This document shows positions 1 through 64,000 of a DNA stretch of 64,000 nucleotides, piece by piece. Numbering within the stretch: the first letter of the stretch is position 1; each line of letters starts with the position of its first letter. Made by a program: the position numbers and the translations under genes. Under the pieces are notes generated by a model. That model ran no database searches, was not told the origin of the DNA, and worked only from the letters and a program-made list of their open reading frames with translations. This DNA comes from Polychytrium aggregatum (lineage: Eukaryota; Chytridiomycota; Chytridiomycetes; Polychytriales): the NCBI RefSeq assembly GCF_025602895.1, contig NW_026516203.1:1178001-1242000 (forward strand), read 5' to 3'.

Positions 1-1340
1 GGCTCGGCGCCAGGGCAGCTACTCACGCAAGGCGAAGCGCCAAAGGTTCCGGCGGTTCGATCAAATAGCGACTGACAGATTGAGTCAGTTGGCGGATGCG
101 ATAGGCCGCGATGAAAGTGTGGGTCGATCGGTCGGATGGATGGAGCGATGGAGTGATGGATGGGTAAATGGATGGAGCGATGGATGGAGCGATACCACCA
201 CATGAGCGGTGGGAGTAGCAGCTCACCATGTCCTTTGGATGTTGACTGTCGACAGCTCTCGTTTGGATATTTTCTTGGCTGAGGAACGGGTTCCGAGTGT
301 GGCAGCGATCCTGCAAACAGGCAGTTTGTCAGTCAAATCAAGGTGGAACCGACATTGCCGAGCCACCCTCATGAGAAACAGGAAGCGGAGGAGGAGGGGG
401 GAAGGAGAAGGCAAGCCCTCAGAACCAAAGAAAAAGCGCTGCAACCGAGATGAAGGGGATATCCGTGCTCCTCTTGTGGATACCAGACGATGCCAATGCC
501 GGAGACATGGCGGTTTGCAAGGATCTCGTATGGATAGAACATGATCAGGATTCTCCAGGAAGAGCCAGCGCCTTCGCATCCCTTCGAGGTGGCTGCCGCC
601 GGCTATATAGCCATGGACGGAACGAGGCCGAGGCGGGAGGTGGGGAACATAGCTCCTCGAGGCAATGACATGAATGCTGCCTTTGACGTTGACACCGGCG
701 CTGGTGTCAACCAGCAATGCGCTGGGCCGTGGGAACGGATCGAGCGGGAATGGCGGTCGCTCACGTGCCAAGGAAGGCCGACCATCGATGCTGATCGGCA
801 GGACTCAGACTTAGGTAGTCGCGGCCTCTGAATCCACCCAAGCTCCCCGCCCTCCCATCCTGATCTGACCAGCGCCTCTCAACAGGGCCGTATTGCGTCA
901 CCCGTCGGCCGTCACCCGTCAAGTGCACGTAAACGCTACCAACCCGCCGGACGCCATGTCGGGTAGGTCCGCTGCTCCAGCATGATCCCCAGACGCGGGA
1001 CCTGGACGAAGGCAATCGACCAAATCGTCCTCCCTCCCCACCACGCACTGTGGAGAACGGTGTCCGGCGGAGGCATGTCCGTTCGTGCTTGTTACCGGCC
1101 TCGACAACGACCCGCCATAGAATCGCTGTGTTTTTTCTGCCGGCCGTCTGAATTCGATATGGCAAAGCTGATGAGAGGCGAGCCTGCAGCCGAAAGAGCG
1201 AGGAAGCCTTGTGGGGCATCAGCGCGCGAGACCACCGACCACAGGCTGGCATCGTCGCCGGATTCACACGGGAAAGGGATTCATATCAGAGAGCCGCGCT
1301 CGATCAGAGATGTGGTGGAGCTCGGCTCGACGTCGATATA
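1..1340. other. Gene-poor left edge
   Basis: I find no convincing coding exon here. Open frames are short, overlap on both strands and show no recognisable domain. A GATGGA-type low-complexity tract lies at 134-194. The missing first coding exon of the SNARE gene that starts near 1400 may lie in the right part of this stretch, but no ATG-to-donor segment gives a clean phase match. Confidence 0.5.
134..194. repeat. GATGGA-rich microsatellite
   Basis: Imperfect tandem copies of GATGGAGC and GATGGATG are visible. It is low-complexity sequence with no gene attached to it. Confidence 0.8.
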
Positions 1341-1401
1341 AACTGCAAGCCGGAAACGCCGCGTCGCCTGTCATCCGTCTCATGGTCATCCAAATGATCT
1401 G

Positions 1402-2740
1402 CCCTCTCTACCAGAAATCGAGGAGTTTGACGAGCAATTCCAGGAGCTCGTCGACAGCATAAAAAGCGTCTTGGACTCGGAGATCTCCAAGCTGCGCGGC
1501 CAGGAGCGAATCGAGGTACGTGTGAATCGTCAGTGGCATCTTGGAGCAATCTGGCGGAGGGTCGCTATTCAAAGGCATCACCAGGTTTACTTGAATCCGG
1601 AGTCAGTGATGGAGAAGGCGGGATGCGCTGTCTCAGCCATAGTTGGGATCTGTGCCGATGGAGGGCTCCCATGAGACAGAATACTTCAGAACTGGAAGCA
1701 CGGCAGAAGAAGGAGGGAGGACATAGTGGATAATAACAAAGGTGCCCTTCCCTCGATGAGCACAGAAATGCAGCTATCTGAAGAACAGACTCACACGAGC
1801 ACGCCAGGTACATCGCTCCATCATGGTTGAGATCCGACAACTGCCCGCCGAGCAGGCCGAGGAATGGAAGACCAAGGCTGGATCATACGATACGCTCATG
1901 TCCAAACTGGCCCAAGACATTGAATGGGCCGAGACAAGCGCCGCCAAGGACGACAAGAAGAAAGGTACAGATAGAGTGAAAGGGGGGGGAGAGAGTACCG
2001 GGAAATGTGTGATTCTGGCCGGGGTGGAGAGCAGCCACAGGACGATAGGGACTCGGAAGACCCATCGGGCCTTGAACGCTGATGTCTTATGCCTATCTAT
2101 CAGCCGTCGATGACATGACTACCAAAGAGATCACACAGCAGGCGATGGCGCTGCAAGAAAAGACCCATCAGTCGGCCACGAATGCTCTGCGGAGAGTTGA
2201 GGAAACCATTCAGGTGAGCACTCCAATCCGTCTCCAGAGCCGCTACCCGCGGAGTCTGCTGCCAAAAAACTGCTGATGGCTCCGTGCTCCGCGACAAACC
2301 CATGTGGAAGCACTGATTCGAGATCGTTTTCAGGTCGCCGTGGAAACCAGTACCGAGATCAAGCGGCAGGGAGAGCAGATCAACAAGATCTCCGACGACG
2401 TCGATCAGGTCGAAGATAACTTGAGGCGCGCTGACAAGCAGCTCAAGGCATTCATCAGGTACGAGTCTGTGTGTGGTCGATCCGAGACGCTGTGTGAGAT
2501 CGGCGGCCGGCCGAGAAGATAGGCCAACGCCCGACAGTCCAATGCCCGATCTCGGATTCCTAACTTCAATGCATGCCTGTTTTGCTGCTGGCGATACTTG
2601 AACGGTGAATGTCTCATCCTGCTAGACGGATGGCCACGGACAAGATCTTCATGGTGTTTATCTTCCTGATTGTGATCGGCATCATTGCTGCCATTGTGCT
2701 GTATGTCCTCAAGTCGAAAGGGCTGCTATCGGGGATTTGA
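1402..2740 (+). CDS. NPSN-type Qb-SNARE
   Basis: A membrane-fusion SNARE. Five exons join in phase: about 1402-1515, 1808-1964, 2104-2213, 2334-2458 and 2626-2740, giving roughly 205 residues. The first exon encodes an acidic helix (EIEEFDEQFQELVDSIK). The fourth encodes the SNARE coiled coil (EQINKISDDVDQVEDNL). The last encodes RRMATDKIF, then a C-terminal membrane anchor of about 20 hydrophobic residues and a short basic tail, as expected for a tail-anchored SNARE. The RRMATDK junction leading into the anchor resembles the Novel Plant SNARE (NPSN) group rather than Vti1, Gos1 or Bos1. The frame is open upstream to 1342 but has no ATG, so the initiator is unresolved; a small 5' exon is likely. 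The family call rests on remembered similarity. SNARE identity is firm; the NPSN subgroup is less certain. Confidence 0.75.
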
Positions 2741-3671
2741 CGGCTACGCTTTGAGTTTCGTTTGTGCTGTCTCTCTCTCTTGTTCTTCCCTGCCTGCATT
2801 GCTCTTCTTTCTTCGGTCTGGTTCGGAAAGTCCCCGGCTGTCGCCCCTGCTGTATCGCAGCCGGTACTCCGTGATGGTGTGTTCTCTTTTTTGTACCTGC
2901 GTCAGAGCGAGACCCAGCTTCGCTGTTGGGATATCAGACCCATTGGTAGCCCGCCCTATTCGACGCAGTTGACCTGGAAACACGATCTGCTTGATTGCAT
3001 TCGCTGTGGATCCAGTGCAGCAGGGTCAAGTCCCACAGTCCGCCGTGGATCGCAGCCTCCTCACCCGACCTCTCTCCATCCACCAATCTTGGCACACGTG
3101 AGCCTCGAATCTGATTGAGGACGTCAGAGCCTGGCGATGTGCGCTTGGATGGAGTGTCAACACAATGGTCTTGCTTTGCCGCAGTGGGGGATTTGCCAGC
3201 CGAATGATGTCGATGCACAGGGAAGCAGGAGGGCGCCGGGGATTTCTTTTGGGACTTGCTCGTCGCCCTGCAGCACTCGAGCATTCTCTCTCCTGCTCCA
3301 GTATACTTTCTCCAAATCCCAAATCCCAAACAGCCTTGAGCGCTCCGTTGTCGTCGGTAAGCTTGGAGCATATCGCTCGCATATCGCTCGCATATCGCTC
3401 GCATATCGAGTGAGGATGGTGCCTGGTTTCGCAGAGCTGCTTTCCCACACCTTTCTTGATCAAGCCATACTCCTCGACTCGGCTGGGCCAGTGCAACAGC
3501 GCTCACTCTAACGGTGTCGAATCCTTCGGACGACAGGAACGTCACAGTAACTTTTGCAAGACCGACCCGGTGCTATAGAACCTACATCCTTCGGTCCATT
3601 CGCGGCATTCACCCAAACTCGACCCGACCTGTTGCATCCCCACACCCCCTATCTCTCCAATAATCCAGCTC
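2741..3671. other. Intergenic, no gene seen
   Basis: Several overlapping open frames lie on both strands without recognisable domains. The longest reverse-strand one (2934-3545) runs through a short tandem repeat and looks spurious. I see no RNA gene. Confidence 0.5.
3369..3409. repeat. 11-bp tandem repeat
   Basis: Three perfect copies of TATCGCTCGCA plus a partial fourth, about 260 bp upstream of the next gene's ATG. Confidence 0.85.
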
Positions 3672-4518
3672 ATGCCTTACAGCCTGAGAACCCGGAAGGT
3701 CAAGGAGGACGCCCAGGTCCTCCACAAGGGCGTCGTCAACGAAATCAACACCTTGGGGGACAATGTCAAGTCCCGAGTCAGCAAGCGAGCCAGCCCCAAG
3801 ACAGCTGCTCCGAAGGAAGGCAAGCCTGCGAAAGAACATGCGTCTCTGAGTAAAGTGCAGGGCGCCCGTGTCAAGAAAGCGGCCTCTGGAACCAAGAGCG
3901 CGGGCAGCAAGCAGTTGCCCGAGAAGCTACACTCGCGGGTCATGAAGCAAATCCAGCAGCTGTCTGAGACCAAGCCCTCGATGGTGGTCCAGAAGCAAAA
4001 GATCCTGCAAGGCCATGCGGCGGTGGTGGCCCAGGTCAACAAACGCGGCATCAACGCAGCCATCCAGCAGCTGGGCTCGAATCCCATCAAGCGGGTTGCC
4101 AAGAACTATCTCAAGCTGGGGGTGTCTGCCGGTAGCGGCATCGCCAAGAGAAGACCGCCTGTGCACCACCGCTTCCCGGCCAAGGTGACCGAAGGCTCGA
4201 TTGACGCGCAGAAAAAGATCCTCTTTGGCGAGCTCCAGCGGCTTGCCAGCGACGGCACTCCGAGCGAAATCGTTGCCAAGAGGAATGTTGCCGAGGCCAA
4301 GAAGGCCGTCAACGCGCAGGTGGGCTGGGTGTTGATGTGCGAGATGGCTGGGCAGCGCGACTTGGATTTGGATATATGGTGGGGTGGGATCGTCATGCTG
4401 GACTTGACAGGACCGTCGACGACGCTGCTTGCTGACGCAGATGGCTATGCGGATGACGTGGAGGCAGATCTTGAAGCGCGCCGTCAACTCGGAAATCAGC
4501 AAGCGCGCGGCAAAGTGA
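3672..4518 (+). CDS. Unrecognised lysine-rich protein
   Basis: I do not recognise this protein. Exon 1 runs 3672-4319 (216 codons from ATG) and meets a plausible donor (CAG|GTGGGC). A second exon at 4468-4518 adds 16 residues ending KRAAK and a stop. The intron keeps phase 0. The product is about 232 residues, strongly basic, with no membrane segment. It has low-complexity Lys/Ala/Ser stretches (residues about 35-80) followed by a helical-looking region with repeated Lys/Gln/Val blocks. The composition suggests a nucleic-acid-binding or chromatin-associated protein, but no motif proves that. Reading through the intron instead extends the frame to 4583, so the C-terminus is the least certain part. 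Confidence 0.5.
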
Positions 4519-5078
4519 GGCGGCACCGCTGCTCACTCAGGAACAGGGTAGGTGCATATCGGGTTGCTGGACCGGTGGTCTGAGGCCCAAGAGAACATGG
4601 CGGATCGAGCACAGCATGCGACATGGGCTGGGAGAAGGCCATGGGACCAAGCCAGGGATACGGCGCCGGCAGCGCAGCGGGGCCATGAGCGATTGCTGTC
4701 CGCAGCCATCCCCGGATATCCCCGGACCATTGCAGGCCATGGCGGACAGCATGACTCACCATAAGCGGCACCTTCGCCGCCCATCGCGGGCAGCAAAGGC
4801 CAGGCCACAGGTCGATGTCTACTCGCACAGCAACAAACCGCATCCGTTCAGCAACAGCTTTCCATTCCCATGCAAACACAGCACGGCCTGGCCGGAGCCC
4901 GGCTGTGCTTGCTCCCATGTCCAAAGGAACAGATTGGCAAACTCAGAATACACCGGGACCCACACAGCACTGGCCGAGACCAGCTCCAGCACGGCCCTGA
5001 GCGGGGCGATGGCCGTGTGGAGATGGGTGCGGGGCCGAAGGACATTGTGTCGACGACCAACCCAGCTCGATCCTGCCC

Positions 5079-5129
5079 AGCTTGGTCGAGCTCGATCGAG
5101 CTTGGTCGAGCTTGGTCGAGCTTGGTCCA
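5079..5129. repeat. GAGCTTGGTC tandem repeat
   Basis: Near-perfect 10-bp units (GAGCTTGGTC with GAGCTCGATC variants) repeated about five times. Confidence 0.8.
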
Positions 5130-5705
5130 GCCCAGCCAGCCGATCTCGAGATAAGCAGCGACAAGGCGGCACAAGCCGGGGGGCAACGTGACCGCCAGGC
5201 GCGTCTTGGGCGAACACAGGCCACGATCGCGGCGCGCGGCAGTGTGGCCGTGGGATGCTGCGAGCGGACGGGGCGGTGCTGCAATGCGACAGACGGCGTG
5301 GTGCAAGACGGCACTGAGGACGGTGACAAGGGATGCGTTGGATGGCATGGGGGGGGGAGATGCGGCTTGGAGGGTCGGTCGTGCTGGAGGAGAGAGATGG
5401 AAGAGGAGAGTCGATGGAGCAAACTCGATCCAGCAGAGCCGATCCAGCAGCGTCGATTCAGCACGCCAAGCACGACGGGGTCAGATGCGACGGGGCCGAG
5501 TGCGACGGGGTCAGAATGCGATCCGTCCAAGCGCGGCGGGGCCAGAGCCACCAGCAATCCCAGAGGGAGCGCCACTGTCCGTGTGGTGCGCTGAAAGGCT
5601 TGTTGGCCGCCGTTGTGGGGTTCTGTTGCTGTGAGCGAAGCCTTGTCCAGTGTGTTTGCACTTGCCAAAGCCCAAGGGGACCTCTCGGTCGATAACTGCC
5701 CACAA

Positions 5706-5800
5706 CCATCGCATTTAACCCATCACATCGCATTCAACACATCACATCGCATTCAACACATCACATCGCATTCAACCCATCACATCGCATTCAACACATC
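5706..5800. repeat. 19-bp minisatellite
   Basis: About five imperfect copies of CATCACATCGCATTCAACA, roughly 380-470 bp upstream of the acetyl-CoA synthetase ATG. Confidence 0.85.
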
Positions 5801-6178
5801 GCACCCCATCACATTGAATACATCACACCCATCGCATCACACCCACCACATCTGTCCACTCACCTGCGGCCGCACCACACTCGCACCACACTCGCGAGAT
5901 AGCGTTCGTGGGCCCCTTGTCGACCTGGGCTTATCGCCTGGCCATGGCCAACCCGCAACCCGTTCTGCGCTGTCTCTGTGCCGCCCTCCCCCGCGCCGCT
6001 TTCGTTGGGGGCAAGCCGTTCCCCAGATCCGCCGACCACACGATCGACCGCCGCCCGCGCGATTGATGACTGGCTGCGCGACGACCTGTCGTCCCCCCTT
6101 GCCGTCCCCAGCAGTATAAAAAGCCACCGGGCGAGCCACCCTCCTGCCGACCCACTCGATCCCCCCAACCCTCCCGCC

Positions 6179-9027
6179 ATGTCCATCGAAGAAGCCGTTA
6201 CCGAATCTGCCCCCATCTTCCCTCCCCCCGAGCGGTTCCAGCAGGGCGAGGTCCCCGTTCCCCACATCAACTCTCTCGAGCAGTACAAGGAGCTGCACGA
6301 GGAGTCTGTCAAGAACCCGACTGCTTTCTGGGGCAGGGTACGTTCTCCACATCGCCATCGCCATCGCCATCGCCATCGCCATCGCCATCGCCATCGCCAT
6401 CGCCATCGCCATCGCCAACACCCAACCCGGCGTCTGCCAATCGGTGGCGTCCGTGTCGGTGTCTTGGCTTCTGGTCCTGGCACATTGTCTGACACTTTGT
6501 CCTTTGACTTTGTACCCACACCCTTTCTCGGGCACGGCTTTCCTCTGCAGGTCGCCAAGGAGCTCCTGCACTGGTACCGACCCTTCACCCAGGTCAACTA
6601 CGGGTAAGTCTCATGTTTGGATCGTGCGTGTGCTGTCAAGCGATTTGTTGCGTTTGTCGTTGCACTCGTCATTGCGCTCGTGTCTGCTTTTCCTTCCTCC
6701 TCTCCATCGGCTTCGTTGTGCTCTGCACGGAATAGTCCTTTGGGCAGCCCGCCACACCATCATGCTTATCTACTTTGTCCTTTGTTTCCAGCGGTTTCGT
6801 CGATGGCGATGTCCAGTGGTTCAGCGATGGCCAGCTCAACGTTGCCTACAACTGCGTTGATCGCCACGCTTTCGCCAACCCCGACAAGGTTGGTTGCGCC
6901 TGACGGCCCGCTTTTCTGCTCTGTTTTCTGCTTTCCTGCTTTCCTGCTTTCCTGCTTTCCTGCTTCTACCTGGCTCTCGGCAGAATCTGCGTGGGCTGAT
7001 CTGTTCAGCTTTTCGAGCTGCCGATTTCTCCTTCTGGCCGTGGCTATACCGTAGCCATGCTAACATTTTCCGTTTCTCCTCCCCTGCGTCGTTCGATAGG
7101 TCGCCATCATCTGGGAGTCTGACGAGCCCGGACAGGGTGAGAAGATCACCTACCGCCAGCTCTACCAGGAGGTCGGCAAGTTCGCCAACGTCTTGAAGAA
7201 GTACAAGGTCCGCAAGGGCGACACCGTCTGCATCTATATGCCCATGGTCCCCGAGGCTGCCTATGCCATGCTGGCCTGTGCCCGTATCGGCGCTGTCCAC
7301 TCTGTCGTCTTTGCCGGCTTCTCTGCCGATGCCCTCCGCGACCGTATCCAGGACGCTGGATGCAAGATCCTCGTCACTGCTGACCAGGGCAAGCGTGGTG
7401 GCAAGTCCATCGGCCTCAAGGTCATCGCCGACCAGGCTCTGGCCGACTGTCCCTCCATCGAGGTATGTACCTCTTTCTGCGGTATCCTTCGTACCCTCCC
7501 TCCCCCTCAACCCGCTGCGCGCGGCTGCTTCCCCCCACACAGTCCCCGGCGAGTTCGTGGACAATGTACCCAGTCTTTTCCCCTTCCATTCACCGGCTTG
7601 TCTCTGAGCACCGCACTCCACCGTCCTCCTCCAAAAACAATCACTGACCTGCTGTCTCCGCCCTCTGCGGTCTCCAGAAAGTCATCGTCTACCAGCGTAC
7701 CGGTGATATCTCGGTGCCCTTCAGCTCCCCTCGCGATGTCTGGTGGCACGAGGAGGTCGACAACCAGTCGCCCGTCTGCCCCGCCGAGACCATGAACGCC
7801 GAGGATCCCCTCTTTATGCTCTACACCTCGGGCTCCACTGGCAAGCCCAAGGGTGTCGTCCACACCACCGCCGGCTACCTGCTCGGCGCCACCGCCACCG
7901 TCAAGTACATCTTTGACCTCCACGAGAACGACCGCTTCGGCTGCATGGCCGATGTCGGATGGATCACTGGCCACTCGTACATTGTCTACGGCCCCCTCTC
8001 CAACGGCATCACCACCGTCATCTTCGAGTCCATCCCCACCTACCCCACCCCCAGCCGCTACTGGCAGCTCATTGACGACCACCAGCTCACCCAGTTCTAC
8101 ACCGCCCCCACCGCCATCCGCGCCCTCCGCCGCCTTGGCGACGAGCACGTCGAGCCCTACAAGCTGGACTCGCTCCGTGTCCTCGGCTCTGTCGGTGAGC
8201 CCATCAACCCTGAGGCCTGGCTGTGGTACCACAAGGTCATTGGCCGCGAGCGCTGCGCCATCGTCGACACCTACTGGCAGACCGAGACCGGCTCCATCAT
8301 CGTCACTCCCCTGCCCGGTGCCATCGCCACCAAGCCCGGCTCTGCCACCCTTCCCTTTTTTGGCATCGACCTGGCCGTCCTCGATCCCACCACTGGCCAG
8401 GAGCTCCTCGGCAACGACGTCACCGGTGTCCTGGCCATCCGCCAGCCCTTCCCCTCGATTGCCCGCACTGTCTACGACAACCACATCCGCTACCTTGATA
8501 CCTACATGAAGCCCTATCACAAGTACTACTTCACCGGCGACGGTGTGACCCGCGATGCCGACGGCTACTACTGGATCCGCGGCCGTGTCGACGACGTCAT
8601 CAACGTCTCGGGCCACCGTCTCTCGACCGCCGAAATCGAGTCTGCCCTCATTCTGCACCCCGCCTGCGCCGAGGCTGCCGTCGTTGGCATCAATGACGAC
8701 GTCACCGGCCAGGCCATCGTCTGCTTCGCCTCGCTCAAGTCGCACCACGCCGACGAGACCGCCATCACCAAGGCCTTTGTTGCCCAGATCCGCACCCACA
8801 TCGGTCCCTTTGCCACCCCCAAGCGCATCGTCATCACCCCGGAGCTTCCCAAGACTCGCTCCGGCAAGATCATGCGCCGCATTCTGAGAAAGGTTGCTGG
8901 CCAGGAAGTCACCCTTGCCGATCTCGAGGACGAGGATGGTCTCCGCAACAAGCTTGGCGATCTGTCCACCCTGGCTGATCCCTCCATCGTCCCCACCCTC
9001 ATCAAGAAGGTTGCTGGACGCCAGTAA
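6179..9027 (+). CDS. ACS1: Acetyl-CoA synthetase (AMP-forming)
   Basis: Converts acetate, ATP and CoA to acetyl-CoA, AMP and pyrophosphate; cytosolic or nuclear in fungi. Five exons (6179-6337, 6551-6603, 6792-6888, 7100-7462, 7678-9027) join in phase to 673 residues, the usual ACS length. Seen: the N-terminal ACS domain ([13 protein letters not shown], residues about 60-73); the adenylation P-loop [11 protein letters not shown] (273-283); [25 protein letters not shown]; and the C-terminal [12 protein letters not shown], whose Lys621 corresponds to the catalytic, acetylation-regulated lysine of the family. The start context is GCCATGTCC. Intron 1 contains a perfect hexanucleotide repeat. Codon use is strongly C-ending, suggesting high expression. 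The symbol is by family; fungi may carry paralogs. Confidence 0.97.
6351..6416. repeat. (ATCGCC)11 in ACS intron 1
   Basis: Eleven perfect copies of ATCGCC begin 13 bp after the 5' splice site of intron 1. Confidence 0.95.
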
Positions 9028-9547
9028 ACTGTCGTCTGTTTCGTTTTCCCTCCTCTCCCCCTCCTCCTCCTCCTCCCATCCATGGGCTCGATTGGCCAAC
9101 TGCGGGGGGCAAAAACCATCCAGGAAGATGATCTTTGCGTATGCGCGGCCGGCTCTGAGCCCCCTTTCTTCTCAGAACACATTCCCTGCTCTCTGCCTTT
9201 GAGTGTCTCATTTGACGTTTGCCCTTCTGAATAATGATGTCCGTCCCCTCTTTCTCCCTCCCCCAAAGGCGGATCTGCTGTAAAGTACAATACAGCCTGT
9301 ACAAAATTACTTCCAGAATCAACTTTCCCTTGATGTGATCGTCTCTGCCGCGTGGATGAGAGGTGTGCGGTGCGGTGGAGACGATTCAGCTCGTTCGGAA
9401 CGAAACGGGGACAGTGCGTCTGCATGTTCCTCAGCAATCCGCAGGCCGTGGGATTGCATTGCTATCTTTGATCTCCTGTCTCCTGTGGCAAAGAACGATG
9501 GGTCTCCACAATCATGATCCCGAATCGGCCCGCCATCCATATCGAAA
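9028..9547. other. ACS downstream region
   Basis: About 520 bp without a supported gene. A CTCCTCCTCC pyrimidine tract at about 9055-9075 directly follows the ACS stop. A GAAACGGGGACA motif at 9402-9413 resembles motifs found after other genes in this window. Confidence 0.5.
9402..9413 (+). repeat. ACGGGGACA-type motif copy
   Basis: GAAACGGGGACA, about 375 bp after the ACS stop. It resembles the ends of the Fanzor transposon (AACGGGACA) and the copies at 17282, 24130, 36269 and 63850. Alone it is too short to call an element. Confidence 0.4.
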
Positions 9548-10003
9548 ATGACCACCCATTTCCATCACTCGCGTCCATTCGCCTCTGCACTCTCACCCGC
9601 TTCGTCCAATCGCTTCAAGCAATCTCCAATGGCCCAAGCTTCACGCCCCAAGATCCCGATCGCCGTCCCGTCGCAAGGAAAGATCTTTGTGAGCGCTCCC
9701 CAAGAGGATATCCATCCTGTTGTGATCACAGGCACCCCAGGATCCGCCATCCCAACCAGCACCCCTCGCGCATCGCGTCCGGCAGGAAACACTCCGTTGG
9801 TTCTCTGCAAGCCCAAGCTGCTGGCGCTCAAATCGCACCATTTGATCTTCCTGGAGACGATGGCGACGCAGCTCCCAGATCAGCTGGCCTGTTCGTCGGG
9901 TGTCTCGGCCGAGCATTGTGATCACAGGCCCTCGGCCACCGCGGCCCAAGATGGAGCCCAGCCAGCGGCATCCACGGCCGTCGACTATCTCGCGATTGGA
10001 TAA
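9548..10003 (+). CDS. BBIP1: Probable BBSome-interacting protein 1 (BBIP1/BBS18)
   Basis: BBIP1 is a very small subunit of the BBSome, the coat that traffics membrane proteins in cilia. An intronless reading gives 151 residues; an internal ATG at 9629 gives 124 and may be the true start. The diagnostic segment is LVLCKPKLLALKS (residues about 83-95), which closely matches the VLCKPKLLPLKS core I recall for animal BBIP1. A preceding PSQGKIFV resembles the family's KQGPLFV. In animals these blocks are close together; here about 35 Pro/Ser/Thr-rich residues separate them, which could be lineage-specific or an unrecognised intron (a GTGAGC lies at about 9690). It converges on another ciliary gene, DNAI7. 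The call rests on one short motif. Confidence 0.5.
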   Translation: MTTHFHHSRPFASALSPASSNRFKQSPMAQASRPKIPIAVPSQGKIFVSAPQEDIHPVVITGTPGSAIPTSTPRASRPAGNTPLVLCKPKLLALKSHHLIFLETMATQLPDQLACSSGVSAEHCDHRPSATAAQDGAQPAASTAVDYLAIG

Positions 10004-10270
10004 GCAGAGACTTACCCGACCCAATTATTCGCGAGTACACTCCTCGAAGAGATCGACGGCAATGTCGCAACCCTTGCCAACGATCGAATATATTGCATTT
10101 ATACCGATATTCATTTGAGAAACACCACCACCACAACAACAACAACAACAACAACCACATTCTCTCGGCTTCCGCCGCTGTTGCCTCACAGTCGAATGCT
10201 ACTTCCACGGACCTCACATGACCGCGCTGTCTCCTGGACTACTGTTCGGGACTGGCCCAACACCTCCAGT

Positions 10271-13200
10271 TCATGAGAAACTCAGGAGCCGGGTGATTTT
10301 CATGATCTCTGCCACAGTCCGGGTCCACACGGCCGACACCTGCTCGATCTTGGAGGCCTCGTCTTCAGGTGGCATGCACGCCAGGGTGTGGTAGACGCTG
10401 GAGTGGAGCTGTCGCCGAATGTTTGTCAGTGTCGGGCTTGTCGATTGCATGCAGGCAGCACTTGCATGGCCAAGCACAACCAAGTCCGCTGGCGTCTTCA
10501 TCTCCGCTCACCTCCCCCCCCCTCCTCCACAGGCACACTCCCTTTCCTCATCGTCCGGTAGTGCCCGCCGGCTCAGCTCTTGCATACCGTCATGTTCTCG
10601 CGGGCCTCAGCATTGAACTTGACGTCCTCGGTGATCTCGGTCTCCTTGGTAACATACGCGATGGTCTTTGCCGCCTCGTCGATCGTGAAGGTCGAGTCGT
10701 GAACAACGCTCCACCAAGACACCTTTGTCCAGAGCCAACGGAGAGGCGAGTCAGTCAAGGTGTCGATCGACGAGGGACCTCTTGGAAATGGGAGGAAGCC
10801 CCAACCAAGCCAGCTACTAGAGCCCGCCTCCACTCGATGCCACTTGCTCTGTTGGCTACTCGGCGAGTTATCAGCTGTGCGCTTCAGAGTGCTCATGCTC
10901 TACCTCGGGATCTTCGGAATCAAACGACTTGGGATCACTGCAAACGTGTGCGCGGAAGGCGATCTTTGACGGCGGTAGATGTCGATTGCCCGAGGAGCGT
11001 CGAAACACAAAGCACGGCTGGCAAAGGCTGATGCCAAGGAGACAGTCTTCCTCCGGATCAGGATTCTATCATCCATCACAAGTCAGTATGCGGTGGAAGG
11101 AGGGAGGGAGGGACTCGCTCCGGCTTGCATTACAGCTTCTGGGCGTTCCCGTTCACACGGAGCCGACTAATGCTGTGCTGTCGAATCTGCATTGGATCCC
11201 GCAGCCCTTACCTTCAAGATCAGGTCTTCAATGTCCACGCCCTTCATCTTCTTTGGCGCGCGAAAGTTGAGCCCGTAGTGCAGCAGTTTCTGAGCAAAGT
11301 CGCACACTCCGCTGTCAGCAGCAATCTCCCAAGCACATGTGTTGTTGATGGACAGAGACGAAACTTTCTCCGCTTTGATCCGCCATCGCTCTTGCAGCCC
11401 TGGCAGTGCAGGTGCAGGTGCAGGTGCAGGTGCACTCACCTTGAACAACAGCTCTGGCGGATACCACTTGTCCAGAAACTCCTTCTCCATAAATGGCTTC
11501 ATCGGAGCCACAAACCGGCACTCGCCCTCGCCAATCTCAATCTCAGCCTCGTTCTCCTTGCCTCGAATCCAGAGAGTGGACCGGTTCTTGGTCGGGGAGG
11601 GCTTCATCAGCCAATCTTGCAAAGGAAACTCAGAGTACAACCCCTATGTTGTCGCAGTCGATTGGCGTCATTGAGTCTGCCCTCCTGTGAGCATCCTTCG
11701 TAAGCATTGCAGCACTTGCCTGAATCAGAGCCGTTGGGCGAAAGTGGAGAGTTCGGAACTTGACCTGGCCCAAGTCTACGCCATGGGAGCCAACAATACC
11801 ACCACCCACCACCCCGAGCACAGCGACAGTTAGCCAATGCGATGGGTCCGCGGATTTGCTGATAATCGTATCAACTCAGTCCCGGTGGATCTCGGTTTGT
11901 ATTCCACCAGGGCGGCTCCATCTCCCCGGAAGCACATCCATACCAATGTCGATCTCTACGTCCGTGATGTTGTCGTCATCCCACAGCTCGGTGTCTGGGT
12001 TCCACGCCATGACCTTGGCCGTTGCAGTGTTGAGAAACATTCCGGGATAGAGCTCATAGGTTACGTGCATCGGCCAGATGGTCAGATCGGCGGCAGAGGC
12101 ATCCTCTTCCTTCTCGCCCTCCACAATCGGCTTCTTGAATGGATAAACGCAGCGATAGAGACTCCCCTCGCTCGACAGGACTTGAGGTTTCCGGCCCACA
12201 TAGAGAAGGTGGTTGTGTTTCGGGCAGTGACAGTCATGGCCCGGAACAGATCCGAATATGGGTGCAGAGCAGGACCATGGAGTGGATGAATACTGTCGTT
12301 AGCAGGGGCAGCGTGCCGCTATAAATCGCCTGTCATCAAATGCATCCAACTCAAGCGCTGCATCGCCAATTTCCGTGACCAGCAAATACCGTCGCCCCCT
12401 CTATTGTGTACGAAGGCCGATTCTCTCATCAACCAATAATCCCGCGGCGCATAATCCCGCCAGACACTGCATCGTTCTCCCTTCCATGCTGAGCATCAAA
12501 CTCACTTGGTCGGATACACCAGGAGCCCAGTGACTTTGCCGAATCGGGCATCTCGGCAAGGTCAAAGTACAGCACGCCGCCAACGACTGATAGCTGCTGT
12601 TTCTCCGACTGTGTCTCGTACGGACTAGCACAGGTCGTGCTCTGCTCCAGAAGCATACGAATAGCCACGTTGGCCAGGGCCAGGGGCTTGGGCAGTGTCG
12701 ACGACAAGCTTTTGTCACGAAACTCGACCGATTTGAATCTGCGACATGGTGCCCCGAATGTCCGCGGCATAAGTTACAGCAATATGGACTCCTTGACACG
12801 CCCTTTGTTTGATGCTAGTATCTCTTGATGATAGATCTTTCCCTGCCTCGACGCGAACTGTAAGTCTCACGGGGGGGGGTGGAATGCTTACCTTGGGTTC
12901 TTGGTCATGTTGCCCCAGATGCCGATGGAATAGTTCTCGGTGCTGCTGGAGAACTCAAAGTTCTCATTGGGCTCGCGTTTGAAGTAGTCGATGTGCTATG
13001 TATACCGACCAAGAAGCAGTATTGCCGATATTAGTGGAACCGTGGGCAATGGGATTCGAAGTCATGCACTGGGCCATGGCTTCTTGCGGTGGCAGCGGTG
13101 GTGGTGGCTTCGACTTGCCGGCATCGCCCGGATGCAGCCGCCGAGAGTCGCTGTTGCTCCCACCGAATTCATAAACACATCCAAAGTACCCGTGCGCTAT

Positions 13201-14389
13201 CACACTGCGCTTGCTCTCTGGAATGTCCAGAGCAGATATCTTGCACCTCGCTTACCTGCAGGATTTGCGCGGTCATAAAGTCCCACTTGGTATTGATCAA
13301 CTCTCGGAGCCGGGCTAAGTGGTTCTTCATTTGCTCGACCGTGTTCTCGGGCTTGGACGTGTGCATCGTACAAATGAAGTACTCGATTTTGGAGCACAGC
13401 TATTGCAACGGCAAGAGCGAATTATGGGGGTCGTGCACCGAGAATTGAGCCAGCGCCTGATGGGCAGGTGGCGGTCTCGGAAGAAGCACCGCGGAGATGA
13501 CACAGCTTCCGAGCATGACCTACCAGCTCAACATCTGGCAAGAGCGAGAACAGGGGCTTCAGCGACGCATCGTCCTCCTTCACTAGCTTTTGCTCCCTCA
13601 GAATGCTCATATACGAGTTCATATCCTGCTCGTGCAGTGGATCCGGCAGAACACTGCATTCCAAATAGCTGTTCCACTGGTCGAGGTTTGCCCCAGGACA
13701 GCTATCGCGTGAGTTACATCCCGGCCTTCCAAGAGCAGGGCAACGGTCCGGAGGTGATGTAAACGCGATCGATGCAGGTAGCGGCTGACCAACCCCTCAC
13801 CTCCTTCTGGGTGTTGATTTGGTCCATCTGCAGAGTATATTCGCTGTTCTTGGTCTCTCGCACGCGTTGGATATGCTCGGATTCCTCCTGGAGTTTGGGC
13901 TCTTCCTACAAAAGCGCCGCGTCTGAGTGTTTATGTATGCCGATCCTCTTGCTGAGACACATCATTTTCGAATGTATGTGTACTGTGAATTGCATGTCGC
14001 ATTCGGCCACCTGGCCTTACCTGGTGAAAGAGCTGCTCGAGTGCCTCGCGCTGCTTCTGCTCCCGCTGCTCCTTCTCGCGCTTGGCTCGCAGCTCACTCG
14101 CTTTTTGCTCTGCAGACGATAGACAGAGTGTCAGAATTGCACTACAGATCTGTCGACATTATTCCGTCGGAATGTGCGTCGCCATTCAATCAGCAGCGCT
14201 CCTACCTTCTTCGGCAAGCCGTCTTTGCTCCTCGAGCTCGCGTTCTGTGGTGGCCGGGATTGTCAGCAACGTTGTCACGACGACGGCCCTGCATCATGAC
14301 CGAAAGAGCTCCAGCCGCGCTTGCGATCGGAACTCACCCTTCTCGGCTTCCTTCTTCCCCTTCTTTCCCTTCTTTCCCTTCGGCGGCAT
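10271..14389 (-). CDS. DNAI7: Axonemal dynein intermediate factor DNAI7/CASC1
   Basis: Homolog of CASC1/LAS1 (Chlamydomonas IDA7-type), linked to inner-arm dynein in motile flagella. The start at 14389 encodes a Lys-rich head (MPPKGKKGKKGKKEAEKG), then charged coiled coil in exons 14389-14338, 14244-14206, 14109-14021 and 13905-13801. Later exons carry family blocks: DQWNSYLECSVLPDP (about 13665), QMKNHLARLRELINTKWDF (about 13300), GVLYFDLAEMPDSAKSLGSW (about 12545), an IEVT-like beta segment MHVTYELYPGMFLNTATAK (about 12050), FRTLHFRPTALIQ (about 11750), KLLHYGLNFRAPKKMKG (about 11265), and a C-terminal ending KITRLLSFS before the stop at 10271. One intron (11719-11644) is GC-AG. The junction between the exons ending 13801 and starting near 13687 did not resolve to a clean phase, so that boundary is approximate. 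Confidence 0.85.
11406..11435. repeat. CAGGTG hexamer repeat in a DNAI7 intron
   Basis: About five copies of GCAGGT/CAGGTG lie just inside the 5' splice site (transcript sense GTGAGTGCACCTGCACCTG) of a DNAI7 intron. Confidence 0.8.
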
Positions 14390-14998
14390 CGCTGTGTGTG
14401 TCGGGCAGTCCGTCGGCAAGATGCGCCCCAGAGGCCGACGGCCATGATGCCTGGCTTCTCGGTGCCTGGCAGCGTGCCGGTCACCTGAGCGTCCATCCCG
14501 GCATCACCGTCCTGTCTTCGCGCCTGTCCGGCCCGGCTTGCAGTTCCCAGATTCCCCTGTTCGGCCCACCGAGCCAGATCGCCCGCAGACAGCCGCCCCC
14601 TCTGTTGCTGCCTCTTCCCTTGCTGGGTCCGCACCGCACCGCACTGCTCGAATAGAGTCCGTGCCTGCCTGTCCCTCCGCAGCCCGTGTAGCTCCGGAAC
14701 CACCACCATCCAAGTGCGCTCTCCATCCGGACCGATGAAGAAGACACCACGCCATAATCTCTACGTCCCGAAGCATCGCCGAAAAGAAGCGAGCGATGGC
14801 GAGGAGCGCCCAGGCGAACCGGTAGGCATCCCTATAGCGCAGCAGGCTATAGACAGGCTCTCTGGGTGACTCGGCATCTTGGCCAGGCAATGTCATTCGG
14901 CCGTCACAAAGCCAGCGACTGCCTCTTGCCAAGAACGTCTCTCTCGGAGGCGTCGTTTGCCAGCCGTCCGCAATGAGAGGAGCAATCTCCGTCACTAA

Positions 14999-17151
14999 AA
15001 TACCGAAACGCCGGCATCTCTGACGCTGCTTGACTCTGCCTCGACAAAGCCGTCGGCCTCCGATGCTGAGGCATGCCAGGCGGATGAGGCTGGCGACCCC
15101 GCCATCGCCGCCGACGATGGGCTGGCCTTGCCCCAGACTGGCGCTCCGTCCAAATCAACAGCAACAGGATCGAGCGCTGAGCCTGTCCGGCGGGGACGGG
15201 GCAACTTCAAAGCCAACTTCACATCCACCACGACCGCGTCTGCTTCCAAGCTGCTCACGAAGGAGGAGCAGACCGTCCGTGTATATCCCGACAACACCAA
15301 GAGTGGCAGCGGCTACAGCAAGAAAACGAAGCGAGACCCCCGGACGCCGGAAAAGAGTACGTGAACGAGTCACACCTCCTCTGGAACCATTGTCGATCTG
15401 TTTCTGCTCATCCCAGCCGTTGGTCACGCAAGTGCATGGCCAAAGTACTCCAGGCAATCCCGTTTGGCTCGGCCCCGGGATAGCCGTTGGTGCCTGCATC
15501 GCGACCTTGGACTTTGAGGACAGTGTCGGCCTATTTCGGCTGGTATCGATCTGCGCTGACTCCAGTCTTGCCCGGGCATATAGACACCGAAGTCGACCAA
15601 CTCGCCGAGATCACGGCCACCAAGCTCTCGCTCGGTGAAAGCGCTCAACCGACCGACGCGACAAGCGAAATAGCCGGCAAGCCCGACCAGGAGGATCTAG
15701 AAGAATGGGAGCTCAACGATGCCGAGATTGCAGTTGCCTCCAAACCCAATACTCGCTCTGCAAGAAAGAAGCCCAGTCCAGAGCCCAGCTACGACGGTGA
15801 GACGCAGGCCAATCGCTCGGAGCGCTGTTGCTTGTGTCCGGCTGTGATATCCGCACATATGCTTGGCTCCTGGACTCCGACCGCGAGCATGGCCACCCCC
15901 AGAACCTTCAGTTGTCGGCGAGAAAGCTGTGGACTCTCTTGGCCAGATGCCACGTTATTGCGTCCTGGCCACACATTAACTCCACATGATTGGGTTTCTC
16001 GATCTCAAATGTGAACCGCTCCTCTCTGGCGGTATTTCTACACTCGCCCCTATTTACCTCTGACAGAACCTAGCGGCCCGACACTGGCGCTCGAGCTCTA
16101 CGACTTTCCGCCGACGTGGAAGACACACGACATCCACGCAATATTTAGGCAGTTCGAAGATGCCAAGGGAGGATACCGCCTCAAATGGCTCGAGGATACG
16201 AAGGCGCTGATCATATTCGGGAATGCCTTGACAGGTCAGTACCCATCGCGACACACGGAGCGCCTCGCAGCGTGCCTGGTTCTGTATCTGTCCTAGATAC
16301 CGATGCGATCGCCCAAAACTGAAATTGCTCGACCAATGCGTTTCGATGCGCCCAGCGAAAACCGCCTACCTGGAGACGCTTGACCATCCGTTTGTTCGGG
16401 TAATAACAAACGGCCGCGAGAATGCAAGCGATGCAAAGGGTGGCAGATGAACAGGACCCTTGAAGTAATCGATTCGCTGTTGAATCCCCGCCCGAACTGC
16501 ACTCAGGTCAAGCCCTACGAAGGCCGGATTCCGACCGATGGCAGCAGTATGTATACGGCAGACAATGCCGGGCCGTACGCCGGATAATGCTGGGCCATCC
16601 GCCAGACTACCTTGGCGCCGGTTTTTGGAGCAGCTTCAGCACTCGTTTCTACGACGCAACAGTGTTCTGATCAGCCGATGATTCGATTGATTCTCCAGAT
16701 TCCTCACAGCCGCGCCCTGTGACAACTGGTGAGCAGCATGCCATGTCTGCAAGGCGCCTATGCACACGGGCTCATTAACGAGCCGTCGTCGGACGTACGG
16801 AATGCGCTGGCGCCACTGGCTTGCTCACCCCGTCCCAACGTCTCGCTCACTTGCAACCGGATCCGTTGCGCATCGCGACTGCACCAGACATGGTTGCTCG
16901 GAGGATGATTGCCGGGGCACTGGGGGTGCGCACGGTCCGCAAGACAGCCGAGGAGATGGCCCTCGACAAGCAAAAGCTCCGAGATGCTGAAAGTAAGCCC
17001 ATCACCGGATTCGTGCTTTGCTTCGGCCTGCTGGATGCGCTGGTGGATGGCCCTGCTGACACCCTTTCACGCAACAGACGAGCGCCGAGCCCAAGCTGCG
17101 GCCAAGCTGAAGCGCGAGCGGGAGCTGAACGCTGCCTGGGAGGGCAGTTAA
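14999..17151 (+). CDS. R3HCC1L-like RNA-binding protein, possible frame break
   Basis: Related to animal R3HCC1/R3HCC1L C-terminal regions. Exons recognised: about 14999-15355 (RRGRGNFKANF, then a Lys/Ser-rich stretch), about 15580-15796 (acidic, DQEDLEEWELNDAEI), 16067-16234 (an RRM-like fold, LALELYDFPPTWKTHDIHAI then WLEDTKALIIF), 16507-16544 (VKPYEGRIPTDGS), about 16699-16730, about 16889-16992 (ARRMIAGALGVRTVRKTAEE) and about 17080-17151 ending AAWEGS. The ordered blocks ELYDFPP, ALIIF, RRMIAGALGVR and WEG match the family. The start is unresolved: the first block has a stop at 14996 and no in-frame ATG. After the 16234 donor, the frame opened at about 16297 meets TGA at 16320, while the matching downstream block (KTAYLETLDHPFVR) is in another frame. 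It may be a sequencing indel, an unseen splice or a damaged gene. Confidence 0.6.
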
Positions 17152-17644
17152 TACCTGTTACAATCTTCCCCCCCCCTGCCGCCTGCTCGTTTCGCCGACA
17201 CTACGTGGGTTCGCTGTCGCCCTGGCAGAACATATCAAGTTTTATCATGTACATACAGCTCAGAGAAGAATAACAACCCCCCGGGACACCCTGTTTTCAT
17301 AGCTGGCTTGTTTTTTGGTATGGAAATACACACCCATCCATCATCCACAAGGGCCATTCACCTTGCTGAAGCAAGGCATGGGATACACCTCCAGTCTTCG
17401 TCGCTCGGGGTTCTCTGGGCATTTTGAGCAGCTTCCTCGCCAGGGTGTACTCGGCCATCAAGTCCAGCGCCCCCAGGCGCGCAGACCAATCGCTGTCCAT
17501 AGATAAGCCACTCGCTTTGGTCCGCTGCGAACAGTGCAATCGACAGGCGTCCCGTTGCTCCTTCTTGGAGCTGTATCGGAACCCTGGGGTTGAATGACAG
17601 CCGCCTCGTTGCCTTGTGGGTCCTGTCACCAACACTTTATTCAG
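17152..17644. other. Region between R3HCC1L-like gene and transposon
   Basis: About 490 bp, gene-free. It contains the CGGGACACCCTGTTTT repeat (17282-17450). Open frames on the reverse strand run into the Fanzor 3' end and look spurious. Confidence 0.5.
17282..17450 (+). repeat. Dispersed repeat, copy A
   Basis: Begins CGGGACACCCTGTTTT, then AAATACACACCCATCCATCA, TGAAGCAAGGCATGGGATAC and TTTTGAGCAGCTTCC. The same ordered landmarks recur, diverged, at 24131-24330 in the same orientation, each copy about 70-130 bp after a gene's stop codon. It does not encode anything recognisable. It may be a short non-autonomous element or a decayed copy of the Fanzor transposon end. Confidence 0.6.
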
Positions 17645-17657
17645 AAAAAACGGGACA
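17645..17657 (+). repeat. Left terminal inverted repeat
   Basis: AAAAAACGGGACA, identical to the complement of 21343-21355. Confidence 0.75.
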
Positions 17658-17729
17658 ATATAGCCGTTTCCATGAACATGTAGTATGTGCTGTGCTTGCG
17701 TCAAGCAAAGCCACAAGAAATAAAACAGA
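17658..17729 (-). ncRNA. Candidate Fanzor guide-RNA (omega RNA) scaffold zone
   Basis: In TnpB and Fanzor systems the guide scaffold overlaps the 3' end of the nuclease gene and reaches the element end. Here the interval between the Fanzor stop (17730) and the left inverted repeat is 72 bp, so the scaffold would span it and probably the last part of the coding region on the minus strand. This is placement by analogy; I have not identified a specific fold. Confidence 0.35.
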
Positions 17730-20102
17730 TCACTTTGGCAGCCTCCGAGTGAAGACCTCCGGTCGCTCTCCGGTCTCCACAATCGACCTGCATACTGTGA
17801 TCATGTTGCGCGCCGCATTGACGTCGCGATTCCACACTGTCCGGCAGCTGGGATTCTTGCAGCTCCTGACAAAGTGGGAATTCGCAACACTGGGCGCATC
17901 GAGTCCTTCCAACCGAACTGGCTCCAGGCACTTGGCGCACACCTGTGAGGTGTTGAACTCGTTCGTCGAGGCCACCTTGACGCTTCCATGATGGTGATTG
18001 GGACGGCGTCGGTGGTGCTCGAATTGCTCAAAGTACTGAGCAAACCGCTGCCTCCGAGGGCTGGATGCATAGCCCTTGCCCTGTCGCCATGACGCATTGC
18101 CAAAGGCGATCGCCACATCGGTCCGTATTGGGGCGTGCTTCAGGACGGCCTTGCACATCCTGTCGACGGCCACTTGGCGTCTCCTGTGGCCCGTGAAGCG
18201 ATGGTGACGGGCCTTCTTGCCAAGGTGGAAGTCGAGCTGCACTCGCAGCTCCGGTCGCAGGACATGGGTGAGATGGACCTTGAAAGCCTCCGAGGACGAC
18301 ACCTTGGGCGAGGGGGTGGTCGACATCCAGGTCTCGATGCTGAGTCGATACTTCATGATATTGTGCCACTTGGTGTTGGACGTATGGCCACACATGTGCT
18401 GGTAGTGGCCATTCGAGAATGAGACCACCTCGTCTTGGTGGCCCGGTGCTTGGATGACCGCCGTGAAGATGGAGCCGACTCCAGGATCGATGCCAATCCA
18501 AGTGGTGCGGTTGGGGTCTGGGTCGCCGATGTGGGCCTGGATACGCTGCTCGGCAGTCGGAGGAGGCTCGATGGTCTCGGTGTGATCGGTTCGAGGCACA
18601 AACTTGACGAGACCGATGGTGCATCCAATGCCATCGGTGCTGATCTCGTAGTTGAACAGCTTGTGATTGATATCCCGGTCACGGAAGAGGGAGCTACGCA
18701 GCTTGAAGCAACTGCGCCAGAGACGATCCTGGTTGTTGATGCCGTCCTCACCTTCTTCCTTGAGCATGTCCCAGGTGAGGCCAAGGCCCTTCTTTGGACC
18801 CAGGAGTTGCCAAAGAGCGACCGTGTCAATCTTGACATACTTGGCCGTGGCAGTGCATAGAGGAACTATCGTGCACACGGCCGGAGGAGTGTCGACGGCG
18901 AGCTGCTTGAGTGCCCACTTGAGCCTGGATGCCAGCTTGTTGATCTTGGACTTGGTGGTGCCGAGCTCAGACTTGGCCGTGGTGAACCTCTTGTCGTCGG
19001 AGGGAATGCCTTGGGTAGTGAGCTCGTCCAGCTTGGCCTGGCGCTGCAGCTCGGTGACTCGGAGGGCGGGCATGTCACAGTCGATCCACTTGTGGACATT
19101 GTCGACCATCTTGTCCCGGGCGAGGATTCTCACATGGTGTGAGAGGCGATGGAGGGCCCGGAAGCGGTCCTGGTCGTTGCTGTACCGAAACTCGTCCAGG
19201 ATGTGGCCAAAGTCTGGATAGAGGAACTCGAGATCGGCCTTGGGTGGAGTCTGCCCTGGTTTCTCGAAGAGCTCGAGACAGGCCTCGATGGCTTCGTGCT
19301 TATGCTTGTTGGCTGGGAAGACGGCAGCGCAGAAGCGGCGAAGGAGTCGCCAGTAGGCCAGGTCGAGGTGGGTGGTGCAGTTGGTGGCATAGGCATTGAC
19401 AGCCAGGGTGAGAAGCTGACTGCGAGCACCATCAGGCAGACGAGGGGCCGGAGGTAGGTCTGCGTGCCGAGTGGTCTGGTAGTCGCGAAAGGAAGCGACC
19501 AGATGCTCGTTGTATTTCTTGGTCTCCCTGGCCGTCGAGAGGGCATCGGCCTCGACAATCGTGAAGCATTGGCGGATGAATGCAGGGGTGGACTTGGAGA
19601 TGACGGGGATGGGAATATCCTGCTCGGTGCACTGGAGGATGTGCAGGTTGAGCAGCCTGGATGCCTCGAACTGGATCTGGGTCATGGCCTCGACGGTGGC
19701 CTGGATCTTGTCGCGGAGAGCGGGATTGAGACAACAGCCATCCATCGTCTGCTTGAAGCAGCTGAACTGAGGGGCGGATGACCTTCCATCCACGAGTGGG
19801 ACGACAGAGCTCTTGAGGGGCCGGTATTTGGGACATTTGCTGGTGTTGCAGCGTTCGTGATCGGTGCCATCGCACTGGCGACATCGCTTGCCGGTACTCG
19901 AGGAAGTAGATGGACCAGGCTCGGTGGGATCGACATCCATTGGATCTGCAGAAGCAGTGGTGGTGAGCGACGGAGCAACAGACGACCAAGCATGCGTGGG
20001 ATCAGAATACGAACCAGAGACAGGCTCCGACTGTGACTTGGCTTTCTTGGGCCTGGGTGGCCGAGGCTGGCCATCACCGGTACCCTTGCGCTTCGGAGGC
20101 AT
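17730..20102 (-). CDS. Fanzor RNA-guided nuclease (TnpB-like)
   Basis: 790 residues, intronless. Fanzors are eukaryotic relatives of IS200/IS605 TnpB and Cas12 that cut DNA using a transposon-derived guide RNA. Seen: a basic N-terminus with nuclear-localisation-like PPKRKG (2-7) and PKKAK (18-22); a Cys/His knuckle CRQCDGTDHERCNTSKC (74-90); a long helical middle; RuvC-I WIGIDPGVGS with Asp539; the segment AIAFGNASWRQG (665-676) where classical TnpB has its RuvC-II glutamate but no Glu here; NEFNTSQVCAKC (714-725) giving Glu715 beside the zinc ribbon (C722, C725, C748, C753); and RuvC-III WNRDVNAARN with Asp760. All residues expected of an active rearranged RuvC site are present. The Arg/Lys-rich stretch HHRFTGHRRRQ (633-643) could bind RNA or DNA. 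It lies downstream of the transposase in the same element. Confidence 0.93.
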   Translation of the reverse strand: MPPKRKGTGDGQPRPPRPKKAKSQSEPVSGSYSDPTHAWSSVAPSLTTTASADPMDVDPTEPGPSTSSSTGKRCRQCDGTDHERCNTSKCPKYRPLKSSVVPLVDGRSSAPQFSCFKQTMDGCCLNPALRDKIQATVEAMTQIQFEASRLLNLHILQCTEQDIPIPVISKSTPAFIRQCFTIVEADALSTARETKKYNEHLVASFRDYQTTRHADLPPAPRLPDGARSQLLTLAVNAYATNCTTHLDLAYWRLLRRFCAAVFPANKHKHEAIEACLELFEKPGQTPPKADLEFLYPDFGHILDEFRYSNDQDRFRALHRLSHHVRILARDKMVDNVHKWIDCDMPALRVTELQRQAKLDELTTQGIPSDDKRFTTAKSELGTTKSKINKLASRLKWALKQLAVDTPPAVCTIVPLCTATAKYVKIDTVALWQLLGPKKGLGLTWDMLKEEGEDGINNQDRLWRSCFKLRSSLFRDRDINHKLFNYEISTDGIGCTIGLVKFVPRTDHTETIEPPPTAEQRIQAHIGDPDPNRTTWIGIDPGVGSIFTAVIQAPGHQDEVVSFSNGHYQHMCGHTSNTKWHNIMKYRLSIETWMSTTPSPKVSSSEAFKVHLTHVLRPELRVQLDFHLGKKARHHRFTGHRRRQVAVDRMCKAVLKHAPIRTDVAIAFGNASWRQGKGYASSPRRQRFAQYFEQFEHHRRRPNHHHGSVKVASTNEFNTSQVCAKCLEPVRLEGLDAPSVANSHFVRSCKNPSCRTVWNRDVNAARNMITVCRSIVETGERPEVFTRRLPK

Positions 20103-20352
20103 GGGGGCAGAGGATGGTGAATGCCTGCCAGTGGTACTGGTCAGAGCAGAGACTTTTTTTTATCGTACAATAGCGCGATGATCAGATCAAGGCGAGATGA
20201 GGGAAGAAAGCAGCAGGACGAAGGTGTGGCATTTATACCCGAGAGCAGGAACCCGTCTTTGCGGGCTGGTTGGAAGCGACCCTGTTCAAAAATCGCCGAG
20301 AGGTTCAAGCCAGGGATGTGAACGCGAAAATGGCGGCTTGATTGGAGGGAAC
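20103..20352. promoter_or_regulatory. Spacer between transposase and Fanzor genes
   Basis: 250 bp. It likely holds the Fanzor promoter on the minus strand: a TTTATA-like run in transcript sense lies near 20230 (GGTATAAATGCCAC), about 130 bp upstream of the Fanzor ATG. A poly-T tract is at 20154-20161. The inference rests only on position and the TATA-like word. Confidence 0.4.
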
Positions 20353-21285
20353 TCAACCCCAGAAGCGCATCGCACGTTCAATCAGCCGTGGGAAGACATC
20401 TGGAAGCACCCTCCGCACGGCAGACTCAAACAGGGTCACCATCCCGACTCTGAGCCCCTCGGAGGCATTCAGCGCTGCTGCCTTCCTGTACTGATGCTTC
20501 ACAATCCCAAAGAAGTTCTCGATGGGATTGAAGTCGGGCGATGCAGGTGGGGTGAAGATCACTGACCATCCTCGGCGCTCGATGCAGTCCAGGACAGCCA
20601 TTGTCTTGTGCATGCTGACATTGTCCATCACAATCACAGAGTCGTCTGGGAAGCTCGCTCGCTCAAAGAACTCGACCATCGAGTGTGTCTTGAATGATGT
20701 GGGGATGTACATGCGATGCAGCACACCAGAGTGGTTGATGGCAAATGCAGCCGAGACAGACTTGTGTTTCATGTGATTGCGCTGGCGAAGCGGAGCACCC
20801 TTCGGCGAGTATCCGTAGAGAGGGAAAATGGATTTCCTGATCCCCGTCTCATCGACAAAAACGAATCGTCGTGGGTCAATGGAGCGGACCTGGTCCCTGA
20901 ACTGTGCCACTCGCTCATCCAGTCGCTTGGACTTGTAGAGGTGTGTTGCCCTCTTGTGAGAGAGACCTGCTCGCTGGATGGCAGTGTGGCAGAGTGAGAG
21001 TGATACTTTCCTCTGGAGGATGGACTCGAGCTTGCATCGCAACACAGGACCAGTCTGGAACGGGTCCTGTTCAATCAGGGTGCGAATGACTGGACATGCC
21101 TGCTCGAAGAAAGTGGATCTGCGAGCTGGGACCCGGGATGGGTCATCCAGCTTGCATCCTCGGTGCCATCGATGGATGGTGCTCTTGGATACACTGAATA
21201 TGGAGGCGACCTTACGCAGGCTATGGATGAGGGCGTAGCATCGCAATGCGGCGGTGCGAAAGTCGGATGTGTGGCGAATGGTCAT
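20353..21285 (-). CDS. Tc1/mariner (IS630-type) DD34E transposase
   Basis: 310 residues, intact. It catalyses cut-and-paste movement of the element. The N-terminal helix-turn-helix SLRKVASIFSVSKSTIHRWH (22-41) would bind the inverted repeats. The catalytic triad is visible: Asp145 in FVFVDETG, Asp221 in VIVMDNVSMHK and Glu256 in PDFNPIENFFG, with 34 residues between the last two (DD34E). The ATG at 21285 is 57 bp inside the right inverted repeat. No internal stop or frameshift is seen, so recent activity is plausible. Confidence 0.95.
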   Translation of the reverse strand: MTIRHTSDFRTAALRCYALIHSLRKVASIFSVSKSTIHRWHRGCKLDDPSRVPARRSTFFEQACPVIRTLIEQDPFQTGPVLRCKLESILQRKVSLSLCHTAIQRAGLSHKRATHLYKSKRLDERVAQFRDQVRSIDPRRFVFVDETGIRKSIFPLYGYSPKGAPLRQRNHMKHKSVSAAFAINHSGVLHRMYIPTSFKTHSMVEFFERASFPDDSVIVMDNVSMHKTMAVLDCIERRGWSVIFTPPASPDFNPIENFFGIVKHQYRKAAALNASEGLRVGMVTLFESAVRRVLPDVFPRLIERAMRFWG

Positions 21286-21342
21286 GGCCAGCGCGCGATA
21301 ACATTGGGTAACAAAATATTCGATGAATGGTCAAAAACCCGG

Positions 21343-21355
21343 TGTCCCGTTTTTT
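21343..21355 (-). repeat. Right terminal inverted repeat
   Basis: TGTCCCGTTTTTT, the exact complement of the left end at 17645-17657. TA overlaps its outer edge at 21355-21356. Confidence 0.75.
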
Positions 21356-21588
21356 ATTGGATTGCCTGTAAAGCCCACAGTTCTGTGTCGGGCCAAAACG
21401 GGAAGGTGGGTCGAGATAGCGGCCTGGCCACGGTTTTGCGCTTTTTTTCGCTGCCTGCGTTCTGGACCGAGCCAGGTTCGTTCGTCGCTCGCATTCCTGA
21501 TCAGCTCCCGGACGCAGACCCTCAAGTCCGCGCAGTCGCATCTCCTCATCTGTGACGCAAGTCTGAAGCTCGGTATCTGAATCGCGCA

Positions 21589-24062
21589 ATGGCCTCCAAC
21601 TCGTCCAACTCGTCTGCTGGTAGGCCCATCGACCACCAGCCAACTTGCCTTGCCCAATGACGATGGCGATACCCGACTGAGCGACAACTATTGCCCGACG
21701 GCCCGCCAGAGTGCGGATCTATGCAGCTCCGGAGGTGCAAGAGCCCACCGGCACTGCAACTCGCACTGATTCTGTGTTTTCTCACAATTCGGATCGGCAT
21801 CGTGAACCGCCTCGCGTTGGGCTCGCTGCGGGATTGCGCTCATTCGACACGATGACATGCACTGGATCTCCATTCTGAACGGGACGGCGCTCACAATCGC
21901 CATCATATACCCAACGGCGTCGCTGCTATCCAGCCCCAAAGCCGCTCCCGGCCCACTGGAACCTGTTCGCCGGTACTGTTTTTACACCCGAAGCTCTAGC
22001 ACCGCCTCGATCGATGGACGCATCGCCTCTAGCGGCCGGCTGTGTGTGTTGGGAACGATGGCTATCAATGCGCTCGTTGTCGGGCCTTTCCGTCCAGCCG
22101 GCGCCGGCCGCTGCTTCTGGTTTCGTGGCCATGCGAGGCTTGCACATGTTCTCGACCAACATCACTCACGTGTCAATCTCATGCAGGTGCCATTGCTGGA
22201 GTCTCGGAGATTCTGGCCATGTATCCTCTGGATGGTGAGTCCGGCGCAACAGAATAGCATCGGGGTGGGAGTGCCAGCGCCGGGAATCGTGATCTCTTTG
22301 GACTAAGCTAACTAGCGCACGCACGCACTTGGTGGCTAGTCGTCAAAACTCGCTTCCAGCTGCAAGTTGGCAAGAGCAGCGCCGATTCGTATACCTCTAT
22401 TGTCGACTGTTTCCAAAAGATCATCAAAAAGGAAGGGTGAGTTGAGCCGGGAGCAATCGGACTCATGGGAAGCTGTACAGGAGCACTCGACCAAGACACT
22501 TTACGATACAATGCGATGCGATATATGCAATGGGACACGACATACGCGATCGTCTGGAGGAGCATGTCATGATCTGAAGGGGCCCGGCAATCACCAGATA
22601 CACAATATGGAGTCCACGGTGCACATTCCACTGGGTCGAAAATCTCATTCCTTGTCGGTTCGTTACCATCTTTCCCGCCTGGTACTGTCTGCAGCCCCGG
22701 TGTTCTGTACAGAGGCATCGCCGCCCCTATCATGGTCGAGGCGCCCAAGCGTGCCATCAAGTTCTCGGCGAACGAGCAGGTCCGTTGCATGCTCTCCAGT
22801 TGCTGCGTATCAGAACTGCAGCGCCCCGGCCAGGTGCTGCTGAGCGCGTGGATGGGAATATCCCGCTGATGACAGGACTGTGCTTGCATGCAAATCAGTA
22901 CCGAACCCTGTTCAAGTCGTGGGGTCTGCCCGAGAGCCGCCTCACCTCGGTGCTGACGGGTGTCAGCGCCGGTATTACCGAAGCATTCGTCGTCGTTTCC
23001 TTTGATCTGGTCAAGATTCGTCTGCAGGACAAGGCCAACGTAAGTTTGAGTGGATCCTCCCGCCAGAACAGCTGCATCGCTGCATTCATCGGCTTCATGA
23101 ATCCTCCTGACCCTTATCTATTGATTCTCGTGCACCGCGGCTGCTCTGCAGGCCGGAAAGTACAAGAACACGTATGTGGAATCGCTTGAGCTGCGACTGC
23201 ACTCCGATATTTGATGCCATAACCCCGGCTCCGAATCAATTGGCCATTGAATTGATGGCTGTCGACCATCGCCACGCAGTACCCATACCCGTACTGATGC
23301 TCGTTGTCTCGAACGGGTGGTGTTGCTCAACCAACAGCTCCGATGCCTTCGCCAAGATTTTCCAGCAGGAGGGCTTCATTGGCTTCTTCCGCGGCCTCGA
23401 AGCCACTATCTGGAGACACGGTGTCTGGAACGGCGGCTACTTTGGATGCATCAGCACCATTCGCCAGTTGCTGCCCAAGGCTGAGACCAAGCAAGGCACC
23501 CTTGCCAACAACTTTATCGCCGGCACTATCGGCGGCACCATCGGCACGATCCTGAACACACCCTTCGACGTCGCCAAGACCCGCATCCAGAACCAGACCC
23601 TCCCCTTCTCGAGCTGCAAATACAACTGGACTCTGCCTGCCGTTGCAACTATTGCCAAGGAAGAGGGCTTCGGCGCGCTCTACAAAGGTTGGTTGACGAT
23701 ATGGATGTGGCTACACTCTGAGAGCTGTCTCGCTGGGACGGACCAAGCCGGCTGCCTCCGTCCCGGGGCACGGAGTTACGATCAGCCGAGCAAGCAACTG
23801 CGCTGTGCGCGAGTAAACATGCTGGCGATGATGTCGGGAGAATGATGTGACACTGACCCGCTTGCCGATAGGATTCGTTCCCAAGGTCCTTCGTCTTGGC
23901 CCCGGTGGCGGCATCCTGCTCGTTGTTTTTGAGGCGCTCTCTGGATACATCCGAAAGTAAGTAACGACCTCCATGCAAGCTTTCCAGACTCGCATGGGCA
24001 CTGCCGCCGAGACTAATGGCCACTGACATTCATGATTTGTGTGCGCCAGGAACATTCTGTAA
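21589..24062 (+). CDS. ODC1: Mitochondrial 2-oxodicarboxylate carrier
   Basis: Inner-membrane SLC25 carrier exchanging 2-oxoadipate and 2-oxoglutarate, serving lysine metabolism. Ten exons (21589-21619, 21934-21972, 22187-22234, 22340-22436, 22695-22779, 22899-23039, 23152-23171, 23338-23687, 23872-23956, 24050-24062) join in phase to 302 residues, normal for SLC25. Three carrier repeats with signatures are seen: YPLDVVKTR, SFDLVKIRLQ (the first residue Ser replaces the usual Pro) and TPFDVAKTRIQ. Substrate-class markers match yeast Odc1/Odc2: LYRGIAAPIMVEAPKRA, ATIWRHGVWNGGYFG, AGTIGGTIG and GFVPKVLRLGPGGGI. The first exon is only 31 bp and is separated by a 314-bp intron. The ATG lies 233 bp from the Fanzor transposon's right end, so that insertion sits in its promoter region. 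Confidence 0.93.
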
Positions 24063-24854
24063 TCATTGCAGACATGTCGAGTACCATCTCCCATGACCCC
24101 ATCTCGTCATCTTATAGCCCACACAAAATGAAACGGGACACCCTGTTTGAATCCTGCGTGTCACTCTTTTCTGGGTCCTGAATACACACCATTCATCACC
24201 CAGCAGCGTGTCCAAGGAGACTGACACTGCAGCTGTTTTGGGAGCTCCTTGTAGAAGCAAGGGATGGTATGGCTATCGAGCCCATGGAGACTCAGACACG
24301 CCAAGTACTTTGAGCAGCTCCCCCGAGCTGTACTGAGAATACAGCCCGATTGCTTGAGGATGTGTCGGATTTTGACCATCGTCATCGTGGCCGAAATGCA
24401 GAGCCGCACAAGAACATGCACCCGACACAACGCACACTCGCCGCGCGGGAAGGCCTTGGCTTGGCGCGCAACTTGCTGGCGGGCGAAGGCCAGCGGAGAA
24501 CCAAGTCGCGGCTGCCAGCAACGACGGGTCCGGCTGCCCGGCTGACGGTACCGTCTGCCACCGCTTCGAGCAGCACCCTTGAGCACCCGCAAACAGCGAC
24601 GGCATCGATCCGCCCGGCTTGGGTCAACAGGCACCCTGAGCGAGCGCGCCAATATCCCTCGGTCCCATCTCGGTCCCATCTCGCCTGCTCTCGCTGCCAT
24701 CTCGCGGCTCGCTGCCCCTGCCCCAGACCGCCTTCTATCGCCAAGCGCGATCGACACAACCGATTTCGGCACCTCCGGGCATCTCCAGCCAAGGCGACCC
24801 CATCTGTTTCGCTCTCGCAGCCTTGCTTTCGCATCCGCCATAGCACTGCTGTCC
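24063..24854. other. Intergenic with repeat copy B
   Basis: About 790 bp. The left half is the dispersed repeat; the right half (24400-24854) is presumably the dymeclin promoter and 5' UTR. A long open frame runs through it on both strands but lacks a recognisable domain. Confidence 0.5.
24130..24330 (+). repeat. Dispersed repeat, copy B
   Basis: AAACGGGACACCCTGTTT, then GAATACACACCATTCATCAC, TAGAAGCAAGGGATGGTATG and TTTGAGCAGCTCCC. The order and spacing match copy A at 17282-17450. It starts 68 bp after the carrier stop codon. Confidence 0.6.
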
Positions 24855-27800
24855 ATGGCTTCCGCCGCCGCCGGTTCGAGCATTGCCATTGCAGGCCAAT
24901 CCAGTCCCGATATTCGCCCGATCAGCGGCGGCCCCTTGGCAGACGAGCCCATTTCGCAGCCAGAGGCAAGCCACGATTCTCAATTCCAACACCAACACCA
25001 GCGCCAGCAGCACCAAGGCTCGGCCCCGCTTCCGCACCTGCCAAGCAAGCGTGCGTCGACACACTCGATTCTTTCGTCGCGAGACGGACAAAGCTCGGTG
25101 CCGCATTCGCCGTCTGCGTCGCGCAGAGGCTCCATCCCGGGCGACTCTCTCTCGAACAGCTCGTCTCCGGCGGTATTGGATTCGCCTCGACGACAGCCCA
25201 CGCTCACCCCGTCCCTGGTGGTCAAGTCTCCGTCCGAAAATAAGTACCTGTCGCACCCCCAATTCCAGAGCCTCAAGGAATTCTCATCCAAGACCCGATT
25301 CAGCCACGACAACCTGGTGCTTTGGCAGAAGCTCCTGTCAGAAAAGCTCCCCGCTCCACTGAACAGGTGAGCGCCGAGCCATGTCCGGCTGTGTTTCCTG
25401 GTGAATGGGATGTGCTTCAGAGTCGAAAGTATTTGCAGTTTCTCAAGTGTGATGGGACATTGGATTTGTGGACACTGGGAAACAGAAGGAATGGTTGCCA
25501 GGTTGCTGGCATGGCTTCGCTGCAGGTCTGCAGTCCAGCCAAAGAACGCTCGGCCATTCACACGTCCGTTCTGCACCCGCTCTCTGTAGTCAGGAAGCGT
25601 TTGACTTGGATATGGCATCTCGTGCGGTCGGCGAGGCCCTGTGTATGTATCCTCCGCTGCATTCGACTCTGGGCCATCATGCTTTGCCGTGTGTGTCTGG
25701 CGACTGGAACTGCCTCGACATCATCAGCCGCTGAGACGAGATTCAATTCACCGAATATCCTGACCGTTTCCGGGCGCTATTCACCCTATATCGCTGCCAC
25801 AGTGAACAACAATGCCTCAACCGCCAACTTCAACGTTCTACTCTTGCACTTGCTGAGCCAACTACGTTTCATGAGGAATATAGCCTACGACGGGTACGCA
25901 ACCAAAGATGAGACGCCCTCGTTGGTGGAGGAGGGGCAGTACATGCGCTGCGTCTCAATGGACATGTACTGATAGCAGCTTGTCACTCACAGGCTCTGGA
26001 GTCCCGAAGCCTACAATGCCATGTTTTTGGTCCGGGTGTGCACAAAGTACTTTACGGAGAATCTGACGCGAGCGCAGCTGCACGAGCAATTTGAGAGTAA
26101 GTGCGGTTGGATGATGGAGTGCACAACCACCAATCCGACATGGCCGAGGCAGGTTATGCGGTTGCAGTTCCCGTGACCGAACCTAGAAACAGTCAGGGCG
26201 GTCGTCCAAAGCGTCACTGCATTTGGAGTTGGAGTGGCATTTTCGGAGGCAAGAGGGTGAACGATGTCGACCGGGAGCATACCCAATGGCACGAGGCAGC
26301 CAGTGTGATCCTTGGCTCGAGGTCGGCGATGGAGCAGTATGTGTGGTAACGATGATTGACTTGCAGTGAACCGAGTGACGGCCGAGTCGCCGAAGGAGTC
26401 TGTCTCGCCATCAACGCCAACGCAGCGTCTCAGCATCGACCAGCGGGTCACCATGGGTAAGCTTCGCAACGGGTCAAGCTTTGCGCTCCGGAGCAGTCGC
26501 AATGGCAACGTTGTTTCGCAAGACTAATAGATACTCGGTTGCGCTGACAGACAAAAGGCTGCGCGCCGAACAGCTGCTGGAGGAGCTCTTCCATGTCATC
26601 ATCTACGCAGATACAAAGTAGGAGAGCGATCTGGCAGCCATCCGGATGGAGGCGGGGATAACCATATTGTGTCATGCGGCCGCAATGTCTGGAGCTATGC
26701 CTCGAATCAGACAAGAAGACGGGCTTGGTCGCGGACTGACCTCGCCAAAACGACTCTTTTGCAGGCAGCAACAAAACTACGAGTTCTACATCGAGGCCCT
26801 GAATCTGCTGATCGTGCTATTCTCGACGCAGATGAAGGGCTCCAGCGTCGAGGCCGGCAACGACAACTATTTTTTGGATATCCTCATGAACCACCTCAGG
26901 TGAGACAATACCAAGCAAGGACATGGGGCAAAGAACTCGAGTAGATGGATCAGTGCAGGGCCGTGCCGGTATCTGAGCTTCTGCTGCAGATGCAGTTAAC
27001 CCAAGTCCAACCCCAATCCTCAGCCACTTTGCGAAAGGGAGTTTGGTCCGCCTGATATCGAACTTTGAGGAGCAGCAGCCGCCTCCGAATCCGTCCGTCG
27101 GTAAGTCTTCCAAATGTTGGTCATCGTCCAGCGAGAGCGGCAGGCAGTTGAGTTAACTTGGTGCCATCCCATCATACCCCATCATACCCCATCGTATTCC
27201 ATCCCATCCCGTCACCGATTCGATATGGATTTCATCGGCGGTACGGGCTTTAGGCGTACTCTACAGTGCCTACTCGTACCTGTTTATCCCAAAAAAGCTC
27301 GATAGCACCCGATCCTCGCCGCTGTCCGACAAGAGTGTCCTGTTGATCCTGTTGCTAGCCAACCAGCATCCTCGACATATACCCAACGAATTCCGCCTGG
27401 CGGTCGCCTGCCTCGAGGACATGCCAGGTAAGAGCTCGGACGCGGGGTGTCATGTCCTGATCGGTTTTGAAGGATTTTGGACCGTATCGCTTATGTGCAG
27501 GCTCCACCGAGACCAGTATGGGCTTCGTTTTGGCCCTATCGATCGTCAATCGGTGCTAAGCAGCGTCCATATTATGCTGTGCTGGACGGCTCCGGTGTTT
27601 CAGTCGGCGCCTCTCGTGGCCCGGCGCTTTCATCAGACATAGATCCGGACAATCTGAGCGTGCCTTACAGCCAAATCTACCAAACCATCTGCTCGTAAGT
27701 TCAGCAGCACTTTGCCTCTGCTGGCTGGCTGGCTGGCTGGCTGGCTGACAGTCGGCAATGCTTTTGAGTTGAGCCCGAGGGCGATCATCACCGCGAATTA

Positions 27801-30113
27801 CAGTCACACTCAACGAGTCATGGATCCTCACGATCACCACGAAAGCACCTGCATCCACGCTGATACACCAATCCGCGCAGGACCTTATCGACGGAGGAGA
27901 CAACGCTGCTCTTGTATCTGCTAATGCTCCAGAACAAATCGTTCAAGACCTACGCACTTTCTCGAACCGATCCGGAGAGTCTGGTGAGGTGCTGGAGCAT
28001 GGCAGTCAGTGTGCCCCGAACCCTGGCCGAAGGCATGCTAACGCCGCATGTCGTGGTTGGTATACTTGGAATCGTTGCTTCGTGGCGACTTGTGGATTGC
28101 AGCTGATACCCCTCCTCAAGCAAGTGTACGAGTCAGTTGAAAACAAGGCCAATTACTCGCACATGTATATACTCTTGATCATCCTCCTGTTGATATCGCA
28201 AGACGAAGAGTACACCGCCAACCTCCATAAGACCGTGAGTGGTGGCAGTTGCTGCAGCTGCTGCTGTGACGATCGAGGTGCTCAGTCGCTGATGTGAAAC
28301 ATACAAGCTAACGCACACCGCTGGACATACGACCGCAAAAGATGATACCGGTACAAGGCTGGTACACCGAGCGGATCTTGAAGCAAACGTCGCTGGGCGG
28401 CTATGTGATCCTGGTGCTGATCCGGACAATCCAGCTGAACCTATCGCATCACAAGGTACCGTCCCGCTCGCATCCAGTGGATTCGGCAACGCCTGTCGAG
28501 GACGAGCCTGTAGCATAGCTACTTACCCCCCTCCCTGCAATCTGATGTTCAGGATGTCTATTTTCACACCAACTGTCTTGCCATTCTCGCAAACATGTCG
28601 AACCGCATGAGCTACCTCAACGCAACGGTGGCGCAACGAGTCATCAGGTACAGCGCTGCCATCTGGCCGTCCGACTGGCTTGCTTGGAATCGGGATTTGG
28701 CAGTGTCTGCCGCAAAGCCGATAAAGACGGCCACGATGTATGTGAGTGTCGCTGGCTCTGGCTGACTGTGGTCTGTGTCCCCCTCCCTCCACACATCCAT
28801 AGTCTCTTTGATTTGGTTGCCAAACGGTATCTCAAGATATATTCAAAATTTTCGGCTGTGATGACGATTGACGAGGTGAGAGTGTCGTGAATGTCGTGAA
28901 TGTCGTGAATGTCGTGAATGTCGTGAATGTCGTGAATGTCGTGAATGTCGTGAATGTCGTGAATGTCGTGAATGCGGCTTGATGTATTGGTGTAGCCACC
29001 AGCACGGCCATTTGCAAGCGATACAATCTACATTTCTTGATGAGCCCGACCGGCTTTCCTGCTCCTGTCCATCATGTCACTGCGTCAACCGCTCCTGCAT
29101 TGGCACGGGCAACCCAAACTGATGCCAATCCCCCATGACTCAACAGATCGAGAACTGCGGTGACAATGATTTCGTGGTGTATGGGGATCTGGTGGCGCTG
29201 CTGCTCGAGATCATCAACTCGGTCATGACCCACACGCTCAAGCAGAATCCGCATCTGGTCTATTCGATCCTGCACCGCCGAGAGATGTTTGCCAAGTTTC
29301 GGATGCATTCCAGATTCGTAGATCTGATCGAGAACATTGACTGCGTAAGTTAGTCAGTCCTCCGAATGGATGGCTTCATCTTGACACCTCAGTACCTCGA
29401 CAGGCATGAAGAGGTCATTCTGTCAGCCGCTTGGCTGCCGACTCACACCGACTCGTATCGCGATATGGTCTCCTCTCGTGTCTGCATCTGGTCGCGTCGG
29501 CTGCGTTGCAGGTCATTGGGTACTTTCTCAACAAAGTCACCGAGTCCGAGATCAAGATGCCGTCAGTGGACGAGGTGCTAGAGGTCATCGACATTGCCTC
29601 CAAGACATGGATGCCGACGAAGCTCAGGATCTTTGCCGAGCTCAAGTTCCAATACGAGGAGGAGAAGGAGTTTGCGCTATTTTTCCTGCCATACATCTGG
29701 AGCCTTGGTATGTCTTGGCATCGACTTTGGCGTTGGAATTGTGTTGGCTTTGCTTCCGAAACCCATGCCTAGTGGCAATGGGCAGATCCAACAACGGCCC
29801 ATGCTGTTCCAGTGGCTGGAGGGAGGCGCTGCGACAGCGGTGCCGCTGTGAGTGCTGTCGCTTGAACAGAGAGACGTTACTTGTTCTGACGGAGCTGCGT
29901 TGGTCCATGGCAGTATTCAAGCACTCACTGATTCACTGGGACATTGAGAAAACAAAGCTGGTTCAGGAATTGGTGAGTACGGTGGCATTCGGCCCCAGGA
30001 TACGGCCCTGTCCTCGCATCGGACAAGCTGTCACAAATCGCGCTGACCCGGCGTGTGAACTTTCGACCCAGGGCGCATGTGTTCCGATCCACGACTTTTC
30101 CACTCCATTTTGA
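24855..30113 (+). CDS. DYM: Dymeclin (DYM), Golgi organisation
   Basis: Peripheral Golgi protein needed for Golgi organisation and trafficking. About 15 or more exons. Exon 1 (24855-25366) encodes a Ser/Gln-rich extension absent from animal dymeclin, then the family start HPQFQSLKEFSS and LVLWQKLLSEKLP. Later blocks in order: PYIAATVNNNASTANFNVLL (about 25785), LWSPEAYNAMFLVR, LEELFHVIIYAD, YFLDILMNHL, DPDNLSVPYSQIYQTI (about 27645), TLLLYLLMLQNKSFKTYALS (about 27905), YILLIILLLISQDEEY, GWYTERILKQTSLGGYVILV, TNCLAILANMSNRMSYLNAT, SLFDLVAKRYLKIYSKFS, HLVYSILHRREMFAKFR, LRIFAELKFQYEEEKEF and FFLPYIWSLVFKHSLIHWD. The C-terminus is read to a stop at 30111-30113. Several introns hold microsatellites. 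Small internal exons between 25370 and 25760 are not individually resolved. Confidence 0.9.
27719..27746. repeat. (CTGG)7 in a dymeclin intron
   Basis: About seven tandem CTGG units, roughly 25 bp after a 5' splice site. Confidence 0.9.
28885..28974. repeat. (TCGTGAATG)10 in a dymeclin intron
   Basis: Ten perfect 9-bp copies, starting about 9 bp after the donor of the exon ending TIDE. The perfection suggests recent expansion. Confidence 0.95.
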
Positions 30114-30416
30114 CAACTCTACGGCCAGAGACATTGTCCATCGAGGACGACCCCGCTGCAAGCAAACTTCTCGGAAAGGCATGGCAAACACAAAGCCCCA
30201 ACAATATATTCCTTATAGACGTCCAGTCCTGTCGCCTCCTCACCTCCTCTCCTCCTCGCCTCCTCGCCTCCTCGCAATCCGGACTGCAAAGTGAGATGGT
30301 GTATTCACATGCGAATGATAGCGACAACATAAACACGCATTCAATCCCCTCCTACTCGTTCCCTACCCCATCTGCCAGCCGACACCCGTGATCTCTCTCG
30401 CCCACTCGCTCAGCAT

Positions 30417-33400
30417 TTAGTCATCCAAAACAAGTTCCTCGGTCTCCTCGATGACCTCCTCGATCCACTCCTCGAGGTCTTCGGCATCATCGTCGTTTCG
30501 GACATCGGGGTCGAAGCCGTAGATTTCGATTCGTTTTCGGAGCTGCTTGCGGTACTCGTCCTGTCCACGGCGGCGGAAGGACTGCCAGTCATTCCACATG
30601 CGGATGCGGCGGTCGAGCAGGTCCCGGTTGACCTCGGTCTCCTGGGCCACGTCGTCCTTCTCAAAGTCCTTGGAGTAGCTCTTGAGATCCTTGCGGATGG
30701 CCTTCTGCTGCTCCTTGGACAGGAGCGTCGGAGGGCGCGGGCGCCAGAGGAGCTGCTTGAAGACAGGCATGTTCTGCTTGTTGAGCTGCTCGCCGGTGAA
30801 GCTCCAGATGACAAAGCCAGTGTCGACCTGGATTCTCCACCAAGAGACAGAGGTGGCGACGAAACGGCCGGTAGGATCCCACTCGACGTCGGTGCAGGCG
30901 TAGTGCTCGCCGTGGTTCATCATCACCAGATCCTCAACGTCCCAGAACTCAAGGTCGCCGTTGCCGAGCTTGATGCCAGCCAACACGCAGTATCGGCCCT
31001 TGGGAGACCAGTGGATCTGGTTGACACCCTTGCGCTCCATGGACTTGAGCAACTTGATGCTGGCAGTGGAGCCGGCGGTGATGGCAGTGTTACTCTTCTT
31101 GGCCGCAGCCTGGGCTTGGATGGTCTGCATCTCATAAAAGTGGGCCATGATCTTCTGACCCTCGGTGGAGAGGACAGCAAAGCGAGAACCATTGGGCTCC
31201 CAGTTGATGCTGGTGATGGATTCGTTCGGGTTGGAGATCTCAAGGACGTCGACAGGGATACCCTTTTCGGCCATGCGGAAGATTTCAAAGTTGGTGCTGG
31301 ACTGCTTCTTGGTCTTCATACGATCGACCTTGACGAGAAGATAGTCGCCCGACGACTGCCAGTGCATCTTGCACTGATTGAAGGAGCGGCGGAGAAACAG
31401 TCGGATGAGTGGGACAGAGTTCATGAAAGTGGTCGTGCTATATCCAGCAAGCTCAACGGTGCCTGAGCACATTCCATAGGCACAGCCCAGCCTTTGGACA
31501 GACTCTCTTCGAGCCAACGCATCAAACACCGAGACACACTTACATCAGTGACGTTGAACAAGTTCTTGGTGCGGAGAATCTCGCGGTTGGGGATGGACAT
31601 GACCGTGACACGAGCCGGGGTGTTGCCGCTCTCAGAGATCCAGAAGCTGATGATGTTCTGGTTCGGACACCAGGCAAAGCCCTGGAGGTTCTCGATCTTG
31701 ATGGACTTTTTGTCGAGCAGGCCCATGCCGGGGGTTTCGTAGATGGAGATCAGGCCTTGGACACCGGGGGTCATGCGGGCCAGGTACTTGTCGTCATGCG
31801 ACCACTTGAAGACCGGCCAGTCGATGCGGAAGGAGGAGCCGCCGGTCTGGGAGCGCTCGGCCGAGGCGACGCTGGCGGGGTCAACGGCAAAGGTTCGGAG
31901 TTGGAGGCCAGAAACGATATCCCAGACAATGATGTTCTGTGGGATACGGTTCGGGGATTATTGGCAAGGAGGGGGGGGAAGCGAGGGATTCGAAAGATGC
32001 ACCAAGGCAGCGAAACGGGCGAGGAGGGGAGAGAATAGAGCGGGAGATAGTCAGCATCGAGTCAAATGAGACATGCTGATCAACAGGCCAAAGTCGCCAT
32101 GCGCTCCACAGTAACGCTCATCAGTTTTCTGTTCTATGGTAATCACAAAGTACAAGAATCCACTCTGCTTCATACAAGTAGTATGTGAAAGAGCTCATCC
32201 CCTGAGCGACCGGTGGAGCCGCATCTACGCCTGTCGAGCGGGCCCAAACGGTCGAGGAGCGCCAGGGCAGCAACATCCAAGGGCACGCCGAATCAGAGGA
32301 AAGCGACGGCGACTTACGTGGAGCTCGCCGGTGGGGGTGGTGAAGGACTCATTGCTCCAGGTGACGAGATACTTCTCGTTGGGACTGAAGTCGATGAGCT
32401 TGACGTTTTGGTGGACGAATCGGATGATCTTGTTCCAGCTTGGGCCACCCCAGAGAACAATGCCCTGCTTGTGGAAGGTGGCCAGATAGTTGCCCTTGGG
32501 CGACCAGCTCAGATACATGTCGGACCAGTTCTGTGTGCGCGCGGAAGAGATTGGAGAAGGCAAATGGAGAGGGCGACGACAAGTCAGTGGCGCTAGCTCG
32601 GGGGCTCGGGTCGCGGTGACGAATTGGGCCGAGGGGACGGAGTATCGAAGGGCTGGGCGGACCAGAGTCGAGTCTGATTGATCGGCAGCAAGCCGAAATT
32701 TGGGCAACAGTCGGCCACAGCAACACCACTTACAGGACGGGAGTAGACGAGCTCGGGATCTTGCGACTTGTTGTTCCAGAAGATGCTGACTTCGTCGCCA
32801 CGCATAACGACCCACTGGTCGCGGGCACGAGGATCAGTGAGCCAGGACTTGAGATGCTCCTTCTCAACGTATTCGGCAGACTCCGGGGCCTGGAACTCGT
32901 CAGGAACCGAGCGGCAGGCTTCAATGTCATCGAGCTTGTTGACAGCGAGGATGTGGGTCTTGGTCATCTTGTGGCCATCGCCGTGCTTGACAGCGAGATC
33001 AGCCTGCTCGGGGGTTTCAAAATCAAGGAACATGTATCTGGATTGCAGGCATTGAGGGAATATCGGATGAGTCGGCGGGATAGATGGGTCGGGGCACTGC
33101 CGCGGCTGGCAGATCTTGGTCGGCGCGGGCCAGAGAGAGAGGGCAGGCCACTGACTCGGCAATACACAAAAGAAGCACACCCACGGATCCGCCAGATCGC
33201 GAGTACGAATGGCTGGATATCCGATGCGTAGAAGCGATAACTCCAGCCCAGGCTACGACCAACAGAGCCAGGATGGGCCGATCAGACCGGCTTTTGACGA
33301 GATCGGGCGGCAAGAGATGGTGGAGGTGGAGAAAGACCTACCCTTTGCTCTCGCCAGTTTCGGGATCCATGGGCATGAAGACGCCGCCATCCTTGACGGT

Positions 33401-33601
33401 GCCAAAGTTGACAAAGATCTTCTTGACGGCAGCGATCAGCTTCTCCTCCTTGGCCTCATTGACGATGGGCAGGTTATCGACAACGATGACCGAGTCGTAG
33501 CCGGATGGGTAGTCGACCTCGTACTTCTGGACAATGTCGGAGTAGTCGATATCGTCGCTGTCATCGTAGTGCAGAGTCTTCTTGGACTTTGAGGAGGACA
33601 T
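30417..33601 (-). CDS. PRT1: Translation initiation factor eIF3 subunit b
   Basis: Scaffold subunit of eIF3, which recruits the 40S ribosome. Five exons (33601-33342, 33037-32734, 32530-32318, 31936-31544, 31373-30417) join in phase to 708 residues, typical for eIF3b. The N-terminal RRM spans exons 1-2 (YDSVIVVDNLPIVNEAKEEK then GYMFLDFETPEQADLAV). The WD40-like propeller follows: YLSWSPKGNYLATFHKQGIV, WGGPSWNKI, WCPNQNIISFW, FNVTDCKMHWQSSGDYLLVK, TNFEIFRM, WEPNGSRFAVL and WSFTGE. The C-terminal basic then acidic tail (RRIRMWNDWQSFRRRGQDEY, ending EELVLDD) is the eIF3g/i-binding region in the family. It diverges from TOM40 across 653 bp. Confidence 0.97.
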
Positions 33602-34254
33602 GGCTGCGGGGGGGGTGTTCGCGCGGCGGTGGGCAGACAGATGGGCAGCGAGCCGAGGAGCAGGCGGATGGCAGAGAGGCCGAGGTGACGCTGAGGATGG
33701 GGCAGCTATGAAGGTCGAGCGAGCGTGTTGGAACAACCAGACAGAAAAAAAAAGGGCAGAAAAAAGTCAGGTGAGAACGGCGGGCGAGAACAGGCGAGAG
33801 CAGACGAGAGCAGACGAGAGCAGACGAGAGCGGGGAACAGCGAGACGCGGGCGACACAGAACAGGCAGGGGTGCTGGTGCCACGGGGATGCTGCTGCACT
33901 CGATCCAGGCTGCAGCCACTCGATCCGGCGATCCGCAGCCGCGTCGCCGTTCCGTGCGCCGTTCTGTGTCGCCCGTTCGACTGGCTGTCCGCATTCCTCC
34001 ACTGCCAGCCGAAAAAAAATTTTCGCCCGCCTGTCCATCCGCAGAGAGCACCCGCGCTGCCTGCCCTCCTCGTCTTTCGCCGAGTCGCTGTCGTCGTCGC
34101 TGCTGCTGCTGCTGCTGCCTGTCTGTCTGCCTGCCTGCCTGCCTGCCTGATCGCCCTGGGACCCGCATACGCTCGCAAGCATCCTGTCTAGGCCTCTCCA
34201 GCGCCCGTCTCCTTCATCAAGACCCTCACCTACCCCGTCCGATTCAAGCCGATC
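33602..34254. promoter_or_regulatory. Divergent promoter region eIF3b / TOM40
   Basis: 653 bp between two oppositely transcribed housekeeping genes. It contains CAGACGAGAG repeats (about 33795-33832), an A-rich run at 33745-33754 and 34013-34020, and CTG/CTGCC repeats at about 34100-34150 upstream of TOM40. No separate gene is supported. Confidence 0.5.
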
Positions 34255-36155
34255 ATGTCGCCCTTTGCCAACCTGCTCGATCAGTTCAAGGCCTACCGGG
34301 AAAAGATGCCCGCTCCCGTCAGCTTCGAGGCTTTGCACCGCGAGATCAAAGGTACCTGTCGCAGCCGCGCACGCGCAAGCACATCTCGATCGCTGTCGGG
34401 TCGGCCATGAGCAGTTCTCAGAACCGAGATGAGCCTCCGAGCTGCTGGTTGGACAGGCACCGGATCTCGGGCAGATCAGGCAGATCAGACCGATCAGGCC
34501 GATCGAGTGGGTCGAGTGATGGTCCGATACGACCATTTGCTACCGCCACCTCCCGCCTCGGCCACTCGATCGCTTAACGCGCCAGCCACGAGTCACTTAC
34601 CATTGGCATTCCGTCTCGGCTTGCCTCTTCCAGGTGTCCACCCAACGCTGCATCTGATTGACGGCGCCAAGTTCGAGCTGACCTCGATGCTCTCGCCCAA
34701 CTTTATGGTCTCCCACTCCTTCGCCTGGGGCAGCTCCAACCACCAGCAGCCTCCGTCCTACCACTTTGGTGCCGGATATCACACTGCCAAGGTAGGCCGA
34801 CGAGTTTTAGGGGATTGAGGCCAAGCGACCAACTGCGGATCTGCGGATCTGCTGTCGGATGCAGTTAGAGTGGCGGCAGCGGTGGTGGTGGTGACGCTCC
34901 ATGTCCTGGGCTGCGATACAACGTCTTGGCAATGTGCTTGCATCCGCAGTGACCATGGTCGCAGCAGTGCCGGGCCTGCTCTGTATCTCCCTGGCGGCTT
35001 GCTGATGCTTTACACAATCATACCCCGGTCTCGGCAGTACATGATGCACGGACAGGTCGACCATGACGGCAACCTCTCGGCCCGCGCCAACTACAACTGG
35101 ATCCCGGCTCCCACCCCTGTCCAGCCCACGGACCCCAACACCCCCCCTCCTCCGCCGCCGACCCCTCGCCATGGCTCCAGCTCCAAATTCCAGGGCCAGT
35201 TCTCGGGCCACCCCGAAAACAACATGTTCATGCTGGAGCACGAGTACCTCAACAACGACTTTACGATCAACGTCAGGGCCATCAACCCCAACCCAATCGC
35301 CAGCCCTGCGTCGTACGTCGCCAGCAACCCCCCGCCCAAGGGCAGGACCCACCCGTCGGCGGTCACGGGTATCTACTCAGTGTCGTACCTCCAGTCAGTC
35401 TCGAAATCGCTGTCGCTTGGTGGCGAGTTCACCCTGCAGCGCCTCACTGCCGACATGGACGAGCCCAGCACCACGCTCGCTCTCCGCTACGCACCTCCCG
35501 CCTCGGAGCTGCCTGCTCCCACCTCGCTCCCCCCTGGCATGCCCTCCCCCTATATGCCCATCAACCCCAACGACCCGACCCAGGTCTTCACCACGACCTT
35601 CAGCCCTTCAACAGGCATGCTGCACGCGTCTTACTGGCGAAGACTCAACCAGCGCCTCGAGGTTGCGGCCGAGACCCAGATGCTGATGACACCTGCGGGA
35701 GCTCGTGGCGAAGGCCGACGCGAGGGCATCGCCGCCGTTGGATTCAAGCTGGATACGGTGCACTCTACCATCCGTGGCATGTTTGACTCTCACGGCAAGG
35801 TTTCGGCGCACATTGAGGAGCGCATGGCTCCTGGATTGACGTTCCAGGTACGTTGGTGGAGCAAGCAACCCCGAGTGTGACCATTGATGCGGCGTGGATA
35901 GAGCTATGTGGTCGGCAGAGTCAATCCGACCTGGTGGGATGGACCGACGCCAAAGTCGCTGTAGATCCATCACCGTCTGCAAAGCTACTCAGGCCGTGCA
36001 GTCTCACGGATGGATATGGATGCTAACCACGATCCGTCTCCCTCTCTCACTACGTGCTGCTTCGCATGCACCGCCAGATCTCGGGTGAAATCGACTATGC
36101 CAAGGGTGCTGGTGGCGCCGGTCGTGTTGGTGTCGGATTCACCCTCGAGGCGTAA
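34255..36155 (+). CDS. TOM40: TOM40, mitochondrial import channel
   Basis: Beta-barrel pore of the outer-membrane translocase. Four exons (34255-34351, 34634-34791, 35038-35847, 36078-36155) join in phase to 380 residues. Seen: N-terminal helix NLLDQFKAYREKM; GVHPTLHLIDGAKFELTSML; SPNFMVSHSFAWGS; barrel strands such as MHGQVDHDGNLSARANYNW, SVSKSLSLGGEFTLQRL and MFDSHGKVSAHIEERMAPGL; and the terminal ISGEIDYAKGAGGAGRVGVG ending in FTLEA. A Pro-rich loop (about residues 115-130) and another PPGMP...NPND loop are longer than in yeast. The last exon is only 26 codons and carries the final beta-strand, the expected beta-signal position. Confidence 0.93.
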
Positions 36156-38148
36156 TCTCCCCTCCCTCCCTCCTGTAGATCCACATAGCAGCATACAGCC
36201 CCCTCCTGAGAATGTGCGGACAGCCCATGCTCTCCAGAAATCATCATTGTAATTATTACAGCAGAATCGAAACGGGGACACGATGCTTGAGGTCGATGGC
36301 CACACTATTTTCTGAATCCCGGTGCGCCGAAAGGGCCATCATGGAGCATCATGCGGCGGACATGATCATGGTGCGCACCAGCGAGCTGTCCTTCCTGGAG
36401 ATCCCGAGCCCGGATGGCATCACGATGGGAACACCGAGCCTGGCCAGGACCGTGTCCGTCCCAGACGACTTTTCGTCTTTTCTGGGGGTGCTGCGCGGCC
36501 TTGACGACAGCCGCGACCAATGGCGGGACAGAGAACAGGGGGAAGGAAGGACCCCGGTTTGCGGTCGTGTCGACCGCGTGAAAGCCAGCAAATGACGGCG
36601 GGTGACGGCGGATGGCGGCGGGAGAATTGCATGCGGGCAGGGCGGCGGCGGCTTCGACAAGACGATCCCTGGCATTCTAGAATGCACATGGCGTGTTCGG
36701 CAATCGAAGGCGGCAGACATGTGGGCGACACAAACACGCTCCACTGCGGCCACACGGCGCCATCAGCAAGGCGACGCGCCGGCAAGGGGGCGGAACAGCC
36801 TTGCTGGGCGCCACTGCGACTTTGGCCGCGTCACATGGACAGCGAGGGCTGTGTCTGCGGCGCTCTCTGGCTGCTGCTGATTGGTCGGTGTCTGGGAGGA
36901 CGACGCGCGCCAAGAGCATTTGTGTTCCGCCGGCCAGCACAGCCGACTCTGCATGTGTGTGGGTGGCGCACTGAATGGCGCTGTATCCGATTGGTTGGGG
37001 CCGCAGGTTGTGTTTGTGCACCAGAAAGAAGCAGCTGGCGATCGACGACACCGCGTCCAACCGGCGTCACCACAGAGACAGCGCCGATCGAGCGCCTTCG
37101 GTCCCCGACTGACCGGCCACTCTGTGACCACACACAGAGCCCAGAAGAGAACCCAGGGAAACACGCGCTATTTCAGGCCCATTTCATATGCGGGCGGGAC
37201 CATTTCGTCGGGGAGAGGCCATCGACGATCCGCAGGTCTCATTTGTCCACCGAATGTGTCATCTGCGGAATATGCCACTGACCAAGTATCGCATCAAACA
37301 AATACCCTATCAACCAAGTATCCCATCAACCAAATATACCGCCAACCAAACGTCCAAAGCGTTGCCGGCCGCCAGTTGTCTGGGCCGGCTCGCTCTGTGC
37401 AGTGTTGCACGCACAGCTTGTTTGTGCGCCCGCGCCAGGGCGACAGCCGCGCAGCCCCCACCCGTCCGCGCACCACTGGCCGCGCACCACTGGCCGCGCC
37501 CTTCCGCGGCGGCAATCAGCTGGCCTCTGTGGGGCCCTCTTCTCTTTTTCCTGGCTCCTGAGCGCACCCGTCCTTCTGGAACTCAAAAGCAGCGCTGTCC
37601 CCCATCGCCCTGCTCGCTGGCCTCACCCTCGTCCTTTTCTTTCTGCTATTCCTCTTCTTTCCTTCCGGCCGGGCTTCCTCGTCGTCCACCGACCTTCTCG
37701 GCTCTCGTGCCCGCTGCCGCTGTTGGTGAGTCGTGGATCTCCCGCCCACGTCGCCCATGCTGCCCACCCCCAGGCCCGATCGCATCAGCCCATCGCCCTT
37801 GATCTGCCCTGTCTGCCGCGGTTCCCGCCGTTTCACCTCCCACGTTTTGCTGCCAGCCATGCCGCACCGCCAGGATCGGGCGCCTTTGCCGCCGCCTTTT
37901 TTTCGATCCTGCCGCAAAACTCTATCGTGCTGCCATTGGCCCAGGCAGCCAACTCGTCCTGTCTCCTCTGGGATTGCCGCGGTTTAGCCCGTTTCCGACA
38001 CTGAACCAGCCCTGTGCCTTTTATCCCCCTGGCTCTCACCTCAGCCGTTCCTTTCCGCCAAGTTTCCGCCTCCTCTTCAGCCAGCAGCAGCCGAGCTCCT
38101 CTCCCCGTCTGCAGCCGCCCATCGGTCCTGTTCAAACTCCAGCCCAGC
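36156..38148. other. Gene-free interval, about 2 kb
   Basis: I find no coding exon with a recognisable domain. It contains an ACGGGGACAC motif at 36269-36281, a CATCAACCAAATA-type imperfect repeat at about 37285-37350, and pyrimidine-rich sequence leading to the transporter gene. GC-rich overlapping frames on both strands look spurious. Confidence 0.5.
36269..36281 (+). repeat. ACGGGGACAC-type motif copy
   Basis: GAAACGGGGACAC, 114 bp after the TOM40 stop. About 35 bp further, ACACTATTTTCTGAATCC resembles CACTCTTTTCTGGGTCC in copy B at 24162. It may be a third, more diverged copy of the family. Confidence 0.4.
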
Positions 38149-40006
38149 ATGGCTTTCTCCGACCAACCATGGTTTTGGATGCTTGCATACTTTGGTCTGA
38201 GCACGGCCATGACACTCTGTAAGCCCCCCACTCTTTGCATATGAACATTCTCTCCTCACCAACACAGCCCGCCCGCCTCGCGATGGCAGATGTGCAATCC
38301 CCTTGGCTTTCTGCGGCACCCAACACTCGCTATGCCTTGTGGGGCTCCTCACATCCATCGCTTCTTGAGGCATCAATGACTCGTACGCTCTTTCTTTTGC
38401 TAATATTCGTATCCTTCCATCTCTCATCTCTCCTTGGATCCGCCAGACAACAAGGCCATCCTCAGTGTTGCCGATTTCCACATGCCGTGGCTGATAGCCT
38501 CGCTACACACCTTCTTCAGCGGCCTGGGCAGTCTGATTTGCATCATCTGGATGAATGAGAGTCAGCCGCTGCTTCTTGCCGGCCAGGTCCGCCGACGATC
38601 TCGATCACATCAAAAACTGTCAGTCGATCTGGAGTCATCTGCCTTCCTCGGCCCCCATGCGGGCTCCGACGCTGGCTCGCTGGACGAGCACAGCGATCCG
38701 TCGTCGCCGACCTCCTCGATCCTCACCATCGATACCGACGTTGACTCGTCCTCGTCCTCGCCTTCGTGGAAGTACGCCTACCTGTTCCGAATTCCGCCCT
38801 CGGTCGTGGCCTTCTCGATCCTGTACACCCTCAACATTGCCTTTTCCAACATCGGCTTGCTGGGCGTTTCCCTGCCGCTCTACCAGATGATCCGGTGCAC
38901 CAACCCGCTGATTACCTTTGTGATGGAGTTCTTCTGCTTTGGTCGACGGGAAACCAACATCGTCTATCTATCACTCTTCATGGTAAGCAGAGCCAAGCTC
39001 GGCTGGGATCACCATCGCTCTTCTGACTTTCGGCCGGACACGGTGCAGTTTAGATCGCACTGGCTTTGCTGGCCTCCTCTCTCGCTCTCCCCCCCCCACT
39101 TGCTGCCTCTGCTAACCATGTATATCCATTCGGCTCGCGTTCCATCCTCACCCTCCCTGCAGGTCGTGGTTGGCGTCGGCCTTACCGTCTACGGCGAGGT
39201 CCAGAGCACCGCTCTGGGCGTGATCCTCAATTTCATCGGAGTTATCCTCTCGTCCGTCAAGGGCGTGTTCACCAACATTCTCCTCAAAGGCGGCAGCTCC
39301 TCGTCCAAGAGCAAGTCCAATTCGTTTGTTCTCCTCTTCCGCCTCTCGCTGCTAGCCGTCCTGCAGTGTCTCGTCGCCGCGTATTTTGTTGGCGAGATCG
39401 ATGAGTTCGTGGGCTATCTCAAAAATCTGCAATGGAACTGGAGCCCCTTTGGCCCCCACATCTTGGGCCTGCTCGGACTGGCCTCGGCAACCAACGCGAG
39501 CCCCACCGACATCCAAGTCCCCATTGGCAATGGCACCCTCGTCGATACCCAACTGCCGGCTGCCGAAACGCCCCTCTCTCTAGGCGAATGGGGCTGGATG
39601 GTCTGCTTCAACGGTGTCCTGGCCTTCCTCGTCAACTATGTCAGCTTTACCACCAACGGCAAGACGAGCGCATTGGCCATGGCCATTGCCGGCAACGTCA
39701 AGCAAGTCCTGATGATCTGTCTGAGCGTGGTTCTCTTCAGCTACATCTTCACGTACCACTCGGCTCTTGGTAAGCACCACAGCCATGCACATGCACATGC
39801 ACACGGACAAGGCAGGTCCCCGACGCCATACGTGCCTATTCCGCCATCTGTCGAATCGATGGTCGCAGCGATCGGAAACCGCCTCCTAGGGTGCCGGTTT
39901 CAGTGTCTGACCTCGGCCTTCGTCCGTTCACATGATCTCCTCAGGCATCGTCGTCACCCTTGCTGGCGGTCTGATATATTCGCTTGCCAAAATCAAGTCA
40001 CGGTAA
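38149..40006 (+). CDS. TPT/nucleotide-sugar transporter family protein
   Basis: Multi-pass transporter of the drug/metabolite superfamily (triose-phosphate translocator branch), expected in Golgi or ER membrane; substrate unknown. Four exons (38149-38218, 38447-38982, 39163-39769, 39945-40006) join in phase to 424 residues. Seen: WMLAYFGLSTAMTLYNKAIL (the family's conserved opening); a Ser/Asp-rich cytosolic loop (about residues 65-120); VVAFSILYTLNIAFSNIGLL; VSLPLYQMIRCTNPL, close to the family's VSFHQVVRATTP segment; GLTVYGEVQSTALGVILNFI; AFLVNYVSFTTNGKTSALAM; VKQVLMICLSVVLF; and a C-terminal GIVVTLAGGLIYSLAKIKSR. About ten hydrophobic segments are evident. It converges on NUDCD1, 133 bp apart. 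Confidence 0.88.
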
Positions 40007-40139
40007 CAATCTGGCCGGCTTGTGCGTGCTCCTTTGGTGTTGTCCTGTCCAAATATATCATAACAACCCTCCCGACTCTCAGCGACTCTCTATCTCGGCT
40101 GGTGATTTGAGTGAGCCCCGCGCAAGCGTGCGTGTTCGT

Positions 40140-42649
40140 TTATTCCATCTGGATCACCACGGCACCCGAATCCCTGAGGACGAGAAACCCGCTGCCATTA
40201 GCCACGCGGATCTGCCCGAGCCCGACGACTTCGTCGGCACCGCCGGCTTCGCCCAGCCCGTCCAGGGTCACAAGATATTGATCGGCCCAGTCCTGGCTCG
40301 AATGCTGGTAGATGTACAGTTGCTTCTTGGCCTCGGCAATCAGGGCGTAACGATGGTCGTCCGTGAAGGCGATATACTTTTTCTGCGTCTTGCTGGCCTG
40401 GACAAAACCCAAGGCGTCGAATGTCCGCACATGGGCCACGTCGACACCAGAGGTTGCATCGGAGGACTTGCCGCCACTTGCCGAGGAAGCAGTTTGAACT
40501 GTGTAGACGAGGGCATCGACATCGGACTGCAGCAAGAGACCCATGCACCTGGAGGAGGCCGCTGTCGATCCGAGCACCTGAGGGGCACCAGGGAGGCTGC
40601 TGTCGATGGAATCGCTGGGCGGACCAGCAACAAGCATGTTGCCGAGCCATTCGTGGCCCGACCCGTACGAAACGTGTGTTCTCGCCGGGGCAGCCGTTGG
40701 ATTGATCAAGAACCGAGCCAGCGCAACGGGGCGGCCCTCAAAATCAACCTTCTCCGAGCGTTCGGAGAGGAACCGCTGCTGGTCCATGACCGTGCCCGGG
40801 GCATAAGCACGATGGCCAAACGATCCGTCGTCCGGAGCCGTGTACTTTTCCAGCTTCTCGACAAAGACGGCAAGCTCGCTTGGGTCCAGGGTCTCGGGCT
40901 CAGACTCGGCGCTGTCGAAGAGCTGGCTCCAGCGAGTATTTTCGTTGCTCTTCTGCAGGTACAGCGTCAGATTGCGGTTGCCTTCGAGCGTCCACAGGCT
41001 TTCGTATGGAACGATCTGGTCAAAGAGCACGTCCGGCAAGATGGTGGGAATGTCCGGCGACAGAATCGACAGGACGATCCGGGATCGCTCAAACCGGCAC
41101 CGGACCTGGCGCTTGTCGAAGGGCTCGCGAAAGTTGATCGAGAGGGTGACGTCCGAGTCGGACTGCATCCACATGTACTCAAACGGGGCTGCAGTGTCCT
41201 GGGCGGAGGGCACCGAAGGCCCAGCCAGATGCGGCTCGACTTGAATCGGCACGGCTGCATCAGCGGGGCCATCTACAACCGTGGGCACTACTGCATCCTT
41301 GCGCAGACAGGCTTCAAAGGGTCTTGCACTGGCCACGACCAACCCAAGGCCGCCAGACTCGATCAGCACGGAGTACGGTTGATCGACACCTCGGAAGCTC
41401 GCCAGTCTCTGAACCGGCGTCGATCCTCCCGTTCGCAGCAGCTCCATCTGCAGCAGATCGAGACGGAAAGAGTATCGGGTCTCTCGGCTGGCTTTGAGCG
41501 CCATTGGCGATTCGGGGCTGTCTTCTCCTGGGACAAGATACGAGACGCAGAGCGTGATCCTGTCCGCCGATGGCCCAGGCTCCAACAGAGCATCCAAAAG
41601 CGTGCATGCCGACGATTCGACAGGTGGCTCGGAGAACAGGCGGTGGCGGATGATCCCGGTGTCGAGCAGCTGGTGAGACTGGAGCAACCCGGAAGTTGGG
41701 TCGAAACGGAGCAGGGCAAGCGCCTCTGCTCCGTCGGCCACCGCAACCATGTCTTCTGCGATCGTGCATACCGACGGGTATTCCCGCGACAGCTCGGGAA
41801 GGGCTGGAATCGGGAACCGATAGAGGGACTGGAACTTGACATCGGACGTGGTCTGTTCGCGACATGTGTCGAGGGGAGAATCAGATCGCTGCCAGACAGA
41901 CCAGAGCCAGACCAGAGCCAGACGGACCAGAGCCAGCATACAAATCGTTGGCCGCTGTGCTGAGATATCCCCCTTCCTTCAGCCAGAATGAGCTGCCCTC
42001 GACAAAGCTGCAGCGTACCAACCTCATCGACAACGGCATGGATCACCCGATAGAACTGATCGACAAAGAAGAAAGAGTTGCGCCTGAACGGATTGGCAAA
42101 GAGGTTGTTGAACCGGCTCCTGAACTCCAGGACCTTGAAGGGCAGCTGAGAAACGCATGGGGCCTTGGCATCGAGGGCCACTGTAGTAGGCTGCCCATCA
42201 GCCGCGCGCAACGGATGGTAGGAGACCGAGCGAACACCTGCACCCAGGCGGAGCTTATAGCTCTCGAATCTACCAGAGCCCCGGTCCAGCAACGAGTTTC
42301 GTCACCCGGATCGATAGGAGCGACGGCAGGAGATGTGGATTAGCCACACAGGCCAAATTTCGGTGGAGAGAAGCGCAGAGAGCAGTCCGCTCAACCGGGG
42401 CGGGGCCGTGGGTCGAGCATGCGCCGGACGCAGCGGGTTGACCTTGTGAAAAAGGTCGAACAGCCATCGAGATCTCGAGCGTGCTGCAGAGCAAGGATCG
42501 GGGAGCAGACGCAATACTGTGTGATCCCGGCCACCGAAGCCAAGGTATCTCCGGTGCCATATACTCCACCCGCGGTTTTCACTCGGCAGTACCCACCTCG
42601 GGTTGATCAGGCGGTTGTTGGGATGGAATTCCAGCGGCATCTGGGCCAT
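40140..42649 (-). CDS. NUDCD1: NudC domain-containing protein 1 (NUDCD1)
   Basis: Probable HSP90 co-chaperone; in animals it helps WD40 proteins and COPI-related clients fold. Three exons (42649-42597, 42269-42023, 41828-40140) join in phase to 662 residues. The opening INPRFESYKLRL matches the animal LDPRFEGYKLSL. The N-terminal propeller part includes SFFFVDQFYRVIHAVVDE. The central CS/p23 domain (YMWMQSDSDVTLSINF, then NRNLTLYLQKSNENTRWSQL) is diagnostic. The C-terminal part includes SDVDALVYTVQ, FDALGFVQASKTQKKYIAF and the end SGFLVLRDSGAVVIQME. Divergent with BUD22. Confidence 0.92.
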
Positions 42650-43147
42650 GTCGACGTCGGGATGGAGACAGCGATGGCGAGCTGGACCAGCGGAACACCG
42701 TCACAATCAACCGCGAACGCAACCTGGCCCTGGCTGGAGCCAGGCTCACGTGGAAGGCGCTCCTGGCTCGGCACTGCCTTCGTTGGGCATCGACCCCAGC
42801 GCGACTGGTCACTGCTGCTGCTACTGCTGCTGACCGGCAGTACCTCGCGCCGAAGCCATGGGCTCTCGATGTTACTGGCGCCTTGCTCCAGCCCGACCCA
42901 CAGCCCCGTGATGGATCATGTTGAATCGAGCCACTGCGACGGATCGATCCGGTGACACTCGATCCGATTCTGTACCACGTGAGCGTGTGTGACCCGACAA
43001 GTGGCGAGAACGCTCTCGCGAGAGCAATCTCGTCGCGGCTGCTTTTTTTCATTGCACGACTTCCGCCCGTGTTGTCGGCGCTGGCGAATTGTTCGCGGAT
43101 CCGTCCCAAGTCCCAAGCTGGCCGGCCAAGACAACAGGAGCACCGAC

Positions 43148-45232
43148 ATGGCTGCCGACACAGCTCTGGGGAGCGCCAGCGCCCAGAGCGATTCGGGCCA
43201 CTCCGACAACGGCGACACCGAGCAGCACATCCCGATCATGGAGCAGAATGACGACGGCGAAGCTGCTGACGGCGCGGCCCAAGAGCATATCGACTGGGAC
43301 GCAATTCGCGAAAAGCTATCCAAGAAGATCGTAAGCACTCATACTCAGCATCCGCTTGCTTTGTTGATATATCCCGCAAGAGCACCGAGGGCATCTCCAC
43401 CAGGTCGACGATCGCGTGGCCTCGGCTTGTCGACCCATAGATCCTCATGAACATGAGGCTTCATGATTCCCGTCCACCCGTTTGCATCAACCCGTCATCT
43501 TGCGAGTATGCTGAGAGATGGGTTCAACCGATGCACCTCTTTCATCCCGAACGCCATCCGCTGATTCCAAATCTCTCATCAGTACCACCTGAGCACCGAG
43601 TTGAGGCGTTGCGCCAAGAAAGCCGCCACGCTTGAGACTCCAAAGATCGTCAAGAAAATCCGGCTTTTGAAAACCAAGATTGAGTGAGTGCAGCTCGCGA
43701 CGGATCCAGCACGATGCCAATAGTTCATGTCGAGGCGGGGTGTTGTTCAACACGACAATCTTGCTGTATAGTTGTCGCTTACTGACCGATGGCTCTGCAG
43801 GAGCGATGCCAACACCCCGGAAGAGGTTCAAAATGGCAGACGGAAAGAACTGTCCAAGCTCGAGGGGCAGATTGAGGGCCTGAAGGTGAGGCAGGGGTGG
43901 TTTCGGGATCGCTTGCGAACACCATGCAATCATACTGGTTCGAGGGAGCGATCGTGGACGCCGATCCAGCGGATTGGACAACTGGTCTTTGACCGGTGAG
44001 AACGTTGATCGATAGCAAGCGTGCAGAGTGGCCTGACGTTGTCGCCAACGGAATGAGCACTCATAGCTGCCGTCGTGTCGACCAGAAAGTCGACGTTGAT
44101 CGCCTCTCCCGCTTGGCATTTACCCGGGCCATCAAGCGACTCAAGACACATTTGCAAGAGCCCGTCACCGAGATCGCCCAGAGCAGCGGCAACTCCGAGC
44201 CAGCAAGCGCCGGCCCAGAGAGCTCGGCGGAGGATCCACGCACGGCCGAGCCGACCTCCGCAACCGACCCGATGCAGCTAGATGCAGCCTCGAATCGCGT
44301 GCTAAATAGCAAGCTGATGGCCCAGCAAATCCAAGAGTGCGTCTCGGATCTGTGCAAGGTCATCTATGCAAAGCAGATTGCAGAGATCGAGAAGAAGGAG
44401 AAGCAGAAGCGGCACGAAGATCGTGAGCTTGCCGCGCGGCAAAGAAAAGAAGCCCAGCGTCAGCAAAAACAGGAGCTGAATCGCATCAAGCAGAAGAGCC
44501 AAGCAAACAAGCGCAAGGCGTCCGACACCGCTCCAACATCAAAGTTCATTACGTCCCTCGCTGGGGCGGCCTCGGACGAAAGCGATCCAGAAGACGGCCA
44601 GAGCAAGAAAAACCGCATGGGCCAGCGAGCCAGGCGAGAGTATGTTCGGGTGAAAGTAGAGACGGAGGTGAATGAAGTTGGAGTGGGGACGCATGTTGCG
44701 GGAAGTAATGATGATGGAACAGGGACAAAGGAACTAGAAAGGGATGGGCACGATCACGATCACGATCGTAACAGCTGTCTCGATCACATTTTGCAGACTC
44801 GCCGAGAAGAAATATGGTCGCAACGCCAAGCATCTGATAGCAGAAAAGGAGAAGCGAAAAACCGAGTATCTTCTCAAGCGGCCAGCCAAGCCAGGAATCG
44901 CAGCAGATCGCCCAGCGAAGCGGGTACGGGTGGATGATGGCGACAAGCGCACCGGTACAAAGCTGCATCCGTCGTGGGAAGCCAAGCAGAAACAACGGCA
45001 GGCCATTTCGGCATACCAAGGGAAGAAGACGGTTTTCTCAGGCGACAATGATGCCAGCAAACACAGCAATGATGCAAAACGCCCAACCGAAGGATCGCGG
45101 GCGCCTCAGACCATGCAAAAGCACGACCCAAAGGCCACCCTCCATCCGTCATGGCAAGCAAAGCTCAACCAAAGGAACAAAATGAACGCCGGTGGAGCCG
45201 CCAAATCAACCAAAATAGTCTTTTCGGATTGA
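43148..45232 (+). CDS. BUD22: BUD22/SRFBP1 family ribosome-biogenesis protein
   Basis: Nucleolar factor for 18S rRNA maturation in yeast; animal relative SRFBP1. Five exons (43148-43330, 43583-43683, 43801-43885, 44086-44639, 44797-45232) join in phase to 452 residues. The N-terminus is acidic. A conserved helical section follows: YHLSTELRRCAKKAATLETP, KIVKKIRLLKTKI and RLSRLAFTRAIKRL. A charged coiled coil (IEKKEKQKRHEDRELAARQR) leads to the family C-terminus: RMGQRARRE, KYGRNAKHL, LHPSWEAKQKQ, a second LHPSWQAKLNQR, and the end KIVFSD. The HPSWxAK motif is duplicated here. Confidence 0.9.
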
Positions 45233-45661
45233 ACTGTCATTGGAAGGATCGAATAGGCGGGGCTCAAAGTTTGATTGTGAAGGAATCGTATTCTGTTAAA
45301 CTTGATCAACACGGCGATCCGAATTGATTCAACCTGCGCCCCGAGCCAGGGCCCGATGAGTGGAGAGAGGATCGATGAGCGCGAACCGGAGCCGGCGAGG
45401 GTGTGTCGAGGACAATGACAAGCGACGGCTTTGTGGAGGCCATGGCAGGAGAGGATGGACACTGGGTGTGCCCTGGTGTGCCCTGGGTGAGCACTGGGTG
45501 ATGCGGATGGACGAGATCAGAGACGAACCAAAGCACAAGGACAGGACAGCAGGACAGCAGGACAGGAACATTGGCGGCATGGAAACCCATGGCGAGCCGC
45601 CACAGAAGCGAGGGCGCAAAAAACAGAGAGGCGGACAAAAGTCCAAATGACAAAAGACAAG
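45233..45661. other. Intergenic between BUD22 and tRNA-Ser
   Basis: About 430 bp. Contains GGTGTGCCCTGG repeats at about 45467-45490 and AGGACAGCAGGACAGC at about 45540-45565. No gene is supported. Confidence 0.5.
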
Positions 45662-45742
45662 CGTCAGAAGCAGGATTCGAACCTGCGCGGGCGAGCCCAT
45701 TGCATTTCGAGTGCAACTCCTTAACCACTCGGACATCCTGAC
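45662..45742 (-). tRNA. tRNA-Ser (anticodon CGA)
   Basis: The minus strand folds as a class II tRNA. The acceptor GTCAGGA (from 45742) pairs with TTCTGAC at the 3' end, with discriminator G as usual for serine. The anticodon loop CTCGAAA sits between TTGCA and TGCAA, giving anticodon CGA (reads UCG). A long variable arm and T-arm GCAGGTTCGAATCCTGC follow. No intron. Confidence 0.95.
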
Positions 45743-46274
45743 TTGTCGCTGTTTACCACATCACGCTACATGACCCCGCACCGAGTGTCGATCGCGTCAC
45801 CGAGCGAATCGCCATTTCCTCTCGCCACCCATCTCATCGCAGTGTATTGGTGCAGCGCAGGATACCGCCGTAGTGCGCCGCCACCGGGCACACCGACGCC
45901 AGACCGAACAGCACACAGCGGCAGCATCACGCCGATGCCGCACACGCGATTGGTCGGCGGACAGCTCGCACGTGATCTCCGGCTCGAGTGCGGCTGGACC
46001 CGACTGGACCCGGCTGGACCCGGATCGGAGGCCAAGCCACGCCGCGATTGGAGTGGCCAAGCCACGCCGTGATCGGTGTGGCGGAGCCCGCGCCACCCGG
46101 CTCGCCCTGCCATTGGTCCGCCGCGTGCGGCGCAGCCCGCTGTTGGCGAGACGAGACCCGCCGAGAGCCGCACGAGAGCCGCACGAGAGCCGCCGAGAGC
46201 GGCGCCGGCGTGTGTGTGTGGGCCGTGGGCGACGCATAAATACCCCGGTGCCGGCGATCCCTCTTTCGAATACA
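45743..46274. promoter_or_regulatory. U2 upstream region, with TATA-like box
   Basis: GC-rich, gene-free. It holds short direct repeats (CTGGACCCG units at about 45992-46025; GAGAGCCGCAC units at about 46156-46195). CATAAATA at 46234-46241 is about 34-41 bp upstream of the U2 5' end and is the best TATA candidate. Confidence 0.5.
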
Positions 46275-46455
46275 ATCCTCTCAGGCCTTTTGGCTAAGAT
46301 CAAGTGTAGTATCTGTTCTTTTCAGTGTGACAGCTGAAACGTTATACATAGTATAACTGTCTGTCAAACTTATTTTTGTGTCCTGCTGCCGACGATGTGC
46401 TTGCACTGGTCGGCGGCACCGGTGTCCTCGGCCTCACACTGCCGCCGAGTGACGC
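46275..46455 (+). ncRNA. U2 spliceosomal snRNA
   Basis: Pairs with the intron branch point. The 5' domain is unmistakable: TCAGGCCTTTTGGCTAAGA (stem-loop I), then CAAGTGTAGTATCTGTTC containing the GTAGTA branch-point-recognition box, and stem-loop II (TTTTCAG...CTGAAA). An Sm-site-like AACTTATTTTTGTG lies near 46367-46380. Downstream hairpins GCCGACGATG...GTCGGC and CCTCGGC...GCCGAG correspond to the 3' stem-loops. The 5' end is placed at ATCCTCTCAGG by comparison with other U2 RNAs; the 3' end is approximate. Confidence 0.95.
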
Positions 46456-46998
46456 CGAACCCCTCCCCAAAAGCAAACGATTAAAACGAAACAGCGGGTG
46501 GTGCTTGATGGTTGGATGGATGTGTGAGTGAGAAAGGGCTGGATGGATATGAAGAGAGGGCTGGATGGGATACGAAGAGGGTTGGATGTGTGTGGATGAG
46601 AGCAGTGGATGCTGCATGTTGGTGGATCGAAGAATGGCCAAGAAAGCGGATGGACTGTGGGTGGCTCGCATCGCCGATGGGAATGGTGTCTGCGTGATGT
46701 GTCGTGGGTGTTTGTGGTGTTTGTGGTGTTTTGGCGATGGACGGATGGATGGTGTGGCCGAATGACCTCCCCGCGAGCCCATCGTGCTGTGTGATATTCG
46801 GATTGCGATCATGTTCAGGCCGAGCCGCCGCATCTGGTTCGTCGCCGCCATGACACTCGGATGCAGACGCAGACCCAGACAGCTCCGGACCATGGCCAAC
46901 TCCAGACAGTGCTCCACACCACGATCGATCCATTCGCCTCACCCACCGGGCTGCCCAACCCAACTGGCCGACACTCTGCATCCGATCGTCCCAGCTCG
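46456..46998. other. Intergenic between U2 and FES1
   Basis: About 540 bp, no gene seen. The left part is a GGATGGAT-rich low-complexity tract (about 46505-46600). Open frames on both strands look spurious. Confidence 0.5.
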
Positions 46999-48886
46999 TC
47001 ATCCGCCGCACCCGATCGTGTGCCTGCTGTTCCTCCTCGCAGGAGATGGCTGTATTGATTCTAGGACCGCCAGCAGATCGGCACACTCCTTTGACTCATC
47101 GATCTGCGCCCAGCGAGCAAGATGCTGTCGCAGCTTGCCCTGTTGCTGCTGCGTCACCATATCGTTGCGGATAAAGGTGCTCACAACACAGATGATCTGA
47201 ATGGGAAACAAAGGCAAGAGGGGCCCAAATGCCGTCGAGCGTTAGTTACTTTCGTATCCAGCCATTCTATCTGCGTCTCAGCCCTGCGTATCCGTTGCCA
47301 GAGTGGAGAGTACTCACGTTGTTCGCCAGGTCTTCCGTGCATTCCTTCGATCCGAGCAGATTGATCGTGGCCTCCACAATGCCTGTCTTCTGGACCTCCT
47401 CTTGGGCCTTTGTCTTGGCGCTGTGGCCCTCCTGTCCGGCTTCCATCAGCAGGGTGTGGATGCACCACACCAGCCGCTTGTACATGTTCACGTCCTCCAT
47501 ATTGGCGGCGTCCAAGAGCCGGAAGAAAGCCTTGAATCCGTGCAGTTCGATAAATGCGTCGAGCACGGCCTCGTTGTGCTTCAGGAGACTCGACAGGCAG
47601 TACATGGTCTTGGCCCGGACCTGGTGGCTTGGGTCAACCTGCAACACTTTGACGACGACCGGAAGGCCACCCTCAGCTGCCATCTGGACGACCACCATGA
47701 ACAGATAACACCGCTCCGTCAGCGATTTCAGTCTGTCGACGATATTGGCCAAGGCTGTCGATGATATTGGCCAAGACTGTCGCTGATATTGGCCAAGGCT
47801 GTCGATGATATTGATCAAGACTGCCTCTCCCTCCGCAGTTGAGAAGCTGTTTTGCGGTCCCCTTACATCGTTCTGGGCCTGAGAATTGTTCTGTACGGCG
47901 GTTCCAAGAACCCACGCAGCCATGGCTCGGAGCTCTGCATTTGGATCAGACTCCAGGATGCTGATGATCGGCTTCCAAAGCTTCAGCACTCGGAGATCTA
48001 CACGGAGGGCCAGCGTCTCTGTCAGCTTTGGCAAGGCACGGCACGGCATCGAAACCGTCGATGCAACAGCGAATGCCATCGCAGCGCATCCCACCTTACC
48101 ATTTGCATTGTCGAGCGATTCGACGAGCTATCCCAGACCGAACCCGGAAGAAGCGATCGAGACAATATCGAGATAAAGAAAGCATCAGATCCAGAGACCC
48201 TCTTCTCCAGCTAACGAGATCGCACGGATGGGCATGCCTGCGATCAAGCCCGACATGACATTTGAGACTCTCACCATTTCCAACTCGTCCATGGCGACGT
48301 ATTTTTCGTCAAGCGTGCGATTGGGATCGGCACAGGTCTCGACACATTCTGTCGAGCGAACAGTCGGCATCAGCAGTTCGCTCGCAGAGTCAATGGCCGA
48401 TCGGCCGGGAAACTCATCCGCAACGGCCTCGGGGCAGATGATGCGGTTGGGCATCACCCCGGCCAGGCAGGTCGCATGCTGATTTGGCTGCCAAAGACCA
48501 TCCCGTCAATTCAGCCCAGGGCTGGCGAAGCTGAATCCATACCCTTCATCCTGGCCGAGTCTTCCTTTCCCAAGATCACCTCGATCCACTTGGGGTCCTA
48601 AGATTGCTCAAGGAAGAGTCGGCACCAGTCAGTGATCGGCGAGTCGGTGCCAGAGTCCCAAAGCGCTCGCATCCTCCCACGGCAGCATCCTCCCACGGCA
48701 GCATCGTGCCGGCCTTGTCTCGCTCTGATCATGCCATTTATCGGCGGACTGAGGGGAGGGACGTACGATCGGGCCGCGCTGGAGTAGCTCGGGCCTGGTC
48801 TCGGTTGTAGTGTCTTCGCCTTGAGTGGCCGTGTTGAGAACGGCCCACTGCAGCAGCTCGGATTGGGTGATCGGTCGACTAGACAT
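46999..48886 (-). CDS. FES1: Hsp70 nucleotide exchange factor FES1/HSPBP1
   Basis: Armadillo-repeat factor that releases ADP from cytosolic Hsp70. Seven exons (48886-48767, 48597-48543, 48348-48275, 48127-48100, 47997-47867, 47683-47318, 47196-46999) join in phase to 323 residues. The start encodes ITQSELLQWAVLNTATQ, matching the family's LLxWS/A opening. Then DPKWIEVILGKEDSARMKE, LDEKYVAMDELEMLVESLDN, LWKPIISILESDPNAELRAM, AAWVLGTAVQNNSQAQND, GGLPVVVKVLQVDPSHQVRA, YCLSSLLKHNEAVLDAF and LVWCIHTLLME. Exon 4 is only 28 bp. Divergent from the methyltransferase gene. Confidence 0.93.
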
Positions 48887-49212
48887 GGCAAGACGTGGTG
48901 CTGTTCGAGGCCGATGGAGATGATGGGCAGATGATGGTGCGAGCGACGAAGCGAGATGGAGGCGCCGGTCGATGTGGAGGCGATTTTTGGCTGTGGCAGG
49001 CCACAGAAAACTCGCTCGAGTGTGCCGAATTTCGTCGAACCGCATCGGCCCTTCGTGCGTCTTCCAGCACCGACCAGCGTCTTCTCCAGTCGAGCCAGGC
49101 CTGCCGCCGCTGCCACCGACACTGCCAGCCCAGCCCAGCCCAGTCCAGGCCCGAGCCGCCTCTCTAACCACATTGCCCGATCGCTCAAACTGTCGCCACA
49201 GCCCAAGTCGTC

Positions 49213-49893
49213 ATGGATTTTTCCCAAGTGTACTTGGACACCTTTGAGCTCGAAGATATGGATCCCGAATCGCTTGCCCGGCTCGGTTTGCCATCCACGT
49301 TCAATCTGCTCACCGATCCGTTTCCGTTCGAGTCCAGTGAGGCCCCAGCCGAAGGCAGCCACGAGCTCGCCCCATTCCTGCCGTCTACCAAGCTGACGAT
49401 CCTCGAGGCGTGCCGGCTTGCCGAGCTTGGTCCCGACGATGCCATCCTCGACATCGGTTGCGGTGATGGCCGCATCTGTGCGGCCGCCATCCAGAAACAC
49501 CGGGTCCGACTTGCCGTTGGCCTGGACTATGATCAGGAGCTGATCACCTATGCCGAGTCATGCGCTCGGCAGTGCGGGATCGCTGTTTTGCCTGAGCTCG
49601 AATCGAAGCCCTCCTCGACACAGGCCGTCCGATTCGAGTGCCGAGATCTCGACTCGCCAGCGGCAATTGCCTATCTCCAGCAGCTTGTGCGAGACCACGG
49701 AATCACAGCCGTCTTTTTATTCCTGTGCTCCGAGATGGAGGCCAAGCCGCACTGGCGGCTCTTCCTGAGGCAGTTCTGTCTTGAGGAAATGGGATGCCGG
49801 ATTGTCGCCATGGTGATTGACAAGAACGACTCGCTCGGGACGCAGCCTGTGCGCACGGGGAATGGGATATGGGTTTACGAGCAACGTCGCTGA
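49213..49893 (+). CDS. SAM-dependent methyltransferase, intronless
   Basis: 226 residues with a class I methyltransferase fold. Motif I is ILDIGCGDGRI (about residues 78-88). It is followed by VGLDYDQELI (motif II acidic residue after strand 2), FECRDLDSP (motif III region) and ITAVFLFLCSEME (strand 4 / post-motif). The order helix, GxGxG, D, then hydrophobic strand fits small protein- or metabolite-methyltransferases such as the ATPSCKMT/FAM173 type, but the substrate cannot be told. No signal or membrane anchor is clear. Divergent with FES1 (326 bp). Confidence 0.85.
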   Translation: MDFSQVYLDTFELEDMDPESLARLGLPSTFNLLTDPFPFESSEAPAEGSHELAPFLPSTKLTILEACRLAELGPDDAILDIGCGDGRICAAAIQKHRVRLAVGLDYDQELITYAESCARQCGIAVLPELESKPSSTQAVRFECRDLDSPAAIAYLQQLVRDHGITAVFLFLCSEMEAKPHWRLFLRQFCLEEMGCRIVAMVIDKNDSLGTQPVRTGNGIWVYEQRR

Positions 49894-50645
49894 GCCGCTG
49901 TGGCTGCCGCTGTTGATACTGCATACAATCCAATAACAAAGTCGTGCTGCTGCAGCCCGAACTGGCGGCTGTTCAGCATCCATAGCAGCGCCATCGGTGA
50001 GGTTGAGGTTGAAGTTGAGGTTGCTACAGGCTCCATTCGGCTATATGCTCTCTGTCCCATCGACGTCGATAAAATCGCCCTGCTCAGATGTTCCCAGCTT
50101 CCGTCTGGCTCCATCGTAATTGAATATAGAGGGGGGGGGAGATATTCTCGATGAGTACAGAGGTGCTATCGTCAGGGCCGACAGAGTATGTCCCGCCGCT
50201 CGGCAGGCACTTGCGCCTCGGCTGTTGCTGCTGCAGATACTGCATACATATCGCCTGTTCGTCATGCGACATCTGCCACAGCGGGGCTCACCTCAGCACG
50301 TCGTGCTGCCGGGGAAGGTGTTTTCCTCCTGAATCTCGATCGGGGCGCTCCGCTCCGAATTTGTGACCCATGAGGCCCAGTTTCCCATCAGCGTCCCTTG
50401 CGCCGCTGCCAGAGGACGAGTCACTCGAACTCAGCTTGGGGAGCTTGACTGATAGAAGCCATTTTGGAGAGAGGCGTGAATAGTCGCAGGAAGACTGAGG
50501 CGAATCCCATGGCTCGACCAAGCTGGGGATTGAGGGGTAGCCCCGAGAGTATCATACCTTTGATCTGCTATCGAAATAGAGGACCGGGAGCGCAGCAAAC
50601 GGCCAGAGAGGGGGTGAGTACCAGTACGAGGTGTGAAACTAGTGC
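49894..50645. other. Intergenic, no gene seen
   Basis: 750 bp between the methyltransferase and the SGF11 3' end. Contains GAGGTTGAGGTTGAAGTTGAG near 50000 and a run of nine G at 50132-50140. Confidence 0.5.
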
Positions 50646-52518
50646 TTAGTACAGCACAGGCGAGCAATGACGGCTGACCTTGGGTCCTGAGGGTGTCTGC
50701 GAGAGGTTCATGGGTATCGTGCCGCTTTCTTCTTCATATTCATCAGTTGTCGACAATGCTGGTGATGGCAATGGCAATGGTAATTCTCCAGGCAGTAAGA
50801 ATCTCCGGTTATAGTGGACATGGTGCAAGGGCGGTGGACACCCATGCCGCGGAGTAGAGAAATGAACCCAAGTGGAGACTGAGCGCAAAACGGTCGATAA
50901 GACTCCTGATACTCACACTTGAACCTCTTGACGGGCTTGACGCTGAGCTGCTTCTTTGTTGGGGAAGTCTGGTCGGGTGGAAGGCATATCCGCGCCATGG
51001 GTCAAAATCATGACGGCATTCGTCGACTGGATGCGGCACTTGGTTCGTTCTCAGCAACGATGGGCCGCTCTGTCGACCAGCGAGACCGGGCCGCTGCTTC
51101 GACCGACGGTGCTGAGTTGCAACGAGCGACGGCGAGCGGGCCCCACCTTTCGCTTCCCTGGATGGTTCAGTGAGGCCAGCCAAGTATTATCAGGCAGATC
51201 AGTAGCCGATCCAGGGCGTCGCATAACCTCGTTTGGCAAGACGGATGCGTCAAGCAGAACTTGGGATCAGCGACACTTCAATCCAGCATACTGCAGCTGG
51301 GCTCGTGCTTACGTTTCTTTTCTTCCCGTTCCGAATCTGAGTTCTCGTGCGTATTGGATGGTGATGATGGAGGAGCCGAGCCCGAGTTGGGAGGTGCAGC
51401 CCTGTAAATCGGCGACAATCATATGGGATCGGCTGAGCACAAACGACGAGTCCAACGCTGCGAATCGGGAGCTCCTCGACTGGCTGATGCCCGATCCAGT
51501 TGCGACCAAGTTGGACTCCAGACGAATGATCCTGAAGCACGCAACCCTCACCTCCGGCTGTTGCGAGTCGATCCACGGCCCAGGCCCAGACACTTTTCCA
51601 GATGCGGAGCGAACCGAGCAGGGGGGAACGAGGTGAAGCACGAGGGACACTCGCATTTTTCGGTGGCAACTTGATTCGAGGCATTGCCATAGATATCGAG
51701 ACCGGGCTGTGAGACTGGAAAGCCGTCATCATGTTGGTGAGGGGTGTTGGCAAGGAAACGGATGGCAGTTGAATTGAGATCGAGGAGGTTTGGATGATCA
51801 AGAGAGCAGGAAACAGAGACACGAGTAAGCTCGGTTGTGATCGGCGGTCGTGGCTGCTATGTATCGCTGGTCAGAAGCAGGGATCGGTATGATGCTGCTC
51901 TGGTGGGGATCACAGAGCTCTCGATTGAACAAAGGCATGCGTAGCCGCATCGGACTCTTGAGGAAATTCAGAGGCCAGGTGCGCAAAGCAGCGTTATGCT
52001 TGGCACTACCACACCACCACAGCTATGCGCTATCACGGCAAGTCGACAGCGAGAGGTGCAGCAATGTTGTTACCATAGCAGCGACATCTGGCGAGAGAAT
52101 CGATCGTGCCAGGGTGAGTCACGGCACTCTATGCTGATGACACTGCGGCAGGATTGCAATTGAGCGATGGGATGGGGCAATTGCGTTTGTGGCAATGCCA
52201 TATCGCTGGAGAACGGCCCAAAGGAATCTCGCCGGTTACTTGCCTCGTTTTGCATATTTGGCAATCGACGTTGGCCAACTTGTGTTCACGATGGCATTGA
52301 AAGATGACCCCACGAATAGAGTCATCCAGGAGCTCTTGGAAGATGTGGAATGCCTGGGATGGGTCGGGGCGATGCTCGCGGGTGAGCCAGCGATGCAAAA
52401 GAATAGCTGGACAGCATCGCAGGAGCAGGTTTCTTACGAGCTCCTCGGCGTGTGTGTCGACGGGCTTTGGGATCGGCCGAGACTCGAGGACCTCGGTGGT
52501 GATGGACTCGGGTTCCAT
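50646..52518 (-). CDS. SGF11: SAGA-associated factor 11 (SGF11/ATXN7L3)
   Basis: Zinc-finger subunit of the SAGA histone H2B deubiquitinase module. Exons that join in phase: 52518-52244, a 14-bp microexon 52087-52074, 51714-51552 and 51401-51313; further 3' exons run to the stop at 50646. The N-terminal helix (FHIFQELLDDSIRGVIFQCH) matches the Sgf11 helix that inserts among Ubp8, Sus1 and Sgf73 in yeast. The zinc finger is clear: ECPSCFTSFPPARFAPHLEK then CLGLGRGSTRNSRR, preceded by QPGLDIYGN. The C-terminal tail is Ser/Pro/Glu-rich with TSPTKKQLSVKPVKRFK and ends HCSPVLY. The first intron is GC-AG (52243). The start at 52518 is the first in-frame ATG but a shorter form is possible. Confidence 0.82.
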
Positions 52519-54209
52519 GGCGGCAGTGGACGGCGGAGGGGCAGGATGAGGCCGGTTGTCGGCGTCTGGGCTCGAGGGGCGGCTGGGCAGGACGATGCAG
52601 GCCAGACCCGGCGATCAGGGCGAGCACCACCCAGAGCCGAAGCGCCCAGGACCAAACGCGGCAGGGCCACGCGAGACGCATCGCGGGGTGGACAGGTCGA
52701 TCGGCACCGAGCAGGGCGGATCAGGACGAACGGCAAGTGCAGCTGCGAGGAAGCCACAAAGCGCCGATGCATCGACGGACCACGGTGCCTCTATCCGACA
52801 TGGACCGGGCAACGAATAAGGCAGCATATCTGGGGACCTGAGCTGGCTTCGAGTCGCTCGCAGTGGATGGAATCGCGATGCGAGAATGGTATGCAAGCCG
52901 ATGGCAAGGCGAGACAAGAGGAGACGAAGGCCCCAGGACTCTGCCCAGCGACAGCCCGCACACCGACAGCACGGGCCGAGGAGCAGGGGTGCTGGTGCAA
53001 GATCTGCACGGCGCATGGGTGTCGCGCAACTGCCATGTCTTCTCCGTGGGACCAGGAGGATCGATTCGCGACGGGGCACAGCCCAGCCCGATCGGCAGCC
53101 CGTATGCTTGATGACGCATGTTGTTTCCTCAGGAGATCCAACCCAACCCAACCCACCAGCCAACAAAACAAAACAAAACACAACCCCAACTCTGCAGAGG
53201 CCCCAGGCGTGCCTTGGACGAGTCCATACAATATGCCTCCAGCAGGCTGTGCTGGAGACCGAATCGAGCGGACCGGCGTCGGCCGAGCAGGAAGTCTCTG
53301 GCCGGAAAGGAATGCGCATGTCCAGAACCAACTCGGCGAGGCCGGCATGGAAGCAAGAACAGCAGGAAAGGCACTTGCGCACTGTGGCCTGGGCTGTGCT
53401 GTGGGCAGCGACGGTCGCACACAGACAGCCGCCCAACCAATCGCCGCACGCCCACACTCTCTGTGGATCGGCCTTATTGCGGCTCGCCAATCAGCCGACA
53501 GTGCCACGCCCGCGCAGGAGCACCAAAAGCAGCGGCGACACGGCGTCTGTGCAACGTGCGAGCGCGCTGCGGGGAGCCGGCGCTTGCCGGGGCGTGGTGG
53601 GTCGACATGCCTGCCAACAGATTCACTGCCTTTGTGCTGTTTGGTGCTGTGCGGCTTTGTGGCCGATCGAGCCGCCCCCAGCGCGCATCCGCCAGCCTCT
53701 GAAGGGGCGCCTGAAAGGACGCGCGTCGGGATCGGCCCCACAGCAGTTCGAGTCGATTGCAGCAGTGCGCTACTGCTGTTGCGGCGGTCGAGTTGTTGCC
53801 ATTACTGCTCCCGAGTCGTTACCGAGTCGTTACCGCTGCTGTTACCGCTGCTGTTACCGAGTCGTTACCACCACTACCACCACCACCACCACCACCACCA
53901 TCGTCGCTGCTGCTCTCCTCCAGCAGCGACCTCGGCTTCGTGCCTTCATCGGCTTCCAACTATTGTGTCTCCGTCACCTGCCGCGTCCCTGTGCTGCCGA
54001 CCGCCGCACGCCGACGCGGAACCCCAGCAAGGAAAGGAGGAAGCGCCCTTCGCCTCCTCGCCCGAGCTTGCCCAAGCTCGATACAAATATCCCCTCGCTC
54101 TCGTCCCTTCGCCGCCGTCGTCTCGCCAAAATCCTCCTTCGACCCAGGCTTCCTTGGATCTTCGCCGACATCCCTCCTCCCCGCTCGTCCTCTGGATTGC
54201 TTCTGGGAA
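52519..54209. other. 1.7 kb divergent region SGF11 / chitin synthase
   Basis: No gene supported. A very long forward open frame (52189-54525) crosses this stretch but its translation is low-complexity Arg/Pro/Ala sequence with no domain and overlaps two real genes. Repeats: CAAAACAAAACA near 53163-53178, GAGTCGTTACC/GCTGCTGTTACC units at 53811-53870, and CCA triplets at 53871-53901. It probably holds the chitin synthase promoter and a long 5' UTR. Confidence 0.5.
53811..53901. repeat. GTTACC and (CCA)n repeats
   Basis: Alternating GAGTCGTTACC and GCTGCTGTTACC units followed by about ten CCA triplets, 310-400 bp upstream of the chitin synthase ATG. Confidence 0.85.
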
Positions 54210-57200
54210 ATGTCTGAGCGAGGCGCTCCCCCTCACGCCCCCACCCGCTCGGCCAGCGGCCACTCCCGGGTCCCTGACCGCTCTGCCAACAACGATCCCC
54301 GTCTGCGCTCTCCCGGAGCCTCCCAGCCCTCCAATGGCGGCTTCAACCCCGATGGCCGACGCCCTGCCGATCCCCCCAGAGGCCACCCTGCCCGCAAGCC
54401 CTCTGGAACAGACATGGCTCCTCTCATCAACCCAGAGCCCTCTATCTCGCCTCTGCCTCCCGCTGGGCGCTATGCCGGCCCCAGCCACTCGATGGACGCC
54501 GGTCCCAGCAAGATGGGCAACATGAACTCCCAGCCGTACTACGGCCAGGGCCAGAACCCCAACCCCTACCACGGCGGAAACAACTATTATCCCCCTCCTC
54601 CTCCCTCGATGAGCCAGGTCTCGATGCACCATGCCCCCGGTACCCTCACCCGCATGAAGACCACCAAGAAGCAGCTCCAGCTGACCCCAGAGGGCCACCT
54701 CGTCGTCGAGCTCCCGGTCCCCGATCGCTGCCTGCAGTACGGCAAGTACAAAACCGGCGACGAATTCACCCACATGCGATACACCGCCGTCACCTGTGAC
54801 CCGAACGAGTATCCCTCGCAGGGCTACCGTCTGCGCCAGCAGGAGAGCCGTCGCCAGACCGAGATCTTCACTGTCATCACCATGTAAGCGGCCGCCACAC
54901 TCTGTGTTTGAAACTTGAGTTTACCTAGTTAGCTTGGCTTGACCTGGGCTGGGCCGGGCTGGGCTGAGCCGGGCTGTTGGTTTCACCCTCATTGCGGCTT
55001 CACAATCATCGCGGCTTCGGATGACTTACGCCTCATCCCTTCAATTCGCAGGTACAACGAAGACGACGTTCTCTTCCTCAAGACAATGACCGCCATTCAG
55101 AAGAACATTGCCCATCTCTGCTCCCGCAGCCGCTCCTCGACTTGGGGCGAGGATGGCTGGAAGAAGGTCGTCGTCTGCATTGTCGCCGACGGACGCACAA
55201 AGTGCCATCCGCGTGTCCTCAGCACCCTTGGTGTCATGGGTGTCTATCAGGAGGGCCTGATGAAGGAGTCTGTCAACGGCAAAGCCGTCACGGCCCATCT
55301 GTTTGAGGTCACCACCCAGGTGGCTTTCGATCAGGAGGGCAGGCTCTGCGGTGCCGAGCAGGGCTTCGTCCCTGTCCAGATTCTCTTCTGCCTGAAGGAA
55401 AAGAACGCCAAGAAGGTGAGCGTCGTCCGTTGCGTGTGTGGGGTTGCGACCGGCCGAAAGGGAGCTGCTTGTCGGCTGCATCTCAACAGCACCAAGTGGA
55501 GCTCTTCGGCGCCGCTCTCTAGTCACACAATCTGTGCTAAAGCTGGCGCTCGACCCCACGCTCATCCTCGTGTCCACCTCACCGCTAGATCAACTCGCAC
55601 CGCTGGTTCTTCAACGCCTTTGGTACGCTCCTCAGACCCAACATCTGCATGCTCCTTGACGTGGGTACCAAGCCTACCGCCACCTCCATCTACCGGCTTT
55701 GGAAGGCTTTCGACCGCAACGAGTACGTCGGTGGTGCCTGCGGTGAAATCTACGCTGAGCTCGGCACCGGATGCGGCAAGCTCTTCAACCCTCTCGTCGC
55801 CGCCCAGAACTTTGAATACAAGATCAGCAACATCCTTGACAAGCCTCTCGAGTCCGTCTGCGGCTACATCTCTGTGCTGCCCGGTGCCTTCTCGGCCTAC
55901 CGCTACGTCGCCGTCATTGGTGCGCCGCTCGAGCAGTACTTCAAGGGCGAGTTCATGCACGGCGGCAGCGACATCTTTGCCGCCAACATGTACCTGGCTG
56001 AGGATCGTATTCTCTGCTTCGAGCTTGTCACCAAGAAGGGCCAGGCCTGGCTCCTCAAATATGTCTCCTCTGCCAAGGCCGAGACCGATGTCCCCGATGC
56101 CGTCCCCGAGTTCATCTCCCAGCGTCGCCGTTGGCTCAACGGCTCGTTCTTTGCCTCCGTCCACGCCCTGACCCACTGGCACTTGATCTTCCGCTCGGAC
56201 CACAACATCCTTCGCAAGATCCTCCTGTGTCTCGAATTCACGTACAACTTCATTTCCCTGATCTTCAGCTGGTTCGCCCTCGCAAACTTTTTCCTCGGCT
56301 TCTACTTTATCTCCAGTGGCCTTCTGAGCCCTCCTGCTGGCGTCAACGAGAGCGACTGGCCCCCGCAGGTCATTCTCGGCATCACCCTGAACCGCTCGTA
56401 CCTCTGGCTCGACGGTATCACCGAGCTCTACGTCGGTGCCATCGTGCTGATCTTCATCTCATCCCTCGGCAACCGCCCGCAAGGCTCAAAGTTCCTTTAC
56501 ACCTTCTCGATGGTTCTCTTTGCCATTGTCATGATCATCATGCTGGCCCTCGGTGGCTGGACCGTCTATGTGACCCTCGACAGCCAGAAGAGTGTCTTCC
56601 AGAACCTCGATGCCAAGGCCCTCTTCTACGCCGTCATCAACACCCCCTCCGTTCGCGACATTATCATCTCGCTGGCTTCGACATACGGTCTCTACACCGT
56701 GTGCTCGATCATGTATCTGGATCCCTGGCACATCCTGACTTCGATGCTGCAGTACATGCTCCTCCTGCCCTCGTTCATCAACATTCTGATGGTCTACGCC
56801 TGTAAGTAGCCAGTCGCTGTGCTGCGTATGCGGATGGCGCCCGGGCTTTCTCGTAGCGCATATGTGGTGCGCATCTTTCTCAAACACTCGCACTCTACCC
56901 GATCGCTGATCCATTCATGTCTCCCCCCCGTCACAGTCTGCAACCTCCACGACGTCTCCTGGGGTACCAAGGGTGACAACGTTGTCTCCGACCTCGGCTC
57001 CGTTACTGCCCAGAAGGGCAAGGATGGCAAGGAAGTGATTGAGATCGAAATCCCCAGCGACAAGGCCGAGATCAACGAGAACTACGAGCGCTTCTACCGC
57101 GAGATCAAGACCCCGCTTGTCGAGGAGAAGAAGGGCCGCGACAAGAAGACCAAACAGGAGGACTACTTCAAGTACTTCCGTACCCGTGTTGTCCTGCTGT

Positions 57201-57545
57201 GGCTGTTCATGAACGCTGCCTTGATTGCCGTCATGACCAACAGCACCCTGTCCTCGATCCTGTATCTCAACATCGATGCCCGAACCGATGGATTCAACCC
57301 CTATCTTCGTGTAAGTCTGCGCTGGCTGCTTCTAGCCAAAGCATCTTTGTGCTGGCATGTCTGTGGCATGCCTGTGGCGTGCTGTAGCGCTGTAGCGCTG
57401 TAGCAGAGCGAATGACTTTCCACTAACACCATTCGCTCACTCCTTCCCTCCGCTGCAGTTCATTTTCTACTCCGTGGCCTTCCTGTCGTCCATCCGATTC
57501 ATCGGCTCGACCGCCTACCAGATCCTGCGTCTGTTTGGTGGTTAA
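54210..57545 (+). CDS. CHS: Chitin synthase (family 2 glycosyltransferase)
   Basis: Plasma-membrane enzyme polymerising UDP-GlcNAc into chitin. Five exons (54210-54883, 55052-55415, 55589-56801, 56937-57310, 57459-57545) join in phase to 903 residues. A Pro/Asn/Gly-rich cytosolic N-terminus (1-150) precedes the CS N-terminal domain and catalytic core: [42 protein letters not shown] at 483-486 and [11 protein letters not shown] starting 524 (the product-binding and catalytic signature). About seven C-terminal membrane segments follow, ending [12 protein letters not shown]. There is no myosin head and no DEK domain, so it is a division 1 (class I-III-like) enzyme. Codon use is highly biased, as in ACS. 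Confidence 0.97.
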
Positions 57546-58598
57546 GCCACCTGTGCTGCTCCTTATCCAAGACAGCAAGAATCCCCCCCCCGCACTCACT
57601 CTGTAATTTGTATTCTATTAGTGCCTTGGCTTTTATTTTGTGTTGTCCGCTCCTCCTTCTTGAACCCAACGGTCGCGGCTTTGGATCGCTGCCTCGTGCG
57701 CCATCGCCAACCCGTCAGCCAATCCCCACCGCTTGTCCATCTCCCTTCTTCCTCCGCGGGTGTCTATAGATGGCCTCGGCCGCTTCCGTCCAAATCGTGT
57801 CTCTCGCCCTGTTCCCTCCAGCCGCACTCGCCGTCAAAAGCATCATCCAGAGAGCGAGGGCCGACCAGCCACGTGTCCACGTGATGCAGGACGAAACCGG
57901 GGCGCACTCGGTGACACGGGTCGCCAAAGGCGAGATCTCTCGAGTTGCCCCAGCGAGCTCCTTGGTCTCTGTTGTCAACCCCGTATCTTGCGCTGATCAG
58001 AGAGCACCGACAGAGATGAGGTAAGGACGCCACCGTTTTCACGGAAGCAGCGATATCCCAACAGCTACAACCGCAGCGACGACTCCTCGTGTCCTGCAGG
58101 CCTGCACGGCTGCGGCTCACATCAAAGCCAGGTCCGAGCCGGCCGTTGTCGGGTGTGCTCCAGCGCCCACCGCCGATTCCACCGGCCTCGTGCCAGCTTG
58201 ACCCGACCGATCATCTAATTTCGCCATGCGATCCGATGGACTGACCACTTCGATTTCATCGCCGACTTGCTATTATAGTGAGAAGGAAAAGAGGTAAATC
58301 TACCGACGCACGGGCAGATCGGATGGGATCGGACCAGATCAGATCAGATCAGATCAGATCAGTTCGTCGACCGGATGGGCTGGCATCCCAAGCTGACCAG
58401 TGCCAGTCACAGAGGTTCAAGGCGTGGATATAGAACCAGCCCCTGACTCGGTCGTTCGCTTCAGTGCGAAGAGAGATGGAGCCAGCTCCATTTTCAGTGT
58501 GGTATACCCGCTTTGGCACAGTTTTGTCCAGCCAAATGTTGACCGTCTGGCTCCCTCTTTGCTTCGTTTTGCACATCCAACTCGACCCGAGCAGCCAA
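57546..58598. other. Intergenic between chitin synthase and SmD2
   Basis: 1.05 kb. One open frame (57770-58024, 84 residues, starting MASAASVQIVSLALFPPA) could be a small gene with an N-terminal hydrophobic stretch, but nothing supports it further. A GATCA repeat lies at 58335-58367. Confidence 0.4.
58335..58367. repeat. (GATCA)n repeat
   Basis: About six tandem AGATC/GATCA units. Confidence 0.9.
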
Positions 58599-59383
58599 AT
58601 GACCGACGAGGAGCTCCGTCAACAGGAGGAGCACGAGTTCAACACCGGTCCTCTCTCGGTCCTGACACTCTCCGTCAAGAACAACACACAGGTCCTCATC
58701 AGCTGCCGAAACAATCACAAGCTCTTGGCCCGAGTCAAGGCATTGTGAGTATCGCGATAATAGAAAATCTTCAGGGTGGCTAAAGCCGAGTCTGGTCCGA
58801 TTGGATTCCATATCTCTGTCGGTCGGTTGGTCTGTCAAAGACATCAGCCCAGTGCCCCCGCTTTCCTGCCCTGGAGCTGCAGCAACATTGTCTAACGCGA
58901 ACGACGCTCGCCGTCGTCGCTTCCCTCTTCCCAAACCAATCCTCGTTAAGTGATCGGCACTGCAACATGGTTCTGGAAAACGTCAAGGAGGTATGTTCCG
59001 TCAAGCAACGCTCGTGGCTGTGCTGTCCTGTCCTGTCCTGTCCCTGATCCGTTTCTCTGCTTGGCTCGTAGATGTGGTCCGAGGTTCCCAAGACTGGAAA
59101 GGGAAAGAAGAAGGCCAAGCCGGTCAACAAAGACCGGTTCATCAGCAAGATGTTCCTGCGCGGCGACTCGGGTGAGTAATGTCGCTTTCGCGATGGATGA
59201 ATTGGGTTGGATTGAATGTGCATCAAGCGGGGTGACCACAAGCTGTCTGCTGGCAGCATACATGCACAGATGCGCATGCCTCCAGGTGTTTTATTGATAC
59301 CATTGATCCCCTTTTCCTCCTCACTAGTCATTCTGGTTCTGCGAAACATTGCCCCCGAGACCAAGGATTCTGAGACCATCTAA
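58599..59383 (+). CDS. SMD2: Small nuclear ribonucleoprotein Sm D2
   Basis: Core Sm-ring subunit of U1, U2, U4 and U5 snRNPs. Four exons (58599-58744, 58951-58990, 59072-59171, 59328-59383) join in phase to 113 residues. Near-identical to known SmD2: [60 protein letters not shown], then [20 protein letters not shown] and [10 protein letters not shown] at the end. Sm1 and Sm2 motifs are both present. The ATG at 58599 gives the compact TDEEL start; animal forms carry about ten more residues, so a small upstream exon is not excluded. Confidence 0.97.
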
Positions 59384-59429
59384 GAAGAAATCTCATTCCC
59401 CCGGATACTCAGCCATCCCTGCTCCCCAA

Positions 59430-62400
59430 TCACTTCTCTTTCTTGGCTTGGACCATCTCATCGATCTAGTACGGAGAATACGTGGCATTTGCAGTTGTCG
59501 GTCGTTCAAGTACGGTCAGGGATAAAGCGCAACAGCTTCGGTCGCTCTGGTGTCCTCCTCTCCCTTTCTCCGACCCACCCAGCCCTGGGTATCGACTGCA
59601 ATATAACTCGTGGCTCGCCCTTACCTTGGAAAACTGCCAGGTCCAGGAGGCACTGTAGAGGAACGGGCGCAGGTCGAAGCGATTGTCATCGGGAGAATAA
59701 GAAGACATGTGGTAGGACGGGGGCAGGATCGTGGTCTTGTGGCGGTTGATCTAGGCGAAAGCAATACAGGGTGGTGAGCAGCATCATCAGTCGCCAAAAT
59801 ATCGAACCGACACCTCCAGTCACGTATCCATAATCAGTGCACATGCACTCAGGGATATCTGGCATGAGGCTGCGGGCAAGGCTGAATCCCGCCTGCGATG
59901 CCTACCGAATAGTAAAAGAAGAATCTCTTGACCTTGGCGGCAACCTGAGGGTCAGGAGTTAATAAGTGAACGAGGAAAGGAATGGGCAGGCAATCACGGT
60001 GGGCGACTTTGAAGAAGGCAAATCGGGTGACAGTCTCTCCTTGACCACGGAGCCTCACCTCGGTTGGGCTGAGGAATGAGCCCCATTCCACCAGCAGCTT
60101 GCGGAACATCGAGACGGGACCACATTTGGCCACCTTGCGCAGGGTGCCAAAAACCGAGAGCTCATCGTAACTCATGCCCATGTCGACCTGGGAACAACAT
60201 CGTCAATCGAGCGTCAGCACATGTCCACCACAAATCTGGGTGGGCCTCATTGGTGGCCCAAGTCTTGCGCACAGTCATCCATGAAATACCTCGTCCGACT
60301 GCACATAGTTCTCGGTGATCGGTTCCAGTTCAGCGGTGGGAGTTGCATCGAGGAAGCTGATTTCATGGCCAGTTTCCGCCATCAACGGAATCACGTCGTA
60401 CGCAAGCGCAAGTTTAGCTTCACATTCGCAGGAAAGCAATGTCTGCGGTTCAAAGGAACATCACAAAGATCGCAAGCTCATAGCGACAGAGCGGATGCCG
60501 GGCATACCCGCTGAGGAGGTCCAGTCCCTCGACGTTGTTTCGCATAAACAGAATAAACTTGCGGAGATCAGTCTTGCTGATACCGCCAATGGGGTTGACA
60601 TCGGCGCTGGAACAATCGTACTTTGTAAAGTAGCCACGAAGACTATCACACCGGCCAATTGCATAGCAAACCGGTTAGTTAGAGGCGCACGAACAGACTG
60701 ATTCACCATTGCCGATGCCGTTCTGCATATCGTCGCATATGCCCGTCATCACGTATGCGTATCTTTTCATGTGCAGCCATAAATGAAGCTTACGTTTCGT
60801 CGACGTTGGCGCTCCCCAGGACAAGCAGCGATCCGTTTCGACCGCGAACCCACAGGAGCAGCTGGGCCATCAGGTACGCCAGGACCATGCGAGATCGCGC
60901 CTGCGACGCAACGAGATGGAGAATATATCAGAGTGTCGAGAAGGGACCATAAGCATAACCATCAGCATCTGCGTGACCGCGCAGTCAGAGAATATTGTCT
61001 CGTATTGCCGAATGGGTGGCTTCGGCGGCTGCAACAGCATACCTGGACATTTTGCAAAGCAAGATTCTCGGCATGGGTGCCTCCATGAACCTTGAACCTG
61101 GGCTCTCGGGATGTAATTGTCTTGAACACAGTCAAGAACGACGACACGATCGAATCCATATTCATATCAACGTGGTAGGAGCCGATTCGTTGGGCAAGGT
61201 CCTTGGCACGGCTCCTGGTTTCGGCGCTAGAATTGGTGGTGCCCATATAGCACGTATGGAAGATTCGGCTGGGAAGACAGTCGAGATTGGATGTGATCAG
61301 AACAATGAGAATGGGGCACGCACCCGCCTTGTTCACACTTGCGCATTCGCTATCAAAAATGGCTGCACAGCGCTGGTTTACATCGCATAGCCTCGCAGTA
61401 CTGGGACACAACGTCGCAGTCACGCATATAGCTGCAGTCGAAGGGAACCCATTATAGCAGAGCGGCTGATTTGGCTGAACCCTCGCCTGCCGAGAGGCAG
61501 GAATAGGTGACCGTACTTGCAGAACTCCTTAGGATCCCGGGGGATGTACTCGTCGTTCGGTGGGAGTCCGGCCGCAATTCGTGCATCGCGGATGACAAGG
61601 GGATCTGTAGTTCACAGCACAGTACTGTCAGTCCTCATGATAAGCCCCAGGCAGTCGCCCCCAAGCAACTGCAGGTGCGCTGGCGTGAGCGAAAGCCTTG
61701 TCTCTCACCTCCTTCTTTGGCTGCCTCCGTAACAAGCATACACATCGAGAACACGATGAGGGCTGTGGAGCAGCTGTCGATTCCACCACTCAGCGGGAGG
61801 AAGAATCCACCGGCTTTCGAGCGCCTAATGTAGTCCCAAAGCCAGCACGCCGGGCCGTATCTAGTCATGAAGGGCGATATCGGGGGCGCTGCTAAGTAAC
61901 ACGATCATAAGCCAGCCCAAGCCCAACCATGATCTGTAATAAACTGCGAATTGCACAATTACTTGTACAGGTTGCATCCACAAGGAGTGATAGCATGGCT
62001 CCTCCAATTGCCACACTAACCTGATTTCCTCCTCGGGGGTGTGATACTTGACATTGATGGGCTTGGTGGGCACGGCGTGCAGCTCGTCCGAATGGGTGAG
62101 GTACGTGTCGACGTGTGCGCGCTGATACGAGGGCGAGGACGACGCCTGGATCTCGCGGCTCGAAACAGCCCGAGCAGCTCGCACTTCGTCAAGGTCGACA
62201 GTGGCCGTGATTACCTCCTGGTCGAGGTGGTGGCGGTGGCGGTGGCGGGGAGTGCGGCGGTTCAGACACGAGCAACACCAACCAAAAGTATGCAAAGCAT
62301 AAGCAAACATGTAGTTTGTTGCAGCAGCTCGGTGCAGTGGCCGCCGTACACTGCAGACATAGGAATCGCTGATGAACGTACCACATCCTTGAGAGAGAAT

Positions 62401-64000
62401 TGCGAGCTCTGCGCCACAACCTGGCCGTTGATGATGATGAGGGCACAGCCATCGTAGTAGACACGCTCGCCATCACAGCCACATTGGTTGGCATACAAAT
62501 AGACGCCGCCGGACTGAGATTGATCGGAAGTAAGAGTTGCAGTGCACCAGGGGTTATCAGCACTTGTCCGCGGGTATCCATATCAATTTGAGTGTAATCG
62601 GGTGATTGGATGCGGGGACATGATCGCTCTGCAGCAAACGCTGTGCGAGTGTATGGGGCAGCACCATTTCGAGCAGTATCAGCCAATGATCGTACCTTCA
62701 TGGTCGCTTCGCGGATGAGATCGATGCGGCGATGGAGCTTCTGGAACTCGTGGTGGCTTCCACTGCCGTTGGTGAAGATTTCGACGCCGTCCAGAGCCAT
62801 TGAAATATGCGGGCTAGCAACAGGCAGAGTCAGGTGTATGTAAATGACGGCCGTTGCGATAACATCGAGGCAGAGCAAAGTGAATCCCCGAATGAGTCCG
62901 TATCTTGTCGCATTACCTCAGAGGCGTGAACAGCTCCTCACAAAGCTCGACGCCGATGCATGTACTGATCAAAGCCGCATCAACCTGGTGAGTACTCGGT
63001 GATTTGGCTCATGCACATCTTCGACATGAGATCTGGGAGGCAAACAGCAGTCAACGAGCACCCCGCTTGACCGAGGCCCTGGTCCACAATTGGTCTACAA
63101 GGCCAGAGGAACTCACTCTTTGGTCGCGACAACTCCGTCGCCAAACGGAACAGTGTCCTGTCGAGCCAAGAGATTCGATTAACAAATGCAGAACACCAGG
63201 CGGTATCGCCGATCTTTGCGGCTGGCTGTGATCTCGAGTGGTCTCCTTCAGACCTTGGCTGGCTGAGCTTGGCCATTCATGGATACTCACCTGTCCAGTG
63301 AGTTGGGCGATGCTACGGGGCAGCTGAAAGTCCTCGACGACTCGCGGCTTGTTCCACGGAGTGAACCATCTCAGCTCGCGGTAGTTGCCGTCGTTGGCCA
63401 TGAAGAGCTTGGGTCGAATCAGGACGATCTTGCCGTTGAAGAAAATGACCCGACAGTTATACTTGACGCTCTTGTGGACGACGGGCCTGAGAGGCAGCTC
63501 ATTGGATCGCCGATATTAGCACGAGCTCATCCGCACCCAACTCCAGGTCGGATATCCTCCATAGATCCCTCACTCACGCGACGAGGTCAGTCACAGACAT
63601 GTGGGCCGGGATATCGGAGCGGTTGCTGTTGGGCCAACGAGCTGATCAGCAGCGCACAGTCGAACGGGTAGCCACTTACATTCCAACATCGCACATGATT
63701 TCCCTGCAGTCTTGATTCTGCAAGAGCCTCTCGAGGATCTCCCACGAATGGGTGTAAGTATCATCTGTGTCAAGCGAGGGGAGTGTGAATGAGGGACTTG
63801 TTACGCCGACAGAGATCCGCGGATGGTTCTTTGAACTCATCTACCAGTCAACGGGACACGGCCTTTGACAATGCACGAATCCTTGGCCTGCTCTTCGGAT
63901 TCTTACTTTCGAGGAAATGATCGTTGCAACCGTAACCACTATTGACGATATCATGACAGCGACATTGGATTAGCCCACTCTCCCCGCCTAGATGCTCCTC
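59430..64000 (-). CDS. QNS1: Glutamine-dependent NAD+ synthetase (5' end outside window)
   Basis: Final step of NAD+ synthesis: converts deamido-NAD+ to NAD+ with glutamine-derived ammonia. The N-terminus lies beyond 64000. Nitrilase-type amidase domain: [10 protein letters not shown] (catalytic Glu, about 63930), [20 protein letters not shown] (about 63750), [20 protein letters not shown] (catalytic Lys, about 63450), [24 protein letters not shown] (catalytic Cys, about 62940) and [20 protein letters not shown] (about 62800). Synthetase domain: YHTPEEEIR (about 62045), [16 protein letters not shown] with the ATP PP-loop (about 61790), [20 protein letters not shown] (about 61250), [20 protein letters not shown] (about 60860), [14 protein letters not shown] (about 60165), [20 protein letters not shown] (about 59690) and a final exon [11 protein letters not shown]. 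Many small exons. The stop at 59430 is 46 bp from the SmD2 stop. Confidence 0.93.
63850..63861 (+). repeat. AACGGGACAC motif in a QNS1 intron
   Basis: CAACGGGACACG in the intron between the first two visible NAD synthetase exons. It is the only copy of the motif within a gene; chance is possible. Confidence 0.3.

Follow-up and report, generated by a model that had tools for sequence, protein, structure and literature searches.

Why does a Tc1/mariner transposon carry an intact Fanzor nuclease, and does the nuclease serve the element? The question is raised by an element in the window (the whole stretch of 64,000 nucleotides that was analysed), whose parts are arranged in the order left end, transposase, Fanzor and right end (Table 1). 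Both genes are intact and co-oriented, each in one open frame, as the initial annotation had stated, and the perfect 13-bp inverted repeat that it described is present (AAAAAACGGGACA at 17645..17657 and TGTCCCGTTTTTT at 21343..21355). This repeat is not due to chance, as the same ends bound further copies of the family. The annotation had placed the ends of the element at these 13-mers, which was about 12 bp too far in: comparison among copies sets them at 17633 and 21368. Each 13-mer belongs to an imperfect 26-bp terminal inverted repeat (TIR), of which it forms the inner portion, and the outer 12 bp of the left-end (LE) and right-end (RE) TIRs differ. The RE TIR is 25 bp long in the window copy and 26 bp, with one extra T, in most other copies read. 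A TA adjoins the element at 36 of 37 distinct left junctions (two of the 36 belong to siblings; the remaining junction, which lacks TA, comes from a mis-set match) and at 34 of 36 distinct right junctions. The window copy retains TA on its transposase side, as TTA; its Fanzor side is TT, without TA, the TA expected at 17631..17632 being degenerate. TIRs and a TA target-site duplication are those of Tc1/mariner (IS630-Tc1-mariner) transposons.

Table 1. Coordinates of the element and its parts in the window
Feature	Position	Strand	Remarks
Tc1/mariner-Fanzor element, whole	17633..21368	minus	3,736 bp; ends from comparison with 23 other full copies
Left-end (LE) TIR, CAGGCAATCCAATAAAAAACGGGACA	21343..21368	minus	exact left end after TA 178 times in the genome
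Right-end (RE) TIR	17633..17657	minus	RE plus TA: 220 matches with at most 1 mismatch
TTA at left junction: TA target duplication with T before it; predicted TAM	21369..21371	minus	
Transposase, 310 aa, DDE_3, DD34E, IS630/Tc1-mariner type	20353..21285	minus	profile matches and catalytic residues
Fanzor (TnpB-like) nuclease, 790 aa	17730..20102	minus	PF07282; fingerprint; marginal SpuFz1 match
Putative omega-RNA (guide RNA scaffold) region	17633..17942	minus	about 70 last Fanzor codons and 3' non-coding end
Part of putative omega-RNA region retained by 310-bp ghosts	17633..17846	minus	
Predicted guide region of window copy, flank outside right end	17611..17632	minus	position inferred as in SpuFz1

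The transposase matched PF13358 with 84.8 bits (cut-off 28.6) and NF033545 with 122.8 bits (cut-off 100). It has the annotated DD34E catalytic residues, namely D145, D221 and E256, with 34 residues between the last two. In the nuclease, RuvC-I (D539), the zinc finger (C722, C725, C748 and C753) and RuvC-III (D760) are all present. Its assignment by profile stood in part: the TnpB/Cas12f zinc-finger domain PF07282 was matched with 33.9 bits (cut-off 26.3), whereas TnpB models proper stayed below their cut-offs, guided_TnpB NF040570 scoring 23.8 bits against 100. Fanzors are distinguished by DPG at RuvC-I and by an alternative RuvC-II glutamate, six residues ahead of the zinc finger's first cysteine (PMC10711439). 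DPG is found at 539 and is invariant among 18 aligned intact copies; the alternative glutamate is E715, with six residues between it and C722, invariant in 18 copies and 3 sibling sequences. An earlier Fanzor motif, D-X(125,275)-[TS][TS]-XX-C4 zinc finger-X(5,50)-RD (PMC3627910), is matched by D539, T718 and S719, the four cysteines, and R759 and D760. Similarity to SpuFz1 takes the form of a C-terminal WNRD...RP-VF-R-P pattern, and the match to its chain 8gkh was marginal (E 0.076 and 0.042, over about the last 50 residues only). No distant relatives were found in viral contigs, prokaryote contigs or phages. The fingerprint, the further copies and the matching ends in the genome support the annotation's view of a Tc1/mariner element that carries a nuclease of Fanzor type, and none of the outcomes that it had named as refuting this view came about; the suggested programmable nuclease is, judged by its sequence, a candidate RNA-guided nuclease only.

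The search for further copies yielded 31 near full-length copies, among them the window copy, at 95-100% identity, as well as 7 partial copies. In the 64.7-Mb genome, TA together with the complete 26-bp left end is found 178 times (172 + 6), a count that includes haplotig duplicates, and the reversed left-end pattern has 0 occurrences genome-wide. Forty-nine of 57 scored Fanzor matches, which are the best candidates only and biased to intact ones, are without an in-frame stop. Among 24 fully read copies, all chosen as whole elements, 18 have an intact 790-aa Fanzor frame and 15 an intact 310-aa transposase frame. In these 24 copies, pN/pS was 0.313 for the Fanzor and 0.201 for the transposase (codon counts exclude stop codons and gapped codons). 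Both values are well under 1, indicating that both genes are under purifying selection.

We then compared the two sides of the insertions. On the transposase side, T directly precedes TA at 172 of the 178 left ends genome-wide, the other 6 having another base. Counted over distinct left junctions, the T is found at 31 of 34 against a background of 12.8%; the mirror base, A after TA, is found at 6 of 34 distinct right junctions and is not enriched (Fisher p 7e-10 for the asymmetry). The left count drops 3 of 37 junctions (the second match of L027, with TTC, and siblings L060 and L087), 4 of its 31 T-bearing junctions belong to ghosts or deleted copies (L063-L066), and the right count omits the 2 of 36 junctions without TA. 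That the T is the element's own base was rejected because the T is followed by TA on the left, whereas the right side reads GTG-TA without an extra base, and because a few junctions carry A, G or C. By analogy with SpuFz1, whose TAM is CATA and which has CA conserved upstream of its left end (Saito et al. 2023, PMC10432273), TTA is the predicted TAM of the present family. Alternatively, the transposase itself may set the one-sided TTA: a paired-end complex that tells left from right would prefer TTA one way, the Fanzor would ride along by accident or for some other benefit, and TTA would not have to be its TAM. The differing outer halves of the TIRs fit such a complex, as does the fact that the counted junctions, ghosts included, share the same transposase's ends and nearly all have the T. 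Target choice by Tc1/mariner elements is normally symmetric about TA, which counts against it, as does the unenriched mirror base. In S. punctatus, moreover, the conserved left-side CA matches the measured TAM CATA (PMC10432273). A Fanzor-free control was sought among siblings L060-L063; these too retain Fanzor ends, so effects of transposase and Fanzor on TTA are inseparable in them. The set of sibling matches, being ordered by mismatch and biased to T, contributes no count. We regard a TTA set by the transposase as possible but rather doubtful.

The right end was examined for a guide RNA. Ghost elements of 310 bp retain the first 97 bp and the last 214-215 bp of the element, and the ghost junction gave 50 matches. 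Synonymous variants occur at 6 of 68 codons in the 3' region of the Fanzor frame, whose boundary was set after the profile was viewed, compared with 177 of 699 elsewhere. In codons 721-760, pS is 0.006, the lowest of 20 windows, and it is 0.028 in codons 761-790. Synonymous variation is also low near the gene start: pS is 0.029 in codons 41-80; windows of 70 codons that begin at codons 2-6 come close to the 3' region in their scarcity of synonymous variants (0.103 compared with 0.088); and windows of 40 codons have 2 such variants whether they begin at 16-22 or at 721-725. The fold of the RE, taken as a single sequence, was not clearly above shuffled ones (z -1.36; 21 of 200 shuffles equally good), and its consensus fold with the siblings was weak (-6.26 kcal/mol, with both partners changed in 5 of 21 pairs); the folds therefore carry no weight in the argument. 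An Rfam search returned one sub-threshold chance match (Xist exon 4, 18.6 bits, gathering 100). Retention by ghosts and low variation suggest that the right end is likely the guide-RNA region.

The family is probably an autonomous Tc1/mariner (IS630-type) cut-and-paste element in which a Fanzor1-type RNA-guided nuclease aids copy retention. We infer the RNA, the cleavage, the TAM and the copy-retention role as follows. The transposase would shift the element between TA sites, judging from the TIRs, the TA duplications and the intact DD34E enzyme. The right end would give rise to a non-coding RNA that overlaps the last part of the Fanzor frame and runs on into the flank, as in SpuFz1; each copy would thus bear a guide that targets the site where it is inserted. 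The Fanzor RNP would recognise TTA and the flank sequence after it. Such a target is expected only where the element is absent, either because the donor site has been vacated or because the homologue is empty. A cut there would provoke repair from a filled copy, and such repair would retain or spread the element in spite of the losses that cut-and-paste movement entails. Ghosts, which are non-autonomous but have both ends and the RNA region, may use the transposase and Fanzor in trans.

Evidence for recent movement was sought among copies and their flanks. The initial annotation's view that the copy was recently mobile was not borne out: the closest non-allelic pair among the 24 copies is 97.3% identical, and no empty site was seen at 14 sites. 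Shuffling between copies would in any event blur recency. The suggested empty sites were looked for by searching the genome with the joined flanks (60+60 bp) of these 14 sites, and 0 of 14 gave a contiguous match; 9 of 14 have a second genomic place, none contiguous across the site. This search scored 40 of 51 candidates and recovered 26 of 28 known flank places; the two missed were left flanks, those of L016 and L018, although the latter is also present in L028. The lack of empty sites was not taken as a sign of homing: the insertions may simply predate the haplotypes, because same-site flanks differ by 0.1-0.2% (two pairs) compared with a family divergence of 3.6%.

As assembled, the copies are mosaic. 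Linkage between variants is gone within 20-50 bp in the 24 copies, and among clusters of 2-3 neighbouring variants common to 3-10 copies, 61 of 105 pairs fail the four-gamete test, for which reason recurrent mutation was rejected. A sibling ghost family (20 copies) likewise loses linkage beyond 50 bp, with r2 of 0.049-0.096 where chance is about 0.053. Two of three same-site pairs have interiors as different as random copies, one of these pairs having 99.8% identical flanks; in the third, the interior differs ten times more than the flanks. Some copies have flanks in common on one side only. Conceivably, the copies belong to an ageing relic and look more intact than they are owing to an assembly consensus that blends repeats: the linkage loss could stem from a long-read consensus step, the sibling ghost family shows a similar loss, and there is no near-identical non-allelic pair among the 24 copies. 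Against this, 317 singleton variants survive, clusters of 2-3 neighbouring variant bases stay together, pN/pS is well under 1, and an LTR control retains linkage, though it is a small one, with 500 bp from 12 copies and 7 variable sites, of which 6 have at least 2 carriers and whose carrier sets are nested. We consider an ageing relic unlikely, although the mosaicism itself may be an assembly artefact. A further reading is that the family is an RNA-guided self-repairing population: each excision site or empty allele would be cut at the TTA-guide and refilled by recombination with copies at other loci, the element at any one site would be overwritten again and again, and the scattered copies would exchange sequence much as a sexual population does. 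It would explain the divergent same-site interiors, the linkage equilibrium beyond 50 bp and the one-sided shared flanks, and we offer it as a long shot. It is likewise improbable that a catalytically competent Fanzor serves regulation or defence against other elements through ghost guides in trans, and not its own retention: the 220 right-end and 50 ghost-junction matches could supply many guides, but frame and catalytic residues are retained inside a mobile element in 18 of the 24 copies read, all of them chosen as whole elements, and the Fanzor may have further roles besides.

An element retained with the aid of its own Fanzor, the reading we prefer, can be set beside known systems. Mariner-borne Fanzor1 has been known since 2013 from PUl-1, PUl-4 and PGv-1 (Bao and Jurka, PMC3627910). 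Like the present family with its probable Fanzor1, these have a Mariner transposase and Fanzor1 between TIRs with TA duplications; some relatives retain the Fanzor only. PGv-1, unlike the present family, is single-copy and encodes a GIY-YIG nuclease domain in a third protein (PMC3627910), whereas the present family has two genes, a very high copy number, mostly intact frames among those read, and many ghosts. SPu-1/SpuFz1 of Spizellomyces punctatus (Bao and Jurka 2013; Saito et al. 2023) shares with it TA insertions, a right-end guide RNA (predicted here), conservation of the bases that precede TA at the left end, and ghosts that retain the RNA end (PMC10432273). SPu-1 is about 2.1 kb long, and the authors found no transposase flanked by SPu-1 IRs. 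Its omega-RNA scaffold, 75 nt, lies between stop codon and end, whereas the low-variation region of the present family extends about 70 codons into the Fanzor frame; full-length Fz copies number 19 in S. punctatus (PMC10432273) and more in the present family. GtFz1 of Guillardia theta has a TAM that starts with TTA (TTAAN), as predicted here, and an omega-RNA that overlaps the coding end (17 aa), as it putatively does here (PMC10432273). TnpB of IS200/IS605 and IS607 has the same RuvC/zinc-finger core, together with a right-end guide RNA and a left-junction TAM, both only predicted here (PMC10711439). In contrast to those systems, the present Fanzor has DPG and the alternative glutamate and matches TnpB models under their cut-offs, and its element has a DDE transposase in place of TnpA.

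The present family appears to be a rich new example of mariner-borne Fanzor1 elements, a kind already known. The SpuFz1 paper leaves undecided whether Fanzors help other elements in trans (PMC10432273). Because transposase and Fanzor are both intact in this high-copy family and occur together with ghosts and a conserved putative guide-RNA end, the Fanzor's role for its element becomes testable in one genome. Besides a candidate RNA-guided nuclease, the family offers a concrete TAM prediction, TTA, drawn from insertion sites alone. Should the mosaicism prove biological, gene conversion between copies of a transposon would be tied to RNA-guided cutting.

Comparison of copies placed the left end of the Tc1/mariner element at TTA followed by CAGGCAATCCAATAAAAAACGGGACA and its right end at TGTCCCGTTTTTTTCTGAATAAAGTG followed by TA. 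The perfect 13-bp inverted repeat, which the initial annotation had taken as the outer boundary, is present but makes up the inner stretch of an imperfect terminal inverted repeat (TIR) of 26 bp. The two open frames lie where they had been annotated, both on the minus strand. The window copy has TTA at its left junction and TT, in place of the expected TA, at its right junction. Frames neighboring the element resemble eukaryotic families, and a tRNA gene is also found; the genome assembly comprises 64.7 Mb in 418 contigs.

Coordinates of the element and of surrounding features in the window
Feature	Position	Strand	Basis
Whole element	17633..21368	minus (genes)	copy comparison
tRNA-Ser(CGA)	45661-45742
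Chitin synthase-like frame	55649-56809
AMP-binding enzyme-like frame	7714-9027
eIF2A-like frame	30417-31529
Eukaryotic porin-like frame	34870-35880

In profile searches, the 310-aa transposase scored 84.8 bits against DDE_3 (cut-off 28.6) and 122.8 bits against the model of the IS630 family (cut-off 100). Location of D145, D221 and E256 confirmed its annotation as a DD34E enzyme. The 790-aa protein scored 33.9 bits, over a cut-off of 26.3, against the zinc-finger domain of Cas12f1/TnpB and possesses DPG at 539, RD at 759-760, a C4 finger and E715 six residues ahead of C722. DPG and an alternative glutamate are described in PMC10711439 as molecular fingerprints of Fanzors, and both were found in this protein, which also conforms to the 2013 Fanzor motif as given in PMC3627910. 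Its match to the solved Spizellomyces punctatus Fanzor, SpuFz1, was marginal (E 0.076 and 0.042) and covered only roughly the C-terminal 50 residues of SpuFz1, and scores against NCBIfam TnpB models fell below cut-offs. Searches of viral contigs, prokaryote contigs and phages gave no relatives.

Further copies occur in the genome: 31 near full-length (95 to 100% identity, window copy counted) and 7 partial. Among 57 best Fanzor candidates scored, 49 were stop-free, and there were 129 transposase matches. Full sequences of 24 copies (L001, L009-L031) were read and had a mean pairwise identity of 96.4%. The 790-aa Fanzor frame was intact in 18 and the 310-aa transposase in 15 of these 24, with pN/pS values of 0.313 and 0.201, respectively, indicating that selection keeps the family functional. 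By contrast, the suggestion of a recently mobile copy was not borne out, as the 24 full copies gave no sign of very recent transposition (closest non-allelic pair, 97.3% identical).

The base next to the TA differed between the two ends. T preceded TA at 31 of 34 distinct left junctions of the family (one mis-set match and two sibling elements were removed from the 37 rows, and 4 of the 34 are ghosts, i.e. short non-autonomous derivatives keeping both ends, or deleted copies), against 12.8% of 2,650 TA occurrences on both strands of the window. The mirror base A followed TA at 6 of 34 right junctions (Fisher p 7e-10 for left versus right). Genome-wide, the exact left end after TA was preceded by T in 172 cases and by another base in 6, counts that take in haplotig duplicates (control 0), and 40 of 220 right-end matches were exact with A, the other 180 deviating at that base or within the end. 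Position -4 of the left junction leaned toward A/T (27/37, all rows). According to PMC10432273, CA precedes the left inverted repeat in S. punctatus and the measured TAM, the short motif needed beside a Fanzor target, is CATA. Because the left-side T enrichment parallels this arrangement, we predict TTA as the TAM of the Fanzor; a preference of the transposase is a possible alternative source of the one-sided TTA.

The 310-bp ghosts (L063, L064, L066) consist of the first 97 and last 214-215 bp of the element, and their junction gave 50 genome matches (≤2 mismatches). S. punctatus has ghosts too (PMC10432273). The retention of far more right than left end is as expected if a needed RNA were encoded at the right end, and is the main evidence for this putative RNA. 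Synonymous diversity of the Fanzor gene was lowest in codons 721-760 (0.006) and was 0.028 in 761-790, with 0.029 to 0.173 in the remaining 40-codon windows. Synonymous variants occurred at 6/68 codons in 721-790 versus 177/699 before, a comparison whose boundary was picked after the profile was seen (Fisher p 0.0015). As the gene start is also poor in them (2 variants in 40-codon windows that begin at codons 16-22, no more than at the 3' end), low variation at the 3' end serves as supporting evidence only for the RNA region. Folding predictions of the right-end region were uninformative. In 310-bp ghosts (L066:102-413, L064), the transposase start (MTIR) and the Fanzor C-terminus (RTVWNRD...) are fused into a single reading frame, with 41 open codons as read by eye. 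Sibling Fanzor-derived ghosts (L060, L061, L062, L063:3169-4133, L070-L089) have TIRs of type CAGTC[AT]ATCCAGAAA..AAACGGGACA and a Fanzor C-terminus of 53 to 59% aa identity. Their right flank starts with TAAGTAT in 16/20 of L070-L089 (TAA belonged to the selecting pattern), so the sibling repeat may extend beyond its set end.

Linkage between variants of the 24 copies fell to chance level within 20 to 50 bp (r2 0.043-0.050, chance about 1/23), and 61/105 pairs of linked variant clusters failed the four-gamete test. Copies at the same site differed at 40 of 3,739 interior sites against 3/3,000 in the flanks (L009/L010), at 131 against 4/1,986 (L013/L017; flank identity 99.6 to 99.9% in these two pairs) and at 120 with flanks 99.2 and 95.6% identical (L020/L030), compared with an average of 133.8 for random pairs. 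Most of these differences (28/40, 99/131 and 99/120) were also present in other copies, a share close to that in random pairs (0.80). For 5 of the 14 sites searched (L011, L014, L019, L021, L023), one flank only was found at another place, in a search that missed 2/28 known flanks. A sibling ghost family showed similar linkage loss, and a small LTR control kept linkage over about 370 bp. In biological terms, this mosaicism can be read simply as gene conversion among copies; a consensus artefact of assembly in repeats is also possible.

L018/L028 has one flank in common with another contig, where the other flank was not found. L014 combines the left flank of an element on contig C81 with the right flank of one on C334, as if recombined or misjoined at the element. 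The flanks of the L024 site lie 32 kb apart in contig C14 (C14:63151, C14:95200), so a far bigger insertion appears to be present in the allele there. Some 80 bp from the element in L020 and L030 (contigs C99 and C402) is a Fanzor 3' fragment of 69% identity that has a right end of its own, which places the element within or next to a sibling relic. Two groups of LTR retrotransposons with numerous near-identical copies are also present in the genome: of 150 integrase matches, 89 and 56 fall into two score classes, and their open frames reach about 1361 and 1498 aa.

Mariner elements carrying Fanzor1, some of them lacking a transposase, were described in 2013 (PMC3627910), and SpuFz1 was demonstrated to cut in 2023 (PMC10432273). 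In the open-licence PMC literature, no title or abstract among the matches listed was recognizable as this family. The P. aggregatum family is new and its kind, mariner-borne Fanzor1, already known; its copy number and completeness are unusual. Its anatomy, selection, junction asymmetry and ghosts are directly established, and for RNA, cut, TAM and benefit we extrapolate from SpuFz1 and TnpB work. Most likely, it is an autonomous mariner whose Fanzor promotes the element's return to sites missing it: a guide RNA would copy the flank of each insertion and direct the Fanzor, which would cut TTA-flank sites where the element is missing, and the cut would promote the return of the element to such sites.
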